Assembly (NCBI GenBank): GCA_009785345.1
Contig: WQWL01000004.1
Span: 22,693 to 86,692, forward strand
DNA length: 64,000 nt
Direction: 5' to 3'
DNA from: Oscillospiraceae bacterium
Lineage (GTDB): Bacteria; Bacillota; Clostridia; Oscillospirales; Oscillospiraceae
The notes under the pieces were generated by a model. It saw nothing but the letters and a program-made list of their open reading frames with translations, had not been told where the DNA came from and did not search any database. The position numbers and the translations under genes are program-made. This document shows positions 1-64,000 of the stretch, in pieces (within the stretch, counting starts at the first letter, position 1; every line of letters starts with the position of its first letter).

Positions 1-323
1 CATTTTTCAGACCTCCATATGCTGCTGTAAGTCCGACTATGAGAGATGTCGCTGCGGAATTGGGGTATTCAATCGTTACTTGGACTATTGATTCTAGAGA
101 TTGGTATACTAAAGATGCAAATGAAATACACCGTGCCGTCTTAGAGCCTATTGTGTCCGGTGCAATCGTGTTGAATCATGAAATTCATATTTCAACACTT
201 GAAGCATATCGACGGTTGATACCAGAGCTTCTTGAATTAGGATTTCAGTTCGTTACAGTATCTGAGCTGTTTTACCACACAGATACTGTGTTACAGCCCG
301 GAGAAGTGTATTATGGCAGATAA
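1..323 (+). CDS. Polysaccharide deacetylase (NodB-like), C-terminal part, truncated at window start
   Basis: Frame is open to the window edge (FFRPPYAAVSPTMRDVAAELGYSIVTWTIDSRDW...). It resembles the C-terminal half of the deacetylase at 21116-22075. Confidence 0.8.
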   Translation, partial: FFRPPYAAVSPTMRDVAAELGYSIVTWTIDSRDWYTKDANEIHRAVLEPIVSGAIVLNHEIHISTLEAYRRLIPELLELGFQFVTVSELFYHTDTVLQPGEVYYGR

Positions 324-332
324 TAATAAATA

Positions 333-375
333 AAAACGGGGCTATTGCATCATTTTGCAATAGCCCCTTTTTTTG
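333..375. terminator. Bidirectional intrinsic terminator
   Basis: ggggctattgca-tcattt-tgcaatagcccc followed by a T-run, between convergent genes. Confidence 0.85.
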
Positions 376-387
376 CTTATTTCCTTG

Positions 388-1797
388 TTATGAGTTCCAA
401 TCGGCTGCTCTTGGGAAGTCGTCTACTATTGTACCCCAAATTTCAGCTATGACTGTACGGTACTCCATCCAAATATCTATACGTAGTGGATATTCAGTGT
501 TATTTACAAATCTAAAATCAATATGTCCCCAAGCCACCGTCGCATCCCACCCGACCGGCAGATAGTTAATTGGACGACCATGGGGACGTCGTTCTGTTAC
601 ACGAAGATCAGAGGGTCTGATTGCTGCAAATATTGTTGATGATGTTTGACATATTCCACCACCGGTTCCCGGAACAAATTGACCATTCATCAGTACTGTG
701 GCTGTTTGGAATCCACGATCTCTCGTACGAGGTCCTACTGTCTCATTAAACGAAAACTCTTCGCCGGGCAGCAATATCATGCCATGTATGGCTTCGTTTG
801 CAATAGTAATGTTCGTAAGTCTACCCGTTCCTCCTGCTGCATGAGTTGTACGTCGACCAATTAGGTCACGGAAGAGCAAGCTTTGCATATACTCTTGTGT
901 ATATTCGGGGTATGTAAAATCAAAATATAAAGTTGCAGTTTCTCCGGGTTCAAGGGCAGCAACAATAACCGCTGCTGCAACCGGATCAAAGTCAACACCA
1001 ACTACAGACTCTGTCGCAGAAAGTGCATATAGGTCAAGTTCAGATGACTGAGGCTCTACAAGTATCTCATTTCTTAATGCCATGAGTTCACAACCAAAGT
1101 TGATATTACCTGACAATGCATATCTTATTTCCACGGTCGCACCACTATCGAGTGACTCAAACAATCCTGAATATGCACGTTCAAACAAATATAGTGAGTC
1201 AGCATTAACATGACCTGCACCTTTTGTAAAAACAATTCTATCATCATGAATTTCCGGCACAGAAGCATCCAAACTCATATTATATGCATCTGTAATCTCT
1301 GTAACAATCGACTTCAATACATCTGCATCTATGCTAATGTCTATGCTAAAGGCTGTCTCTGCTGCATTATATCTTTCCATATATGACAATAAATCCTGAA
1401 CAACTCCACTCCCGCGACCTATCGAGTATGCTGCCGCAACCATTTCTTGAGCATTATGCGCCATCATTACGTCATATCCTGTGATAACTGCTTCTGAGCC
1501 ATCGGGAAACATCAAAGTTATATTTGTGTTATTAATCTGTTCATCGTATGCAGGGAGATTAAGAGCTTGGGTCGCTCCGGCTCTTGTAAGACCTGATACA
1601 TCAACTCCTGCAATCGTAATGTTCGGGTAAATGTGTGAATTATTTTGTATATGAGTACCATATGCAAATAAGGACGCTATCAGTATAGCCACAGGTAATA
1701 TTATTGCTAATATTATTTTCACAGCAGTTGGAATCCGTTGTTTTTTTACAGGAAATTCTATCCTCTCAGTTATTGCTGACATTTTATAATTCCTCAA
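388..1797 (-). CDS. VanW family protein
   Basis: N-terminal TM segment; VanW-like block 'GEEFSFNETVGPRTRDRGFQTATVLMNGQFVPGTGGGICQTSSTIF'. Confidence 0.85.
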   Translation of the reverse strand: MRNYKMSAITERIEFPVKKQRIPTAVKIILAIILPVAILIASLFAYGTHIQNNSHIYPNITIAGVDVSGLTRAGATQALNLPAYDEQINNTNITLMFPDGSEAVITGYDVMMAHNAQEMVAAAYSIGRGSGVVQDLLSYMERYNAAETAFSIDISIDADVLKSIVTEITDAYNMSLDASVPEIHDDRIVFTKGAGHVNADSLYLFERAYSGLFESLDSGATVEIRYALSGNINFGCELMALRNEILVEPQSSELDLYALSATESVVGVDFDPVAAAVIVAALEPGETATLYFDFTYPEYTQEYMQSLLFRDLIGRRTTHAAGGTGRLTNITIANEAIHGMILLPGEEFSFNETVGPRTRDRGFQTATVLMNGQFVPGTGGGICQTSSTIFAAIRPSDLRVTERRPHGRPINYLPVGWDATVAWGHIDFRFVNNTEYPLRIDIWMEYRTVIAEIWGTIVDDFPRAADWNS

Positions 1798-1885
1798 ATT
1801 TCGTAAAATCTACTATTTTATACTAATCTCCATTTAAAAGTATATTATCACTATTTCACGACATTTTCAATTGTTTATTATTCAA

Positions 1886-2557
1886 TCATACCAATCGCTT
1901 TGACAATTCCAATGGAGAAACATCTTTATCACCATCACGCACACGCATATTCCCACCGGAGATTTCATCAATTAGCATGGTATTTCCATCAACGTCTTTT
2001 CCGAACTCCAACTTAATATCACAAAGCTCCAATCCTCTTTCTGCTAACTCTGCTCTAATTACATCACATATTTGTTGCGTTGCAAATTTAATCTCATCAT
2101 ATTGATAGTCATTCAAAATACCCAGTGCAATTAGTGCGTCATTATTAATTAAAGGATCTCCCCGCTCATCATCTTTCAATGTAAATTCAATGACAGCATC
2201 CAGTGGTGCGCCATTTTCAATATATCCACCATATCTGCGAATGAAGCTTCCGAGGGCTTTGTATCTACAAATAACCTCAAGACCTTTACCAAATGGAGTT
2301 GCTGCTTTAACCGTCATGCTATTATCTTCGGCAGAAATAAAGTGTGTAGCATACCCTTTTTCTTCCAAAAGTTCGAAAAAATAAGTACTCATCGCAAGAC
2401 CCGCTTTGCCGGCACCATCAACTGTAACTCCAACTGTATTAGCACCCGGATCAAATTTGCCATCAGCCCCTGTCATGTCATCCTTGAATATTAGCTTTAT
2501 GTTTCCATCATCAAGCTGATATACATCTTTAGTTTTACCTTCAAAAAATTTTTTCAT
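1886..2557 (-). CDS. purC: Phosphoribosylaminoimidazole-succinocarboxamide synthase
   Basis: MKKFFEGKTKDVYQLDDG... SAICAR synthetase signature; pur operon context. Confidence 0.95.
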   Translation of the reverse strand: MKKFFEGKTKDVYQLDDGNIKLIFKDDMTGADGKFDPGANTVGVTVDGAGKAGLAMSTYFFELLEEKGYATHFISAEDNSMTVKAATPFGKGLEVICRYKALGSFIRRYGGYIENGAPLDAVIEFTLKDDERGDPLINNDALIALGILNDYQYDEIKFATQQICDVIRAELAERGLELCDIKLEFGKDVDGNTMLIDEISGGNMRVRDGDKDVSPLELSKRLV

Positions 2558-2617
2558 AATCTCGTCATCCTTTTTTGCAACATCTTTAAGGTTGGGTGAT
2601 GCATTACTACTTCAGCC

Positions 2618-3874
2618 TCAAACCACCACACCTATATCTTTCCTATAAGTACTTCCCTGAAAAACAATATTCGCAACATCCTGATATACGGTTTTTCTCG
2701 CATCATCAAAACTTTCACCTAATGCAGTCACCGCCAGAACACGTCCACCTGCTGTAACTACCTTGTTGCACGAATCGCTATTTACTTTTGATGTTCCGGC
2801 ATGAAATGCAATACTTTTGGTCTCCGGTATCGTAATATCAAATCCAACATCATATTTATCCGGATAACCTTTTGACGTCATTATCACTGTCACAGCTTTA
2901 TCACTACTCCAATACAGATTGCACTCAGCTAATTGCTTATCTATGGTCTTGCTCATTACTTTAATTAAATCAGTTTTTAATCTCGGCAGCAACGCTTCTG
3001 TTTCCGGGTCACCGAAGCGTACATTGTATTCCAATACTTTTGGGCCATCTGGTGTTAATATCAAACCTATATAAATTACACCTCGATAATCAATTCCCTC
3101 GCTTTTTATGCCATGAAGTGTTTTTTGAGCAATTTCATCACCCAAACCGGGTGTATAGTATGGAGACGGAGAAATGCTCCCCATTCCACCGGTATTTACG
3201 CCCATATCATTATCTAGTGCTCGTTTATAATCACTAGCAGTTTCCATAGGAATAATGGTTTCACCATCAGTAAAGCAAAGTAGCGATACTTCTTTACCAA
3301 CCAGAAATTCTTCAATGACAACAGAGCTACCTGCATCACCAAATATACCGGTGTCCAATATGTCTCTTAGTGTAGTTTCAGCTTGCTCTTTATTATCACA
3401 GATAATAACGCCTTTACCGGCTGCTAAACCATCTGCTTTTAGAACTATGGGATAGCTACTTTCTTCAAGTACATTTAATCCATCTTCAATTGATGTTACC
3501 ACATCATATTTAGCTGTTGGGATATCATACTTGTTCATAAATTGCTTTGCATATGTCTTACTACCCTCTAATTTTGCACCCTCTGCACTTGGTCCAAAAA
3601 CACGTAAGCCATTTTTATTAAACTCATCAGCAATCCCCATTGTAAGTGGAGCTTCCGGTCCAATCACTGTCATGTCAATTTCATTTTGCTTTGCGAAATC
3701 AATGAGTTTGTCAATTTCATTAATTTTAATATTTACATTTTCGCCAATTTCTTCTGTACCGCCATTACCGGGTGCAAAATACAATTCTACACTGAGATTT
3801 TGTTTAAGTTTCCAACCTATGGCATGCTCACGACCACCGCTGCCAACAACAAGTATTTTCATAACACCGACCAT
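2618..3874 (-). CDS. purD: Phosphoribosylamine-glycine ligase
   Basis: MKILVVGSGGREHAIGWKL..., ATP-grasp, RFGDPETEALLPRL. Confidence 0.95.
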   Translation of the reverse strand: MVGVMKILVVGSGGREHAIGWKLKQNLSVELYFAPGNGGTEEIGENVNIKINEIDKLIDFAKQNEIDMTVIGPEAPLTMGIADEFNKNGLRVFGPSAEGAKLEGSKTYAKQFMNKYDIPTAKYDVVTSIEDGLNVLEESSYPIVLKADGLAAGKGVIICDNKEQAETTLRDILDTGIFGDAGSSVVIEEFLVGKEVSLLCFTDGETIIPMETASDYKRALDNDMGVNTGGMGSISPSPYYTPGLGDEIAQKTLHGIKSEGIDYRGVIYIGLILTPDGPKVLEYNVRFGDPETEALLPRLKTDLIKVMSKTIDKQLAECNLYWSSDKAVTVIMTSKGYPDKYDVGFDITIPETKSIAFHAGTSKVNSDSCNKVVTAGGRVLAVTALGESFDDARKTVYQDVANIVFQGSTYRKDIGVVV

Positions 3875-3882
3875 TCCTTATA

Positions 3883-4581
3883 TTAATCTTTGCTACTGCA
3901 TCGCTCGCCTAAACCCAAAATATATGAATTCACGATTTCTATATTGTCCTCATTTGTTTTGAGTAAGGGTTTTTTCATTAGCTCATCAATTTCGCCATTT
4001 GTAAAAGCACCTACAACCGTGACCAATAAATCATGCTCTATCTCTATAATTTTTTTTTGCAAGCTTTCCGGCGTGTCTGTCGGTAATACCGCAACAACAT
4101 ATCTTGCGAGAACCGCTCCTGTATCAATTCCACCGTCAACAATATGCACGCTGGCACCGGAATACTTTTCTCCCGACTCAATCACAGCCTGATGAACTCT
4201 CATGCCATAAAAACCTTTTCCACCAAACATAGGGAGTAATGCAGGATGAATATTAATTATTTTATTCTTATAAGTATCTACAATCTCTGAGGGCAGAATC
4301 GACAAATATCCTGCAAGAACAATGCCATCAATGTTGTGAGATTTCAACGCATCTAGCAACATATCAGTTTCATTTTTGCCAATAACCATACCATTTATGT
4401 TATGTTTCTTGGCACGCTCTAAAGCATATACTCCATCACGGCTGGATATGACCAATGCGACACTCGCATTGGCCAGCCCTTTGGTTGTATCTGTTTTATT
4501 TTCTTCAATTGCATCAATGATTGCTTGTAGATTAGAGCCCGAACCTGAAACAAAGACTGCAAGTGCAAATTTTTTGTCCAT
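3883..4581 (-). CDS. purN: Phosphoribosylglycinamide formyltransferase
   Basis: Starts at MDKKFALAVFVSGSGSNLQAIID (internal Met of the ORF track entry); HPALLPMFGGKGFYGMRVHQAV and GASVHIVDGGIDTG motifs. Confidence 0.93.
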   Translation of the reverse strand: MDKKFALAVFVSGSGSNLQAIIDAIEENKTDTTKGLANASVALVISSRDGVYALERAKKHNINGMVIGKNETDMLLDALKSHNIDGIVLAGYLSILPSEIVDTYKNKIINIHPALLPMFGGKGFYGMRVHQAVIESGEKYSGASVHIVDGGIDTGAVLARYVVAVLPTDTPESLQKKIIEIEHDLLVTVVGAFTNGEIDELMKKPLLKTNEDNIEIVNSYILGLGERCSSKD

Positions 4582-4591
4582 ATGTACCGGA

Positions 4592-5629
4592 TTAACTAAT
4601 GACAATGTCTTTTTCTCCCTCAAGCCGTGCTTCAACTGTACCAATCTTATATCCTCGTTCACCCATATCATTGATTGCTTTAAGAACATCATCTGCCACA
4701 GCGGAATCTACACAAAGTGTAAAACCAATACCCATGTTAAATGTTGAATACATTTCTAGCTCATCAACATTACCCCATTTTTGAACAAGGTTGAAGATTG
4801 CAGGAACTTCCACGCCCTCTTTAGAAACACATATCTTCACATCATCGGCTGAAAGCATACGTGGAATATTTTCCACCCAGCCACCACCAGTCATGTTTGC
4901 CATGCCTTTTATGTTAAACCTCGATGTTAGTTTTTCAACTAATTTGGCATATAGTTTAGTCGGTGTGAGCAAAGCTTCTCCAAGTGTTGTGCCAAGTTCA
5001 TCTAGATGCTGTTTAAATGAAATGCCCTGCACTTCAGCAACTTTGCGAGCGAGTGTAAATCCGTTACTGTGCATACCTGATGACGCAATACCAATTATCG
5101 TATCGCCGACAGCTATGTTCTTTCCTGATATGACATGATTCTTTTCAACAACACCCACGGCAAAGCCAACAAGATCGTATTCACCAGGTTTATAGATATC
5201 TGGCATTTCACAGGTTTCTCCGCCAATAAGTGCACAACCCGATTGTATGCAACCCTCACTTACACCCTCGACCAGCTTTTCCGCCACGACAGGGTCTAAT
5301 CCACCTATTCCAATATAATCGAGGAAAAATAATGGCTTTGCACCCATGCAAATTATATCGTTGACACACATAGCCACACAATCAATACCAATGGTGTTAT
5401 GTATATCCATTTCAAAAGCAATCTGCACCTTTGAACCCACGCTATCCGTACCTGAAACAAGTACAGGCGACTCATAACCTGTAGGCAACTCGAACAACCC
5501 ACCAAAGCTACCAAGCCCATCTAACACTCCCGGTATTTTAGTTTTAGCAGCATGAACCTTCATACGTCTAACAGCATCATAACCCGCCTCAACACTAACA
5601 CCAGCTTTTTCATACGTCCACTTTTCCAT
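4592..5629 (-). CDS. purM: Phosphoribosylformylglycinamidine cyclo-ligase
   Basis: YEKAGVSVEAGYDAV, GTDSVGSKVQIA, GGETCEMPDIY; the start could be 5641. Confidence 0.95.
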   Translation of the reverse strand: MEKWTYEKAGVSVEAGYDAVRRMKVHAAKTKIPGVLDGLGSFGGLFELPTGYESPVLVSGTDSVGSKVQIAFEMDIHNTIGIDCVAMCVNDIICMGAKPLFFLDYIGIGGLDPVVAEKLVEGVSEGCIQSGCALIGGETCEMPDIYKPGEYDLVGFAVGVVEKNHVISGKNIAVGDTIIGIASSGMHSNGFTLARKVAEVQGISFKQHLDELGTTLGEALLTPTKLYAKLVEKLTSRFNIKGMANMTGGGWVENIPRMLSADDVKICVSKEGVEVPAIFNLVQKWGNVDELEMYSTFNMGIGFTLCVDSAVADDVLKAINDMGERGYKIGTVEARLEGEKDIVIS

Positions 5630-5673
5630 AAATGTGACCATTTCTTTCTTTATTATTACAGGTAATGTATGTA

Positions 5674-5770
5674 GCCCATGTAGGGCAGTATTTTTCGATT
5701 TGCGGAGGGAATTCCGGCAACCGACACGGAACTGACCGGAGCAAATTGGAATATGCTGCCCTATATGGGC
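5674..5770. repeat. Long imperfect inverted repeat between purF and purM
   Basis: GCCCATGTAGGGCAGTATTTTTCGATTTGC ... GCAAATTGGAATATGCTGCCCTATATGGGC. Confidence 0.85.
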
Positions 5771-5788
5771 GGATGTACTAACACAAAG

Positions 5789-7153
5789 CTAATCATCAGC
5801 CTCAACAGGATACTCTCCACTAAAACAACCAACACAATATTCGCAGCCGCCAAGTGAATCAAGTAAACCTTCAATGCTTATGAATCCCAAGCTATCTGCA
5901 CCAAGCTCCTGACGTATCTCTTCTACCGGACGAGACGTTGCAATGAAGTCTTTTACATCAGGAGTATCCACTCCATAGAAACAACAATTCCTAATCGGCG
6001 GTGAACTAATACGCAAATGCACTTCTTTCGCACCGACATGACGTAATGATTCAATAATCTTGCGCATTGTTACACCACGCACAATACTATCATCGACAAG
6101 AACAACGGACTTCCCTTTTACAAGGGTTTCAATTGGATTAAGCTTGATTCTTACACCAATTTCTCTTTGCACTTGGGTTGGCTGTATAAAAATACGACCT
6201 ATATATTTGTTTTTAATCAAACCGGGTCTAAACGGAATACCACTTTCGAGCGCATATCCTATAGCAGCAGGCGTTCCGGAATCCGGCACACCAATTATTA
6301 TATCTGCCTCAACAGGATGCTCCGCAGCAAGTATTTTTCCTGCAAGCTCTCTAACATCAAATACATTCTTCCCGTCGATTGTTGAGTCCGGACGGGCAAA
6401 ATACACATACTCAAAAGCGCAAACAGCAGCCTTATCGGCTGGCTCTGTCTCTATTGATGTCATATTATTTCCATCAATGACAATAATCTCACCGGGTTTA
6501 ACATCTCGTATAAACTCAGCGTCCATCATATCAAATGCACAGCTCTCTGAAGCTATTGTATAACCATCTTCGAGTTTCCCAAGGGCAAGGGGACGTATAC
6601 CTCGTGGATCACGAGCTCCGATTATGCAATTTTGCTTCATTAAACATACCGCATATCCGCCCTGAACCTCTTGCATCATTGTTTTGACAGCTTCGGTTAT
6701 GTTGCCCTTATCATGTCTGGCAACGAGTGCCGCAATAACTTCGCAATCTGTTTTTGTAGAAAAGATTACTCCGTCATCTTCCATTTCTTTTCGAAGCTTG
6801 TCACCATTTACCAATGCCCCATTAAAAGCAGTTGCTAATGAACCGTTTCTATAGTTAATAATTAACGGTTGTGCAAACGTTTGGAAACTCTCTTTAGCCG
6901 GACCATATTTGACATGGCCCAATGCCATTTCACCTTTTAACAGTGTCAATATTTGCTCATCTATTACATCTGTTACAAGACCTGTATCTTTATAACAGCT
7001 CATAACACCATCGTTGCAAACGGCAAGTCCTGCCGCTTGCTGGCCTCTATGTTGCAACCCATTTAACGCAAAAAACGCCAATTGCGCCGCTTCAATATTT
7101 TCTTTAAGTGTGACAGCAACAATGCCACACTCATCATTAAATTTATCGTTCAT
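5789..7153 (-). CDS. purF: Amidophosphoribosyltransferase
   Basis: DECGIVAV N-terminus, GLQHRGQQAAG, PRPP motif VVLVDDSIVRGVT. Confidence 0.95.
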   Translation of the reverse strand: MNDKFNDECGIVAVTLKENIEAAQLAFFALNGLQHRGQQAAGLAVCNDGVMSCYKDTGLVTDVIDEQILTLLKGEMALGHVKYGPAKESFQTFAQPLIINYRNGSLATAFNGALVNGDKLRKEMEDDGVIFSTKTDCEVIAALVARHDKGNITEAVKTMMQEVQGGYAVCLMKQNCIIGARDPRGIRPLALGKLEDGYTIASESCAFDMMDAEFIRDVKPGEIIVIDGNNMTSIETEPADKAAVCAFEYVYFARPDSTIDGKNVFDVRELAGKILAAEHPVEADIIIGVPDSGTPAAIGYALESGIPFRPGLIKNKYIGRIFIQPTQVQREIGVRIKLNPIETLVKGKSVVLVDDSIVRGVTMRKIIESLRHVGAKEVHLRISSPPIRNCCFYGVDTPDVKDFIATSRPVEEIRQELGADSLGFISIEGLLDSLGGCEYCVGCFSGEYPVEADD

Positions 7154-7168
7154 AATGACTATGCCTTT

Positions 7169-8323
7169 CTACTCTCCGACTACGCGTACAACTTTTTTCA
7201 GTTCCATCGCACGATGCAATGTATCATCAATTGTCTTTCCAACTACAGTGTAGTGACCCATTTTTCTATCTGTTTTTGACTCGCTCTTTCCATAATAGTG
7301 CACATGAACACTTGGATCATTGTACGCTTCTTCAAGCCCTAGTAACCTTGCAGGACCATCGCTTTCGCCAATTAGATTTACCATTACAGTCGGCATTATC
7401 AAACTTGTATCACCAAAAGGCAATCCAACAATGGCGCGAATATGGTTTTCAAATTGATTTGCAAAACAACCCTCGATTGTATAGTGCCCTGAGTTATGTG
7501 GACGTGGTGCAACTTCATTTACAGATATTTCACCATCTTTTGTTTCAAACAACTCAATACAAAAAGTTCCAACACCTTCAAAAACAGACATAACCTTATT
7601 TGCAATATCAGCCGCTTTATCACTTATCTCTTGACTTATATTCGCAGGCACAGCGGTTACATCCAAGATACTATTCTTATGTGTGTTTTCTGCAACCGGA
7701 TAAACAACCTTTTCGCCATTTATACCTCTACATGCAATGATGGAAATTTCCTTTTCAAAATCAACAAACTCTTCCACCATCACCTCAATTGCACCATTGC
7801 CAAGTTGCTTAAATGCATCCTCAACGTCATTTTCAGTTTTGATTAGTGCATTACCTTTACCATCATAGCCACCTGTTGTCGCTTTTAACATCATTGGATA
7901 ACCAAAATTCTCCGCTTTGCCACACTCGCGGATTTCGTCTGTATTCGTCACAAGTGAAAATCTTGGAATTGGAATTTGATTCTTCTCTAAAGCAATATTT
8001 TGCAAGTTTTTATTTTGAATTGTTTTTAGTGCTGTAACCGATGGGTAAATTACATGACCTTTCTTTTCCAGGTCTTCAAGAGCTTTCGCATTAATATGTT
8101 CAAATTCATAGGTGATAACATCAGAATATTCCGCAAGCTCTGCATAGCCTTTCGGATCATCAAAAGCTGCAACTATATGCTTGTCGCAAATGCTATGTGC
8201 AGGGCAATCCGCTCCCGGATCAAGCACTGCTACATAAAACCCAAGTCGCTTGGCTTCCAAAATCATCATCTTACCAAGCTGTCCTCCGCCAACGATTCCA
8301 ATTCTCTTTTTTACGATTTCCAT
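7169..8323 (-). CDS. purK: 5-(carboxyamino)imidazole ribonucleotide synthase
   Basis: RIGIVGGGQLGKMMILEAKRLGF, ATP-grasp, APRPHNSGHYTIEGC. Confidence 0.95.
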   Translation of the reverse strand: MEIVKKRIGIVGGGQLGKMMILEAKRLGFYVAVLDPGADCPAHSICDKHIVAAFDDPKGYAELAEYSDVITYEFEHINAKALEDLEKKGHVIYPSVTALKTIQNKNLQNIALEKNQIPIPRFSLVTNTDEIRECGKAENFGYPMMLKATTGGYDGKGNALIKTENDVEDAFKQLGNGAIEVMVEEFVDFEKEISIIACRGINGEKVVYPVAENTHKNSILDVTAVPANISQEISDKAADIANKVMSVFEGVGTFCIELFETKDGEISVNEVAPRPHNSGHYTIEGCFANQFENHIRAIVGLPFGDTSLIMPTVMVNLIGESDGPARLLGLEEAYNDPSVHVHYYGKSESKTDRKMGHYTVVGKTIDDTLHRAMELKKVVRVVGE

Positions 8324-8401
8324 TTATTATCTATTCCTCTCATAAATTTAATTTCATACTCATTGCTCTGCCAATTTTATCAACTAAAAGTATATTTTTT
8401 A

Positions 8402-8500
8402 TCCGTCATCCCGGACTTGATCCGGGATCCCATTGATAGAAGGTGATTGCACGGGATTGCGGCTCGGAGGCCGCAATGACGCTACGCTTAAGATGACGGA
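8402..8500. repeat. Composite palindromic intergenic element between purK and purE
   Basis: ccgtcatcccggacttgatccgggatc ... attgcggctcggaggccgcaatgacg ... aagatgacgg. Confidence 0.7.
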
Positions 8501-8505
8501 ATTGA

Positions 8506-9018
8506 TTACTCTGCTAAATATGCTTCGTGGCCTATTTTTTCTAGTTTTTCTGCTTTTCCGATTACCATGTCATTCAGGTCATCTTTGTATGTTCTCAGCT
8601 TCTCTGCTACAGTTTTGTCGCTTACAGAGAGTATTGATGTCGCTAGTATTCCTGCATTTTTCGCACCATTTATCGCAACAGTTGCTACCGGAATGCCCGG
8701 TGGCATTTGGATTATTGAGTAGAGTGAATCTACACCGCCTAGTGCTCTTGTTTTGATAGGAACACCAATTACAGGCAATGTGGTAATCGATGCAACCATA
8801 CCGGGCAAATGAGCACTGCCTCCGGCACCTGCAATGATAACAGACAAACCCCTTACTGCCGCTGTTTCTGCATACTCATACATTCTCTTTGGAGTCCTGT
8901 GAGCTGATACTATTGTAAGCTCATAAGGTATTCCCATTTCGTCAAGAAAGTCTGCTGCTTCTTTCATGACGGGCAGATCAGAATCACTACCCATGATTAT
9001 TCCAACTTTAACATTCAA
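8506..9018 (-). CDS. purE: 5-(carboxyamino)imidazole ribonucleotide mutase
   Basis: [34 protein letters not shown]. Confidence 0.95.
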
Positions 9019-9035
9019 TTAATCTTCCTCCCATT

Positions 9036-9065
9036 CGTCATTCTGCGGGTCGTCGCAGAATGACG
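9036..9065. repeat. REP-like palindrome
   Basis: cgtcattctgcgggtcgtcgcagaatgacg. Confidence 0.85.
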
Positions 9066-9089
9066 ATAGTTTTCATCGACTACTTCACA

Positions 9090-12000
9090 TTACCTGTTTA
9101 TATACCGCACCGCATTGCAGAATATTTTACTATCCTTCACACTGGTCACATTTGCATAGAGACCCTTGCTCATATTTTCTACAAGTCCGACCCTGCCTAG
9201 TATCAATCCATTTTCGCTTATCATTGACTCGACAGAACCGGAGCCATCATCGTTGATATATTGAGAAGTAATTTGTCCCTTTGTGCAATACTCGTTGAAC
9301 AGCTCATCAGACATATGTACGACATTATCTTTTCCTGAAACAGGCACTGTTTCAATTTTACCGCCCATGTTAACAAGCCATGGTGATTTGGCATTTTCTG
9401 CAATCTTTACAGACTTTAGCGTGCAGTAGTGTGCATTTGTTGGGTTTGTTGTGAGAACAACATTTCCGCATTCATCATCTTGAACCAGTCCTGTTTGTAT
9501 TAATCCGACTTTCAAAAGTGCTTTGAAAGCTTCACCTGTTCCCAGAACAAGACCTTTTCGTTCGGATATCATTTTATTTATTGCATTTTTAACATCCGTT
9601 TGTCTCAAAATCATTGCAATCAGTTTGCTACTGCCGTCAGGCTCTGCACCTGCCGACATTCCTGATGGTATTGCCAGAATATCTGCATTGCTAACTGCCT
9701 TAGCTAGTTCAGCATAACTATCTTCAATTTCATTTGCAGTTAATGTGCGGAAGACTACTGTATTTACATCCGCTCCTGCTTTTGTAAATTGCTTTTCAAG
9801 CTCATATTCTCCTGTTGAGCCCGGGAAGATCGGGATAAGCACTCTCGGAGAGACCTTTGCAGTTTGTGAGTCTGCACACTTTATCTCTTCACATGAAGCT
9901 CCTGCATCACAGCATTGTGAGTTTGCATTTTTTACAGCTAATGTCGGCGAATTTTGTATCGGGAATACGCTACTGAGCGCACCTTCCCATATTGTTTGGG
10001 CTTCATCAAGAGAAATTTCAACATCATTTATTTCGATGCTACCTTTATCCGTTGTTGTTCCTAGTAAAATGAACTCTTCTCTGAGTCCTTTGCAATCTTT
10101 TGGCATAGTGTCTATTTCAAGCACCATCGTCGCATACTGTGGTGCAAACAGATCATCTGTTAATGTTTCTGCAAAACGTGGATCAAAGGCGATTCCTATA
10201 CCATTCCCAAATGCCATTTCACTTACAGTAGCTGCGATACCGCCCATGCCCACAACACTTGCAGACTTGATGCATCCGTATTCAACCAGTGTGTTTACCG
10301 TGCTCATGTTTCTCTTCAATACTTTGAAATTCGGCATGCCTGTTGAATCAATGGGTGTTTTGAGTAGATATACGTTGTTCCCGGTACCTTTGAACGCGCG
10401 AGATACAAGCTTTGTCGTATCTGCGACTGCAACTGCGAATGAGATGAGTGACGGCGGAACATTTATATCCATGAAAGTTCCGGACATACTGTCCTTGCCG
10501 CCTATAGCTGGAATCTCAAGCTCATCCTGAGCAAGAAATGCACCCATTAGTGCAGCGTATGGCTTGCCCCAACTCTCGTCACTTACCAATCTTTCAAAAT
10601 ACTCTTGGAAGCTCAAACGCACTTTGCTATAATCGCCACCCATTGCAACAATCTTCATTACAGATTCAATTACGGCATACATAGCTGCATGGAACGGACT
10701 TTGTTTTCCTAGAGATGGATTATATCCTACAGTCATCAGGGTACCGAAGTCTGTTTCACCCTCTGTAAGTGGTAAACGCATTGCTAGGCCTTGCTCCGGT
10801 GTCTTTTGGTTCACTCCGCCATATGGCATAAATACTGTGCCTCCACCTGCGGTAGAATCAAAGCGCTCTGCAATGCCTTTTTTCGAGCATACATTTAAAT
10901 CAGCCAATGTCTCCAGCCATTTGCTTTTTATTTCTTTACTATCCGTTTTCTGCTCACTCGCGTTGAAGCAAGAAACTGTTATATTTGTTCTTTGTCTTAC
11001 TCCACCGGAATTTAGGAAATCGCTGCTTACACTCAATATTTCATCGCCACGCCATTTCATACTAACATGGCCTGTATCTGTAACATCTGCAATTTTTACT
11101 GCTTCTAAGTTTTCCTTGGCAGCTTCGTCGAGAAATTTTTCAAGATCTTCTTTGGCAATTACAACTGCCATGCGCTCTTGAGATTCAGAAATTGCAAGCT
11201 CCGTACCATCGAGTCCGGGATATTTCGTCGGAACTTTATCCAAATCTATGTTCAACCCGTCGGCAAGCTCGCCTACTGCAACGCAAACGCCGCCTGCGCC
11301 AAAGTCATTACATATTTTTATCATTTTCGATACATGAGGCTTGCGGAACAATCTCACGACATTGCGCTCTACTACTGGATTGCCTTTTTGTACTTCTGCG
11401 CCGCCTTGTTCTAGTGAGTCCTCGTCATGCTCTTTGGAGGAGCCTGTTGCGCCACCGCAACCATCGCGTCCTGTTCTTCCACCAACCAGCACAACCACGT
11501 CTCCCGGAAGCGGTTTGCCTCTGACGATATTTTCTTTCTTTGCAGCAGCCACAACAGCTCCACATTCCATTCGCTTTGCCTTGAATCCGGGATCATATGC
11601 TTCAATAAGTTGCCCAAGAGCCAATCCAATACCATTTCCATATGAGCTGTAGCCTTCAGCTGCAGTTCTAGTAATTTTTCTTTGTGGCAGTTTGCCGGGC
11701 AACGTATCTTCAATTGCAGCTCTCTGATCATCGCTACCGGTTACTCGAATAGCACCGAATACATGTGCGCGCCCTGAGAGTGGGTCACGTATAGCTCCGC
11801 CCAGGCAGGTTGATGCGCCGCCAAAGGGCTCCATTTCTGTTGGATGATTATGAGTTTCATTTTTGAACATTACAATCATATCCGTTGGCTTACCATCGAC
11901 AGGCACAGTCACTTCGATGCTACAGGCATTGACTTCGTCGGACTCTTCCATATCCGCAAGAAGTCCATTTTTTCTGAGTTTTTTCATCTCCATTGTCGCA

Positions 12001-12806
12001 ATGTCCATGAGACAAAGGGGACGTGATACATCGCCATATACATATTCTTTTGCTTGTTCGTATAGACCTTCTGCACGTCTGAGTGCTTCGGTATATTCGT
12101 TTTCTTCTATTTTTATATCATCAATGATTGTCAAAAACGTACTATGTCTGCAATGGTCAGACCAGTATGTGTCGAGCACTTTCATTTCTGTGATTGTTGG
12201 GTCACGCTTTTCTTTTGCAAAATATTCTCTGCAAAGCACAAGATTGTCCAAGGCCATCGCTATGCCATATTTTTCTGCAAGTGATTTAAGTGTAGCGTCA
12301 TCTGCAGTTGCAAACCCCTTGATTTTTTCAACATCTTGTGGCTCACTATAGACTCTGGATTTTGTTGAATCTAGTGCTATTTCTCGCATTTCGAGCGGGT
12401 TTATATAATATGTCTTTATTTTTTCTAAGTCTGCTTCCGAAATATCGCCATAAAGAGCAATGATTTTGAATACATTCACTTTCGGCTCAGATTGTGGCTC
12501 GGAAATACGCAAGAGTTGAGTCGCAAAATCTTCGCGTTGATCGTATTGGTCAATCGCTGCAGTTATTGCAAACATAAAAGCAGCTCCATCGGTGTCGGGC
12601 ATTTCATTGTAGGCAATGTCCTGTCCATTTTCCGTAAAAACTGCTTGCGTTGCTTTTTCTAAGTCTTTTACACCCTCTACATCGTAGCCGTTGAATATAC
12701 GAACCCCTGTGATGTCAGACACGTTTAGTACGTCTCGTATTTCGAGAAACATGTCCCTTTCGTCAAGTCGAAACTGTTCTTTCTTTTCGACCAATATTCT
12801 TGTCAT
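9090..12806 (-). CDS. purL: Phosphoribosylformylglycinamidine synthase (large single-chain form)
   Basis: 1238 aa; FKNETHNHPTEMEPFGGASTCLGGAIRDPLSGRAHV; C-terminal region resembling the glutaminase domain. Confidence 0.93.
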   Translation of the reverse strand: MTRILVEKKEQFRLDERDMFLEIRDVLNVSDITGVRIFNGYDVEGVKDLEKATQAVFTENGQDIAYNEMPDTDGAAFMFAITAAIDQYDQREDFATQLLRISEPQSEPKVNVFKIIALYGDISEADLEKIKTYYINPLEMREIALDSTKSRVYSEPQDVEKIKGFATADDATLKSLAEKYGIAMALDNLVLCREYFAKEKRDPTITEMKVLDTYWSDHCRHSTFLTIIDDIKIEENEYTEALRRAEGLYEQAKEYVYGDVSRPLCLMDIATMEMKKLRKNGLLADMEESDEVNACSIEVTVPVDGKPTDMIVMFKNETHNHPTEMEPFGGASTCLGGAIRDPLSGRAHVFGAIRVTGSDDQRAAIEDTLPGKLPQRKITRTAAEGYSSYGNGIGLALGQLIEAYDPGFKAKRMECGAVVAAAKKENIVRGKPLPGDVVVLVGGRTGRDGCGGATGSSKEHDEDSLEQGGAEVQKGNPVVERNVVRLFRKPHVSKMIKICNDFGAGGVCVAVGELADGLNIDLDKVPTKYPGLDGTELAISESQERMAVVIAKEDLEKFLDEAAKENLEAVKIADVTDTGHVSMKWRGDEILSVSSDFLNSGGVRQRTNITVSCFNASEQKTDSKEIKSKWLETLADLNVCSKKGIAERFDSTAGGGTVFMPYGGVNQKTPEQGLAMRLPLTEGETDFGTLMTVGYNPSLGKQSPFHAAMYAVIESVMKIVAMGGDYSKVRLSFQEYFERLVSDESWGKPYAALMGAFLAQDELEIPAIGGKDSMSGTFMDINVPPSLISFAVAVADTTKLVSRAFKGTGNNVYLLKTPIDSTGMPNFKVLKRNMSTVNTLVEYGCIKSASVVGMGGIAATVSEMAFGNGIGIAFDPRFAETLTDDLFAPQYATMVLEIDTMPKDCKGLREEFILLGTTTDKGSIEINDVEISLDEAQTIWEGALSSVFPIQNSPTLAVKNANSQCCDAGASCEEIKCADSQTAKVSPRVLIPIFPGSTGEYELEKQFTKAGADVNTVVFRTLTANEIEDSYAELAKAVSNADILAIPSGMSAGAEPDGSSKLIAMILRQTDVKNAINKMISERKGLVLGTGEAFKALLKVGLIQTGLVQDDECGNVVLTTNPTNAHYCTLKSVKIAENAKSPWLVNMGGKIETVPVSGKDNVVHMSDELFNEYCTKGQITSQYINDDGSGSVESMISENGLILGRVGLVENMSKGLYANVTSVKDSKIFCNAVRYINR

Positions 12807-12909
12807 AAAAATACCCCTTGAACATTAATTTTTTAATGCGAACATTAACCAAGCTCATGATATCACATTGCGCTAAATCGAGTCAATTGTGACCTATAGA
12901 AAATGATTC

Positions 12910-12943
12910 AGCCATTGTACACAATATATTGTGTGCAATGGCT
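12910..12943. terminator. Strong hairpin between the DUF58 operon 3' end and the purL upstream region
   Basis: AGCCATTGTACACAAT-AT-ATTGTGTGCAATGGCT near-perfect inverted repeat. Confidence 0.5.
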
Positions 12944-13005
12944 AAAGACAGTCAATATAGGAGTTTGAAATGATTGCATTTTGATTATAATAATCAATGT
13001 TGCGC

Positions 13006-14178
13006 TTATCTCTGTTTAGCACGCATTTCTTTTAACTCTGAGCGTTTGACATGCTCGCCACTATAGCGTGCTTTGTGGTATAGCTGCTTGAGTGCAACTA
13101 CATCCTCCCATTCTCCGATAGTGTCCGCCAATCTCATTGGTGTGTCACTTTTTTGTAATCGCAATTTTTCGTCCGCTACATACTCCCTTACTTTTCGCCT
13201 AAACAAGCGACGAACCACATAGTTCACTTCTAAAAACGACAGAAGATTACGTTTTCTCACCATTTTTTCAGGATTGTATGCTAATTCTTCCTCAATATCC
13301 TCATCATAGCTCCCAAACAGATTTCTAATGCGCCTAAATTGCTTACTAAACAGTATAGCACATATAATAAAACTGATTATAACAACAAAAATAATTATTG
13401 TGCTAACCAAGTTTTGCGTATTACTTCCTCTCTCTATAAAATACATGTAATCTCTCATCTCGACAGGCGGAGCATCTTCGTTAAATATATCTGCATACTC
13501 CTCATATTCTCCAGAAGCTATTTCGGGTTCATATACCATAACATCATCAGAGGTAGGAAGTACCGAATCTGACATATCAATTACAGAACTGTAAGGTCTA
13601 ACAATAAACGCAACCAAGATAATGCACAAAAAACACGCAATGGTCATCATATATCCTCGCTTGAAAACCAATGCAATAGTTTTGCTTGAAACTCCTCTAC
13701 AATAGTGAGAGTTAAAAAATCGTTCAAGCCTTTGCAATTGATTTGTCAATACTGTTGCAACCAATGCTAAAACCAGATTCCTTATAAAAATATGTATAAG
13801 CGTCGGATTTATAAATAATGTAACAACTGACATAAATAAGAACATACATACAATTACTATTATACTACCTGTTTTGCTATAGCTGTCCTGTTGATTCATC
13901 GTCAAACACAGTATTGCTACAGCAACAGCAAGCATTCCCAGAAGTAAAAACACAACGCCTATAATAGTGCCTATTATTACAGTTGGCCAGCCTACTAAAG
14001 TAAAACGACCGATACGAGTATCTATAACGTATAACGTTCCAAGCAACACAAACACAGCCAATATTATAAATAAAACGTAGAGGTCTGTTGTGAATGGCAA
14101 CATCGCTGTGAATACCAAAAGAAAAAATGGCAACCTTAACAGAAGAATAAGTAGGAGGTTTTTAAGTTTCAACATCAC
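13006..14178 (-). CDS. Multi-TM membrane protein with DUF4129-like C-terminus
   Basis: Multiple TM segments; C-terminal helical region; operon with DUF58 and MoxR genes. Confidence 0.55.
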   Translation of the reverse strand: MMLKLKNLLLILLLRLPFFLLVFTAMLPFTTDLYVLFIILAVFVLLGTLYVIDTRIGRFTLVGWPTVIIGTIIGVVFLLLGMLAVAVAILCLTMNQQDSYSKTGSIIVIVCMFLFMSVVTLFINPTLIHIFIRNLVLALVATVLTNQLQRLERFFNSHYCRGVSSKTIALVFKRGYMMTIACFLCIILVAFIVRPYSSVIDMSDSVLPTSDDVMVYEPEIASGEYEEYADIFNEDAPPVEMRDYMYFIERGSNTQNLVSTIIIFVVIISFIICAILFSKQFRRIRNLFGSYDEDIEEELAYNPEKMVRKRNLLSFLEVNYVVRRLFRRKVREYVADEKLRLQKSDTPMRLADTIGEWEDVVALKQLYHKARYSGEHVKRSELKEMRAKQR

Positions 14179-15203
14179 TCTCTCACCTCTAGCTTTATAA
14201 TGTCGGTGCCTGTGATCATTTCTATTTCACGTCTTTCACCATATGAAGAAATCAAAATATAAGACTTTTCACTTGATGCTGGAACACGCTCTGAAAATGA
14301 ATGGCAGTACTTATTCAAATCAATAAATGCAAGAGCTGTGTATATCCTCTCCAAATGAACATTGCTCATTCCGCTACTTATATGCAATGGACTACCATCA
14401 GAGTCCGGACAAATCAGGCTCACAGGAATATCTTTTTTAATGCAGCTGCGACAAATAAACGCAGCAATACGAATCGCTTCTTCATGCACAAAAAGCCTAT
14501 CATATGTACGATACTCATGAATATCAAGTATAACCGTTATCTCTTGATAAATCGTAAAATCATAGACATTTGACATTAGCTCACCTATTTTGGCGGTAGC
14601 TTTCCAGTTCACTTGACGAAAACTGTCGTATGGCTGGTACTCCCTAACGCCTTTGAATGTAAACGGGTCAGGGTCAGTGAATCGCCTTACTGATACATCT
14701 CCCAACATTTTTCTGAGCGGAATCATCAATTCAGGGTAGTCAATGTATCTCGGATATACAATGAGTCCGAATGGCACAGAAATATCTTCCTGCATAAATT
14801 CGGTCATAAAAAGGTTATTACACGCAATAGTTGATTCCTTTATTGTATAATAACCACGCTTATTTAACTGTATTTTCGACCTTTTTCTAACCGTCTTATT
14901 AATACCTACAATGAAGAGCAAATTACGTAACTCTCCTCTGATAACTTCACGGTCAACGTAGCTCAATAAGATTGATGAGTAGGCAAGCTTGTAACTAACA
15001 TGCACCCAAGGTAATGGCAGTCGCTTACCATTTGTCACGCTGTCGATAAGTTCTACTGTATCACCTTCAAAAATCGCATTTTTCGAAGGTTTTGAATTGA
15101 ATGTCAAATTTTCGTTCCAGTATCGTCGGTAAACCGCTTTCTGCAACAGTATTATAGCTAATATAGTTATCAATAGAATCCCGGCAACAATAACCCCGGT
15201 CAT
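14175..15203 (-). CDS. DUF58 domain-containing protein
   Basis: VREYQPYDSFRQVNWKATAKIGELMSNVYDF (DUF58 core); overlaps downstream gene; follows moxR. Confidence 0.85.
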   Translation of the reverse strand: MTGVIVAGILLITILAIILLQKAVYRRYWNENLTFNSKPSKNAIFEGDTVELIDSVTNGKRLPLPWVHVSYKLAYSSILLSYVDREVIRGELRNLLFIVGINKTVRKRSKIQLNKRGYYTIKESTIACNNLFMTEFMQEDISVPFGLIVYPRYIDYPELMIPLRKMLGDVSVRRFTDPDPFTFKGVREYQPYDSFRQVNWKATAKIGELMSNVYDFTIYQEITVILDIHEYRTYDRLFVHEEAIRIAAFICRSCIKKDIPVSLICPDSDGSPLHISSGMSNVHLERIYTALAFIDLNKYCHSFSERVPASSEKSYILISSYGERREIEMITGTDIIKLEVRE

Positions 15204-15204
15204 C

Positions 15205-16200
15205 TTATTTGCCCTCGTAGTTTTCCGAGGGAACTGTGGTTTCTTTTATGATTTTTTCAAGCAGTTCCTCAGTGTCTCCCACCGCACCACTTCGATGAAT
15301 AATTCTGTGTATATACGCATACGGAAGTAGAGTTTGTATATCATCAGGCAAAACATATGAACGCCCACTGAGTGCTGCATATGCTCTGCAAAGCCTGGCA
15401 AGTGCAATAGCTCCACGTGTACTCACTCCCAAAATTACAGATTCAGAAGTTCGTGTTTTCTCTGTCAACTCTACAATATAGTCTAATAGTTCATCATGAA
15501 CAAAAACGTTCTTAACACTTGCTTGAATGCTTAATAATTCACTTGCTGTGCACACAGGGGTGATACTTTCAAGTGGTTGACTTGTTAGAAATCGCTTAAT
15601 AATATCTGTAGTTTCATTTGCAGACGGATAACCCAAGGTCAGGCGAATTAAGAAGCGGTCAAGTTGCGCTTCAGGCAAAGGATATGTACCATGTGTCTCG
15701 ACCGGGTTTTGTGTGGCAATAACTAAATAAGGTTCTGCTAATTTATGAGTTTCGCCGTCAATTGTGATTTGTTTTTCTTCCATACTCTCAAGCAATCCCG
15801 ACTGCGTACGCGGTGTAGCGCGATTAATTTCATCGGCGAGTAATATGTTCGTAAAGAGAGCTCCTTTGCGAAAAACGAATTCGTTCATTTTTGGATTGTA
15901 GTAATTGATTCCGGTCAGGTCTGTTGGAAGTAAGTCAGGTGTAAATTGGATACGCCCAAAATCACAATCCAGTGATTTTGCCAATGATTTAGCTAACATC
16001 GTCTTGCCCGTTCCCGGCACATCATCCAGCAAGACATGACCCTCTGCAAAAAGAGCTGATAGCACAAGATTAATCGTTGTTGATTTTCCAACAATTAATT
16101 TTTCGATATTACTCCGTATTCCGTCTGCATATCGTTTTATCTCGCTGCAATTCATTTCACTGTTTATGTTCATATTTTGCATATACCAGCCCCCATTCAC
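15205..16200 (-). CDS. MoxR family AAA+ ATPase
   Basis: LLDDVPGTGKTMLAKSLAKSL, LLADEINRATPRTQSGLLESMEEKQITIDG. Confidence 0.92.
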   Translation of the reverse strand: MNGGWYMQNMNINSEMNCSEIKRYADGIRSNIEKLIVGKSTTINLVLSALFAEGHVLLDDVPGTGKTMLAKSLAKSLDCDFGRIQFTPDLLPTDLTGINYYNPKMNEFVFRKGALFTNILLADEINRATPRTQSGLLESMEEKQITIDGETHKLAEPYLVIATQNPVETHGTYPLPEAQLDRFLIRLTLGYPSANETTDIIKRFLTSQPLESITPVCTASELLSIQASVKNVFVHDELLDYIVELTEKTRTSESVILGVSTRGAIALARLCRAYAALSGRSYVLPDDIQTLLPYAYIHRIIHRSGAVGDTEELLEKIIKETTVPSENYEGK

Positions 16201-16283
16201 ATTTTTTATTTATATACTAATTATGAGTGCAATCCGTTGTTGTTGTCAAGAATTTTTACGGGTTAGCCAAAAATTTATGATTT

Positions 16284-17597
16284 TCATTTAGCTTCAACTA
16301 AAACAAATTTTCTGCTTTTTCCGCGCCCTACAATTTCCACTAAACCTGCGTCTGACATCTGCTTTGTCAAATTGAATGCTCGTGTTCTTTTAACATTCAA
16401 TAATGTTTGCACTTCTTCATCAGAAATTTCAATATGCTCTTTTAAATAGTCGAGTAATAGTTGCATTTGAGATGTTACAGAGTTTTTGCCTGAAGGTGCC
16501 ATGTTGCCTTTTGCATAATTCATGTTTGGTAATGTTATTTTAAACGAGTTTTGTGTTACATCAATAGTTACAGAATCAGGGCAGTTTTCGTAGAGAGCGA
16601 AAATGCGCCTTATGCCTGTTCCATATGTTTCAATAAAGTTTAGTCGTTGGAAAACTTTCGCAAGATTTTCGTTGCGTAGCTGCGAGATGCCGTTGCGAAT
16701 ATCATCTGTTGAAATGCCGGGAAGTAATCCACCTATAGAAATGAATTCCATGCATTTGTCATTCACGTTTATTAATATACTACCGGAAAATCCATAATCA
16801 CGATGAATCAACGAATTTAAGAGTGCTTCACGAACAGCATCAGTTGGATAATCCCAGTAGTCTTTACGCACCAGCCCATCAATGACAGAATGATTTTTAT
16901 TACACAGTTGAAGATAGCCAAATGCTTCTTCTAGTTGACTTAACACAGAGCCGGTAAATTCTTTACGGTCACGGAATATCGTGTTCTCTTCATCAGCAAA
17001 TACAGCAACCTTTATACTACGTGTACATTGGTCAGAGAGAAGCCATCCTAAATTTGTATATAGCTGTTGCGCATGGTTACGAATACCTAGAATATTGTAT
17101 TTATCTTGCGAAAATTCAATTTTGTTTTTGACAAAAACTTCTGTACAAAAATCAAAAGTAAGCTCCTGTTCCAACGAGCGCAATTCTTCAAAAATGTCGC
17201 CATCTGCATTTTTAATCATTTGGCGAATTTGTTCTGGTGATGCTTGAACAGATGATGAACCTTGACGTACATATACACCAGATGGCTTTATCCCCTTTGA
17301 TTTCAAATAATAGGGTTTATATGAGCCTTCGCTTATTTCTATGTGAATAACTTTATTATCTGTAAGAGTATACTTCACAAAAATTGTCACATCGGGTGCA
17401 ATCGCATCCCGAATACCGTTAGTAATACGAGTATAAGTATCATCAACATGAAGCAATGGGGCATCCTCTCCATTATTGTCTATACCAATATGCAAAGTGC
17501 CGCCATCTGTGTTTGCAAAAGCAATGACCTCTTTATAAATATCACCTAGAGCGTTGGACTTGAATTCAATTTTTTCAGTTTCGTACGGCATGTTCAT
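16284..17597 (-). CDS. AlbA_2/Schlafen-like ATP-binding domain transcriptional regulator with C-terminal HTH
   Basis: MPYETEKIEFKSNALGDIYKEVIAFANTDGGTLHIGIDNNGE; HREALLNSLIHRDY; C-terminal winged-helix-like region; start moved to the internal Met at 17597. Confidence 0.8.
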   Translation of the reverse strand: MNMPYETEKIEFKSNALGDIYKEVIAFANTDGGTLHIGIDNNGEDAPLLHVDDTYTRITNGIRDAIAPDVTIFVKYTLTDNKVIHIEISEGSYKPYYLKSKGIKPSGVYVRQGSSSVQASPEQIRQMIKNADGDIFEELRSLEQELTFDFCTEVFVKNKIEFSQDKYNILGIRNHAQQLYTNLGWLLSDQCTRSIKVAVFADEENTIFRDRKEFTGSVLSQLEEAFGYLQLCNKNHSVIDGLVRKDYWDYPTDAVREALLNSLIHRDYGFSGSILINVNDKCMEFISIGGLLPGISTDDIRNGISQLRNENLAKVFQRLNFIETYGTGIRRIFALYENCPDSVTIDVTQNSFKITLPNMNYAKGNMAPSGKNSVTSQMQLLLDYLKEHIEISDEEVQTLLNVKRTRAFNLTKQMSDAGLVEIVGRGKSRKFVLVEAK

Positions 17598-17704
17598 ACT
17601 CCTTGGAAATTTGGGTAATTCCAGTATAAGCAAAACAGTCACTCCTGTCAAGTGAACAAGGTGAATGTTTGTGAATGAAGTGAATGTTACTAGTTTGAAA
17701 GACT

Positions 17705-18046
17705 TCAAAATATTAGGAAGATAAGTATAACGCACATAATAATTGCATTTGACAATATACCACCTAATGCCCATAATATTTTTTGTGATTTGCTCGCTTC
17801 CATTTCATTTTTTTCGTCAATTTCATAATACCATGGGATGAAAAAAGAACCTAAAATAAAAGCGGTATTGACTGTGATTCTTTTAGTCCTGATTATCGTC
17901 TTGCCAATAGCGCCAATGGTGATTGACCAATTGTTATCGCCCCCAAAAAAGCGATACGTATACACATGACCAAGTTCATGTATGTAACAAAATACTAGAG
18001 CAAAAATCCAGAATGTAATTACATCTGCAAACACGTTTAACTCCAT
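17705..18046 (-). CDS. Small M50-like (site-2 protease type) membrane metallopeptidase
   Basis: HELGH zinc motif in a TM segment; ALGGILSNAII downstream; 113 aa. Confidence 0.55.
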   Translation of the reverse strand: MELNVFADVITFWIFALVFCYIHELGHVYTYRFFGGDNNWSITIGAIGKTIIRTKRITVNTAFILGSFFIPWYYEIDEKNEMEASKSQKILWALGGILSNAIIMCVILIFLIF

Positions 18047-18323
18047 AACACCTTACCCTTTTTTCTCAGCATTAGTAGAGATATACAATGAGTCTATCAA
18101 TAAAACGGAGGACGCTATATTGTATACTAATTATGAGTGTAAGTACTTCCTGTTGTCAAGAATTTTATGAATGATTAATGTCGTTGATAACTTGTTCTAT
18201 TCGTTATGTGGTGATGAACATTAAATTTCTCGGGAAATAATGACATAATTTCGAAACGCAATTTGCTGATTGAACACGAATGACAAATACAGAAAGATGT
18301 TTTGACCTATCAACAAAATCCCT

Positions 18324-18608
18324 CTAGTCTTCACACATCAAATCATCTGCGCTCGTTTTAAACGCTCTGGCTATTTTCGCAAATATCCAGATGCCCATAT
18401 TTATTTTACCACTTTCAACATCTTGGAGATGCCTAAGATTAATATCGGCTTTTTTTGCAAACTTTTCCTGCGTCAAATTCATTTCCTTTCGCTTCAACTT
18501 GACTCGCTTACCTACCAACTCAAGAAAAATTTTCTTTTCTTCATCATCATCTTTCTTCTTTTTTTCATCCTGCATATCATTCTGTATATTATTCATCTGA
18601 CACCTCAT
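18324..18608 (-). CDS. Helix-turn-helix XRE-family transcriptional regulator
   Basis: VGKRVKLKRKEMNLTQEKFAKKADINLRHLQDVESGKINMGIWIFAKIARAF. Confidence 0.8.
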   Translation of the reverse strand: MRCQMNNIQNDMQDEKKKKDDDEEKKIFLELVGKRVKLKRKEMNLTQEKFAKKADINLRHLQDVESGKINMGIWIFAKIARAFKTSADDLMCED

Positions 18609-18884
18609 ATATACAAGAATAGCAAAGATTTAATTATAAAACAACGGTCTATAATACGGATTCTCTAGAAAAATTTAACATATTTTTCACACTGAAATCA
18701 GCAGTTTTTGACGTGTTTTGTTAAAGTTTTGTTAAAGTTTTGAAATGCTCGTGGTATCCAGTTTCGCATCGGAGTATATAGTAAAACTAATAACATATTT
18801 CTTGCTTATAATAAAGCAAGAGACAAGAAAAATATACGAACATGAAGTGGATATCGAATAACACAAAGCAGCGAGGGCACACTT

Positions 18885-19115
18885 TTACCGCATTAATCTT
18901 AACAAGCTACCAAAGATAAAAGTATCGCGATAAAGTGAACTATACTCTTTCTCCTCGTCAAAAAACAATACGACTCTAGTTGACACACTACTGGCATTTA
19001 ACTCTAAATGACAAAATAACATATTCCGATAATCCAAAACGTATTGATTATCTCCAATAGTAAAAGAGTGTGTTATATTATTCATGGTTGTAGAACTCAT
19101 CCTAACATGCCTCAT
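18885..19115 (-). CDS. Hypothetical small protein overlapping the end of the S41 peptidase gene
   Basis: 76-aa ORF, start overlaps the upstream stop; start may be the Met at about 19085; no recognised family. Confidence 0.3.
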   Translation of the reverse strand: MRHVRMSSTTMNNITHSFTIGDNQYVLDYRNMLFCHLELNASSVSTRVVLFFDEEKEYSSLYRDTFIFGSLLRLMR

Positions 19116-20718
19116 TCATCAACATTGCTATGGTTGCCGTCAGTGCACAACCTGTAACCCAAACATCCGGTCTAAAACCTACCCCTTCAACAAAATGTTC
19201 CTCGGACCAAAACATTATACTTCTTCCAAGCCTGACGGGCATACCTGAATTTGGCATCCTCAAGTGTGGATAAGCAGCATCGACCGTAAGTACACCAAAT
19301 GTGTTTTGTCCAATGACTATGGTATTCTCAACATTAAACACGAGATCCACAAAATACTCTCCCGCTGACGAAGTGTGTCTGTCAACAAGCACTACTAACA
19401 CCTGCTCCCTCTCAACGATATGGCGATCGCTAAGATTGTAAACGTTATTCCCATTTATAATAGTTGGCTCAATAATAACAGGTGCTAGAACTTCTAAATC
19501 TTCATCAGAAAAATAAAATGGGTTTGTTTCTGGTGTATCACCATGAGGTGTCCACGGGTATTCATGTTCTACACTCCAGTTTCCCAGATTGATGTAATTG
19601 CCGTTTACAACTTCTCCGGTGATTAGATACATCCATTTAAGCGGCAAAATAGCTGTCCCACCACTATTTGAACGCAGATCAAGAATAACAACAGACTCAT
19701 CACTCAATTTTTCTGCAAAATCCAAGAATGCACGAGCATGTCCGCCGTGCGCAACTGAACTCATACCCATCATCCAAGTCAAAGACACTACAGGAAAACC
19801 GCTTGTTTCAGTCAGTGAAGATGGTATATGAGAAACATTTCTACCCAATGGTGCTGCCCGAAGTTCTATGTACTCACGTGTATTATTTTCGTATATAATT
19901 GTAAGTGTTTGTGCGGCTGTCGATACACCTTCTCGCATTAAAATAGGTGCGTAAAAATGCTGACCGGACTCATCCAGTTGGAGGCGTAGAATATCAGCTA
20001 TGTCATGTCCCGGCACCTCATTTACATACAAACCATTTTCGCGATTGCGAAATCCTCGATTTGTTTTATCAAAGAAAACATCTCTACTTACGAGAAATGT
20101 GTAGTATGAACCAAATAATAAGCCCGAAATAGTGAAATGATGATCATTGATTATTGGAGATAGATGTCTTTGTAGTATTCGGGATAATTCCATACCACTA
20201 ATGTTGTCATCAATTAGCTGTATATCCTCGACGATTTGTTCCTTTGCAAGCTTAAACACCTCGTCTCCTCCGAAATATAAGTATCCACCGTACACATACC
20301 TCAATACTTCAAAGAGAACTTTTACGTCTTCAACGGCTTCTTTGCGAGTAACAGATTGCATGTTCACTCTGTCGGCTGGGTTCATCATAATAGGCGATAA
20401 GTCGTAAAATGTGAAATCACGACTATATGCAAAACCTGAAACTATTTCTCCATCAACCTTTTCAATGCTGACTCTGCGTTCATTTGCGACATCAAGTAAT
20501 ATCTGAAGTGTTCTTCTTTCATCCTGATATGACCCTTCTCTCTCCGTTATGGACTCTTCTGTATATGAGCTTTTATCGCCTGAACAATATAGTTCTGGAT
20601 ATACTTCCGTGTCATTCGCATAATATGATTCTGTCGGAATGATTTCGCATGAATATAGAAATACGATAAACATCAGACATATGGTTAAGAAAACACCCTT
20701 ATTCTTTTTTATAAACAT
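19102..20718 (-). CDS. S41 family peptidase (C-terminal processing protease-like), lipoprotein
   Basis: N-terminal signal with lipobox-like Cys; VVILDLRSNSGGTAILP and VDRHTSSAGEYFVD motifs. Confidence 0.75.
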   Translation of the reverse strand: MFIKKNKGVFLTICLMFIVFLYSCEIIPTESYYANDTEVYPELYCSGDKSSYTEESITEREGSYQDERRTLQILLDVANERRVSIEKVDGEIVSGFAYSRDFTFYDLSPIMMNPADRVNMQSVTRKEAVEDVKVLFEVLRYVYGGYLYFGGDEVFKLAKEQIVEDIQLIDDNISGMELSRILQRHLSPIINDHHFTISGLLFGSYYTFLVSRDVFFDKTNRGFRNRENGLYVNEVPGHDIADILRLQLDESGQHFYAPILMREGVSTAAQTLTIIYENNTREYIELRAAPLGRNVSHIPSSLTETSGFPVVSLTWMMGMSSVAHGGHARAFLDFAEKLSDESVVILDLRSNSGGTAILPLKWMYLITGEVVNGNYINLGNWSVEHEYPWTPHGDTPETNPFYFSDEDLEVLAPVIIEPTIINGNNVYNLSDRHIVEREQVLVVLVDRHTSSAGEYFVDLVFNVENTIVIGQNTFGVLTVDAAYPHLRMPNSGMPVRLGRSIMFWSEEHFVEGVGFRPDVWVTGCALTATIAMLMNEAC

Positions 20719-21115
20719 ATAACCTGCCCCAATTTCTATTTATTTGACTATAATCATAATGCATTTGAGGTCGTTTATCTACCTTTTCTGGAATTAATTT
20801 GTACTATACAAGCAACATGGTTTTTCTAACTTGCCCATAATTCACATTTACTATGTTGTTAGCAACCGTTACCGCCAGCACCTCCTCCAACCCATAACCA
20901 TTGGTGGGGGTGCCGATCCCATGGATCAAAGTATTGACCCTATTACAAGGAATAATAGTTCCGGTTTTGTAAAAAAGTGCATTTTTTTGTGTATTCAGCC
21001 ATTCGTTTGTGTACAATGTTAACATTGTTAAAAAGACAATCCTTATTTGAGCATATTCTCATGATTGACAAAGTACCATAGAATAGATTACTGTATAGCC
21101 GAGGTATTGATACAT

Positions 21116-22075
21116 ATGAAAAAACATTTATATTTAATTGCTACAATATCATTATCATTAACGTTAACGTTATTGCTGGCCGGTTGTATGGCTGAATCCG
21201 ATACTGATTCGCCTGTTTTATATGAACCGGTAGTTGAGCAAGCCACGCCCGAACCAACATATGTTCCGGATGGACTTGAACATCCCGAAGAGCATGAAAC
21301 CGATTACACAGACGAGTATGAGGCTGAACCTTACTATGACCATGAACCCGATGAATATCTCGATTACGTTTACATCGATGACAACTACTTTGAGCTATAC
21401 CGCATTGAAGGGACTGCTGACCTTTCTTCCGATATGTGGGAGCGCATGGTTGATTGGAGAACTAATGCAGTTTTGCTCGCCGAGCGTCATCGTGATTCTG
21501 TTGTTATAAACAGAAACCCCAATGCTCCTGTTGTCTATCTCACATTCGACGATGGTCCGGATCCCGTGAATACTGTTAGTGTCATAAACACATTAATTGA
21601 ACACGATGTCTCTGCCACATTCTTTTTCTTGGGCGAGAATATTCGCCGTCACCCGGAAGTAGTGATGATGGCATATGAGGCTGGATTTACAATTGGTTTG
21701 CATGGTTACACCCATACGTCGTTTCGATTACTTTCCGATGAAGAGATAATCGCAGAACTCAACGAAACAAATGATTTACTTGAATACATAACCGGTTCGC
21801 GAGCAACAACAATGCGTCCGCCTTATGGCGCAATCGGAGATGAGGAAGTTGAGGTTATTCGCAATCTTGATCTCACAATATACCTATGGTCTCTCGACAC
21901 ATTAGATTGGGCGCAGACTGAGGCAACAGAAATTTTGCGTAACATTAAAGAGTACACTCGTCCCGGAGAAATCATCCTCATGCATGCATTTTCAGGACAA
22001 CGCTTAGTTCCGGAAATATTATCCGAGATAATCGTGTTTCTCCTAGACGAAGGTTTTGATATACGAGCATTGTAG
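21116..22075 (+). CDS. Polysaccharide deacetylase lipoprotein
   Basis: Lipobox LLAGC; YLTFDDGPDPVNT, GLHGYTHTSF, RPPYGA; start moved to the Met at 21116. Confidence 0.9.
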   Translation: MKKHLYLIATISLSLTLTLLLAGCMAESDTDSPVLYEPVVEQATPEPTYVPDGLEHPEEHETDYTDEYEAEPYYDHEPDEYLDYVYIDDNYFELYRIEGTADLSSDMWERMVDWRTNAVLLAERHRDSVVINRNPNAPVVYLTFDDGPDPVNTVSVINTLIEHDVSATFFFLGENIRRHPEVVMMAYEAGFTIGLHGYTHTSFRLLSDEEIIAELNETNDLLEYITGSRATTMRPPYGAIGDEEVEVIRNLDLTIYLWSLDTLDWAQTEATEILRNIKEYTRPGEIILMHAFSGQRLVPEILSEIIVFLLDEGFDIRAL

Positions 22076-22140
22076 CGACATAGTAATTTGTGATAAAAGC
22101 TAATGTTAATCTACATTTCAATCGAAAATTAATAGTAAGA

Positions 22141-22175
22141 GAGAGCGGCCAATTTTAATGGTCGTTTTCTCTCAA
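22141..22175 (+). terminator. Hairpin downstream of polysaccharide deacetylase gene
   Basis: gagagcggcca-attttaa-tggtcgttttctctc. Confidence 0.45.
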
Positions 22176-22225
22176 GTACTCCGTTTCCGGAATACTTGTG
22201 GTTTTTGAAGGGAATGAGTGTCAAC

Positions 22226-24775
22226 ATGAAGAAAGATAATTTTGAGTTTGCCGGACTAACCACAAGCGAGGCGCAGAAACTTCAAGAACAATACGGAAAA
22301 AATGAACTTGCAACAGCAAAAAAAGAGAGTTTTCTTAAAAAAATGCTCCATATTGTAGCTGCACCAATGTTCATGTTGCTAATTATTGCAGCAACCATAT
22401 ATTTCATGCTTGGTCAGCCCGTCGATGGCGTAGTTATGCTTGTTTTCGTGATTGGCATAATCAGTATTGACGTGTTTCAAGAGTGGAAAACTGATAGGAC
22501 TTTAAACGCACTCAAAGACCTCTCTGCTCCGCATGTCACTGTTACACGAGATCGTAATAAGGTTCAAATTGCAAGCGCTGACCTTGTGCCTGGCGACATC
22601 ATGTTGGTGCACGAGGGATTAAAAATCCCTGCTGATGGATATGTGGTTAAGTGCAATGACCTTTGTGTGAATGAGTCATCGCTTACAGGCGAAGTAGAAG
22701 GTGTTTGGAAAGTCCCAACTGACTGGTCACTAGCATCATCAGACCATTGGCGTAATGATTATTGCTACGCAGGAACACTTGTGTCTCAAGGTTCTGCAGC
22801 TATTAAAGTAGACAAAATCGGCAACGAGACGGAGTATGGAAAAATCGGTGTTCACGTAGCCAAAGCTCCGTCAGATAAGTCCTCACTCCAAACACAAATC
22901 GCTCAAGTGGTCAGAGTCGGAACTATTATTGCCGCAACATTATTCGTGCTTGTCGCTCTTATCACATGGTTAAATGTTCCACAACTTTCATTTATGGAAA
23001 GGTTTACTGCCAGTCTGCTTGCAGGTATCACTCTTGCAATGGCTATGATTCCGGAGGAATTCCCCGTCATTCTTGCTGTGTTTTTATCTATGGGTGCATG
23101 GCGACTTGCAAGAAAAAACTCACTAGTGCGTAAACTTCCTTCCATTGAAACTCTCGGAGCCATTTCTGTTTTGTGCGTCGACAAAACAGGCACTATCACT
23201 ATGAATCAAATGGTAGTGCAAGATGAATGGACTTTTACAGGCGAAGATGCTGCTGAAGGTGGCAATAATAATTTAGCTGAAATTATGGGTCTTGCTTGTG
23301 AAACAGAGGCATATGACCCAATGGAAAAAGCCATGCTTGCTCATTGTGAGAAGCAGCATGGTATTACAAAAGAACATCTTTTTGGTGGCAGGCTCATTAC
23401 TGAATATGCGTTTACTAACGACCTTAAGATGATGGGGCATATCTGGTATCATGATGGAGAAATCATCATTGCTGCAAAAGGCTCGGCAGAGCGAGTTCTT
23501 TCAATATGTAAACTTAACAATGACGAAAGAGCACTTGCTGAAAGTAAGATTATTGAAATGAGCAAAAAAGGCTTGCGTGTCATTGCCGTGGCAATGGATA
23601 AACTTAAAAATGAAGCCGATATTCCAAAAAATATACTCGATTGCTCATTGACCCTCTGTGGCCTGGTTGGACTTGCAGATCCTCCGAGAGAACACATCAA
23701 AGACGATATCGCCAAATGTTATAAAGCCGGTATTCGAGTAGTGATGATAACAGGTGATAATGGTGTGACCGCTGCAGCGATTGCACGCAAAATAGGTCTA
23801 AAGGGTTGCGAAAATATTATCACAGGCGATGAGCTTTCAAAAATGTCTGATGATGAACTTCGCGAACGCGTCAAAGATGTAAGCATATTCTCTCGTGTTA
23901 TCCCTGAACATAAAATGCGTATTGTCAAGGCATTTAAGAGCAACGGCGAAATCGTTGCAATGACAGGGGATGGTGTTAATGATGCCCCGGCACTCAAATA
24001 TGCCGACATTGGTGTGGCTATGGGTAAACATGGAAGCGAAGTCTCTCGCGAGGCTGCTGACTTGATTTTACTGGATGATAATTTTTCGACAATTGTTGAC
24101 ACAATACGCGATGGACGGCGAATTTTCGATAACATACGAAAGTCAATAGGCTATGTCTTCACAATACATATTCCTATTGCTCTGGCAACATTGCTTGCTC
24201 CGCTTCTGGGCATTGCACCGGACGCAGTACTCTTCTTGCCAACATTGGTTGTTGTACTTGAACTTGTAATTGACCCCACATGCTCAATAGTACTCGAAAG
24301 ACAGCCTGCTGAAGAGGATATTATGATGCGCAAACCGCGTAATCCTGCGCAAAAATTATTAACATGGAGAGTTATGCTAAAAAGCGCATTGCAAGGATTG
24401 ACAGTCTTTGCCGCATCTTTTGGCGCATACTACTATGTGCTGTCACTAAACTCAAACAGTGCCAGTGCCGCCAGAGCTATGGGGCTCGGTGTTATAATGA
24501 TTGCAAATCTGTTTTTAGTTCAATGCAACAGTTCAGATACAGACAGCATTTTTACTGCTGTGAAGCGTTTGTACAAAGATAGAGTGATGTGGATTGTCAA
24601 CATCGCCTTAGTCGCTGCAATAGTGCTGTTTATATATACACCGCTGAATACTTTCCTTCGGCTTGCTCCGTTGACTGCACCGCAATTTTTCACCATGCTT
24701 GGATTAGGTTCTTGCTCCGTAATTTGGTATGAAATTGTCAAAGCAATAAAACGAGCACGTCATCGCGAACGTTGA
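22226..24775 (+). CDS. Cation-translocating P-type ATPase (P2-type, Ca2+-ATPase-like)
   Basis: VLCVDKTGTITMNQM phosphorylation site, PEEFPV TM4 motif, MTGDGVNDAPALKYADIGVAMG. Confidence 0.92.
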   Translation: MKKDNFEFAGLTTSEAQKLQEQYGKNELATAKKESFLKKMLHIVAAPMFMLLIIAATIYFMLGQPVDGVVMLVFVIGIISIDVFQEWKTDRTLNALKDLSAPHVTVTRDRNKVQIASADLVPGDIMLVHEGLKIPADGYVVKCNDLCVNESSLTGEVEGVWKVPTDWSLASSDHWRNDYCYAGTLVSQGSAAIKVDKIGNETEYGKIGVHVAKAPSDKSSLQTQIAQVVRVGTIIAATLFVLVALITWLNVPQLSFMERFTASLLAGITLAMAMIPEEFPVILAVFLSMGAWRLARKNSLVRKLPSIETLGAISVLCVDKTGTITMNQMVVQDEWTFTGEDAAEGGNNNLAEIMGLACETEAYDPMEKAMLAHCEKQHGITKEHLFGGRLITEYAFTNDLKMMGHIWYHDGEIIIAAKGSAERVLSICKLNNDERALAESKIIEMSKKGLRVIAVAMDKLKNEADIPKNILDCSLTLCGLVGLADPPREHIKDDIAKCYKAGIRVVMITGDNGVTAAAIARKIGLKGCENIITGDELSKMSDDELRERVKDVSIFSRVIPEHKMRIVKAFKSNGEIVAMTGDGVNDAPALKYADIGVAMGKHGSEVSREAADLILLDDNFSTIVDTIRDGRRIFDNIRKSIGYVFTIHIPIALATLLAPLLGIAPDAVLFLPTLVVVLELVIDPTCSIVLERQPAEEDIMMRKPRNPAQKLLTWRVMLKSALQGLTVFAASFGAYYYVLSLNSNSASAARAMGLGVIMIANLFLVQCNSSDTDSIFTAVKRLYKDRVMWIVNIALVAAIVLFIYTPLNTFLRLAPLTAPQFFTMLGLGSCSVIWYEIVKAIKRARHRER

Positions 24776-24799
24776 CGTACCGTGCTGTTCTACATAAAA

Positions 24800-26056
24800 C
24801 TACGCAAGTGTCTTCATGCGGTTGCGTAACAGTAGCGTGTTTATCAACAAGCTCGTCATACCGCATATCGCCACTATTAAGAACAGTGGTGCAAATCCTA
24901 GATTTTCTAAAACCGGAGCAAGAACTAGAACCAAAATTGCTGATAGAGCCATTGAAATTGTGAAGTGAACGCCAACATATAGTGGCAATTTTTCTGCCGG
25001 ACTTACTTCGCCAAGTAACAACGAAATTGCCGTCATTGATCCGGTGTTTCCGGTATTTGCAAGTGCCCAGACAACAAAGAATAGACTCAGAGTGTTGGTT
25101 ATTAGTGCTAATATTCCTGCACTCAGAATTAGGCATGCGACGATTAGTGCAACAATTCTTGGTCCGAACTTGTCAACAATTATCCCCAATATTATATGTG
25201 CTATCGCAGCCATAAATATCTGCAAGCCTGTTAGAATAGCAAGATGAATTTCAGTTACCGAAAATTCGCGAATCGCATATAACATATAAAAGGGTAGCAT
25301 TGCGTTTGCAATAACTAAAAATATGCTTGTCAGAATCATTGCTCGAAGTGCGGAACTTTCTTTTATTGCTATGGGCATGTTTTTTAGATATTGTACCATG
25401 CTTAGGGGCTGAACCGGTTTTTGATCTTCACTTTCTCGCATAAAATAAAATACAATAGCATTTATAAAAAGATAAAATCCTCCAATTAGAAATATAACCA
25501 TGTAGTTATAAGGAAACATAATACGTCCGAGTATTGTCGGAATCAATGCAGTCATACCTACACCAAGTAATGACCCAACTGCAAATCCAAATCCACGTAT
25601 TGTTCCTCGTTTATTTGGAGGTAATAGACGTATAACCAGTGGTGTGAAAAATACTGCATATGAACCAACAAATAAATTGAATATACACCAAGAAACCAGA
25701 AACACGACAATTAGTGTTGGATGGTGTCCGGAAAATAATGGTATGGCTAAAATACCTGCAACAAATAATACTCTTTGACAAAGCAGAATTTTTGCAAATG
25801 TTTTATTCATAACAGTAGATCTGGAAGCCATGTATCCAAAGAACGGCTGTGCCAGAAGCGCGCATATCAACGTCATTGATGTTGCCAAGCTAATTTGAAA
25901 CGTCGTTGCCCCTAATTGATCCAGAAAAAATGGTATTACTGCTGTTATTGAAATTAGCGCCATAGATGGCATAAATGAAACACCGTCTATAAAGAACATT
26001 ATTAAATTATGCCTTACGTTTTTCTCGCCACCATACATATATTTATCTATTACCAT
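24800..26056 (-). CDS. MFS transporter
   Basis: About 12 predicted TM segments, MFS-like loop motifs. Confidence 0.8.
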   Translation of the reverse strand: MVIDKYMYGGEKNVRHNLIMFFIDGVSFMPSMALISITAVIPFFLDQLGATTFQISLATSMTLICALLAQPFFGYMASRSTVMNKTFAKILLCQRVLFVAGILAIPLFSGHHPTLIVVFLVSWCIFNLFVGSYAVFFTPLVIRLLPPNKRGTIRGFGFAVGSLLGVGMTALIPTILGRIMFPYNYMVIFLIGGFYLFINAIVFYFMRESEDQKPVQPLSMVQYLKNMPIAIKESSALRAMILTSIFLVIANAMLPFYMLYAIREFSVTEIHLAILTGLQIFMAAIAHIILGIIVDKFGPRIVALIVACLILSAGILALITNTLSLFFVVWALANTGNTGSMTAISLLLGEVSPAEKLPLYVGVHFTISMALSAILVLVLAPVLENLGFAPLFLIVAICGMTSLLINTLLLRNRMKTLA

Positions 26057-26070
26057 GCCTTTTCAACAAA

Positions 26071-26114
26071 ATAATCAATCAGTCTCATGCACCAACGGAG
26101 ACTGATTGATTATT
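26071..26114. terminator. Hairpin terminator between two MFS genes
   Basis: ataatcaatcagtctc ... gagactgattgattat perfect arms (16 bp). Confidence 0.75.
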
Positions 26115-26229
26115 GTATCAGATGTGTGTCAAAAATGATATATTAATTTTTTGCTGCTTTTCAAAATCCCATCATTGCGACTGACCAGCCACAATCCCCT
26201 GAACCGAAGCAGTTTAACGAGATTGCGAA

Positions 26230-27540
26230 TCAAGCCTGCATTGACGAAGTTTGTTGAGTACTTATGTCCGCCGTTTCGTTGCCACTTTTCCAGTTTATAA
26301 ACTGCGAGAATATCGCTATTGCTGCTACCATAACTGCAGTCGCAATGATTACAATCCAAGGCATTGAATAGAATCCTTCAAAGAGTGCACCATATAGAAC
26401 CTGTCCGATTGCTTGAGCTAAGAATGGAAGCACCATTATTATTGATAAAACTTTACCCACTATTTCCGATGGTGTGTTTTTTTGCACAAAAGTGATTGCT
26501 GCAACATTAAATATTTGCACTGTCATGAGCACTATCGCACATGTAGCTGTTACTACAATATATGCTGTAAAGTATGGAGTTCCAACCAAAAAGATAATAC
26601 CTTTTAGGAGTATAAATATACTTCCAATTGCTATCACTATGAATGATTTTTTTATTGTAAGCTTTTCACCCATAGTGCCCGCAATAATCCCGCCAATCAC
26701 AGCACCAATCATCATCAGACTTTGACTTATCCCCACATGTTCCATTCCCATATCCAGATACTGGTATACTAAAACAGGTTGTCCAACCATTATTACAGAT
26801 GCTAACATTAGAACCATGAAGAACACAATAATAACGACTTTTGCGAGAATCGGCTTTTCTTTTGTTGCATAGCGAACCGATTGAGTCAAGTCCTCTTTTA
26901 CAATTTTCAGCACTCCGCCGGATGAATCTCGCTTTTTATATGGCATGCGGATGAGCAAATCCATGATCGCTGTGATTGCAAAGCATATTGCTCCGATTAT
27001 CAGTATCGGTGTAAGTCCAAATCTTCCAAAAACAAACCCTGCCACTGCCATTCCAACCATTCCCGATAGTGAATTAACCACACCTACTATTGCATTTCCT
27101 GATGTCAGTTTCTCGCCCGGCACTAGTAAGGGCACACTTGCTTGAACAGTTGGTATATACATACCTTGAATTGCATTAAGCGCTAAGAGTTTTACAATTA
27201 CAATAGGTACGATATAGGCTGTTAAACCGCTCACTACCATGTATAGCAATATGAGTGCTGTTGTTGATGCATCAAGCCAAAACATAATCCTTTGTTTTCT
27301 GAGCCTGTCTGCTATAATTCCGCCTATAGGCGATAAAAGCAGAAGTGATATATACGGTAGCCCCATCACCAATCCGAATAGTGCTGGAGAGTCGCTTATA
27401 CTAAATATGTATAATGGTAGGGCAAAGCTGATTATCATATTGCCGAATAGCGAAATTATTTGTCCGATTATGAGTAAGTTAAAGTTTCTGTTCCAAAGTT
27501 TTGTTGCAAATGGTTGCATTGTCGTGATACCTTCTTTCAT
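26230..27540 (-). CDS. MFS transporter
   Basis: LWNRNFNLLIIGQIISLFGNMIISFALPLYIFSISDSPALFGLVMGLPYISLLLLSPIGGIIADR. Confidence 0.85.
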   Translation of the reverse strand: MKEGITTMQPFATKLWNRNFNLLIIGQIISLFGNMIISFALPLYIFSISDSPALFGLVMGLPYISLLLLSPIGGIIADRLRKQRIMFWLDASTTALILLYMVVSGLTAYIVPIVIVKLLALNAIQGMYIPTVQASVPLLVPGEKLTSGNAIVGVVNSLSGMVGMAVAGFVFGRFGLTPILIIGAICFAITAIMDLLIRMPYKKRDSSGGVLKIVKEDLTQSVRYATKEKPILAKVVIIVFFMVLMLASVIMVGQPVLVYQYLDMGMEHVGISQSLMMIGAVIGGIIAGTMGEKLTIKKSFIVIAIGSIFILLKGIIFLVGTPYFTAYIVVTATCAIVLMTVQIFNVAAITFVQKNTPSEIVGKVLSIIMVLPFLAQAIGQVLYGALFEGFYSMPWIVIIATAVMVAAIAIFSQFINWKSGNETADISTQQTSSMQA

Positions 27541-27804
27541 TGCTTTTATTTACATTCTGTTTTTGTTCTGCGGTAAGACTAACAGATGTTTAAAAACAAC
27601 TCAATACAGTTACGCTATCAGGCGAGTGATTCTCGGTAAGTGGTATAGATTTTGACGGTAAGATGCGTTGATATAATCAACTCAAAACGCAATGGTACGT
27701 TGTTTATCGTTTGCTTTTCCCTTGCTAAAACTCTGCATCTCTGTTATCTTGTGAGTTAACTATATACTAATACTAAACACTGATAAATATGCGGAGGAGT
27801 TGAC

Positions 27805-28368
27805 TTGGGTTTTATTGAACTGTTTTTGCTCTCAGTTGGGCTTGCAATGGATACTTTCGCTGTAGGAATTTGCATCGGCTTGACATTTAAAAAAGTCACG
27901 ATAAAGAATGCTCTTATCGTGGGTCTATATTTTGGGGTCTTCCAGGCAGGCATGCCACTAATTGGCTATTTCACCGCTGCACTTTTTGCAGAAAGAGTAG
28001 CTGCCTTTAGTTCGTGGATTGCATTTGGGCTGTTATGCTTAATCGGCGGAAAAATGATTTCTGACAGTTTTCAAAAAGAAGAGGTCGCAGAAAATGAGCA
28101 GTCATTAAAATTTGTGAAAATGTTACCACTTGCAATTGCAACAAGTATCGATGCTCTTGCAGTTGGTGTGTCGTTTGCATTCCTTGAAGTCAATGTCCTT
28201 CCTGCTATTTTGCTCATAGGTGTTACGACATTGGTTCTCTCAATAATTGGATTGAAGATTGGCAATGTTTTCGGCTTGAAATTCAGGTCAAAAGCGCAAG
28301 TTTTAGGCGGAGCTATATTAATCCTAATAGGTGTCCGCATACTTTCGGAGCACTTTGGTGTGTTTTAA
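27805..28368 (+). CDS. mntP: Putative manganese efflux pump MntP (TTG start)
   Basis: FIELFLLSVGLAMDTFAVGICIGLTFKK; duplicated TM motif ATSIDALAVGVSFAF. Confidence 0.85.
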   Translation: MGFIELFLLSVGLAMDTFAVGICIGLTFKKVTIKNALIVGLYFGVFQAGMPLIGYFTAALFAERVAAFSSWIAFGLLCLIGGKMISDSFQKEEVAENEQSLKFVKMLPLAIATSIDALAVGVSFAFLEVNVLPAILLIGVTTLVLSIIGLKIGNVFGLKFRSKAQVLGGAILILIGVRILSEHFGVF

Positions 28369-28372
28369 TAAG

Positions 28373-28403
28373 CAAGCCCCTGCCGAAATCTGACAGGGAC
28401 TTG
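28373..28403. terminator. Terminator between convergent mntP and rny
   Basis: caagcccctg-ccgaaatctga-cagggacttg. Confidence 0.65.
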
Positions 28404-28423
28404 ACTGTTGGTATTTATTAAAA

Positions 28424-29977
28424 TTACTTTGCGTATTCTACTGCTTTTGATTCGCGGAGAAGATTTACTTTTATTTGTCCTGGATATTCCAGTTCATCTT
28501 CAATTTTCTTTGCGATATCACGTGCCAGAAGAATCATTTCATCTTCAGAGACTTCTTCAGGTTTTACCATTATACGTATCTCACGTCCTGCTTGGATGGC
28601 GTAGGAACTATCAACACCCTTGAACGAACATGTAAGTTCTTCTAGTCTTTCAAGACGTTTAACATAACTTTCGATGTTCTCGCGACGTGCACCTGGTCTT
28701 GATGCGGATATTGCATCAGAGGCTTGAACAATGCATGCTACGACAGTTCTCGGATCAACATCACCGTGATGTGCATGAATGGCGTGAATTACTTCTTCGT
28801 TTTCTTTGTATTTTCTCGCTAGGTCTACACCGATGTTTACGTGACTGCCTTCGGTTTCGTGGTCTACTGATTTTCCTAAATCGTGTAATAGCCCTGCTCG
28901 TTTAGCTGTCATTACATCAGCTCCGAGTTCGGCTGCTAAAAGACCTGCTATGTGTGAAACTTCAATTGAGTGATTCAGAACATTTTGACCATAACTTGTA
29001 CGGAAGCGCATTCTGCCGAGCAACTTGACTATTTCCGGATGTAATCCGTGTACACCTGTTTCAAATGTTGCGCGATCACCTTCAGATTTAATTACCGCAT
29101 CGACTTCTCTCTTTGCTTTTTCGACCATTTCTTCGATTCTTGCAGGATGTATGCGTCCGTCTAAAATTAATTTTTCCAGTGAAATTCTTGCTACTTCACG
29201 ACGAACAGGATCGAAACCGGAGAGTGTTATTGCTTCCGGAGTGTCATCGATGATGAGATCGACTCCGGTTAGTGTTTCTATTGCACGAATGTTGCGACCT
29301 TCGCGACCTATGATGCGACCTTGCATTTCGTCATTGGGTAGGGGAACCACAGAGACGGTCGACTCAGCGACATGATCTGCTGCGCATCGTTGGATTGCGA
29401 GGGCAACTTGCTCTCTTGCCATTTTGTCTGCGTCTTCTTTAAGGCGATCTTCAATCTCTTTGATTTTCATTGCTGCTTCGTGTGTAACTTCGGACTCAAG
29501 ATTATTAATGAGATATGCCTTAGCTTCAGCGACTGTATAGCCGGAAATTCTCTCTAGCACTTCAAACTGGCTACGTTTCATTTCGGCGACTTCTTCATAC
29601 GCTGCTTCGAGGTCATTTTGCCTTTTCTCTATAGCTTCAGTTTTTCTCTCGATTATCTCGGTTTTTTTGTCCAGCATTTCTTCTTTTTGCTGGAGCCTAC
29701 GTTCTTGCTTTTGTGCCTCTGTACGGCGTTCTTTCATTTCGCGTTCGTGTTCGCCGCGACTTTTGTGTATTTCTTCTTTTGCTTCAAGTAATGCTTCGCG
29801 TTTTTTGTTTTCTGCACCTTTGATTGATTCGTTAATTATACGTTTTGCTTTTTCTTCTGCGCTTTGAATTGTTCGTTCAGAAACTTTCTTGCGATATGTG
29901 ATACCCAGAAGGAAGAACACTATCGCTGCTACGAGTACAATAGCCGCAGCTATTAAAAAAAATAAAATATTGGGCAT
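28424..29977 (-). CDS. rny: Ribonuclease Y
   Basis: N-terminal TM + coiled coil, KH domain [17 protein letters not shown] domain [17 protein letters not shown]. Confidence 0.96.
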
Positions 29978-30285
29978 TGCTTATATAGACACCTCCTTAA
30001 TTAGAAAGATTATAATGTGGTTCTTATTGAACCTATGATGAAAAGTCATACACCATGACTTGTCAAATCGTGAAACTCCCCTTACTATATTCCACTACTC
30101 TCATCCAAACTATTTTATAGCCCAACACACACTATGTCAAGCAAAAGAATTATTATTCATTATGAATGATGTCATAGATTGCGATTAGTATTAATATACT
30201 TGACTTTGTGATAACCATAATTTATTATTGTATTCGTCACATGCGTAAATTAGAATTTATGAATATTTCTAAAATGTGATTAAAT

Positions 30286-30374
30286 GGAAGAGTGTCCGAG
30301 AGGTCGTAAGGTGCAGCATTGGAAATGCTGTGTAGGGCAACCTACCGCGGGTTCGAATCCCGCCTCTTCCGCCA
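30286..30374 (+). tRNA. tRNA-Ser (anticodon GGA), CCA encoded
   Basis: Acceptor GGAAGAG/CTCTTCC, anticodon stem-loop CAGCA-TTGGAAA-TGCTG, long variable arm, T-loop GGGTTCGAATCCC. Confidence 0.95.
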
Positions 30375-30748
30375 AAAGGAACAAATACGAACCCCGTAAT
30401 CATCGGAGATGTCGTAGTATTTGTTCATAAACTTTAACCCACGCAAACGACAAGGGGCGAGATGCCATATTAAACATCTCGCTCTTTGTTGTTATTTTGT
30501 TTTATTCGTTGGAATTTTTTTTGCGTACATATCCATAAATTCGGCAGGTGTCGGGTAGTAATCCGTCGCAGAATATGGTATAGTGGCGTGCAATTTATAT
30601 TTTTAATGCACGGCGGCTGAAAATAGCCGTCGTATTTTTATCAAAATTTTTGTACACACCTTAAATCCTTTTGCGCTTTTCACGCGTTAATACAAATAGA
30701 GAGCGATATTAAGCAAAAGGAGGGTTAGGCTGAAAGGAGGAGAGCTGC

Positions 30749-31282
30749 ATTACCGAATATTTTTTAATTCAGCGAGCACAAAAAGGAAATGCCGATGCTT
30801 TAGAAGTCTTGATTAAGAATTATTATTCAAACATTTTCGCTTACATCCTCCGTAGAATGGGCAAACGCGAGATTGCGGAGGATTTGACACAAGAAACATT
30901 TTTACGCCTTGTCAAAGGTATTGCGACGTATAAGCCAATCGGGAAATTTTCTAACTTCGTTTTTACGATTGCAGTAAATGTTTGCAACGACCATTACAGA
31001 AAAAGCACCCCATCTTTTGATGATAGTATTGATGTAGATTCTCTTGCGAGTAACAACAGTACCAATCATGCAGTAGAAAGTCGAGAGAACGTCATCGTTC
31101 TCAAAGATGCGATTGACCATTTGCCCGATATGCAAAAGGAAGTGATGCTGTTGCGTTTCTTTCATGATATGAAAATAAAGGACATCGCACAAATTACAAA
31201 CGCCTCTATTCCCACAGTAAAGTCACGATTGAATCAAGGGTTAAGCAAATTGCGGAAAATGCTAGGGAGTGATGATATATGA
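30749..31282 (+). CDS. RNA polymerase sigma factor, ECF type (likely non-AUG start)
   Basis: LTQETFLRLVKGI region 2, HLPDMQKEVMLLRFFHDMKIKDIAQITNASIPTVKSRLNQGL region 4; frame extends upstream of the ORF-track start to ATT after an aaaggagg RBS. Confidence 0.8.
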   Translation: MTEYFLIQRAQKGNADALEVLIKNYYSNIFAYILRRMGKREIAEDLTQETFLRLVKGIATYKPIGKFSNFVFTIAVNVCNDHYRKSTPSFDDSIDVDSLASNNSTNHAVESRENVIVLKDAIDHLPDMQKEVMLLRFFHDMKIKDIAQITNASIPTVKSRLNQGLSKLRKMLGSDDI

Positions 31283-32046
31283 AGAACATAGATAAAAAAA
31301 TGATTCGGCAAATAAAGAAAGCCTATCCTGTTTCACCTTTGAAAGAAAGCAATATGCAAGCTACAATCTCTCAAGCGAAACTGCTGCTATTGGAGAACAC
31401 GAAATACAACCATTCACTTGGATTCTTTATCTGGAGTCAAATCAAAAACATCTCGCCCTTCTTTTGGCTATTACAATTACTTTGTTTTGTATACATGATG
31501 TGGAATGTTCGTGGTGCAGCAGACATTGAAAGTATACGCATTCTTTTTGCCATGCTAGTTCCCGTGTTGGTGCTATACATGTTGCCGGAACTATATAAGA
31601 TGCATATTAATAATATGACTGAATTGGAAGCGGCTTGTGCTCACAGTCCTGCAAAAATTGTCGCTTCAAAATTGCTGATTTTGAGCACTAGCAATTTTAT
31701 TGTTATAACAATGATTTCATTCGTATTTGGGCTATATCATCAACTCAATGTCGCAACTATTCTTGCCCAAGGCTTGATACCACTAAATATTTCAATCAGC
31801 ATTTCACTCTTGTTTTTCGAATTTGTCAAATTTAAATCACCATATGCCATGCTTGTGTCCGCTGTGCTAATTGCAGTTACAATTGCAGCGATGATGCAGT
31901 CGGCGCTATTAGGGTGGCCGATTTATATCAGAGCTTTTGAATATTGGCAGGCGACATTATTTGTCAGCGCTATCATACTATTCGCTCTTATGAGTATAAC
32001 ACTATACAGAGCAAACCATGCAAAGGAGTGGTACTATGGAACTTAA
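31279..32046 (+). CDS. Multi-TM membrane protein encoded between ECF sigma factor and ABC transporter
   Basis: Overlaps sigma stop (ATGA-type); about 6 TM segments. Confidence 0.6.
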   Translation: MKNIDKKMIRQIKKAYPVSPLKESNMQATISQAKLLLLENTKYNHSLGFFIWSQIKNISPFFWLLQLLCFVYMMWNVRGAADIESIRILFAMLVPVLVLYMLPELYKMHINNMTELEAACAHSPAKIVASKLLILSTSNFIVITMISFVFGLYHQLNVATILAQGLIPLNISISISLLFFEFVKFKSPYAMLVSAVLIAVTIAAMMQSALLGWPIYIRAFEYWQATLFVSAIILFALMSITLYRANHAKEWYYGT

Positions 32047-32929
32047 AATTCAAAATGTAACCAAGAAGTATAAAGATTTGGTTGCTGTAAATGCATTTGA
32101 TGGCACGCTTACACCGGGCATTTATGGTCTACTTGGTCCAAACGGTGCAGGAAAAACAACTCTCCTGCGAGTGGTTTGTGCCCTAACAAGACCAACCGAG
32201 GGAAAAGTTCTCTATGGTAACATGGAAATTGAGAAGCTTGGAGCTGAGTATCGGAAAGTGTTGGGTTTCATGCCGCAGAATTTTGGATATTACCCACATT
32301 TCAAAACGGAGCGATATTTGGAATACATAGCATCTATTAAGGGGCTAAATCCGCATTATGCAAAGAACAAGATTAGTTCACTTTTAGAACTTGTTGGATT
32401 GACTGAAAAACGCAAAAGTAAGGTCGGGCACTTATCCGGCGGTATGCGCCAGCGCTTAGGCATTGCACAGGCACTATTAAACGACCCTGACGTATTGATT
32501 TTAGACGAACCAACAGCCGGGCTTGATCCGGAGGAGCGTGTTAAGTTCCGCAATTTGATTAGCACGATTTCGCAGGAGAAAATCACAATCCTCTCTACCC
32601 ATATCATTACTGATGTTGCATACATTGCAAGTGACATTTTACTTATGAAAGAAGGGCATCTTACATTCAGAGGAAGTGTTGATGCGCTGATAGGTATGGT
32701 ACAGGGGAAGGTGTGGAGCACTACAGTAGAAAGTTGTGAGATTGGCGGTATTACAAAGAACTACATTGTCAGCAATGTGCAAAACACTGCTGACCAGACA
32801 GAGTTACGCATCATTTCCGGTGACAAGCCGACAAATGATGCTGTACAAGTAGAGCCGACGTTGGAAGATGCCTATCTATTCTATACCGGCGAAATAGGGA
32901 CGGCGGGAGGTCCAGAAAATGAAATTTGA
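32036..32929 (+). CDS. ABC transporter ATP-binding protein
   Basis: LLGPNGAGKTTLLRVV, LSGGMRQRLGIAQALLNDPDVLILDEPTAGLDP. Confidence 0.93.
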   Translation: MELKIQNVTKKYKDLVAVNAFDGTLTPGIYGLLGPNGAGKTTLLRVVCALTRPTEGKVLYGNMEIEKLGAEYRKVLGFMPQNFGYYPHFKTERYLEYIASIKGLNPHYAKNKISSLLELVGLTEKRKSKVGHLSGGMRQRLGIAQALLNDPDVLILDEPTAGLDPEERVKFRNLISTISQEKITILSTHIITDVAYIASDILLMKEGHLTFRGSVDALIGMVQGKVWSTTVESCEIGGITKNYIVSNVQNTADQTELRIISGDKPTNDAVQVEPTLEDAYLFYTGEIGTAGGPENEI

Positions 32930-33968
32930 ATTATATAAAATATTTTGCAGAAGAACTACAGTCGTAATATTAGTGATGTTCTTTTTGCTGTCAGGTGTTT
33001 TCATGATGCAAAGTTTTACGGATAGCAGTGAAAGACTTGCGTACGTTTCAAATGAGGGTTTGCGTCAAACCCATATATATTGGGCAAGATGGGATAACTA
33101 CAACACAATGAGTGTGATAGAAGCAACCGGGAACTTAGGTGAACTGCCTTATGGTGGTTGGCTTTTTCCTAGAGAAAGATGGATTCCCTTTCAAGCAGAT
33201 GTGGATAGCCCAATTATTCAACGGATTGTAGATATGTACCGTCAAGTCGAAATACCAGACGATGCTATGAGTTATACAGATGTGTGGTGGCATATATTTA
33301 ATCAAGGCGGCAATTTCATCTTGTGGTTATTTGGGCTTAGTTTCATTGTTATTATAGGAGTGGCACCGGTCTTTGCTGAGGAGCGGAGTACAGGGGTTGA
33401 TAAGATTATACTCACTTCAAAACACGGCAAAAATAAACTAATCGCAAATAAGATTATAGCTTCTTTACTATTTGCGACAGTCATATATCTGGCATATTTT
33501 ACGTTGATCACAATACCGCGACTTTTGCGTTTTAACGTGGATTTACAACAAGTGATGCAAGTTAACTTCGCACCATTCAGTCAATCACCGTATAGCTATT
33601 TGATGTCAGAATTTCTAATACGCTATTTTGCCGTGGGGCTTCTATCTTACCTATTGCTTTGTATGATGGGGCTGACTATTTCTGCACTATCTCGCAACCC
33701 GTTTATAGCGATTATTCCGTCATTGGGGCTGTTTTTTGTAACGCTATTTGATATACGGTTCATTTCTGTTGGGCTGCATCGCTTTTTCACGTTATTCCCG
33801 GCAAATTCGATAGGTCAAACAGATGTGTGGCACGTTCCTGATTTCTATAACATTTTTGGGCTACTGATCGACAGACCAACAATGACAGTAATCTTTTCTG
33901 CGGTAAGCATATGCGTTCTCGCCGCGTCATGCGTACTAATAACAAAACGCATGGAAGCGTCGAATTAA
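32919..33968 (+). CDS. ABC transporter permease
   Basis: Multi-TM, overlaps ATPase gene; 'VFAEERSTGVDKIILTSKHGKNKLIANKI' ABC-2 type loop. Confidence 0.75.
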   Translation: MKFELYKIFCRRTTVVILVMFFLLSGVFMMQSFTDSSERLAYVSNEGLRQTHIYWARWDNYNTMSVIEATGNLGELPYGGWLFPRERWIPFQADVDSPIIQRIVDMYRQVEIPDDAMSYTDVWWHIFNQGGNFILWLFGLSFIVIIGVAPVFAEERSTGVDKIILTSKHGKNKLIANKIIASLLFATVIYLAYFTLITIPRLLRFNVDLQQVMQVNFAPFSQSPYSYLMSEFLIRYFAVGLLSYLLLCMMGLTISALSRNPFIAIIPSLGLFFVTLFDIRFISVGLHRFFTLFPANSIGQTDVWHVPDFYNIFGLLIDRPTMTVIFSAVSICVLAASCVLITKRMEASN

Positions 33969-34030
33969 AGAGTGCTAATTAGTAAGCATGAGGCATAGAG
34001 AACAAGAAAACTGTACGCAAAGCAAACCCG

Positions 34031-34186
34031 ATGTATGCCAACCCGCCTAAAAGTGTTGAGGGGCAACTTCGAGAGTGCAATGAATATGCAGAGCGTCATA
34101 ACATGACGATTGTAAACACATATGTTGAAGAAGAGTTCTCAGCAATTGACAAATCAGCATTGATTGTACCTATTTGGATGTTATAG
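34031..34186 (+). pseudogene. Serine recombinase (resolvase/invertase) remnant
   Basis: 52-aa frame MYANPPKSVEGQLRECNEYAERHNMTIVNTYVEEEFSAIDKSALIVPIWML*; first part matches the N-terminal pattern of large serine recombinases. Confidence 0.65.
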
Positions 34187-34492
34187 TTATTTGAACAATG
34201 CACCTCGTCAAACTTGCCTACTATCCCTTGCAATTGCAGGGGATAATATTTTTTAACAGCCCATTACCAAAAGGCATAATGTGTTATTCAATATAAGCAT
34301 TAGACATATAACCATCATTCCTGTATAATCGCTTCATAAGGGAGATGTGATTAGTTTGAATAAATTCAAACTAACGAAAGAATGTGCCAATTTGCTCTCC
34401 CTGCGGGAAACCGCAAATTAATGCACGAAATGACCATACCTTATCCATGGTTGTTTTGTGACTAGGTAGTAAACAAAGGGATGGTCATTATT

Positions 34493-35734
34493 ATGAAGAA
34501 AAAGATTTTCTACGGTTGGTATGTGGTTATCGCTTGTATAATTATTGCTGCTGCGGGCATTGGGTTCCATAATACGGCAAGTATATTTATTATACCGGTT
34601 ACTGAGGATTTAGGGTTATCTAGGGGGGAATTTACATTTTTTCGCACAATAATTGCTCTTTTGGGCGCCGTGTTGCTTCCACTATATGGCAGGTTAGCAA
34701 AGCGGTTTAGCATAAAAAGCGTTATGTTAGTTGGCACTGTACTAAGCAGTTTATCATTAGTTGGATATTCATACGCCACACACCTCTGGCATTTCTATTT
34801 GATAGCGATATTTAATGGGCTATTTGTAAATGCATCTCATTTCATGATGATTGGTATACTAATTAACAGATGGTTCGAGGATAAAAGAGGTCTTGCATTG
34901 GGGCTGGCTTTCGCTGGCAGTGGCCTCGGCGCTGCAATAATGAACCCAATGGCGAGTGTAATTATCGAAACTTTTGATTGGCGATGGGGATTCCGTTTTA
35001 TGGGGATTGTTGCTGTTATAATATTGATTCCTACAATAGTATTTCTCATTAAGGAAAGTCCTGAAAAAATGAAATTATCTCCTTATAGGAAAGACAACAA
35101 AGATATTGCAAAAGCACCTAATACGCGTACTCCTACAGGGCTTACTCTTACAGAAGCACGAAAAACTCCTGTATTTTGGTTTTTAGCTGTTGCCTTGTTT
35201 AGCATTGCAATAGGGGCAGCAGGTCCGCATTCTCATATTGCTCCATATCTTGTGGATTTAGGATATTATCCAACACTTGTCGCGACTATTGTATCCTTTT
35301 CGATGGTAATTTTGACAGTTGGCAAAATACTTATGGGAAATATTTTTGACCGTTCCGGAACATTTGTTGGTGGTATCATTTTGGGAAGTCTGTTTATACT
35401 ATCTCCAATTTTTGCTCTTCTGGCTACAAACCCCACTGCCGCTTGGCTTCACGCCTTTATTTTAGGGATGGCTGCAACGGGATTTTCAATTTCTGCTAAT
35501 ATTTTCGTAATGAAGTTTTTCGGAGAAAAAGATTTCCCTGTCATTCTTAGTGTGTTTTCATCTATAATGGCATTTGGGGGTGCTTTCGCTCCACCTGCTA
35601 TGGGCTTTGTTTATGACATTTTTGGTACTTACACAAATGCTTGGTATTTTCTGATAGCGTCAGGAATTGCTGTATTCATCTGCTTTATTGGTGTAAATGT
35701 GACAGGCAAGAAATTATTAAATTCGCAAAATTGA
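34493..35734 (+). CDS. MFS transporter (OFA/monocarboxylate-like)
   Basis: MKKKIFYGWYVVIACIIIAAAGIGFHNTASIFIIPVTEDLGLSRGEFTF; 12 TM. Confidence 0.85.
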   Translation: MKKKIFYGWYVVIACIIIAAAGIGFHNTASIFIIPVTEDLGLSRGEFTFFRTIIALLGAVLLPLYGRLAKRFSIKSVMLVGTVLSSLSLVGYSYATHLWHFYLIAIFNGLFVNASHFMMIGILINRWFEDKRGLALGLAFAGSGLGAAIMNPMASVIIETFDWRWGFRFMGIVAVIILIPTIVFLIKESPEKMKLSPYRKDNKDIAKAPNTRTPTGLTLTEARKTPVFWFLAVALFSIAIGAAGPHSHIAPYLVDLGYYPTLVATIVSFSMVILTVGKILMGNIFDRSGTFVGGIILGSLFILSPIFALLATNPTAAWLHAFILGMAATGFSISANIFVMKFFGEKDFPVILSVFSSIMAFGGAFAPPAMGFVYDIFGTYTNAWYFLIASGIAVFICFIGVNVTGKKLLNSQN

Positions 35735-35740
35735 TTTAAC

Positions 35741-35801
35741 GGGTAATGTCAAATAGTCTATGAAAAACTAACGTCATTCTGCGGGTCGTCGCGGAATGAC
35801 G
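35741..35801. repeat. REP-like palindrome with conserved 5' extension
   Basis: gggtaatgtcaaatagtctatgaaaaactaacgtcattctgcgggtcgtcgcggaatgacg. Confidence 0.85.
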
Positions 35802-35826
35802 AGATAATAAGATTAGGGGTATTCTT

Positions 35827-36717
35827 ATGGAAATTAGAGTGTTGAAATATTTTTTAGAAGTAGCAAACAAAGGTAGTTTTTCAGCTGCCGCAAAATCCTT
35901 GCACCTATCTCAACCAACACTTTCACGACAGTTAGGCGAACTAGAGAAAAACATTGGCAAAAAGCTGTTTATCCGAAGCAGTATAAGAACAGCACTAACT
36001 GAGGATGGTATGTTTCTTCAAAAGAGAGCGCAAGAAATTATAGATTTGACGCAAAAGACTGAATCAGAATTACGCCAATCTGACAGCTTCATCGGTGGTA
36101 ATATATGGATTGGTGCAGGCGAATCGGAAGGTATGCGAATAGTTGCAAAAACCATTAATTCTTTAAGAAAAGACTTTCCAAATATCCATGTACATTTAAT
36201 AAGTGCAAATGCAACTGACACTATTGAGCGATTGGAAAAAGGTCTTATTGACTTTGGAGTTGGAGTTGGAGGTATTGATTTGAACAACTATGAGTCAATG
36301 TGGCTGCCTACCGCACATGCTGATGGGCTGCTAATGCGTAAAGATAGCCCTCTTGCTTCTCGTACTGCGATTACTCCAAATGACCTAAAAGGAATACCCA
36401 TCATTTCACCTAGAAGTGAAAGTTTGCGTCATCGATATGAACAATGGTTAGGTTATAGCTTTGATTCATTAGATATCGTTGCTACCTTTAATCTTATATA
36501 TAATGCTGCGTTTCTGGTAGAGGAAGGTGTCGGTTACGCCTTGACTATAGATCGCCTTGTAACTACTTCTGAAAACTATCCTCTATGTTTCGTGCCGTGT
36601 GAGCCAAAAATGGAAGTGCGTTCAAACATAGTGTGGAAAAAGCAACAGGTGTTTTCAAAATCTTCGCAGAAGTTTTTGGAGCGATTACAGGAGCTAACTT
36701 CGGATTCGACATCGTAA
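35827..36717 (+). CDS. LysR family transcriptional regulator
   Basis: MEIRVLKYFLEVANKGSFSAAAKSLHLSQPTLSRQLGELEKNIGKKLF. Confidence 0.95.
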   Translation: MEIRVLKYFLEVANKGSFSAAAKSLHLSQPTLSRQLGELEKNIGKKLFIRSSIRTALTEDGMFLQKRAQEIIDLTQKTESELRQSDSFIGGNIWIGAGESEGMRIVAKTINSLRKDFPNIHVHLISANATDTIERLEKGLIDFGVGVGGIDLNNYESMWLPTAHADGLLMRKDSPLASRTAITPNDLKGIPIISPRSESLRHRYEQWLGYSFDSLDIVATFNLIYNAAFLVEEGVGYALTIDRLVTTSENYPLCFVPCEPKMEVRSNIVWKKQQVFSKSSQKFLERLQELTSDSTS

Positions 36718-36804
36718 ATTATTTGATGTTGTCATGGCTTACAGGTATATGTTAAGATAAAGTCGATAATACTGAACAATTACAGAATCGGAGGGTGATA
36801 GAGT

Positions 36805-37578
36805 ATGGATATACTTAGGGCACTTGAATCTATTCGCACACCTTTTTTAGACGTGCTTATAACTTGGATAACCAGGTTGGGGGAAGAAATGATTTTGATT
36901 GTCATTTTTTGCTTCATTTTTTGGTGTATTAGTAAACGCAAAGCGTATGTTATCGGCATTGTGTTTTTCTTCACAGCTATTATTGTACAAGGAATGAAAA
37001 TAACATTCAGAGTTGATCGTCCATGGGTTTATGATCCAACATTTCCAACTGTTACAGGTGCAGAAGGCACTGCAACAAGCTACGCATTTCCAAGTGGACA
37101 CACGCAAGCAGCTGCCGCATATCTCATGCCGCTGGGTATGCTTCTAAAGAACAAAGTTCTGAAAGTCATCATGTTTATGCTTGCAATACTCGTTGCGTTT
37201 TCAAGGATGTATCTCGGTGTTCACTTTATGTCTGATGTCATTGTTTCTCTCGCCATTGTATTTGTCGCGACACTCTTGGTAATCAAACTTTATTATAACG
37301 CCCCAGATAATACAAAGAACAAAATTTTGTTCCCGCTTTTGACTATTATCGTTTCTGTTGCATTGTTGGTTCTTGTGCTAGTTTTGGACAGAGCGGGTGT
37401 TACATATGCATCAGAGCTTAGGGACAGCGTATTAGCCGCGGGATCTGCTTTAGGTTTTGCAGTTGGTATGTATATTGAGCAAATGTATATTAAGTTTTCT
37501 GTCAAATCGAAAAATATCGGAATTCATATTATAAAGAATGGCACATGGGTTCGATGCAATAATTGGGAAAGTGCCTGA
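36805..37578 (+). CDS. Phosphatase PAP2 family protein (3' end fused into rearranged DNA)
   Basis: FPSGHTQAAAAYLMPLG, SRMYLGVHFMSDVIVS; last codons run up to the Roco-gene fragment. Confidence 0.85.
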   Translation: MDILRALESIRTPFLDVLITWITRLGEEMILIVIFCFIFWCISKRKAYVIGIVFFFTAIIVQGMKITFRVDRPWVYDPTFPTVTGAEGTATSYAFPSGHTQAAAAYLMPLGMLLKNKVLKVIMFMLAILVAFSRMYLGVHFMSDVIVSLAIVFVATLLVIKLYYNAPDNTKNKILFPLLTIIVSVALLVLVLVLDRAGVTYASELRDSVLAAGSALGFAVGMYIEQMYIKFSVKSKNIGIHIIKNGTWVRCNNWESA

Positions 37579-37579
37579 C

Positions 37580-37656
37580 CAATTGCGCGTACCAGTTTCC
37601 CCAATATTCACAACCCATTTCACGCAGAGCCTTCTGGAAGTTGCCCCATATATGGC
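37580..37656 (-). pseudogene. Fragment of a paralogue of the Ala-rich/Roc gene at 42380-44989
   Basis: Minus-strand frame IWGNFQKALREMGCEYWGNWYAQL versus IWDNFQNALCDIGCEYWGNWYAQL in the intact region. Confidence 0.75.
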
Positions 37657-37909
37657 GATATCTGCTCACTTGCCTTAATGCTTACAGATATGTTGCCTTC
37701 CGTATAGTAAACGACGTCGGCTCGCCCAATTTTCGTGTTTTCGCGGCTCAATCACTTTCAAGCCTAATGTCTTACAATACCGATATGCGGGCACGAGAGG
37801 GCGGTTCTCCGTGAGCCAATGTCATTAAGTTATCATTAACAAGTAGACCCCTAACAAAAATAATTAAATAAAAGCGATAAAACACTTGACAAGCATCAGT
37901 TTGTGTGCA

Positions 37910-37980
37910 GCCTCTTTTACTAACAAATTAGTAAAAGAGGCCCTTGTAATTAGAAAAGTATGTCCAATTCAATTACAAGG
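37910..37980. repeat. Two adjacent inverted repeats upstream of the NACHT gene
   Basis: GCCTCTTTTACTAA-CAAA-TTAGTAAAAGAGGC then CCTTGTAATT...AATTACAAGG. Confidence 0.75.
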
Positions 37981-38161
37981 AGGTCTACACAATGACATTG
38001 CTCCGTGAGCTGTAACTCAGCGATTTCTCAATTTCACAAATTTCTGCTAATTCTTCCATATTCTATCAGTATATGATACACTGAGCATGTTTCATTTTAC
38101 GATAACTATTATCCCTAGTCTTCAGATGCAGTTATTTTGATGTTGTGAGGAAAAAAAAACT

Positions 38162-41100
38162 ATGAGAAGGAAGTTGAAAAATAATATATTGTTTCAGCCG
38201 GTGAAAGTAAAGGATTATTCGAAATTTTTTGTGGCATTGGGGAAAGCAACACTTTATGGTGTCAGCAAAGAATTTGATAAATCTGCACTTAGTTTTATGG
38301 ATGCGGGTGCAGCTTTGGGACTTGATGAAACTGACGAACGGTTGGCGTGGAAACTTTTAGATCGCTCAATCGTCCACGCAATAACTGATTTGGTGAGTGA
38401 GAGTAAAAATAGTATTCCTCAATCTGATGAGGAGACTTTTATTGCCAATATCAAAAAATTTAAGTACAACAAAGAAATTGAAATTGATCCTGACTTCTTT
38501 GAACGCCCGAAAGAATGTCAGTTCATAAAGGATCTTCAAGAAGTATTTCGTGAATGGCTTGTGCTGGCAGGTGTAGATGCTAACAAAACTGAAGCCATTG
38601 TTCACAGACTTCCTGGTTTTTTTGTGTATTCACTGCATAGTGAGTGGTGTAATAATCCGGAAAAATATAGAAGTCTACTTAGCGAATCACCTTTTTCAGG
38701 TTCAGTGCAGATGGAAGAAGAATGGGACAGATACAAGGCTTATTTGGAAAAACAAATACAGGAACGTATATTTGATGAGGTATTTAGCTTGGCGCAAATA
38801 TTCGTTCCGCTCTGTGGCTATTTTAATAAAATAACAGAACACGCAAAAGATACTGACAGAAAAGAAAGCGGCACACAACTCGACCTTGATTCTATACCTG
38901 CTCGAAAAACGCAGAAAATTGTAGTTGATCTTGAAACGTGCATACATGAGTGGATAAGCAAGGACGACAACGAGGATGCGATTCGTGTAATCAGCGGAGG
39001 ACCGGGCAGTGGAAAATCTTCATTTGTTAAAATGCTTGCGGCTTCCATTTCAACGACCCACGATGTTCTGTTTATCCCGCTTTATAAACTTGATTTAAGG
39101 CGTGATGTCAAAGAAGTCGTTGGCGAATTTTTGGTTTCCAATCGAGTTTTCCACAAAAATCCGATCGGTGAATCAGAACAACTCCTGATCATCTTTGATG
39201 GCTTAGATGAAATCATGCAACAAGGCAAGGCGAGTATAGATGCCGGGACTGATTTCACGAATCAGATTTTACAGCTATTACGAGATCACAATTCTTATGA
39301 TAGACTGCAGATTCGTGTGATCATCACAGGTCGTGACTTGCCGGTACAAGCTATAGATACAAACCTCAGACGGGAAGGTCAGATACTCCATGTTTTGCCG
39401 TACTATGTTGATCAGAAAAAGTCAATAGGTATATATTTTGAAGATGAAACCTACTTTGACCCTGATGGCTTATTAAAGGACGATAAGCGGAGGCAATGGT
39501 GGGTGAAGTATGGGAAATTAACCGGAGGGAAATATGCTGGACTTCCGTCAGAACTCGATAGATCGGCTTTAGAGGATATTACTGCCCAGCCTCTCCTAAA
39601 TTATTTATTGGCATTGAGTTTTGAGCGCAAAGAAGTACATTTTTCCCAAAAAATGAATCTGAATGAAATTTACAACGATTTGATTGATGCGGTCTATGAA
39701 CGCGGATGGCAGTCTCAGCGGCATAAAGGTGAACCTGTCCAACCGGGTCATCCAACAATTCAAGGCGTCGAGAAAGACGACTATGATAGAGTATTGGAAG
39801 AAATCGCTGTTTCTGCCTGGCAGGGTGCGGGACGGACAGCTACATTGCAAGATATCGAAAAAAGGTGCGCAAATAACAAGTTGAAACATGTTCTTGAGAG
39901 GTTTCAAGAACAGGCAAAAGAAGGCGTTACGAATCTTCTCACTGCGTTTTATTTCCGTGAAGCCGACACACGAGACCCAGATGGGGATAAAACATTTGAA
40001 TTTACCCATAAAAATTTTGGAGAATATTTAGCGGCTAGGAGAATAGTGAGACAGCTTTCAAACACAAAAACAGCGCTGGATCAATCATTTGGCTGGACGG
40101 TTGAAATCGCGCTGGAGCACTGGATTCACGTTTGCAGTAGAGTTCCTATTGACGAATATATTTTCCAGTACTTGTGTAATGAGATTGAGAGAAACAAGAA
40201 GGCTGACGTGAAAAGATGGCAACAGATGCTCTGTGAGCTAATTGCCTACATGTTAAAAAATGGTATGCCCTACGATAAAGTACCACAGCTAACATTTGTT
40301 GAAAAAGTACGATTTTCCAGAAACTCAGAAGAAGCTTTGCTGGCGGCGCTGTCTGCTTGTTCTCGTTACACGAAGGAAATCTCCAAGATAGACTGGCCTG
40401 GCGCAATGCCGATAGACTTTCCCCACATAACCTCTGCCGGTGAGTGGCTTTCCAAACTAAGTGGTCAACGAAGGGGGACTAATATTGCCATTTCATGCTT
40501 AAATCATCTTGATCTTTCAAGATGCATTCTGCATAGAAGAGATTTATATCGAGCCAACTTAGAGCACTCGTCTTTGAAAAATTGTGACTTGGATCATGCG
40601 ATTTTAGCTGAGGCTAAATTGCATAAAGCTGATTTGAGTGGAAGTCGTCTCAGGAATGCAAACTTGAGGGACGCTGATCTAAGGAAAGTCTTTTTAGAAA
40701 CTGAGAGGTTGTCTTTTGATGGGGTTATCTTAGATGACGTTAAGGCGGATGATGCTCAAATATATTTCACCCGTGGCATTGCGCATCGATATAATAACAA
40801 TTATTCAAAGGCTGAAAAAGAATTTAACAAAGCAATAGAACTTGTGCCAGATAATGCGCAGTACTATAATTGTCGCGGTGTAAATTACCGTTGGTCAAAC
40901 AAACATCGGAAGGCGATTGTAGATCACACGAAGGCAATAGATCTTGCGCCGGACAATGCTCAATACTTCCACGATCGTGGAGCGAGCTACTCTTGGCTTA
41001 GAGAACATGGAAAAGCATCTGCTGATTATACGAAAGCAATAGAGCTTGCACCTAATAATGCTGGATTTTATTCTGATCGTGGTAATAATTACAGGTGGCT

Positions 41101-41617
41101 CAGAGAGTACGAAAAAGCAGTTGCTGATCATACGAAAGCAGTAGAACTTGTGACTTGGAATACCGAATATAAGGCAGAGTTGGCTTTCGCTCAGTATAAA
41201 GTCGGAGACATTGATCTGGCCTTTAGAAATTTAGATAGCGCGCTTTGTATGAACAATCCCTCATTTCTTGCTTATCGTAATTCGGGTGTAATACGATTAA
41301 AAGTTGCAAAGAAAAAGCAAGAAAGATGTGGGTCTGAAGTACTGGATATGCTTAATAAAGCGATAAAATTGACAGAGGGAAGGTTTGATTGGGGATCTAG
41401 CCTATCCTATATGCGGCGCGCGGAATATTATTTATATACAAATGAATTAGATACCGCCCTAGCGGATCTGAATCATGCGATTGTACTCAACGAAGATAAT
41501 GACCAAGCGTGGTTTTACCTCTCGAAATACTATGAACAGACAGGAGATACGCAGCAAAGTGCACTTTGCTTAAGCAGAGCTAAGGCATTTGGGTATACGC
41601 TGGAAGATGATGATTGA
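38162..41617 (+). CDS. NACHT-domain STAND NTPase with pentapeptide repeats and C-terminal TPRs
   Basis: Walker A VISGGPGSGKSSFVK, Walker B LLIIFDGLDE; LNHLDLSRCILHRRDLYRANLEHSSLKNCDLDHAILAEAKLHKADLSGS; repeated ~34-aa TPR units. Confidence 0.88.
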   Translation: MRRKLKNNILFQPVKVKDYSKFFVALGKATLYGVSKEFDKSALSFMDAGAALGLDETDERLAWKLLDRSIVHAITDLVSESKNSIPQSDEETFIANIKKFKYNKEIEIDPDFFERPKECQFIKDLQEVFREWLVLAGVDANKTEAIVHRLPGFFVYSLHSEWCNNPEKYRSLLSESPFSGSVQMEEEWDRYKAYLEKQIQERIFDEVFSLAQIFVPLCGYFNKITEHAKDTDRKESGTQLDLDSIPARKTQKIVVDLETCIHEWISKDDNEDAIRVISGGPGSGKSSFVKMLAASISTTHDVLFIPLYKLDLRRDVKEVVGEFLVSNRVFHKNPIGESEQLLIIFDGLDEIMQQGKASIDAGTDFTNQILQLLRDHNSYDRLQIRVIITGRDLPVQAIDTNLRREGQILHVLPYYVDQKKSIGIYFEDETYFDPDGLLKDDKRRQWWVKYGKLTGGKYAGLPSELDRSALEDITAQPLLNYLLALSFERKEVHFSQKMNLNEIYNDLIDAVYERGWQSQRHKGEPVQPGHPTIQGVEKDDYDRVLEEIAVSAWQGAGRTATLQDIEKRCANNKLKHVLERFQEQAKEGVTNLLTAFYFREADTRDPDGDKTFEFTHKNFGEYLAARRIVRQLSNTKTALDQSFGWTVEIALEHWIHVCSRVPIDEYIFQYLCNEIERNKKADVKRWQQMLCELIAYMLKNGMPYDKVPQLTFVEKVRFSRNSEEALLAALSACSRYTKEISKIDWPGAMPIDFPHITSAGEWLSKLSGQRRGTNIAISCLNHLDLSRCILHRRDLYRANLEHSSLKNCDLDHAILAEAKLHKADLSGSRLRNANLRDADLRKVFLETERLSFDGVILDDVKADDAQIYFTRGIAHRYNNNYSKAEKEFNKAIELVPDNAQYYNCRGVNYRWSNKHRKAIVDHTKAIDLAPDNAQYFHDRGASYSWLREHGKASADYTKAIELAPNNAGFYSDRGNNYRWLREYEKAVADHTKAVELVTWNTEYKAELAFAQYKVGDIDLAFRNLDSALCMNNPSFLAYRNSGVIRLKVAKKKQERCGSEVLDMLNKAIKLTEGRFDWGSSLSYMRRAEYYLYTNELDTALADLNHAIVLNEDNDQAWFYLSKYYEQTGDTQQSALCLSRAKAFGYTLEDDD

Positions 41618-41765
41618 TTTGTTTAAAAAACATTCTAGAATTTTCTTATGTCCAACTTATGACAATAGTAGCAATAAATATTGTAAATATATCAATTATT
41701 TTTGCTCACAGCTTGAAGGATTGTTAGGCATAGAATATATAAATAGAGTCTGCGCAAAGTCGTAG
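41607..41765 (+). pseudogene. Small ORF overlapping the NACHT gene stop; probable truncated second gene
   Basis: ATG inside gaagATGATGATTGA; MMIDLFKKHSRIFLCPTYDNSSNKYCKYINYFCSQLEGLLGIEYINRVCAKS*. Confidence 0.5.
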
Positions 41766-41771
41766 AATGAC
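41748..41771. repeat. Degenerate REP-like half element at a rearrangement junction
   Basis: gtctgcgcaaagtcgtagaatgac, near-match to the reverse complement of the 57083-57112 element. Confidence 0.6.
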
Positions 41772-41796
41772 CGAGGAGCAGGGAGAGTAATTATTA

Positions 41797-42010
41797 TGAA
41801 GAAAAAGATTTTCCTGTCATTCTTAGTGTGTTTTCATCTATAATGGCATTTGGCGGTGCTTTCGCTCCACCTGCTATGCGCTTTGTTTATGACATTTTTG
41901 GTGATTACACAAATGCTTGGTATTTTCTGATAGCATCAGGAGTTGCTGTATTAATCTGCTTTATTGGTGTGAATGTGACAGGCAAGAAATTATTAAATTC
42001 GCAAAATTGA
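41797..42010 (+). pseudogene. MFS transporter remnant: 5' end joined to 3' end (internal deletion)
   Basis: atgaagaaaaagattttcctgtcattcttagtg fuses the start and last ~70 codons of the gene at 34493-35734. Confidence 0.85.
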
Positions 42011-42075
42011 TGCACGTAATCACCATCCTTTCCACAGCAGTTTTGTGTTATAAACTTGAGTAAAAGTGTGGTTAT

Positions 42076-42300
42076 TCTTATAATCTCATATATAATGCTG
42101 CTTTTTTAGTTGAGGAAGGTGACGGTTACGCCTTGACTATAGATCGCCTTGTAACTACTTCTGAAAACCATCCTTTATGTTTCGTGCCATGCGAGCCAAA
42201 GATGGAAGTACGTTCAAACATAGTGTGGAAAAAGCAACAGGTGTTCTCAAAATCTTCGCAGAAGTTTTTAGAGAGACTGCAGGAGTTGATGCAATACCCG
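42076..42300 (+). pseudogene. LysR regulator 3' remnant
   Basis: Near-identical to the C-terminal part of the LysR gene at 35827-36717 (NAAFLVEEG.GYALTIDRLVTTSENHPLCFVPCEPKMEVRSNIVWKKQQVFSKSSQKFLERLQEL). Confidence 0.85.
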
Positions 42301-42379
42301 GCATTGCTATGAAAGGGACACTTCATCAAAACGCCAATAACGGTGCTACAGCCCCTTCTTATCCCATTCCCGACGGCAT

Positions 42380-44989
42380 TTACCAGCCGAACATCTGTGC
42401 ACCCTGTTTATATAGATTGGCACAACCTTTCAAAATATCTGTTTTCAGTTTTTTATTTAGGGGAGTTCCGGGCGTCAGTGCGTCCTTAAGTAAATTTCGC
42501 CCCCTTGTGAATATTCCACTTCCTCTAACATCATTTGCTGTCTGTGCTGTTTCGTTGCTCTCCACTTTTTCTGCCGTGCGATTCAAAATCTCCGCTTCTT
42601 CCGCAAAACCTATTGCCTGAAATTCTTCCGCAAGACTACGAAAATCTCCTGCAAAGTCAAACTTGCAGTTTTGGAAGTTGTACTCGGTGTGGTCACTTAT
42701 ATTACCTCCAGCCACCTTCTCAACATTGCCATGAACGATGATTTCAGTATAATTCTCGATGAGATTGTATATATTTACCGTTGGTGTTGCTGACACAGTC
42801 TGCCCCGTTCCAGGAATCGGGATGCCTTGATTTGTCGCAATAAGGTCTTTGATATCCTGTCCGGATTTCATCAAGGGAACTTTCACCAATGATGGCAACA
42901 AATCCTGTGCGGTATTGCTGATAATCCGATACCAAGATTCCGGTTTAGCACTCCGGTATGTATCCAAAATACGGTTTATTATTTCGCGAATTTTAGAGAT
43001 AAATTCTGTTTGTCCTGCTCCTTTTACACGAACACTAATCCTATTTTCACTTTCCTCAAGTATCAGTGCAACTGCATCCGTATCGTGCAGCACTGCACCT
43101 CTCAGCCAAATGTCCTCCTCGCCACGAACGTATTCACAAGCGCATACAATTAGCCTTGAAATGATGTTTTCCGGAAGCCGCACCTCCGCGCGATATTCCA
43201 TCAAGAGGCTGTTTGCCTCGTCAAATTCCTTGCCGAAATGGAGATACTTATCTGGCAAGCCCCCGAGTAGTGTAGGAATAATAATATCCTCGCCCTCAAA
43301 ATAGGCCAGTTCATATTTATTCATGAGCATGAATATAAACTCAGCCTTTTTCATGGGGTAACGTTTAGGCTCATCATTGAAAATTTCTGCAAAATCTCGT
43401 TTACCTAAACGGGTTCGTCGATTCCGTAAGCCCCAATTTATAACCTTGTAAATGCCGTTGGCAATCCAGTCCGGGTTCAGCACAACGGTATCATATTCAG
43501 TCAAATCAGGATACCACAAGCTCGCACCCAACGACGTCAGGCTATTCAGTATCTCTTTGAACCGTTCAGGTTCGACTTTGCATTCAGAGGCAATTGTTTC
43601 AAATTCTTTAGGTGATATGTTTTCCAGCCTATTATCTGCATCCTTATCAAACAGTTCCTCGATTTTCTCCTTCACACGGAAATCATCAGCTGGTATAACC
43701 TGGTTATTCCAACTGGGGGCATCTCGCACAAGCTGCGCGACTTTTTCTCGGAACACTTCCAACTCTTCATACTCTTTATCAATGTTCACATAGAAAAATT
43801 CATCTTGAATAAACGGATACATTCTTCGTAAATCGTTTTCAAGCAAGCGCGGAGGATTGTCATCATCTCGTAAATTGACTAATATGAGCGTTGGTGAATC
43901 TCCACCATAATTGCGCACATGATCCAGCCAGTACTCCAAACGGTTACGCCCTTCTGTTCGACCATCATACACAATCACATATAAACACCGCGCAGAGAGG
44001 AAACAGCGGTGGGCGAAATGTGTTATAACATGCCCAGCAAAGTCCCAAATTCGTGCCTTTACATCGCGCCTGTTCTCTCCTCTGTCAATTTGCCAAACAC
44101 TAGTGTCCACTCCTCCTGTGCTTTCTTCCTCATCTGTCATTTTTGTCGTTGGGTCTTACAGACGGCGGGCAAGGCAGGTTTTCCCCGCGCCCTTTTCGCC
44201 CAATATAATAATTCGTGTTTCACTGATGGTTTCCGTGCCTTGCTTCGACCTTTCCATATAACGTCCAACTGATGCAGCACCTTCTTCGAGATACTCTTTT
44301 GGCACGCTCAATCGCGTCTCAATTTCCTCATAGCCGTTACTGTCCAATGCAAAGCCTCGCTTGAATAACTGCGCGTACCAGTTTCCCCAATATTCGCAAC
44401 CTATATCACACAGAGCGTTCTGGAAGTTGTCCCATATATCCCCATATATGGAGATATCATGATGAAAATTATGTCTCCCGGTTTTTATGTTTTCTAAATC
44501 CTCAAGCAGGAGGGGTCTTAAATCAATACACAAATGGTCGGCGGCGGCGACAGTGGCGTCGGCGGCATAGGCTGCGGCGTAGGCATAGGCGGCGGCGTGG
44601 GCTACGTAGGCGGCTGCGGCGTAGGCATAGGCGGCGGCGTGGGCTACGTAGGCGGCTGCGGCGTAGGCGGCGTAGGCATCGGCGTAGGCGGCGACAGCGA
44701 CAGCGGCGTCGGCGGCGTCGGCATAAGCGTCGTAGGCGGCGGCATAGGCGGCGGTGACATCGCCGGCGGCATAGGCGGCGGTGGCGGTGACATCCAATGC
44801 TCTCAGCACCGAAAGTAGATGTGTCTGCCTTCTATCGTCGCTCCTAATGGCTGTCCAATACTCAAAATCCCCTTTATTACCCAAAATTGGCAACACACGT
44901 ACTACACATAGCCAAGCAAATAAACAAATATCCTCACGCGTATGACCATGTAGTCGTTCTTCGATTTGATTTTTGAATTCTCCAGCCAT
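42380..44989 (-). pseudogene. Roc-COR-like GTPase with Ala/Tyr-rich N-terminal region, split by an in-frame TAA (44156-44158)
   Basis: ORF 44156-44989 ends ...IIILGEKGAGKTCLARRL*; after DPTTK the same frame continues as ORF 42380-44140 with ARIWDFAGHVITHFAHRCFLSARCLYVIVYDGR and COR-like VVLNPDWIANGIYKVIN. Confidence 0.75.
44579..44662. repeat. Perfect tandem duplication of a 42-nt unit (14 aa) inside the Ala/Tyr-rich region
   Basis: gtaggcataggcggcggcgtgggctacgtaggcggctgcggc x2. Confidence 0.9.
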
Positions 44990-45270
44990 GCTAACCCCTC
45001 CTCTTCTTGATTGAAATATGAGTTCATAAACTCATTGCATTACCATTTAAAACAACGGATAATGAACAAAAAAAGCATACCATAAAACATATCTGTAGTC
45101 TACCCTTTCCAGGCATAGATTTCCTGTTGAAGTATATTGATTCACACCGTATGGAAAAGTTAATGCTTGGCTCATTATTGACATAGCTAGATGCTACGTG
45201 TAATATTTGCAGTAGAAGCGGAAAGCAATGAGGTGTTTGATTATCTATATGTTTGAAAAATGAGGTCAGC

Positions 45271-47616
45271 ATGAACATTAAAAAAGTCAGCTTTCGTATA
45301 TTAGCTATTATTATCTCTTTCGCATTGCTTGTAGCAACGCTCTTGGGGTGCAATAGAGATGCTGATGTGATTATAGATGAGCCTGGGTATGTTTTTATTC
45401 CGGAGTTTACTTCAATCTCCGCTCTTGCTGGCGACTTGCCGAATATTAGTAACATTATCGTAGTTGACAATACTATTTACTTGACATCGACAAGCGATAT
45501 GAATGAATCGTTTTTTCAAACAACACACATATTTACAATTGATCTTGATGAATCCGAAATTACTTATTTGCCGAATTACACTACTTCTGCACGTCCCATT
45601 GATGCCAACATAGGAGGAGGCGTGTTTATAAGTGCAATGCAAGTTGATAGTGATGGCAATTTATGGATCGCAGAAACGGAAAACCATACATTTTTTGACC
45701 TTCCGGCTAATTTTGATTTTGATCATGCAGAGCTGCATGAAATATGGGGACATCTTGCATCAGTTGAAACCTCATATGTAATACGCAAACTTGACGGCAC
45801 TGGCACAGAGTTGTTGGCAGCAGATGTTAATGCTCTCGCATCTTCGGCGCAAAATTGGGTAGGTATTAATGCGTTTAATGTTGATGCTGATGGAAATTTA
45901 TTCATTGGCTCAGGGCAATCGATCTATGCACTGGATATTGATGGCAACACATTATTCAGACTTGAAACAGAGATTTTCGTGCAGGAAAACAGCTTGATTA
46001 AAATGCCCGATGGTGCGATTGCACATTCAGGCTGGGATAGCAGCTTTCATTCATTAAGACTACAATTAATCGATACACAAAGCAGGGCGTGGGGAGAAGC
46101 GATTGATTTGCCTGAAAATACTCGCTCAATATTTCCAGGAAACGATGAGTTCTTGATTCTTGCTGACGATGGGCGAGACCTATTTGGGATTGCTAACGAT
46201 AGCGGTGACATAATACCGATACTTGACTGGATTGGTAGCGGTGTTGACCCTGTCGGCATAGACAATGTTTCAATTTTACCTAATGATCGCATAATGCTTA
46301 CGACAACAGTTTTTTGCGACAGTGGTGATGACTGGGCAGTGCTGCGACATACAGAACTTATAGTTCTCAATAGAACGCCATATGATGAGCTTGACGATGT
46401 AACGGTTATAACCATTGCTACATCTTCTCCATTTATATTCAATAGTGCAGTCTTAGAATTTAATAGAACGAATCCAATGTACCGAATAGAATTCTTGGAG
46501 GTTGAATTTGGTGCTACATGGGTTGACGATGTCGAGAGATTGGCTTTGGAGATAATAGCTGGACGCGGTCCCGATATTTTACACACAAGCGGGTTTCCAT
46601 TTCCCCAATGGGCAAGACATGGGGTGTTTGTGGATTTATATGACTTTTTAGATTCAGACTCATCGCTTGACCGTTCTGATTTTATAGAAAGTGTGCTTCG
46701 TAGCGCAGAAATTGATGGCAGACTTTATCAGGTATTTCCGGACTTTAATATCTTGACGTTATTCGGTCACCCTGATGTTGTCGGAGAAAATCGAGGTTGG
46801 AATTTCGAAGAGTTCAGAACTGTTATAGAAAACAATCCACAAGCAACGCATCCTTTGGGCACGGCGTATAATGCTGAAAGACTTTTACAGTCGATTTACT
46901 TAAACAATATTGAATCATTTGTAAATTGGGATAGTGGAACTGTCTATTTCGATTCTGACTTTTTTATCGAAATATTGGAATTTATATATATATTCAATAC
47001 AACGATGGATACTGATGAAGGTTTTGCAGCGTTCGAACCATATCGTATGATTTCTTCAGGAGAACAGATAATGTTGGCGACCGGGTTCTTTGGATTTGAT
47101 TTCTATTCTATATATCAAGATTTATTTGGAGGCGACTTTGTTTTCAAAGGTTTTCCTTCTGAATATGGAAGCGGGAATTTTTTAAGTACAAGCAACGGTT
47201 TAGCAATATTGAATTCGAGCAATAATCAGCAGATAGCTTGGGAGTTTATTAGTAAAGTAATGTCAGACGAGTGGCAGAGGGAGCATACACAATTTAGCAT
47301 TCCCATAAGTAATGTTGTGTTTGAGGAAGAACTTGCCAATGCAACGGTGGTTGAGGTGGATGAGTTCGGCGAAAGTGTAGAGAGCGTCGGTTTTGCCGAC
47401 CTTCAAACAACGAGAAGACCACTAACAGAAGAACATGTGGATAACATCCGGGCACTTGTTGACTCTGCATCAGTTATGATGATATTCGAAGATTCATTAT
47501 GGGATGTAATAATATGGGAAGTCGTTGAGGACTTTTTCAACGGCGCACTTACCGCGCAAGATGCAGCACGAATAATACAAAACCGTGCTGAAAGGTTTGT
47601 GGCAGAACAGAGTTAG
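45271..47616 (+). CDS. Large extracellular solute-binding lipoprotein with N-terminal propeller-like region
   Basis: Lipobox LLGC; NxDADGNLFIGSGQSIYALDIDGN repeats; SBP-like C-terminal half; paralogue of 50021-52309. Confidence 0.75.
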   Translation: MNIKKVSFRILAIIISFALLVATLLGCNRDADVIIDEPGYVFIPEFTSISALAGDLPNISNIIVVDNTIYLTSTSDMNESFFQTTHIFTIDLDESEITYLPNYTTSARPIDANIGGGVFISAMQVDSDGNLWIAETENHTFFDLPANFDFDHAELHEIWGHLASVETSYVIRKLDGTGTELLAADVNALASSAQNWVGINAFNVDADGNLFIGSGQSIYALDIDGNTLFRLETEIFVQENSLIKMPDGAIAHSGWDSSFHSLRLQLIDTQSRAWGEAIDLPENTRSIFPGNDEFLILADDGRDLFGIANDSGDIIPILDWIGSGVDPVGIDNVSILPNDRIMLTTTVFCDSGDDWAVLRHTELIVLNRTPYDELDDVTVITIATSSPFIFNSAVLEFNRTNPMYRIEFLEVEFGATWVDDVERLALEIIAGRGPDILHTSGFPFPQWARHGVFVDLYDFLDSDSSLDRSDFIESVLRSAEIDGRLYQVFPDFNILTLFGHPDVVGENRGWNFEEFRTVIENNPQATHPLGTAYNAERLLQSIYLNNIESFVNWDSGTVYFDSDFFIEILEFIYIFNTTMDTDEGFAAFEPYRMISSGEQIMLATGFFGFDFYSIYQDLFGGDFVFKGFPSEYGSGNFLSTSNGLAILNSSNNQQIAWEFISKVMSDEWQREHTQFSIPISNVVFEEELANATVVEVDEFGESVESVGFADLQTTRRPLTEEHVDNIRALVDSASVMMIFEDSLWDVIIWEVVEDFFNGALTAQDAARIIQNRAERFVAEQS

Positions 47617-47814
47617 GTAATTTCCAAGAGCAAGCTATATGCAAAGGGTAACCCGATATGTGCTCGCTCTCCTTATAATGTAAAAGGTTGGGATTCTCAT
47701 TGAGACTCTCAATCTTTTTTGCAAACAATATCTCCTTGTCTTAAAATTTTTCCAACAAATGAAATCAAAATGACCTTGTTCGTGTATCTAATAGTTATAG
47801 GAAGGAGTGACTGG

Positions 47815-48300
47815 ATGGATAAGAATTTGTACGCTGACCGGGTGGAGCAGCTAAAGCCACAGTTATATCGCATGGCATTTTTGCATTTAGGCAATGAAGC
47901 TATGGCTTTGGATGCAGTTGCCGAAGCGGTTTATCGAGGATTAATATCTGTTAAAAAGCTACGCGAGCCTGACTATTTTGATACATGGATGACACGGATT
48001 TTGATTAATGAATGTAACAAAATATGGCGACGGCTTAAGCGTGAGCAACCTTTGGAAGCGGTGGTAGAGTTAGGTGAGGATGAGAAAGAGTTTGAATTAT
48101 TACCCCTTAAAGAAGCTATCCGGCAATTGCCACAAGAATTAAAGGAAGTGGTTATTCTGCGATATTACGCAGACTTCACCTTAGCTCAAACTGCAAAGAG
48201 CTTGAAAATTCCGCAAGGGACCGTGGTTACGCGACAGCGGCGTGCTCTCAAATTACTTAGATTAGAATTACTGGAGGAGGATCAAGAACATGAATCGTGA
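47815..48300 (+). CDS. RNA polymerase sigma factor, ECF type
   Basis: LPQELKEVVILRYYADFTLAQTAKSLKIPQGTVVTRQRRALKLLR. Confidence 0.9.
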   Translation: MDKNLYADRVEQLKPQLYRMAFLHLGNEAMALDAVAEAVYRGLISVKKLREPDYFDTWMTRILINECNKIWRRLKREQPLEAVVELGEDEKEFELLPLKEAIRQLPQELKEVVILRYYADFTLAQTAKSLKIPQGTVVTRQRRALKLLRLELLEEDQEHES

Positions 48301-49609
48301 ACAAGAATACCATGCATTGAAGCATGAGCATATTTCTACCCCTCTTGCACTGGAGAATGTCCTTGCAGATGCACAGGCAAGAGCAAAAAGGCGAAATTTC
48401 CGCAATTATACCATCATGCCGCTGAGCACTATCGCGCTACTGTTTGCATTCTTTGTGGGTCTGGTTAATTTATCTCCCGCTGTTGCTACCGCAGTAGAGC
48501 GCATACCTGGACTACAGCAGCTTGCGGCTATTGTGTCTTTTTCTCCATCACTTACCGAGGCGGTGGAGCAAGACTTTGTGCAAACCGTGGGCTTAGAGCA
48601 ACAAATCGGCGATGTCACCATGAGGGTGGAGTATGTCGTTGTAGATGGACAGCATATTCACATCTTTTACACACTGGAATCAGCGATATACTCCAACCTG
48701 AGCATAAGTGTAGGTGCATGGGATGCGGAGAACAGATACACAAGTGCTACACTGATGTTAAGCCCACGTCGTGAAGAAAATGACAATATGCGCTATATGA
48801 TGTTTGGATTTGATGATCGGCTCCCGAATGTTGTTATCTGGGCAGGCAAGGTGTTAAATATGGACTCTGATTATGTGTGGGGAAATGTCATTGGAGAATA
48901 TGAGTTCATCTTGGAGCTTGATGCCGAATTTGTCCAAGCAGGTGAGATTATCGCTTTGGATTATGATTTTGCACTAGATGGGCAATACTTAACCCTGACT
49001 ACTATCGAGCTTAATCCCGCACACACACGCATAAACTTCACAGCGGATGATGCGAACACTAAACTGCTACGGGCACTGTGGTTCTATATGGAAAATGAGC
49101 ATGGGGAACGATTTTATCCACCTCACGAAAAAGGTATCGTAGCAAATCCGTCCACCGGTTTGGATACAATCGCTGTCGAAACCCATTTCTTGGAGAGCGT
49201 GTTTTTTGCAGAGAGTGAGAGTCTCATAATGGTTATTGAGGAAGTAATCTGGCTAGATAAATCTATGGAGTATGTGCGCATAAATCTGGCAGATGGAACA
49301 TCGGAGCCGTTGCCGGATGGAATGCAATTAGAGAGTGTTGAGCAGCTAGAAAATGGATGGATTTTGATTTTTTCAACATTTGAACAAGGTGAGTATCAAA
49401 TGCACCGAATTACTTACACAATGTATCCGGAAAGTTGGAATGATTTAGAATTTAGGGGAATTCTGGACAATTGGTACATACATGAAACCACTCCTGGCTT
49501 GTTTTTCTCCACACAATACCCACCTGTTGATAATACATTTGTTGCCCTCACCCCGCAATTTTCTCGGATTGTGAGACTCGAAACACCGATTGTAGTCCAG
49601 GTGAGGTAG
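48290..49609 (+). CDS. DUF4179 domain-containing protein (putative anti-sigma factor)
   Basis: Overlaps sigma gene; single TM; NLSPAVATAVERIPGLQQLAAIV and following domain typical of DUF4179 proteins. Confidence 0.8.
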   Translation: MNREQEYHALKHEHISTPLALENVLADAQARAKRRNFRNYTIMPLSTIALLFAFFVGLVNLSPAVATAVERIPGLQQLAAIVSFSPSLTEAVEQDFVQTVGLEQQIGDVTMRVEYVVVDGQHIHIFYTLESAIYSNLSISVGAWDAENRYTSATLMLSPRREENDNMRYMMFGFDDRLPNVVIWAGKVLNMDSDYVWGNVIGEYEFILELDAEFVQAGEIIALDYDFALDGQYLTLTTIELNPAHTRINFTADDANTKLLRALWFYMENEHGERFYPPHEKGIVANPSTGLDTIAVETHFLESVFFAESESLIMVIEEVIWLDKSMEYVRINLADGTSEPLPDGMQLESVEQLENGWILIFSTFEQGEYQMHRITYTMYPESWNDLEFRGILDNWYIHETTPGLFFSTQYPPVDNTFVALTPQFSRIVRLETPIVVQVR

Positions 49610-49635
49610 GAGAGGATTAGTATTACATTTCAACG

Positions 49636-49669
49636 TAAGAGGCTGTGACAAAGCGTCAACAGCCTCTTA
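49636..49669 (+). terminator. Hairpin downstream of DUF4179 gene
   Basis: taagaggctgt-gacaaagcgtca-acagcctctta. Confidence 0.65.
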
Positions 49670-50020
49670 CATATGTGACTAAATTGTCACTTTCAGCGTT
49701 CAAATAGTCACCGAGCTGTCACATTGACTTGTTAGAATTACTCCTGTCTTTTTATCATCATAAAGTTTTTTCTTATAAGGATGAAACATTTATACCACTT
49801 CTCATTATGTGCGCAATGTGCAAACATTATCATCCTTTTGCTTGACTTTCACACTTATTCTTAATAAAATCTTAAGGAATTCACATGATGTTCTTAATAA
49901 GTGTGCTTTAAGCTAAAAAAACTTACACGAATACGGAACATCTTCGTTCAAATATTCGTCATAAATCTGTTATGCAGATTTATAGTTTACTAATCTAACC
50001 ATTATTAAGGAGGCAAATAC

Positions 50021-52309
50021 ATGAAAAAGGCTACTTTTCGCGTACTCGCAATTTGTTTAATCATAGCAATTCTTTTACCAATAATAGCAGGGTGCAGAGC
50101 TGACGAAGGCGAGTTTGATACACCGGAATTTGTGTTCGTGGCAGAAACAGTCACGTTGCCGGATAACATAACCGACGTTCGAAATCTCGCTTACTTTGAT
50201 GACACCCTTTATTTTTGGTCCACCACCGTAATAGATGGAGAAACTGGGGAGTCAGTTGTCAATATTTACTCAATGAATATTGACGGTTCAAACTTAATGC
50301 CACTTCCAAATTATAGTCTGCCTGCATCTCCATCCCCTGATGCTCAGAGCAATTTTCATATAATGGGAATGTTTGCTGATGACGAAGGCTTTCTTTGGGT
50401 TGCGGAACAAGGATCATTCTTCCGCTTAAATGTACCTGATGATTTTGACGGCGAAGATTGGGATCGTTGGAATTATTGGGAAGATCTTGGAAGTGTTACA
50501 AATATTCGCAAATTGGACAATACCGGTGCAGAGGTGCTTTCGGTAGACTTAAGTATTCTTGATGACGGTTCCGGTTGGATTTCTGTCAATGCATTTAATA
50601 TTGATGGTGCAGGCAATCTATTTGTTGCTTCTAATGATAGGATCGTTGTTATGGATAGTAATGCTGTTATGCAGTTCCAGCTTGATGTCGACCAATGGGT
50701 CGATAGACTCTTCCGCATGCCAAGTGGCGATGTTGCGTTCTTTGGGTGGACAGGGGAAGGAATGGCACTGCGTGTAATTGATCCTGTTACCAGAAGCTGG
50801 GGTGAAACCATTGACCTTCCAAACAATGCTTGGCAGATATTCCCGGGAGATGAAGAGCATTTCCTTCTTTTCCAAGATGGCTCTAACTTGTTTGGCATAG
50901 AAACTGAAACCGGAGAAAGTGTACGGCTAATAAATTGGCTCGACAGTAATCTTTCAACCGACGGTTTGGAAAATATCGTAATGTTAGCGGACGGACGCGT
51001 ACTGTGTACTACTTCAACATGGAACAGACGCACAATGGAGTCAACATTTGAGCTTAATGTCCTGACTAAAACTCCATACTCCGAATTGCCGGAAAGAACT
51101 GTTATAACTCTCGCTACTGTATCCCCGTGGGGAATACGCAATGCTGTTATTCAATTTAACAGAACCAATCCAACATACCGCATACATGTCATCGATTACT
51201 CCGAATTTAATACCGATGAGGATTGGACGATAGCTATAACAAGACTATCCACAGATATGATCGCAGGCAGGGTTCCAGACATTATTGATTTGTCTCAGCT
51301 ACCATTTGAACAATACGTTGCCAGAGGACTACTTGTTGATTTATATCCACTTATAGATGCCGATCCTGATATTAGGCGCATTGATTTAATAGAAAGTGTA
51401 CTTCGTGCTTCTGAGCTTGATGGAGGATTATATCGAATGTTCTCATCATTTGGAATTAACACCTTGATTGGTCACCCCTCTGTTATTGGTCCTGACATCG
51501 GATGGACAATGGAAGAATTTCTTGCTACACTGGATGCAAATCCACAAGCGGATAGACCTCTTGGTGGATGGCTCACCAGAAGCGCGTTCTTAGAATCCAC
51601 AATAACTATAAATATGTCTGACTATGTTGATTGGGTGGCAGGCGAATCTCACTTTGATACACCTGAGTTTGCTCAACTTCTTGAGATTGCAAGTCGATTC
51701 CCTGAGGATTTCGATAGAGATGGTGATATGGGCTTCATGATGGAAGGTTCAAACTTGATTGCAGAAGGTCGCCAGATAATGATGGCAACATCTATTTGGG
51801 ATTTCCAAAGCGTACTAATGAATACTGCAATGTTCGGCGGTGATATTGTGTACAAAGGTTTTCCATCTAATAATGGAAATGGCAACTCACTATTTATCGA
51901 GTCCGGTCTTGCTATAACATCCAGTTCTCCCCATCAAGATGCTGCATGGCAATTTATGCGAGAGCTTCTCACCACAGATTGGCAAACTGAAAATATTCAG
52001 TTCGGGTTCCCAATTAATAGAATTGTATTTGATAGAATGATTGAAGAAGCAATGGAAGAACCTGAGTGGGAAGGCTCCATCGGATGGGGAATGGGAGAGA
52101 CTGTTGACATGAGAGCAATGACACGAGCAGAAGTCGATGCCATACTTAATCTTATAGATACTGCAGACGGAGTCTTATCTCGCGATATTGTTTTAATGGA
52201 TCTCATAAACGAGAGTGCAGAGGATTTCTTTGCCGGACGACAAAGCGCCGCAGAAACAGCCAGAATCATACAAAGCCGCGTTTCGAGATATGTTCAAGAG
52301 CAGAGCTAA
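50021..52309 (+). CDS. Large extracellular solute-binding lipoprotein with N-terminal propeller-like region
   Basis: Lipobox IAGC; same architecture as 45271-47616; followed by two sugar-type ABC permeases. Confidence 0.8.
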   Translation: MKKATFRVLAICLIIAILLPIIAGCRADEGEFDTPEFVFVAETVTLPDNITDVRNLAYFDDTLYFWSTTVIDGETGESVVNIYSMNIDGSNLMPLPNYSLPASPSPDAQSNFHIMGMFADDEGFLWVAEQGSFFRLNVPDDFDGEDWDRWNYWEDLGSVTNIRKLDNTGAEVLSVDLSILDDGSGWISVNAFNIDGAGNLFVASNDRIVVMDSNAVMQFQLDVDQWVDRLFRMPSGDVAFFGWTGEGMALRVIDPVTRSWGETIDLPNNAWQIFPGDEEHFLLFQDGSNLFGIETETGESVRLINWLDSNLSTDGLENIVMLADGRVLCTTSTWNRRTMESTFELNVLTKTPYSELPERTVITLATVSPWGIRNAVIQFNRTNPTYRIHVIDYSEFNTDEDWTIAITRLSTDMIAGRVPDIIDLSQLPFEQYVARGLLVDLYPLIDADPDIRRIDLIESVLRASELDGGLYRMFSSFGINTLIGHPSVIGPDIGWTMEEFLATLDANPQADRPLGGWLTRSAFLESTITINMSDYVDWVAGESHFDTPEFAQLLEIASRFPEDFDRDGDMGFMMEGSNLIAEGRQIMMATSIWDFQSVLMNTAMFGGDIVYKGFPSNNGNGNSLFIESGLAITSSSPHQDAAWQFMRELLTTDWQTENIQFGFPINRIVFDRMIEEAMEEPEWEGSIGWGMGETVDMRAMTRAEVDAILNLIDTADGVLSRDIVLMDLINESAEDFFAGRQSAAETARIIQSRVSRYVQEQS

Positions 52310-52336
52310 AGTTTTGATATAGAACGGAGTACGTCA

Positions 52337-53236
52337 TTGAACACACGAGTTAAAAACTATATGAGGAAACTTAATAAACGCCAAAGGGAAACCATAAATG
52401 GTTTCCTTTGGCTGGCACCAAGCCTCATTGGTGTTGGGATATTTTACATTATCCCCTATTTCTCTGTTATATACTACTCTGTGATTCAGAGTCCGCTCAA
52501 TCCAAACTTTGTTTTTCTAGATAATTTTATCAGTCTATTTCAAAATCGAGCTTTCATGGATGGAGCTTCCAACACCCTTAGGTTCTCATTAATGGCTGTT
52601 CCATTGGCTGTTGTTCTTTCTCTCTTGTTAGCACTCATATTGGAAGCTAAAATTCCGCTCAAGAGCTATTTTCGCACATTTTTTCTAAGCCCTTTGATGG
52701 TACCTGTCGCATCAGTTATCTTGATATGGCAAGTTCTATTCCATCCTCGTGGTGCAATCAACGAACTTCTTATGTTCTTCGGTTTTAGTGGCATCGATTG
52801 GATGCAATCTGATCAAAGCTTGCTTGTTGTTGTTATCCTTTTCATATGGAAAAATCTTGGTTTCTTCATGATTCTGTTTATGGCTGCACTAAGCAATATT
52901 CCTAAAGATATTTTGGAAACTGCAGAAACCGAAGGCGCAGGACCTATTCGGCAGTTGGTATATATAAAGCTGCGATACCTGTCTCCAACTCTATTGTTTG
53001 TAACCATTCTTTCTTTGATTAACTCATTCAAGATATTTAGAGAGGTATATCTTCTCACCGGTGCTTATCCATATGGCGATTTGTACATGATTCAGCACTT
53101 CATGAATAATGTATTCCAAACTCTTGACTATCAAAGATTGGCTGCTGCTGCAGTCGTTATGACTCTTGCAATGATTGCAATAATCGCTATCCTTTTCCTT
53201 GCCGAGAACCGATTTGGAAGGGATGTGGAAGAATGA
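52337..53236 (+). CDS. Carbohydrate ABC transporter permease (MalF-like)
   Basis: GFLWLAPSLIGVGIFYIIPYFSVIYYS; EAA-like loop ETAETEGAGPIRQLVYIKLRYLSPTL. Confidence 0.9.
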   Translation: MNTRVKNYMRKLNKRQRETINGFLWLAPSLIGVGIFYIIPYFSVIYYSVIQSPLNPNFVFLDNFISLFQNRAFMDGASNTLRFSLMAVPLAVVLSLLLALILEAKIPLKSYFRTFFLSPLMVPVASVILIWQVLFHPRGAINELLMFFGFSGIDWMQSDQSLLVVVILFIWKNLGFFMILFMAALSNIPKDILETAETEGAGPIRQLVYIKLRYLSPTLLFVTILSLINSFKIFREVYLLTGAYPYGDLYMIQHFMNNVFQTLDYQRLAAAAVVMTLAMIAIIAILFLAENRFGRDVEE

Positions 53237-54114
53237 GGAAGCGTTATTTTGGGCGCACAGCACTCTTTATCATAACAGCTGCTTTTGCATTACTATTTCT
53301 CACGCCTACTGTTCTCACAATAACAAACTCGTTTATGACACAAAGTGAGATTGCTGCAAATTACGGTATGATTTTTGATATGACCAGACCTGGCGTCGGC
53401 ACTTATGTTGCAGATAGTGTTAATCTTAAGCTCATGCCGGATATAATTACTGTTGACCAGTACGCTACTGTACTTTTCAGAAGCCCTGAATATATAGGAA
53501 TGATTTGGAATTCAATAATCCTTGTTGTTCCAATTGTTGTATTTCAAGTCGGAATTGCATCATTTGCCGCATACAGCTTTACCAGGTATAGAGGGAAATT
53601 TAAGAATTTCTTGTTTTTCTTCTATATAGTTCTTATGCTAATGCCCTATCAGGTAACTATTGTTCCTAATTTCCTTGTAGCAGATTGGCTTGGCATTTTG
53701 GGTTCACGCTGGGCAGTGCTATTTCCCGGAATATTCGCACCTTTCTCTGTATTTCTTCTGACAAAGTTCATGCGACGTATACCGACTGCATTGATTGAGG
53801 CTGCAAAGCTTGATGGTGCAAATGAATGGCAAATTTTTGTCAAGGTGTGCATACCTCAATGTAGAAGTGCACTTTACTCCATAGCAATTTTGGTGTTCAT
53901 TGATTACTGGAACATGGTTGAACTTCCACTTATCTTGCTCGATAGCAGGGATGCGCAGCCAATGTCAGTATTTTTATCAACAATAAATGCGGAGGAGGCT
54001 GGGATCGCTTTTGCCGTCGCTGTTGTATATATGATACCTCCTCTGTTACTATTCTTACATGGCGAGGAAGCCCTCGTTGAAGGCATTACGCATTCCGGTT
54101 CTGTTAAGGGGTAA
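53233..54114 (+). CDS. Carbohydrate ABC transporter permease (MalG-like)
   Basis: EAAKLDGANEWQIFVKVCIPQCRSALYSI EAA loop. Confidence 0.9.
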   Translation: MRKRYFGRTALFIITAAFALLFLTPTVLTITNSFMTQSEIAANYGMIFDMTRPGVGTYVADSVNLKLMPDIITVDQYATVLFRSPEYIGMIWNSIILVVPIVVFQVGIASFAAYSFTRYRGKFKNFLFFFYIVLMLMPYQVTIVPNFLVADWLGILGSRWAVLFPGIFAPFSVFLLTKFMRRIPTALIEAAKLDGANEWQIFVKVCIPQCRSALYSIAILVFIDYWNMVELPLILLDSRDAQPMSVFLSTINAEEAGIAFAVAVVYMIPPLLLFLHGEEALVEGITHSGSVKG

Positions 54115-54204
54115 TACTTAACACAAACCTCGTATGACATGTATAATCTCAAATTTGCGGGACGTCAAGGACGCCGTCCCCTACAAAAAGGAACGGTAAT
54201 TACT

Positions 54205-55770
54205 ATGAAAGATACAGTAGTTAAAAAAAGGACTTGGGCAATATATGCAGGAATCATTTTTGTGATTGTGCTGGCTTTGTTAACCATTCTCTCAACACAA
54301 ATTATGAACCGCTCGTTGCCCGAAGTTGCCACCGTCTTCACTTCTTCCGGCACCATTACTGCAAGAATACGCGGAAGTGGTCAGGTTCAAGCTAACGAGA
54401 GTTTTGAGGTCGAGATTTCTCAAACTCGTACTGTCGCCGAAGTGCCTGTGCGATTATATGACGAGATTGATATCGGTGATGTTCTAATCACATTGGTTGG
54501 CGATGGTAGCGAGGAGTTAGAAGCTGCCAAAGCAGAACTTCACTCTCTTGAAGTTGGACTTGAAGTAAAGCTTCTGGAACTCACCAGACCCGACGGAAAT
54601 CTTTCGATGGCAAATTCAGAGATTCAAAGAGCACGAAGCAATGTAACTGAAGCGCAAATAGCACGGGACCGTATATCGTATAGTGTTGCAGCACTTAACG
54701 CTGCGCAAACTGCTAATACGCAGGCGCAAACTGCATTAAGTTCAGCTGATTCAACCGCACGAGATAAACAGCTTGAACTTGATTTGGCTGAAATTTATCT
54801 GAATAGTCTCAATCCACCTCCACCATTAGGTAGCGGCGATCCATATGTATATGCACAAGCAGAGGCTGCACGCAATGAAGCCCTAGTCGCAGTCACACTG
54901 GCACGTTCAACACTTGAAAGCGCCACAGCTGCAGCTGCAGCTGCCCAGACAGAGCTTTCTACACAACAAGGAAATAGAGATTCTTGGAATGCTGCCAACG
55001 ACTCTGTGCGCCAAGCACAGCAGGCCCTTGATGATTTGATTCGCGGCTTGTCCTTAACACAAGCCGGAGCTGGTGTTGATACAGCTCTCAACAATATTGA
55101 ACTTAGAGAACTCAAGCAGGAAATTGAGGACAAAAAAGCTGCAATCGAAAGATTAGAACAAGCTGATACAGGTCCTGTAATTACGTCGTTAGTTGGCGGT
55201 ATTGTTACTGCTATCAATATTTCTCCGGGTAATCAAACGGATCCTGATACACCGTTAATGGTTATCGAAGTTGTTGATAGAGGTTACTCTCTTTCATTCC
55301 CTGTTTCTGCCGAGCGGGCAAACAGAGTTAGTATCGGTGATCAAGCAAATGTTGATAGAGGTTTCTGGGGTTTCGGCGAAGAACTTTTTGCAACGCTAAC
55401 AAATATTAGACCTTACCCGCAAAATCCAGTAGCAGAAAGGTTGCTGCATTTTACAATCACCGGAGATAATATTTCAAGTGGAATGCAACTTAATCTCATA
55501 TTAGATCAAAGAACCGAGAATTTCAGTACTATTGTGCCAAATAGTGCGATTCGAAGTGATACAAATGGCGATTTCGTGTTGGTTGTGGTGTCTCGAACCG
55601 GCGCTCTCGGCAATCGCTTTATTGCCACAAGAGCAGATGTAAATATCATTTCTTCTGATGATACTCATACTGCTGTTAGCGGAGCTTTGTCAAGTGGCGA
55701 TTTTGTAATAACAACATCAAACGCCCCGATAGAACCGGGTATGCAAGTAAGGTTGGTCGACAACCCATAA
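54205..55770 (+). CDS. HlyD/RND-type periplasmic adaptor-like protein
   Basis: N-terminal TM, lipoyl-like halves flanking coiled coil, GGIVTAINISPGNQTDPDTPLMVIEVVDRG. Confidence 0.8.
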   Translation: MKDTVVKKRTWAIYAGIIFVIVLALLTILSTQIMNRSLPEVATVFTSSGTITARIRGSGQVQANESFEVEISQTRTVAEVPVRLYDEIDIGDVLITLVGDGSEELEAAKAELHSLEVGLEVKLLELTRPDGNLSMANSEIQRARSNVTEAQIARDRISYSVAALNAAQTANTQAQTALSSADSTARDKQLELDLAEIYLNSLNPPPPLGSGDPYVYAQAEAARNEALVAVTLARSTLESATAAAAAAQTELSTQQGNRDSWNAANDSVRQAQQALDDLIRGLSLTQAGAGVDTALNNIELRELKQEIEDKKAAIERLEQADTGPVITSLVGGIVTAINISPGNQTDPDTPLMVIEVVDRGYSLSFPVSAERANRVSIGDQANVDRGFWGFGEELFATLTNIRPYPQNPVAERLLHFTITGDNISSGMQLNLILDQRTENFSTIVPNSAIRSDTNGDFVLVVVSRTGALGNRFIATRADVNIISSDDTHTAVSGALSSGDFVITTSNAPIEPGMQVRLVDNP

Positions 55771-55885
55771 TGGGTATTCGCCCTCCTCGTGCCTTGTTTT
55801 GTGACAAAAATCCGCGACATATAAAACCAGTTATTCCATATATGATGTACTGGCCATGGATTATTGACTGAATTGACTGAAAGGT

Positions 55886-56968
55886 ATGGTCATTTACGTG
55901 AGAAAAAGAATAGTCATAATAGCGATAAACGTCATATGTCTTATTGCTTTTATAGTATGCCTGTCAGCATCAGCTTCAATTCAAGAGTCGCTTAGAAGCC
56001 AACAAGCTGCTTCTGCGTGGGCAGGTCAAAGTGGTGAGCGCTTTGCACAAATTTCAATTTTCTTTCCGGAATCCAATGAGTTCGACGAGCAAGCTATCCA
56101 TCAGTTGCGTTCAGATGTAAATGATTCTTTGCGTGCTGCTTCGTTGGAGTCAACACCTGCACGGAGGCTTCACACAGATGCTTGGTCTACAAGTACCGAT
56201 GTTTCTATTTTAGAGCCTCACGGAACTGTCAATGTAAAGGCTATTGCCGTTGGTGGTGACTTTTTCTTGTTTAATCCATTGCGTTTGAGAGATGGAAGTT
56301 ATATTACTCCAAATGATATTATGCATGATCGCATCGTCATTGATGAAGAGCTTGCATGGCGTCTATTTGGTGCAATACGGGTTTCCGGATTTGAAGTCTA
56401 TATTAACGACAGACCATTTGTTATTGCGGGTGTAATTGCTCGTGAAACTGATTTTGCCAGCTCTCGTGCGTACACATATGATGCAGGTTTGTTTATGTCG
56501 TTTGAGATACTTGATGAAATGACAGAGGGCGGTGTGAGCATTAGTAGTTACACCATTGTTATGCCCGATCCCATCACCGGCTTTGCATATAATTCAATAG
56601 TTGATGCTATGACCGGCGAAGCTGTTCTCATTGTTGAAAATAGCAGGCGTTTTTCATTAGAGAATTCATTTTCTCGAATTGGTTCATTTGGTGAACGCAG
56701 TATGCGTACTGAGCCAATCACCCTTCCGTACTGGGAAAATGCTGCGAGGTTTGCCGAGGACTGGGTTGCGTTTTTGTTAGCATTATCTTTGTTGTTCTTA
56801 GTTTTTCCGGTTATCTGCGCTGCTATTTATAGTGTGGTGTTGGTCAAGTTTTTGTATAGGCTTTGTAAGAATGCTGTGATAAATAAAATCAAAGAGCGCG
56901 ATAAGCGTAAGTACAAGGAATATATAAACAAACTGGGACTAAAAGATCAAATCTATGACGTTGAGTAG
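55886..56968 (+). CDS. ABC-type permease component with MacB-like periplasmic domain (FtsX-like)
   Basis: TM-MacB_PCD-like (VNVKAIAVGGDFFLFNPLRLRDGSYITPNDIMHDRIVIDEELAWRLFG...)-TM. Confidence 0.7.
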   Translation: MVIYVRKRIVIIAINVICLIAFIVCLSASASIQESLRSQQAASAWAGQSGERFAQISIFFPESNEFDEQAIHQLRSDVNDSLRAASLESTPARRLHTDAWSTSTDVSILEPHGTVNVKAIAVGGDFFLFNPLRLRDGSYITPNDIMHDRIVIDEELAWRLFGAIRVSGFEVYINDRPFVIAGVIARETDFASSRAYTYDAGLFMSFEILDEMTEGGVSISSYTIVMPDPITGFAYNSIVDAMTGEAVLIVENSRRFSLENSFSRIGSFGERSMRTEPITLPYWENAARFAEDWVAFLLALSLLFLVFPVICAAIYSVVLVKFLYRLCKNAVINKIKERDKRKYKEYINKLGLKDQIYDVE

Positions 56969-57051
56969 ATGATTACGTCGATTGTTGAGAGCTGCAGAGG
57001 GTATTATCATAATTATATTCCTACGCTTTCAAGGCAAGTGTACGCAAAAAT

Positions 57052-57112
57052 GGGTAATGTCAAATAGTCTATAAAAAACTAACGTCATTCTGCGACTTCG
57101 CGCAGAATGACG
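57052..57112. repeat. REP-like palindrome with conserved 5' extension
   Basis: gggtaatgtcaaatagtctataaaaaactaacgtcattctgcgacttcgcgcagaatgacg. Confidence 0.85.
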
Positions 57113-57139
57113 AGGTAAAATAATGTTAGGAGATGTTTT

Positions 57140-57367
57140 ATGCCATTTTATGATTTGCGGTGTGTTGATTGTAGCCATGAGGATAATATAAAGGCTACGA
57201 TGGCTGAAAAGTCAGAGAGCCGCATTCCGTGTCCGAAATGCGGTTCAACTAGTATGGAGACAGTGTATACTTCTGCTCCTGCTTATATTATGAATACGGG
57301 TAGCGGTGCGCCCGCTTGTCCTAGCAGTCGTAGTTGTGGTAATGGTGGTTGCCGTTTCGCCGGGTAG
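57140..57367 (+). CDS. FmdB family zinc ribbon protein
   Basis: MPFYDLRCVDCSHEDN...IPCPKCGSTSMETVYTSAPAYI. Confidence 0.9.
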   Translation: MPFYDLRCVDCSHEDNIKATMAEKSESRIPCPKCGSTSMETVYTSAPAYIMNTGSGAPACPSSRSCGNGGCRFAG

Positions 57368-57368
57368 A

Positions 57369-57974
57369 TTACTTTACGCTACCCTTAAGTACTTCGCGTA
57401 TGATTTCTTCGACCGACAGAGTTTCTATGTCTACACCTCGTAGTGCTGCGGAGATTTCACCTTGACTGTAGCCTAGTACTGTCAGTGCTGCAGCGACTTC
57501 GTTTTGTTTGCCACCTGGTTGATTTACAGCTCCAGCCGATAGTTTGAATCCCGATGCTTTTAGCATTGGCATTTCTTTGCTAACTTTGTCTTTTAGCTCT
57601 AAAATGATCCGTTGAGCCAGCTTCTTTCCGATTCCGGGAGCTATGGTGAGAGCGGATTCGTCATCCCCGATTATTGCTAGTGCTAGTGATTCCGGAGATG
57701 CAGATGAGAGGATTGAGAGAGCCGCCTTTGGTCCCACACCGGATACACTCAGAAGTTGTTCGAAGCATCGCTTTTCGCTGATATCATGGAATCCATATAT
57801 ATCAAATGCATCTTCTTTAATATTGCAATAAGTGTTGAGCTTGGCTTTCTTTCCTGTTTCTAAATGAGATAGTGTGTTTAGTGTTGTCATACACGCGTAG
57901 CCGACTCCACCTATATCAATTACTGCAAGATTTTGTGCTTTTAATGTAACTATGCCTTCTAGATAGTAGAACAT
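57369..57974 (-). CDS. ruvA: Holliday junction branch migration protein RuvA
   Basis: MFYYLEGIVTLKAQNLAVIDIGGVGYACMT; SGVGPKAALSILS and PGIGKKLAQRIILELKDK HhH motifs. Confidence 0.95.
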   Translation of the reverse strand: MFYYLEGIVTLKAQNLAVIDIGGVGYACMTTLNTLSHLETGKKAKLNTYCNIKEDAFDIYGFHDISEKRCFEQLLSVSGVGPKAALSILSSASPESLALAIIGDDESALTIAPGIGKKLAQRIILELKDKVSKEMPMLKASGFKLSAGAVNQPGGKQNEVAAALTVLGYSQGEISAALRGVDIETLSVEEIIREVLKGSVK

Positions 57975-58483
57975 ATGTTTCTCCCTTCGATGTTCATCAG
58001 TGAATTTGAAAAACGCGAGTGACATATTGCGATGGCAAGTGCGTCTGCCGCATCGTCCGGTTTAGGAACTTGTTGCATTGCCAGTAAGCGCTTGACCATT
58101 TCCATAACTTGCGTTTTCGTGGCGTGACCATGTCCTGTTACAGCTTTTTTTATTTGTAATGGTGTGTATTCGTACATTGGTATTCCGCGTTCTTCACCGG
58201 CCAGAATGATTGCTGCGCGACCGTGTGCTACTGATAGTGCTGTTTTTTGATTTGTGTTGAAGAATAGCTCTTCAATCGCAATTGCTTCCGGCTTAAATAT
58301 TTCGATTAATTCTGTGACATCATTGTTTATCTGCTTGAGCCTGAGAGCCAATCTCGTTCCGGCAGATGTCGATATAACGCCGTATCTACTCAGTTTCGCA
58401 ATGCCGTTTGTAACGCTTATTATACCAAATCCAACGGTAGCTACACCGGGATCTATTCCAAGTATTACCAATTTGATGACCAT
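57959..58483 (-). CDS. ruvC: Crossover junction endodeoxyribonuclease RuvC
   Basis: ILGIDPGVATVGFGII; EELFFNTNQKTALSVAHGRAAIILAG. Confidence 0.95.
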   Translation of the reverse strand: MVIKLVILGIDPGVATVGFGIISVTNGIAKLSRYGVISTSAGTRLALRLKQINNDVTELIEIFKPEAIAIEELFFNTNQKTALSVAHGRAAIILAGEERGIPMYEYTPLQIKKAVTGHGHATKTQVMEMVKRLLAMQQVPKPDDAADALAIAICHSRFSNSLMNIEGRNICSTI

Positions 58484-58614
58484 GCCTTTCGTAAATCTTT
58501 AACTCCTTGACATCACAATCGAGTTATTATACTATTAAATGCGTGCAATGCGCAAGAGGCTGATATCTATTAACTAAACCCTGACCCCTATCCCTAAACA
58601 AAGAGGATTATAAT

Positions 58615-59673
58615 ATGTCCATAAATTTTAGTGACGAAGTTTTTCACGAAGATGAGTCAGAAGCGGTTTTGCTTTCTGCAAATTATTTAGACGAGGACGT
58701 AAACGAAGTTCGGTTGCGCCCGCAAACCCTTGAGCAATACATCGGACAAGCAAAAGCCAAGGGTAATTTGTCGATTTTTCTTGAAGGCGCACGCCGCCGC
58801 AGTGAGCCACTAGACCATGTTCTGTTGCACGGTCCGCCGGGACTTGGCAAGACAACTCTCGCTGCTATAATTGCTAACGAAATGGGTGCAGCTCTGCGCA
58901 AGACATCAGGACCCGCTATAGAAAAGCCAAAAGATCTGGCTGCACTTCTCACTAATCTGAATGAAAATGATGTGCTTTTCATAGATGAAATCCACAGAAT
59001 GAACCGCTCCGTTGAAGAAATCCTTTATCCGGCAATGGAAGATAAGCAAATCGATATAATTATAGGACAAGGACCGTCTGCGACATCAATCTGTTTGGAG
59101 TTAAAAAACTTTACACTGGTAGGTGCAACTACGCGTGCAGGTCAGCTCTCATCGCCTTTGCGTGACAGGTTTGGAATTGATTTAAAGCTCGAAATGTACA
59201 ATGTCGATGAGCTTCAAACCATTGTTGAACGTTCTGCTGAAATTCTGACCATACCCACACAGCCCGACGGTGCACAAGAAATTGCGCTACGAAGTCGTGG
59301 TACCCCAAGAATTGCAAATCGCTTGCTTCGTAGAGTTCGTGACTTTGCTGAAGTTACTGCTGATGGTATAATCACTCATGCTGTAGCTGACGATGCGTTA
59401 ACTAGACTTGAAATAGATGCAATCGGATTGGATTCAATCGACAGACGCCTTTTAAGCAGTATTATAGAAAACTATGGTGGCGGTCCTGTAGGGCTTGAGA
59501 CAATCGCCGCCACAATAAATGAGGAGTCTATAACAATAGAGGATGTGTATGAACCTTTCTTAATGCAACAGGGTTTTCTCACGAGAACTCCACGCGGTCG
59601 TTGTGTTACACGCCGCGCATATGAGCATTTAGGCTTGATACATTTGGGAGGAAATGAGCAATTAACGATTTGA
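58615..59673 (+). CDS. ruvB: Holliday junction branch migration DNA helicase RuvB
   Basis: [49 protein letters not shown]. Confidence 0.97.
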
Positions 59674-59700
59674 TGTAATATTTCGTAAAGGAGTGAAACC

Positions 59701-61068
59701 ATGGGAAAATATTTTGGAACTGACGGGATTCGCGGTATTGCCGGCGAAGTCCTTGATGCTGAACTAGCTTTGAAAATAGGCAAAGCTGCTGCAACTATTT
59801 TGATGCAGGCAGCCGAACGTGAACATCCATCCGGAGATCATCGTCCGAGAGTCGTTATCGGGCGTGATACACGTATATCGTGTGACATGCTTGAGTCTGC
59901 GCTTTCTGCAGGACTTTGTTCTGCAGGTGTTGATGTGACTTTACTCGGTATTCTTCCAACTCCGGCTGTCGCATTTATAACAACACACACCAAGTCTGAT
60001 ATGGGCATTGTTATCTCTGCATCACATAACACATTTGAACATAATGGGATAAAAATGTTCGGTAGTAGCGGCACCAAAATGAGTGATAATTTTGAGGAAT
60101 ATATGGAGTTTCTCATTGATAACGATTCAACGATTGTAAAAAAGACAGGTAGCGAAATAGGTAGAATTTCTGATGAGTGTGATGAATGTAAAAATGAGTA
60201 TCTCAAGTTTCTTGCATCAACTGCTGTAGGAAAATACACCGATAGAATTGCCATTGATTGTGCAAATGGCGCTGCATCGGAAACTGCACGTTATCTGTTT
60301 AGACTTTTACACGCAAAATTTGAAATCATATGTGACGAGCCTGACGGTGTTAATATTAATGTTGAGTGTGGTTCTACTAATCTTGATTATATAAAATCCA
60401 TGATGAAAACCGGACGCTTCGGAATTGGTGTTGCTCTTGATGGCGATGCTGACAGATGCCTTATAATTGACGAAAATGGCGAAACTGTCGATGGTGATAT
60501 GATACTTGCCGTAATGGCACGCCATATGTCAAATGCAGGCACTCTAAATAACAATGCCTTCGTCGGTACTATTGTTTCAAATGCCGGAATGGATATTTTT
60601 GCAAGAGAAAACGAATTTTCATTCCATCGTTCAGATGTAGGAGACCGACATGTTCTGGAATTGATGTACAAGCTCGGCTGTAATCTTGGTGGCGAATCTT
60701 CAGGTCATATCATTTTCTCTGATTATATGACATGCGGTGATGGGCAGCTCACGGCTATTCTATTCCTCAACGTACTAATACAGTCCGGGAAAACTGTTTC
60801 TGAATTAATACGTGATATACCTCGACTACCCCAGGTTATGCCCAGCTTCACCATTACCGGCGGTCCTGAGCAGCGCGACTACATTTTAACTCACCCTGCA
60901 CTTAAGGAAGAAGTTGAAAAGCAAGAAAGAATCCTTAATGGCTTCGGTCGTATAAACATTCGCCCTTCCGGCACAGAACCAATAATAAGAGTGCTCGTTG
61001 AAGCAAAGACTGAAGCTCTTTCTACTGAAATCGCTGACAACATCATCAAACTTATGGGAACACTTTAG
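59701..61068 (+). CDS. glmM: Phosphoglucosamine mutase
   Basis: MGKYFGTDGIRGIAGE; VISASHNTFEHNGIKMFG; GDADRC. Confidence 0.96.
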   Translation: MGKYFGTDGIRGIAGEVLDAELALKIGKAAATILMQAAEREHPSGDHRPRVVIGRDTRISCDMLESALSAGLCSAGVDVTLLGILPTPAVAFITTHTKSDMGIVISASHNTFEHNGIKMFGSSGTKMSDNFEEYMEFLIDNDSTIVKKTGSEIGRISDECDECKNEYLKFLASTAVGKYTDRIAIDCANGAASETARYLFRLLHAKFEIICDEPDGVNINVECGSTNLDYIKSMMKTGRFGIGVALDGDADRCLIIDENGETVDGDMILAVMARHMSNAGTLNNNAFVGTIVSNAGMDIFARENEFSFHRSDVGDRHVLELMYKLGCNLGGESSGHIIFSDYMTCGDGQLTAILFLNVLIQSGKTVSELIRDIPRLPQVMPSFTITGGPEQRDYILTHPALKEEVEKQERILNGFGRINIRPSGTEPIIRVLVEAKTEALSTEIADNIIKLMGTL

Positions 61069-61169
61069 CTACTTTTTAAGCATATGTTATCATTAATTTT
61101 ACATTTTTTTCACTTTTTGTTGAAAACAGCTTGACATTGCAAGTGGTGGTAACGTATACTAACACGGCG

Positions 61170-61775
61170 ATGGACAGTATTTACAATAACAAGAGACCTT
61201 GTGTCGATAATTATGCAGGTTGCATTCATTCAACTGCAGGGGAGACCGAAGAAACTCTTGTTTCCGATTATGCTTGGTTAGTCAGAGCTTGTGCTCGCCC
61301 CTATTTCCTGGCAGGTGGCGACAGCGAGGACTTAATTCAAGAAGGAATGTTGGGACTATTGTCCGCAATCAGAACCTACGACCCGGATAAAGGCGCAAAA
61401 TTTACCACATATGCTGAATTTTGCATTCGCAGACGAATCTACAGTGCAATAAAAATGGCATCCGGGAATAAACATACCCCTCTCAACAGCTATATATCAT
61501 TGGAATCTTCTCAACTTGATGAGACGAATACCCAAAGCACGTATTTTCTGCGTGTTCCTGAGGACTTTGTAATAGCACGAGAGCAAGCCGGAGAGGTCGA
61601 AAAACTTCTTTACGGTACACTATCACGATTTGAGTCCGGTGTTCTGGAATTATATTTAGAAGGCATGTCATATAATGACATGGCAATACGTTTAAGCAAA
61701 TCGGACAAATCGATCGATAATGCTGTGCAACGAATCAGGAAGAAGCTTTCACAGATTCTAAACACAAAGCGTTAA
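61170..61775 (+). CDS. RNA polymerase sigma factor, SigH-like
   Basis: FLAGGDSEDLIQEGMLGLLSAIRTYDPDKGAKFTTYAEFCIRRRIYSAIKMASGNKHTPLNSYISL resembles Spo0H. Confidence 0.85.
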   Translation: MDSIYNNKRPCVDNYAGCIHSTAGETEETLVSDYAWLVRACARPYFLAGGDSEDLIQEGMLGLLSAIRTYDPDKGAKFTTYAEFCIRRRIYSAIKMASGNKHTPLNSYISLESSQLDETNTQSTYFLRVPEDFVIAREQAGEVEKLLYGTLSRFESGVLELYLEGMSYNDMAIRLSKSDKSIDNAVQRIRKKLSQILNTKR

Positions 61776-61859
61776 CCAATTTAGGCGATAATCAGTGCAA
61801 GCTGAACGCAAATACACGACCCATAAAGGGTAAGACTTATGTCAAAGAGAGGATTTATC

Positions 61860-62138
61860 ATGTACGAAGACAAAACACTACAATGCAAAGAATGTGGCGA
61901 GGACTTTATTTTCACTGCGGGTGAACAAGAGTTTTATGCCGAGCGTGGCTTCCAAAACGAACCACAACGTTGCAAACCCTGCCGCGACAACAGAAAAGCA
62001 GCAGCAAAGGGACCAAGAGAATTTTTCACAGCTGTATGTGCAGACTGCGGCGGCGAAGCAAAGATTCCTTTTGAGCCAAAAACAGATAGACCTGTATATT
62101 GCAGCGACTGTTTCGCAAAATCAAGAGAAGAGTATTAA
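61860..62138 (+). CDS. Zinc-ribbon domain protein with two CxxC-type modules
   Basis: LQCKECGEDFIFTAGEQEFYAERGFQNEPQRCKPCR; AVCADCGGEAKIPFEPKTDRPVYCSDCF. Confidence 0.85.
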   Translation: MYEDKTLQCKECGEDFIFTAGEQEFYAERGFQNEPQRCKPCRDNRKAAAKGPREFFTAVCADCGGEAKIPFEPKTDRPVYCSDCFAKSREEY

Positions 62139-62155
62139 TTTAGGAGTATACACAA

Positions 62156-62356
62156 ATGTCGCAAATTACAAAAGACACGATTATTGCTGATATCCTGAAA
62201 ATTGCACCGGATGCTGTGCCATTGTTCAGGTCTATGGGAATGAACTGTCTGGGCTGTGCCATGGCAAGTGGTGAAACACTTGGTCAAGCATGTGCAGCTC
62301 ACGGTGTAGACGTGGAAGATTTACTTGTAAAAGTGAATGGGCTTGTAAAAGAATAA
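62156..62356 (+). CDS. DUF1858 domain-containing protein
   Basis: ADILKIAPDAVPLFRSMGMNCLGCAMASGETLGQACAAHG. Confidence 0.85.
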   Translation: MSQITKDTIIADILKIAPDAVPLFRSMGMNCLGCAMASGETLGQACAAHGVDVEDLLVKVNGLVKE

Positions 62357-62478
62357 GCTTATTACCACGCCATAATCACTAATAAAACGGGGGTTTCCGC
62401 ATACAGTGTGCTGTTCATGTGCTACTGTATCGGGTGCGCCCTGTTTTTGTTCCAGTAACTACTGCTTTCATAGATACT

Positions 62479-62994
62479 ATGTATTTGAGGTATCCCATTT
62501 TGAAACGTGTAAGGTTATCTGCAAGACTTCAAGCATTGGCTGACTTAATTGAAGATGGCGCTTCTGTTATTGATGTTGGATCTGATCACGGACTTTTACC
62601 GGTGCATCTTGCACAAAAAGGTATCGCTAAGAAAATTATCGCATCAGATATAAGTGCAGCTTCACTTTCAGCAGCACGTCGCTCTGGGACAACATATGGT
62701 GTTACTGATGACATCTCTTTTTTCGTTACACCCGGGCTTGATGGCATTAAACCAACCGATGTAGATACTATTGTCATTGCCGGGATGGGTGGAGAGACAA
62801 TTGTTAGTATATTGCAAGACGCACTTTGGGTTAATCGGTTGAGCATGAACCTCATTTTACAACCACAATCAAAGCGTAATATTTTATTCAGATATTTATA
62901 TAACAACGAATATGATATTTTAAAAATCATTCCTGTTACAGATAACAAAAAACAATACATCGTCATTCAAGTTCGCGGAAAAGAAGCTATTTGA
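62479..62994 (+). CDS. trmK: tRNA (adenine(22)-N(1))-methyltransferase, TrmK family
   Basis: RLSARLQALADLIEDGASVIDVGSDHGLLPVHLAQKGIAKKIIASDIS; IAGMGGETIVSIL. Confidence 0.9.
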   Translation: MYLRYPILKRVRLSARLQALADLIEDGASVIDVGSDHGLLPVHLAQKGIAKKIIASDISAASLSAARRSGTTYGVTDDISFFVTPGLDGIKPTDVDTIVIAGMGGETIVSILQDALWVNRLSMNLILQPQSKRNILFRYLYNNEYDILKIIPVTDNKKQYIVIQVRGKEAI

Positions 62995-63039
62995 TTAAAT
63001 CCAAATAAACGTGTGAATGTACTGAAAGGAATCGTTATT

Positions 63040-63843
63040 ATGACAAATGTAAATGATGTATATGGTTTCCTTAAAGAGATTGCTCCCCTGGAGATGGCGA
63101 TGGAGAGCGATAATGTTGGTTTTCTCGTAGGAACATCAACTTCTGATGTGACAAACATTCTTGTCAGTCTCGATATAACTGATGAGGTTATAACAGAAGC
63201 TATCGATAATAATGTAGAACTAATTGTTGCCCATCACCCAATGTTCTTTTCACTAAATACGGTCACAGATACTGATTTGACAGGCAATAAAATTGTTCGC
63301 TTGTTGACAAACGGTATCTCTGCAATATGCATGCATACAAATCTTGACGCTGCTCGCGGAGGTGTAAATGATGCTCTTGCTGTCGCCGTTGGAATTGCCG
63401 ACAATGATAGGCAAGCAGATCCCTTGTCCGATGCGGTTCGACTTGATAACGGAGAAATAGTCTCACTGGGCAGACTTGGATATCTAAAAGAAGTTTGTAC
63501 AATGGATGAATATCTTGCCGTGCTTAAAAGAACACTTCATGCTGATGGATTCAAATACTATGACGCTGGTCGAGACGTGCACAAGGTTGCAATTGCCTCC
63601 GGTTCCGGCAGCTCCCAATGGTCTAATGCTATAAGGAGCGGCTGTGATACCTTTGTATCTGCTGACCTTAAATACCATCTTTTCCTTGAAGCAAAAGAGT
63701 TAGGAATTAATGTAATAGATGGCGGACACTTTTCCACAGAAAATGTTGTTGTCGATGTGCTTAATGATAAAATCAGTTTGGCTTTTCCAGATGTCAATGT
63801 TATGACATCCGGCGTATTAGATCAAATCTTTAAATTTTTCTAA
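63040..63843 (+). CDS. Nif3-like dinuclear metal center hexameric protein
   Basis: NVELIVAHHPMFFSLNTVT; NGISAICMHTNLDAARGGVND; DGGHFSTEN. Confidence 0.92.
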   Translation: MTNVNDVYGFLKEIAPLEMAMESDNVGFLVGTSTSDVTNILVSLDITDEVITEAIDNNVELIVAHHPMFFSLNTVTDTDLTGNKIVRLLTNGISAICMHTNLDAARGGVNDALAVAVGIADNDRQADPLSDAVRLDNGEIVSLGRLGYLKEVCTMDEYLAVLKRTLHADGFKYYDAGRDVHKVAIASGSGSSQWSNAIRSGCDTFVSADLKYHLFLEAKELGINVIDGGHFSTENVVVDVLNDKISLAFPDVNVMTSGVLDQIFKFF

Positions 63844-63901
63844 TTTTAGAGGACATTAAAAGCAATGTATGAATGTGCTAAGGGTCTGTTACTAAATAAA
63901 C

Positions 63902-63990
63902 TGGACAATATCGCCACAGGATTTTTGTTGTCCAGGCTACGTGGGAAAACCGCAGTAATGCCTGTGGCCTTTCAAGGTTTTACCGCGTAG
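63902..63990 (+). other. Possible structured RNA (two hairpins with complementary loops), near the window end
   Basis: tggacaa...ttgtcca; ctacgtgggaaaacc...ggttttaccgcgtag; gccacagg/cctgtggc between loops. Confidence 0.3.
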
Positions 63991-64000
63991 CATGGCGGCA

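Follow-up and report, generated by a model that had tools for sequence, protein, structure and literature searches.

The minus strand of the window, by which we mean the whole 64,000-nt stretch of Oscillospiraceae DNA that was analyzed, carries a Roco-type GTPase gene that was most probably (with a probability of roughly 0.78) recently inactivated by a nonsense mutation, having formerly been a single-ORF gene, dispensable and horizontally spread. From 44989 to 42380 the strand holds one reading frame with a single interruption, a TAA at 44156-44158 shortly past the P-loop codons, where the first helix of the G-domain ends (Table 1). The 5' ORF, starting at ATG 44989, encodes 277 aa, the last residues being LGEKGAGKTCLARRL, and is closed by this TAA; 15 nt later (GAC CCA ACG ACA AAA), with the frame kept and without any indel, the 3' ORF begins at ATG 44140 and encodes 586 aa up to the TAA at 42380. 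The 591 codons that follow the lesion contain no other stop and no frameshift. The original start at 44989 is preceded by the strong Shine-Dalgarno sequence AGGAGGGG (anti-Shine-Dalgarno duplex of -12.5 kcal/mol), whereas a Shine-Dalgarno sequence is absent at the internal ATG 44140, with a duplex energy of only -1.4 kcal/mol. The first-pass annotation had described one in-frame TAA, a frame continuing at an ATG without frameshift and the lack of an evident Shine-Dalgarno sequence before that ATG, and ORF inspection and duplex energies agree with it on each of these points.

Table 1. Features of the interrupted Roco gene and of the gene remnants around it (window coordinates).
Feature	Position	Strand	Basis or remark
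5' half: helical N-domain, Ala-rich region and P-loop (G1), 277 aa	44156..44989	-	ORF and N-domain alignments
Shine-Dalgarno sequence AGGAGGGG of original start	44995..45002	-	sequence and duplex energy
Unnamed all-helical N-domain (FAWLCxVRxLPFL ... Ala-rich ... YGxxW..GCxYW)	44237..44989	-	
Ala-rich repeat region of N-domain	44540..44791	-	
P-loop GEKGAGKT	44177..44200	-	
Lesion, in-frame TAA	44156..44158	-	sense codon or one-residue gap in 27 relatives
3' half: switch regions, remaining Roc, COR-A, COR-B, C-terminal tail, 586 aa	42380..44140	-	
Roc G-domain, spanning the TAA	43871..44215	-	Pfam, joined frame
COR-A	43265..43681	-	Pfam, joined frame
COR-B	42932..43210	-	Pfam, joined frame
Remnant of duplicated MFS transporter gene (intact copy 34481-35734)	41780..42011	+	5' end joined to 3' end
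Remnant (3' end) of duplicated LysR-type regulator gene (intact copy 35827-36717)	42081..42285	+	92% identical
92-nt remnant of second Roco gene, part of N-domain	37573..37664	-	85% identical to 44359-44450

The 3' ORF alone matched the Pfam Roc profile from position 26 onwards, together with COR-A and COR-B, and when the two halves were joined the Roc match began at profile position 1, COR-A and COR-B being matched as well. Roc is directly followed by COR; in the joined frame all three Pfam domains exceeded the cut-off, and they were matched in 28 of 28 aligned members. Among solved chains the nearest are those of bacterial Roco proteins, such as 4wnr (E 3.5e-34), LRRK2 being matched as well; the earlier assignment to a Roco-type GTPase with a stop after the P-loop is hereby confirmed. 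Since the two ORFs are colinear with relatives by alignment, they represent halves of one protein and not a chance adjacency. An uninterrupted Roc domain with G1-G3 in one polypeptide was found in all 27 relatives and is lacking in the window copy, in which the TAA follows GEKGAGKT; as the stop lies inside Roc, the window copy was classed as a broken gene of the Roco family and not as a working member. Roc and COR-A/COR-B are common to the window gene and the group-1 prokaryotic proteins CtRoco (C. tepidum, PDB 6hlu/3dpu) and the LRR Roco 4wnr. However, group-1 proteins carry an N-terminal LRR, in place of which the window family has an unnamed all-helical, Ala-rich N-domain, and the window copy differs further by the in-frame stop that cuts its Roc domain. 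NACHT/STAND NTPase proteins resemble the family in that the same N-domain or a pairing with NACHT is seen in relatives (loci L015 and L003), but the enzyme core of the window gene is a Roc GTPase and not NACHT.

In all 27 full-length relatives that share this architecture, the same-genus gene L003 (genome G002) and L034 among them, a single frame reads through the site, and the lesion is absent from these intact relatives, as is characteristic of a pseudogene, none having a stop in or around this position (0/27). The first-pass annotation had proposed to align intact homologues across the TAA; in this alignment the column is occupied by a variable sense residue (I in 7 relatives, K in 4, V in 4, R in 2, and Y, Q, L and H once each) or by a one-residue gap (6 relatives), and there is no conserved stop because the column is a variable helix-end position. 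The methionine at the putative restart is Met in 19 of the 27 relatives as well, within a motif (P/A)xM(T/P), and is, as read from the alignment, an inherited ordinary residue of the family. Even the best relatives share just about 40-45% identity with the window protein, none being a close intact sibling. The window protein keeps 45 of 47 columns with at least 90% conservation downstream of the stop and 35 of 37 upstream of it, similar to intact relatives. According to a stop-count estimate, neutral divergence of about 3-4% would bring one or more further stops with a probability of about 95%. Because downstream conservation is retained and the frame is free of further lesions, the stop is considered young; judged from the retained frame, the lesion is most likely either young or an error. 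An excess of downstream change specific to the window gene was tried as a candidate and rejected, its rate being equal to that of L003 (21.9%) among four close relatives. Other members of the family are broken elsewhere: L042 by an in-frame TGA farther downstream (L042:1796), L068 by frameshifts, and L044 by truncation shortly before the P-loop. Breakages at such differing places fit the repeated loss of a dispensable gene and not a shared split design. Among the options that had been raised for this locus, a fresh inactivation is the one supported by the intact one-frame relatives, the retained downstream conservation, the unshared stop and the relatives broken elsewhere.

The surroundings of the gene are scarred, in that it sits within the decayed remains of a duplication, a point that the first-pass annotation had missed. 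Remnants of an MFS and a LysR gene lie just past the 3' end of the Roco gene, the intact pair being located at 34481-36717. The MFS remnant, 94-96% identical to the intact copy, has a 1-kb internal deletion with its junction in the short direct repeat GAAAAAGATTT and is, by its sequence, a textbook case of repeat-mediated deletion. The remnant of the second Roco copy is found 7 kb from the broken Roco gene. The divergence of the MFS and LysR remnants amounts to 4-8%, and that of all remnants including the Roco one to 4-15%, which exceeds the bound of 3-4% for the stop; hence, the remnants are older than the TAA. From these divergences, we infer that the locus would first have been duplicated, that one Roco copy was then nearly wholly lost while the other was kept, and that the kept copy was later struck by the nonsense codon. 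Enclosed by the two parts of this decayed duplication, 38162-41617 encodes a NACHT protein with an NNH3 N-domain and pentapeptide and TPR repeats, and a relative of this gene is present on contig C19 (64% DNA identity). Two short dispersed repeats were also observed, namely an element of about 97 nt upstream of the MFS gene (34400-34497), which has many copies in the genome and the genus (73-88% identity) and no match in Rfam, and a second repeat at 35738-35817, 57049-57130 and 9035-9094 (80-85% identity), with a similar stretch on contig C214.

Alternatively, the TAA might stem from an error in the consensus or assembly, or from a minority strain, the gene being intact in the organism, which we consider unlikely. 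The stop is known from one draft assembly of the species (237 contigs, 85.9% complete), a single-base difference within an otherwise perfect and well-conserved frame is the expected look of an error, and the retained conservation would be equally expected from an error or from an efficiently rescued gene. However, a partial check of the window did not find other broken core genes, the ORF overlaps of RuvC/RuvA and of purine-synthesis genes being those of ordinary neighbours, and real pseudogene remnants are present at the locus. The TAA is presumably a real base of the organism. It is rather improbable that the stop converts the Roco switch into a stand-alone N-domain protein that has a use of its own, the loss of the GTPase part being recurrent and selected in a horizontally spread, receptor-like family; this reading is suggested by the natural occurrence of stand-alone N-domain proteins (L062, L060) and by the truncation of L044 before the P-loop.

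A functional split, in which reinitiation at ATG 44140 would produce two chains that come together again as a GTPase, is very unlikely, although at a gap of 15 nt reinitiation is expected to be lowered and not wholly lost; in E. coli, coupling fell by 40-80% at +14 nt (PMC10666635). The missing Shine-Dalgarno sequence argues against it, as do the restart Met inherited from the intact gene, the lack of any relative split at this place and a cut that separates G1 from G2 within the G-domain. Neither the genuinely split GTPase nor the consistent occurrence of homologues as two separate genes with ribosome binding sites, both of which the first-pass annotation had considered, agrees with the single genes found in all 27 aligned relatives. 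Programmed or suppressor-mediated readthrough of the TAA, also raised at that stage, would give the full-length protein and would be in line with the conservation of the part after the stop, but it is highly improbable, given that more genes of the window end in TAA than in any other stop (17 of the 40 counted), that an ochre-suppressor tRNA with anticodon TTA was not found among the tRNAs recovered from the 86% complete genome, that the selenocysteine tRNA found reads TGA, and that the stop is absent from all relatives. The phase variation suggested earlier is hardly credible, for although an exact tandem duplication in the Ala-rich tract (two identical 42-nt units side by side at 44570-44611 and 44612-44653) makes in-frame length variation plausible elsewhere in the gene, these units are in frame and unable to create the TAA, the TAA site has no repeat, homopolymer or inversion, and a point nonsense codon is not a known reversible switch.

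Under the favoured reading of a recent nonsense inactivation, the TAA would part G1 (the P-loop) from the remaining G-domain; the strong start would give rise to an N-domain on its own, with a stub of P-loop, and weak reinitiation may lead to a fragment without P-loop. In G-proteins, a fragment without P-loop, or a P-loop without the remainder of the G-domain, should not bind GTP. Neither fragment should bind GTP here, so that the switch would be dead and both products are presumably inactive. The intact protein was probably a GTP-controlled scaffold or receptor, by analogy with its fold family and with the STAND NTPase fusions in relatives, in which the variable, helical N-domain would make protein contacts and Roc-COR would dimerise and act as the GTPase switch, with a helical tail behind it. 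As in ordinary bacterial pseudogenes with one nonsense codon, a single inactivating point lesion affects a dispensable gene of patchy occurrence; compared to those, the lesion of the window gene is unusually young and the remainder of the gene is intact, with no essential difference.

The gene is present as a single copy in its own genome, and among the genus members searched by full-length alignment, matches were obtained only in the window genome and in G002, i.e., the distribution is patchy. In G002 the gene is embedded in an ORF of 3382 aa, whereas G027, from the same family, has a single ORF of 819 aa that is colinear end to end. Nearest in sequence to the window protein is L034 (45%), which comes from a different family of the order and begins at the edge of its own contig. 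Scanning of genome contigs with the N-domain alignment yielded 40 loci, four of which (L041, L061, L069 and L075) overlap the genome set, being contigs from the genomes G002, G027, G061 and G167; most of the 40 carry the labels of drafts from Oscillospiraceae, Defluviitaleaceae, Bathycorpusculum and other archaea, Bacteroidales, Fibrobacter and Planctomycetaceae. Their isolate codes are those of termite-gut bins, and the host of the window gene is thus probably an Oscillospiraceae-like bacterium of the termite gut. The corresponding contig scan with the C-terminal half alone did not find the relatives, the patterns being too specific. There were zero matches in phages, none confirmed in viral contigs, and just distant Roc-COR matches in plasmids.

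According to Pfam, none of the 28 members carries an LRR. The N-domain was modelled as consisting of helices only (pLDDT 79), with a core of Ala-rich repeats that varies in length; it had no sequence match in PDB, no match in NCBIfam and no consistent match in Pfam, and a Foldseek search of the model against PDB and viral models gave zero matches at E <= 0.001. A relationship to an Imm5-like immunity family, prompted by weak matches, was rejected (hhalign probability of 0.1%). In L015 this N-domain stands before an nSTAND/NACHT-like NTPase, and in L016 before an ABC-type ATPase. Taking L015, L016, L036, L038, L060 and L062 together, it is common to Roc-COR, nSTAND/NACHT, ABC-type ATPase and stand-alone proteins of bacteria and archaea. 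Four tandem stand-alone N-domain genes lie at L062:2264-5911 in a Tannerellaceae draft genome, and L060 has one stand-alone gene. The giant ORF of G002 (L003/L041, G002:C39) combines two N-domains, a STAND-like NTPase, PPDK_N (PEP-synthase-like) and Roc-COR followed by NACHT, and one of its regions resembles, by eye, a PD-(D/E)XK nuclease. This modularity resembles that of receptor or conflict-type NTPases, and a defence role of the family is only a suggestion: PADLOC gave no match for either half or the joined frame and single weak matches in a few relatives, and nothing relevant was found in the literature searched on antiphage Roco proteins or on this N-domain.

The prokaryotic Roco proteins then known were all said to carry an N-terminal LRR (review PMC6337361), and a survey of 2014 reported LRRs in the majority (PMC4316618). 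The intact Roco family with a helical front domain instead of LRR looks little described. Contrary to the view that LRR marks all prokaryotic Roco proteins, it forms a coherent LRR-less clade in bacterial and archaeal draft genomes, and it is this family, more than the stop, that is of interest, the stop itself being an ordinary gene breakage. The N-domain is a candidate for a new sensor or scaffold domain, and the LRR-less clade offers new bacterial models for the GTPase core of LRRK2, the Parkinson's protein.
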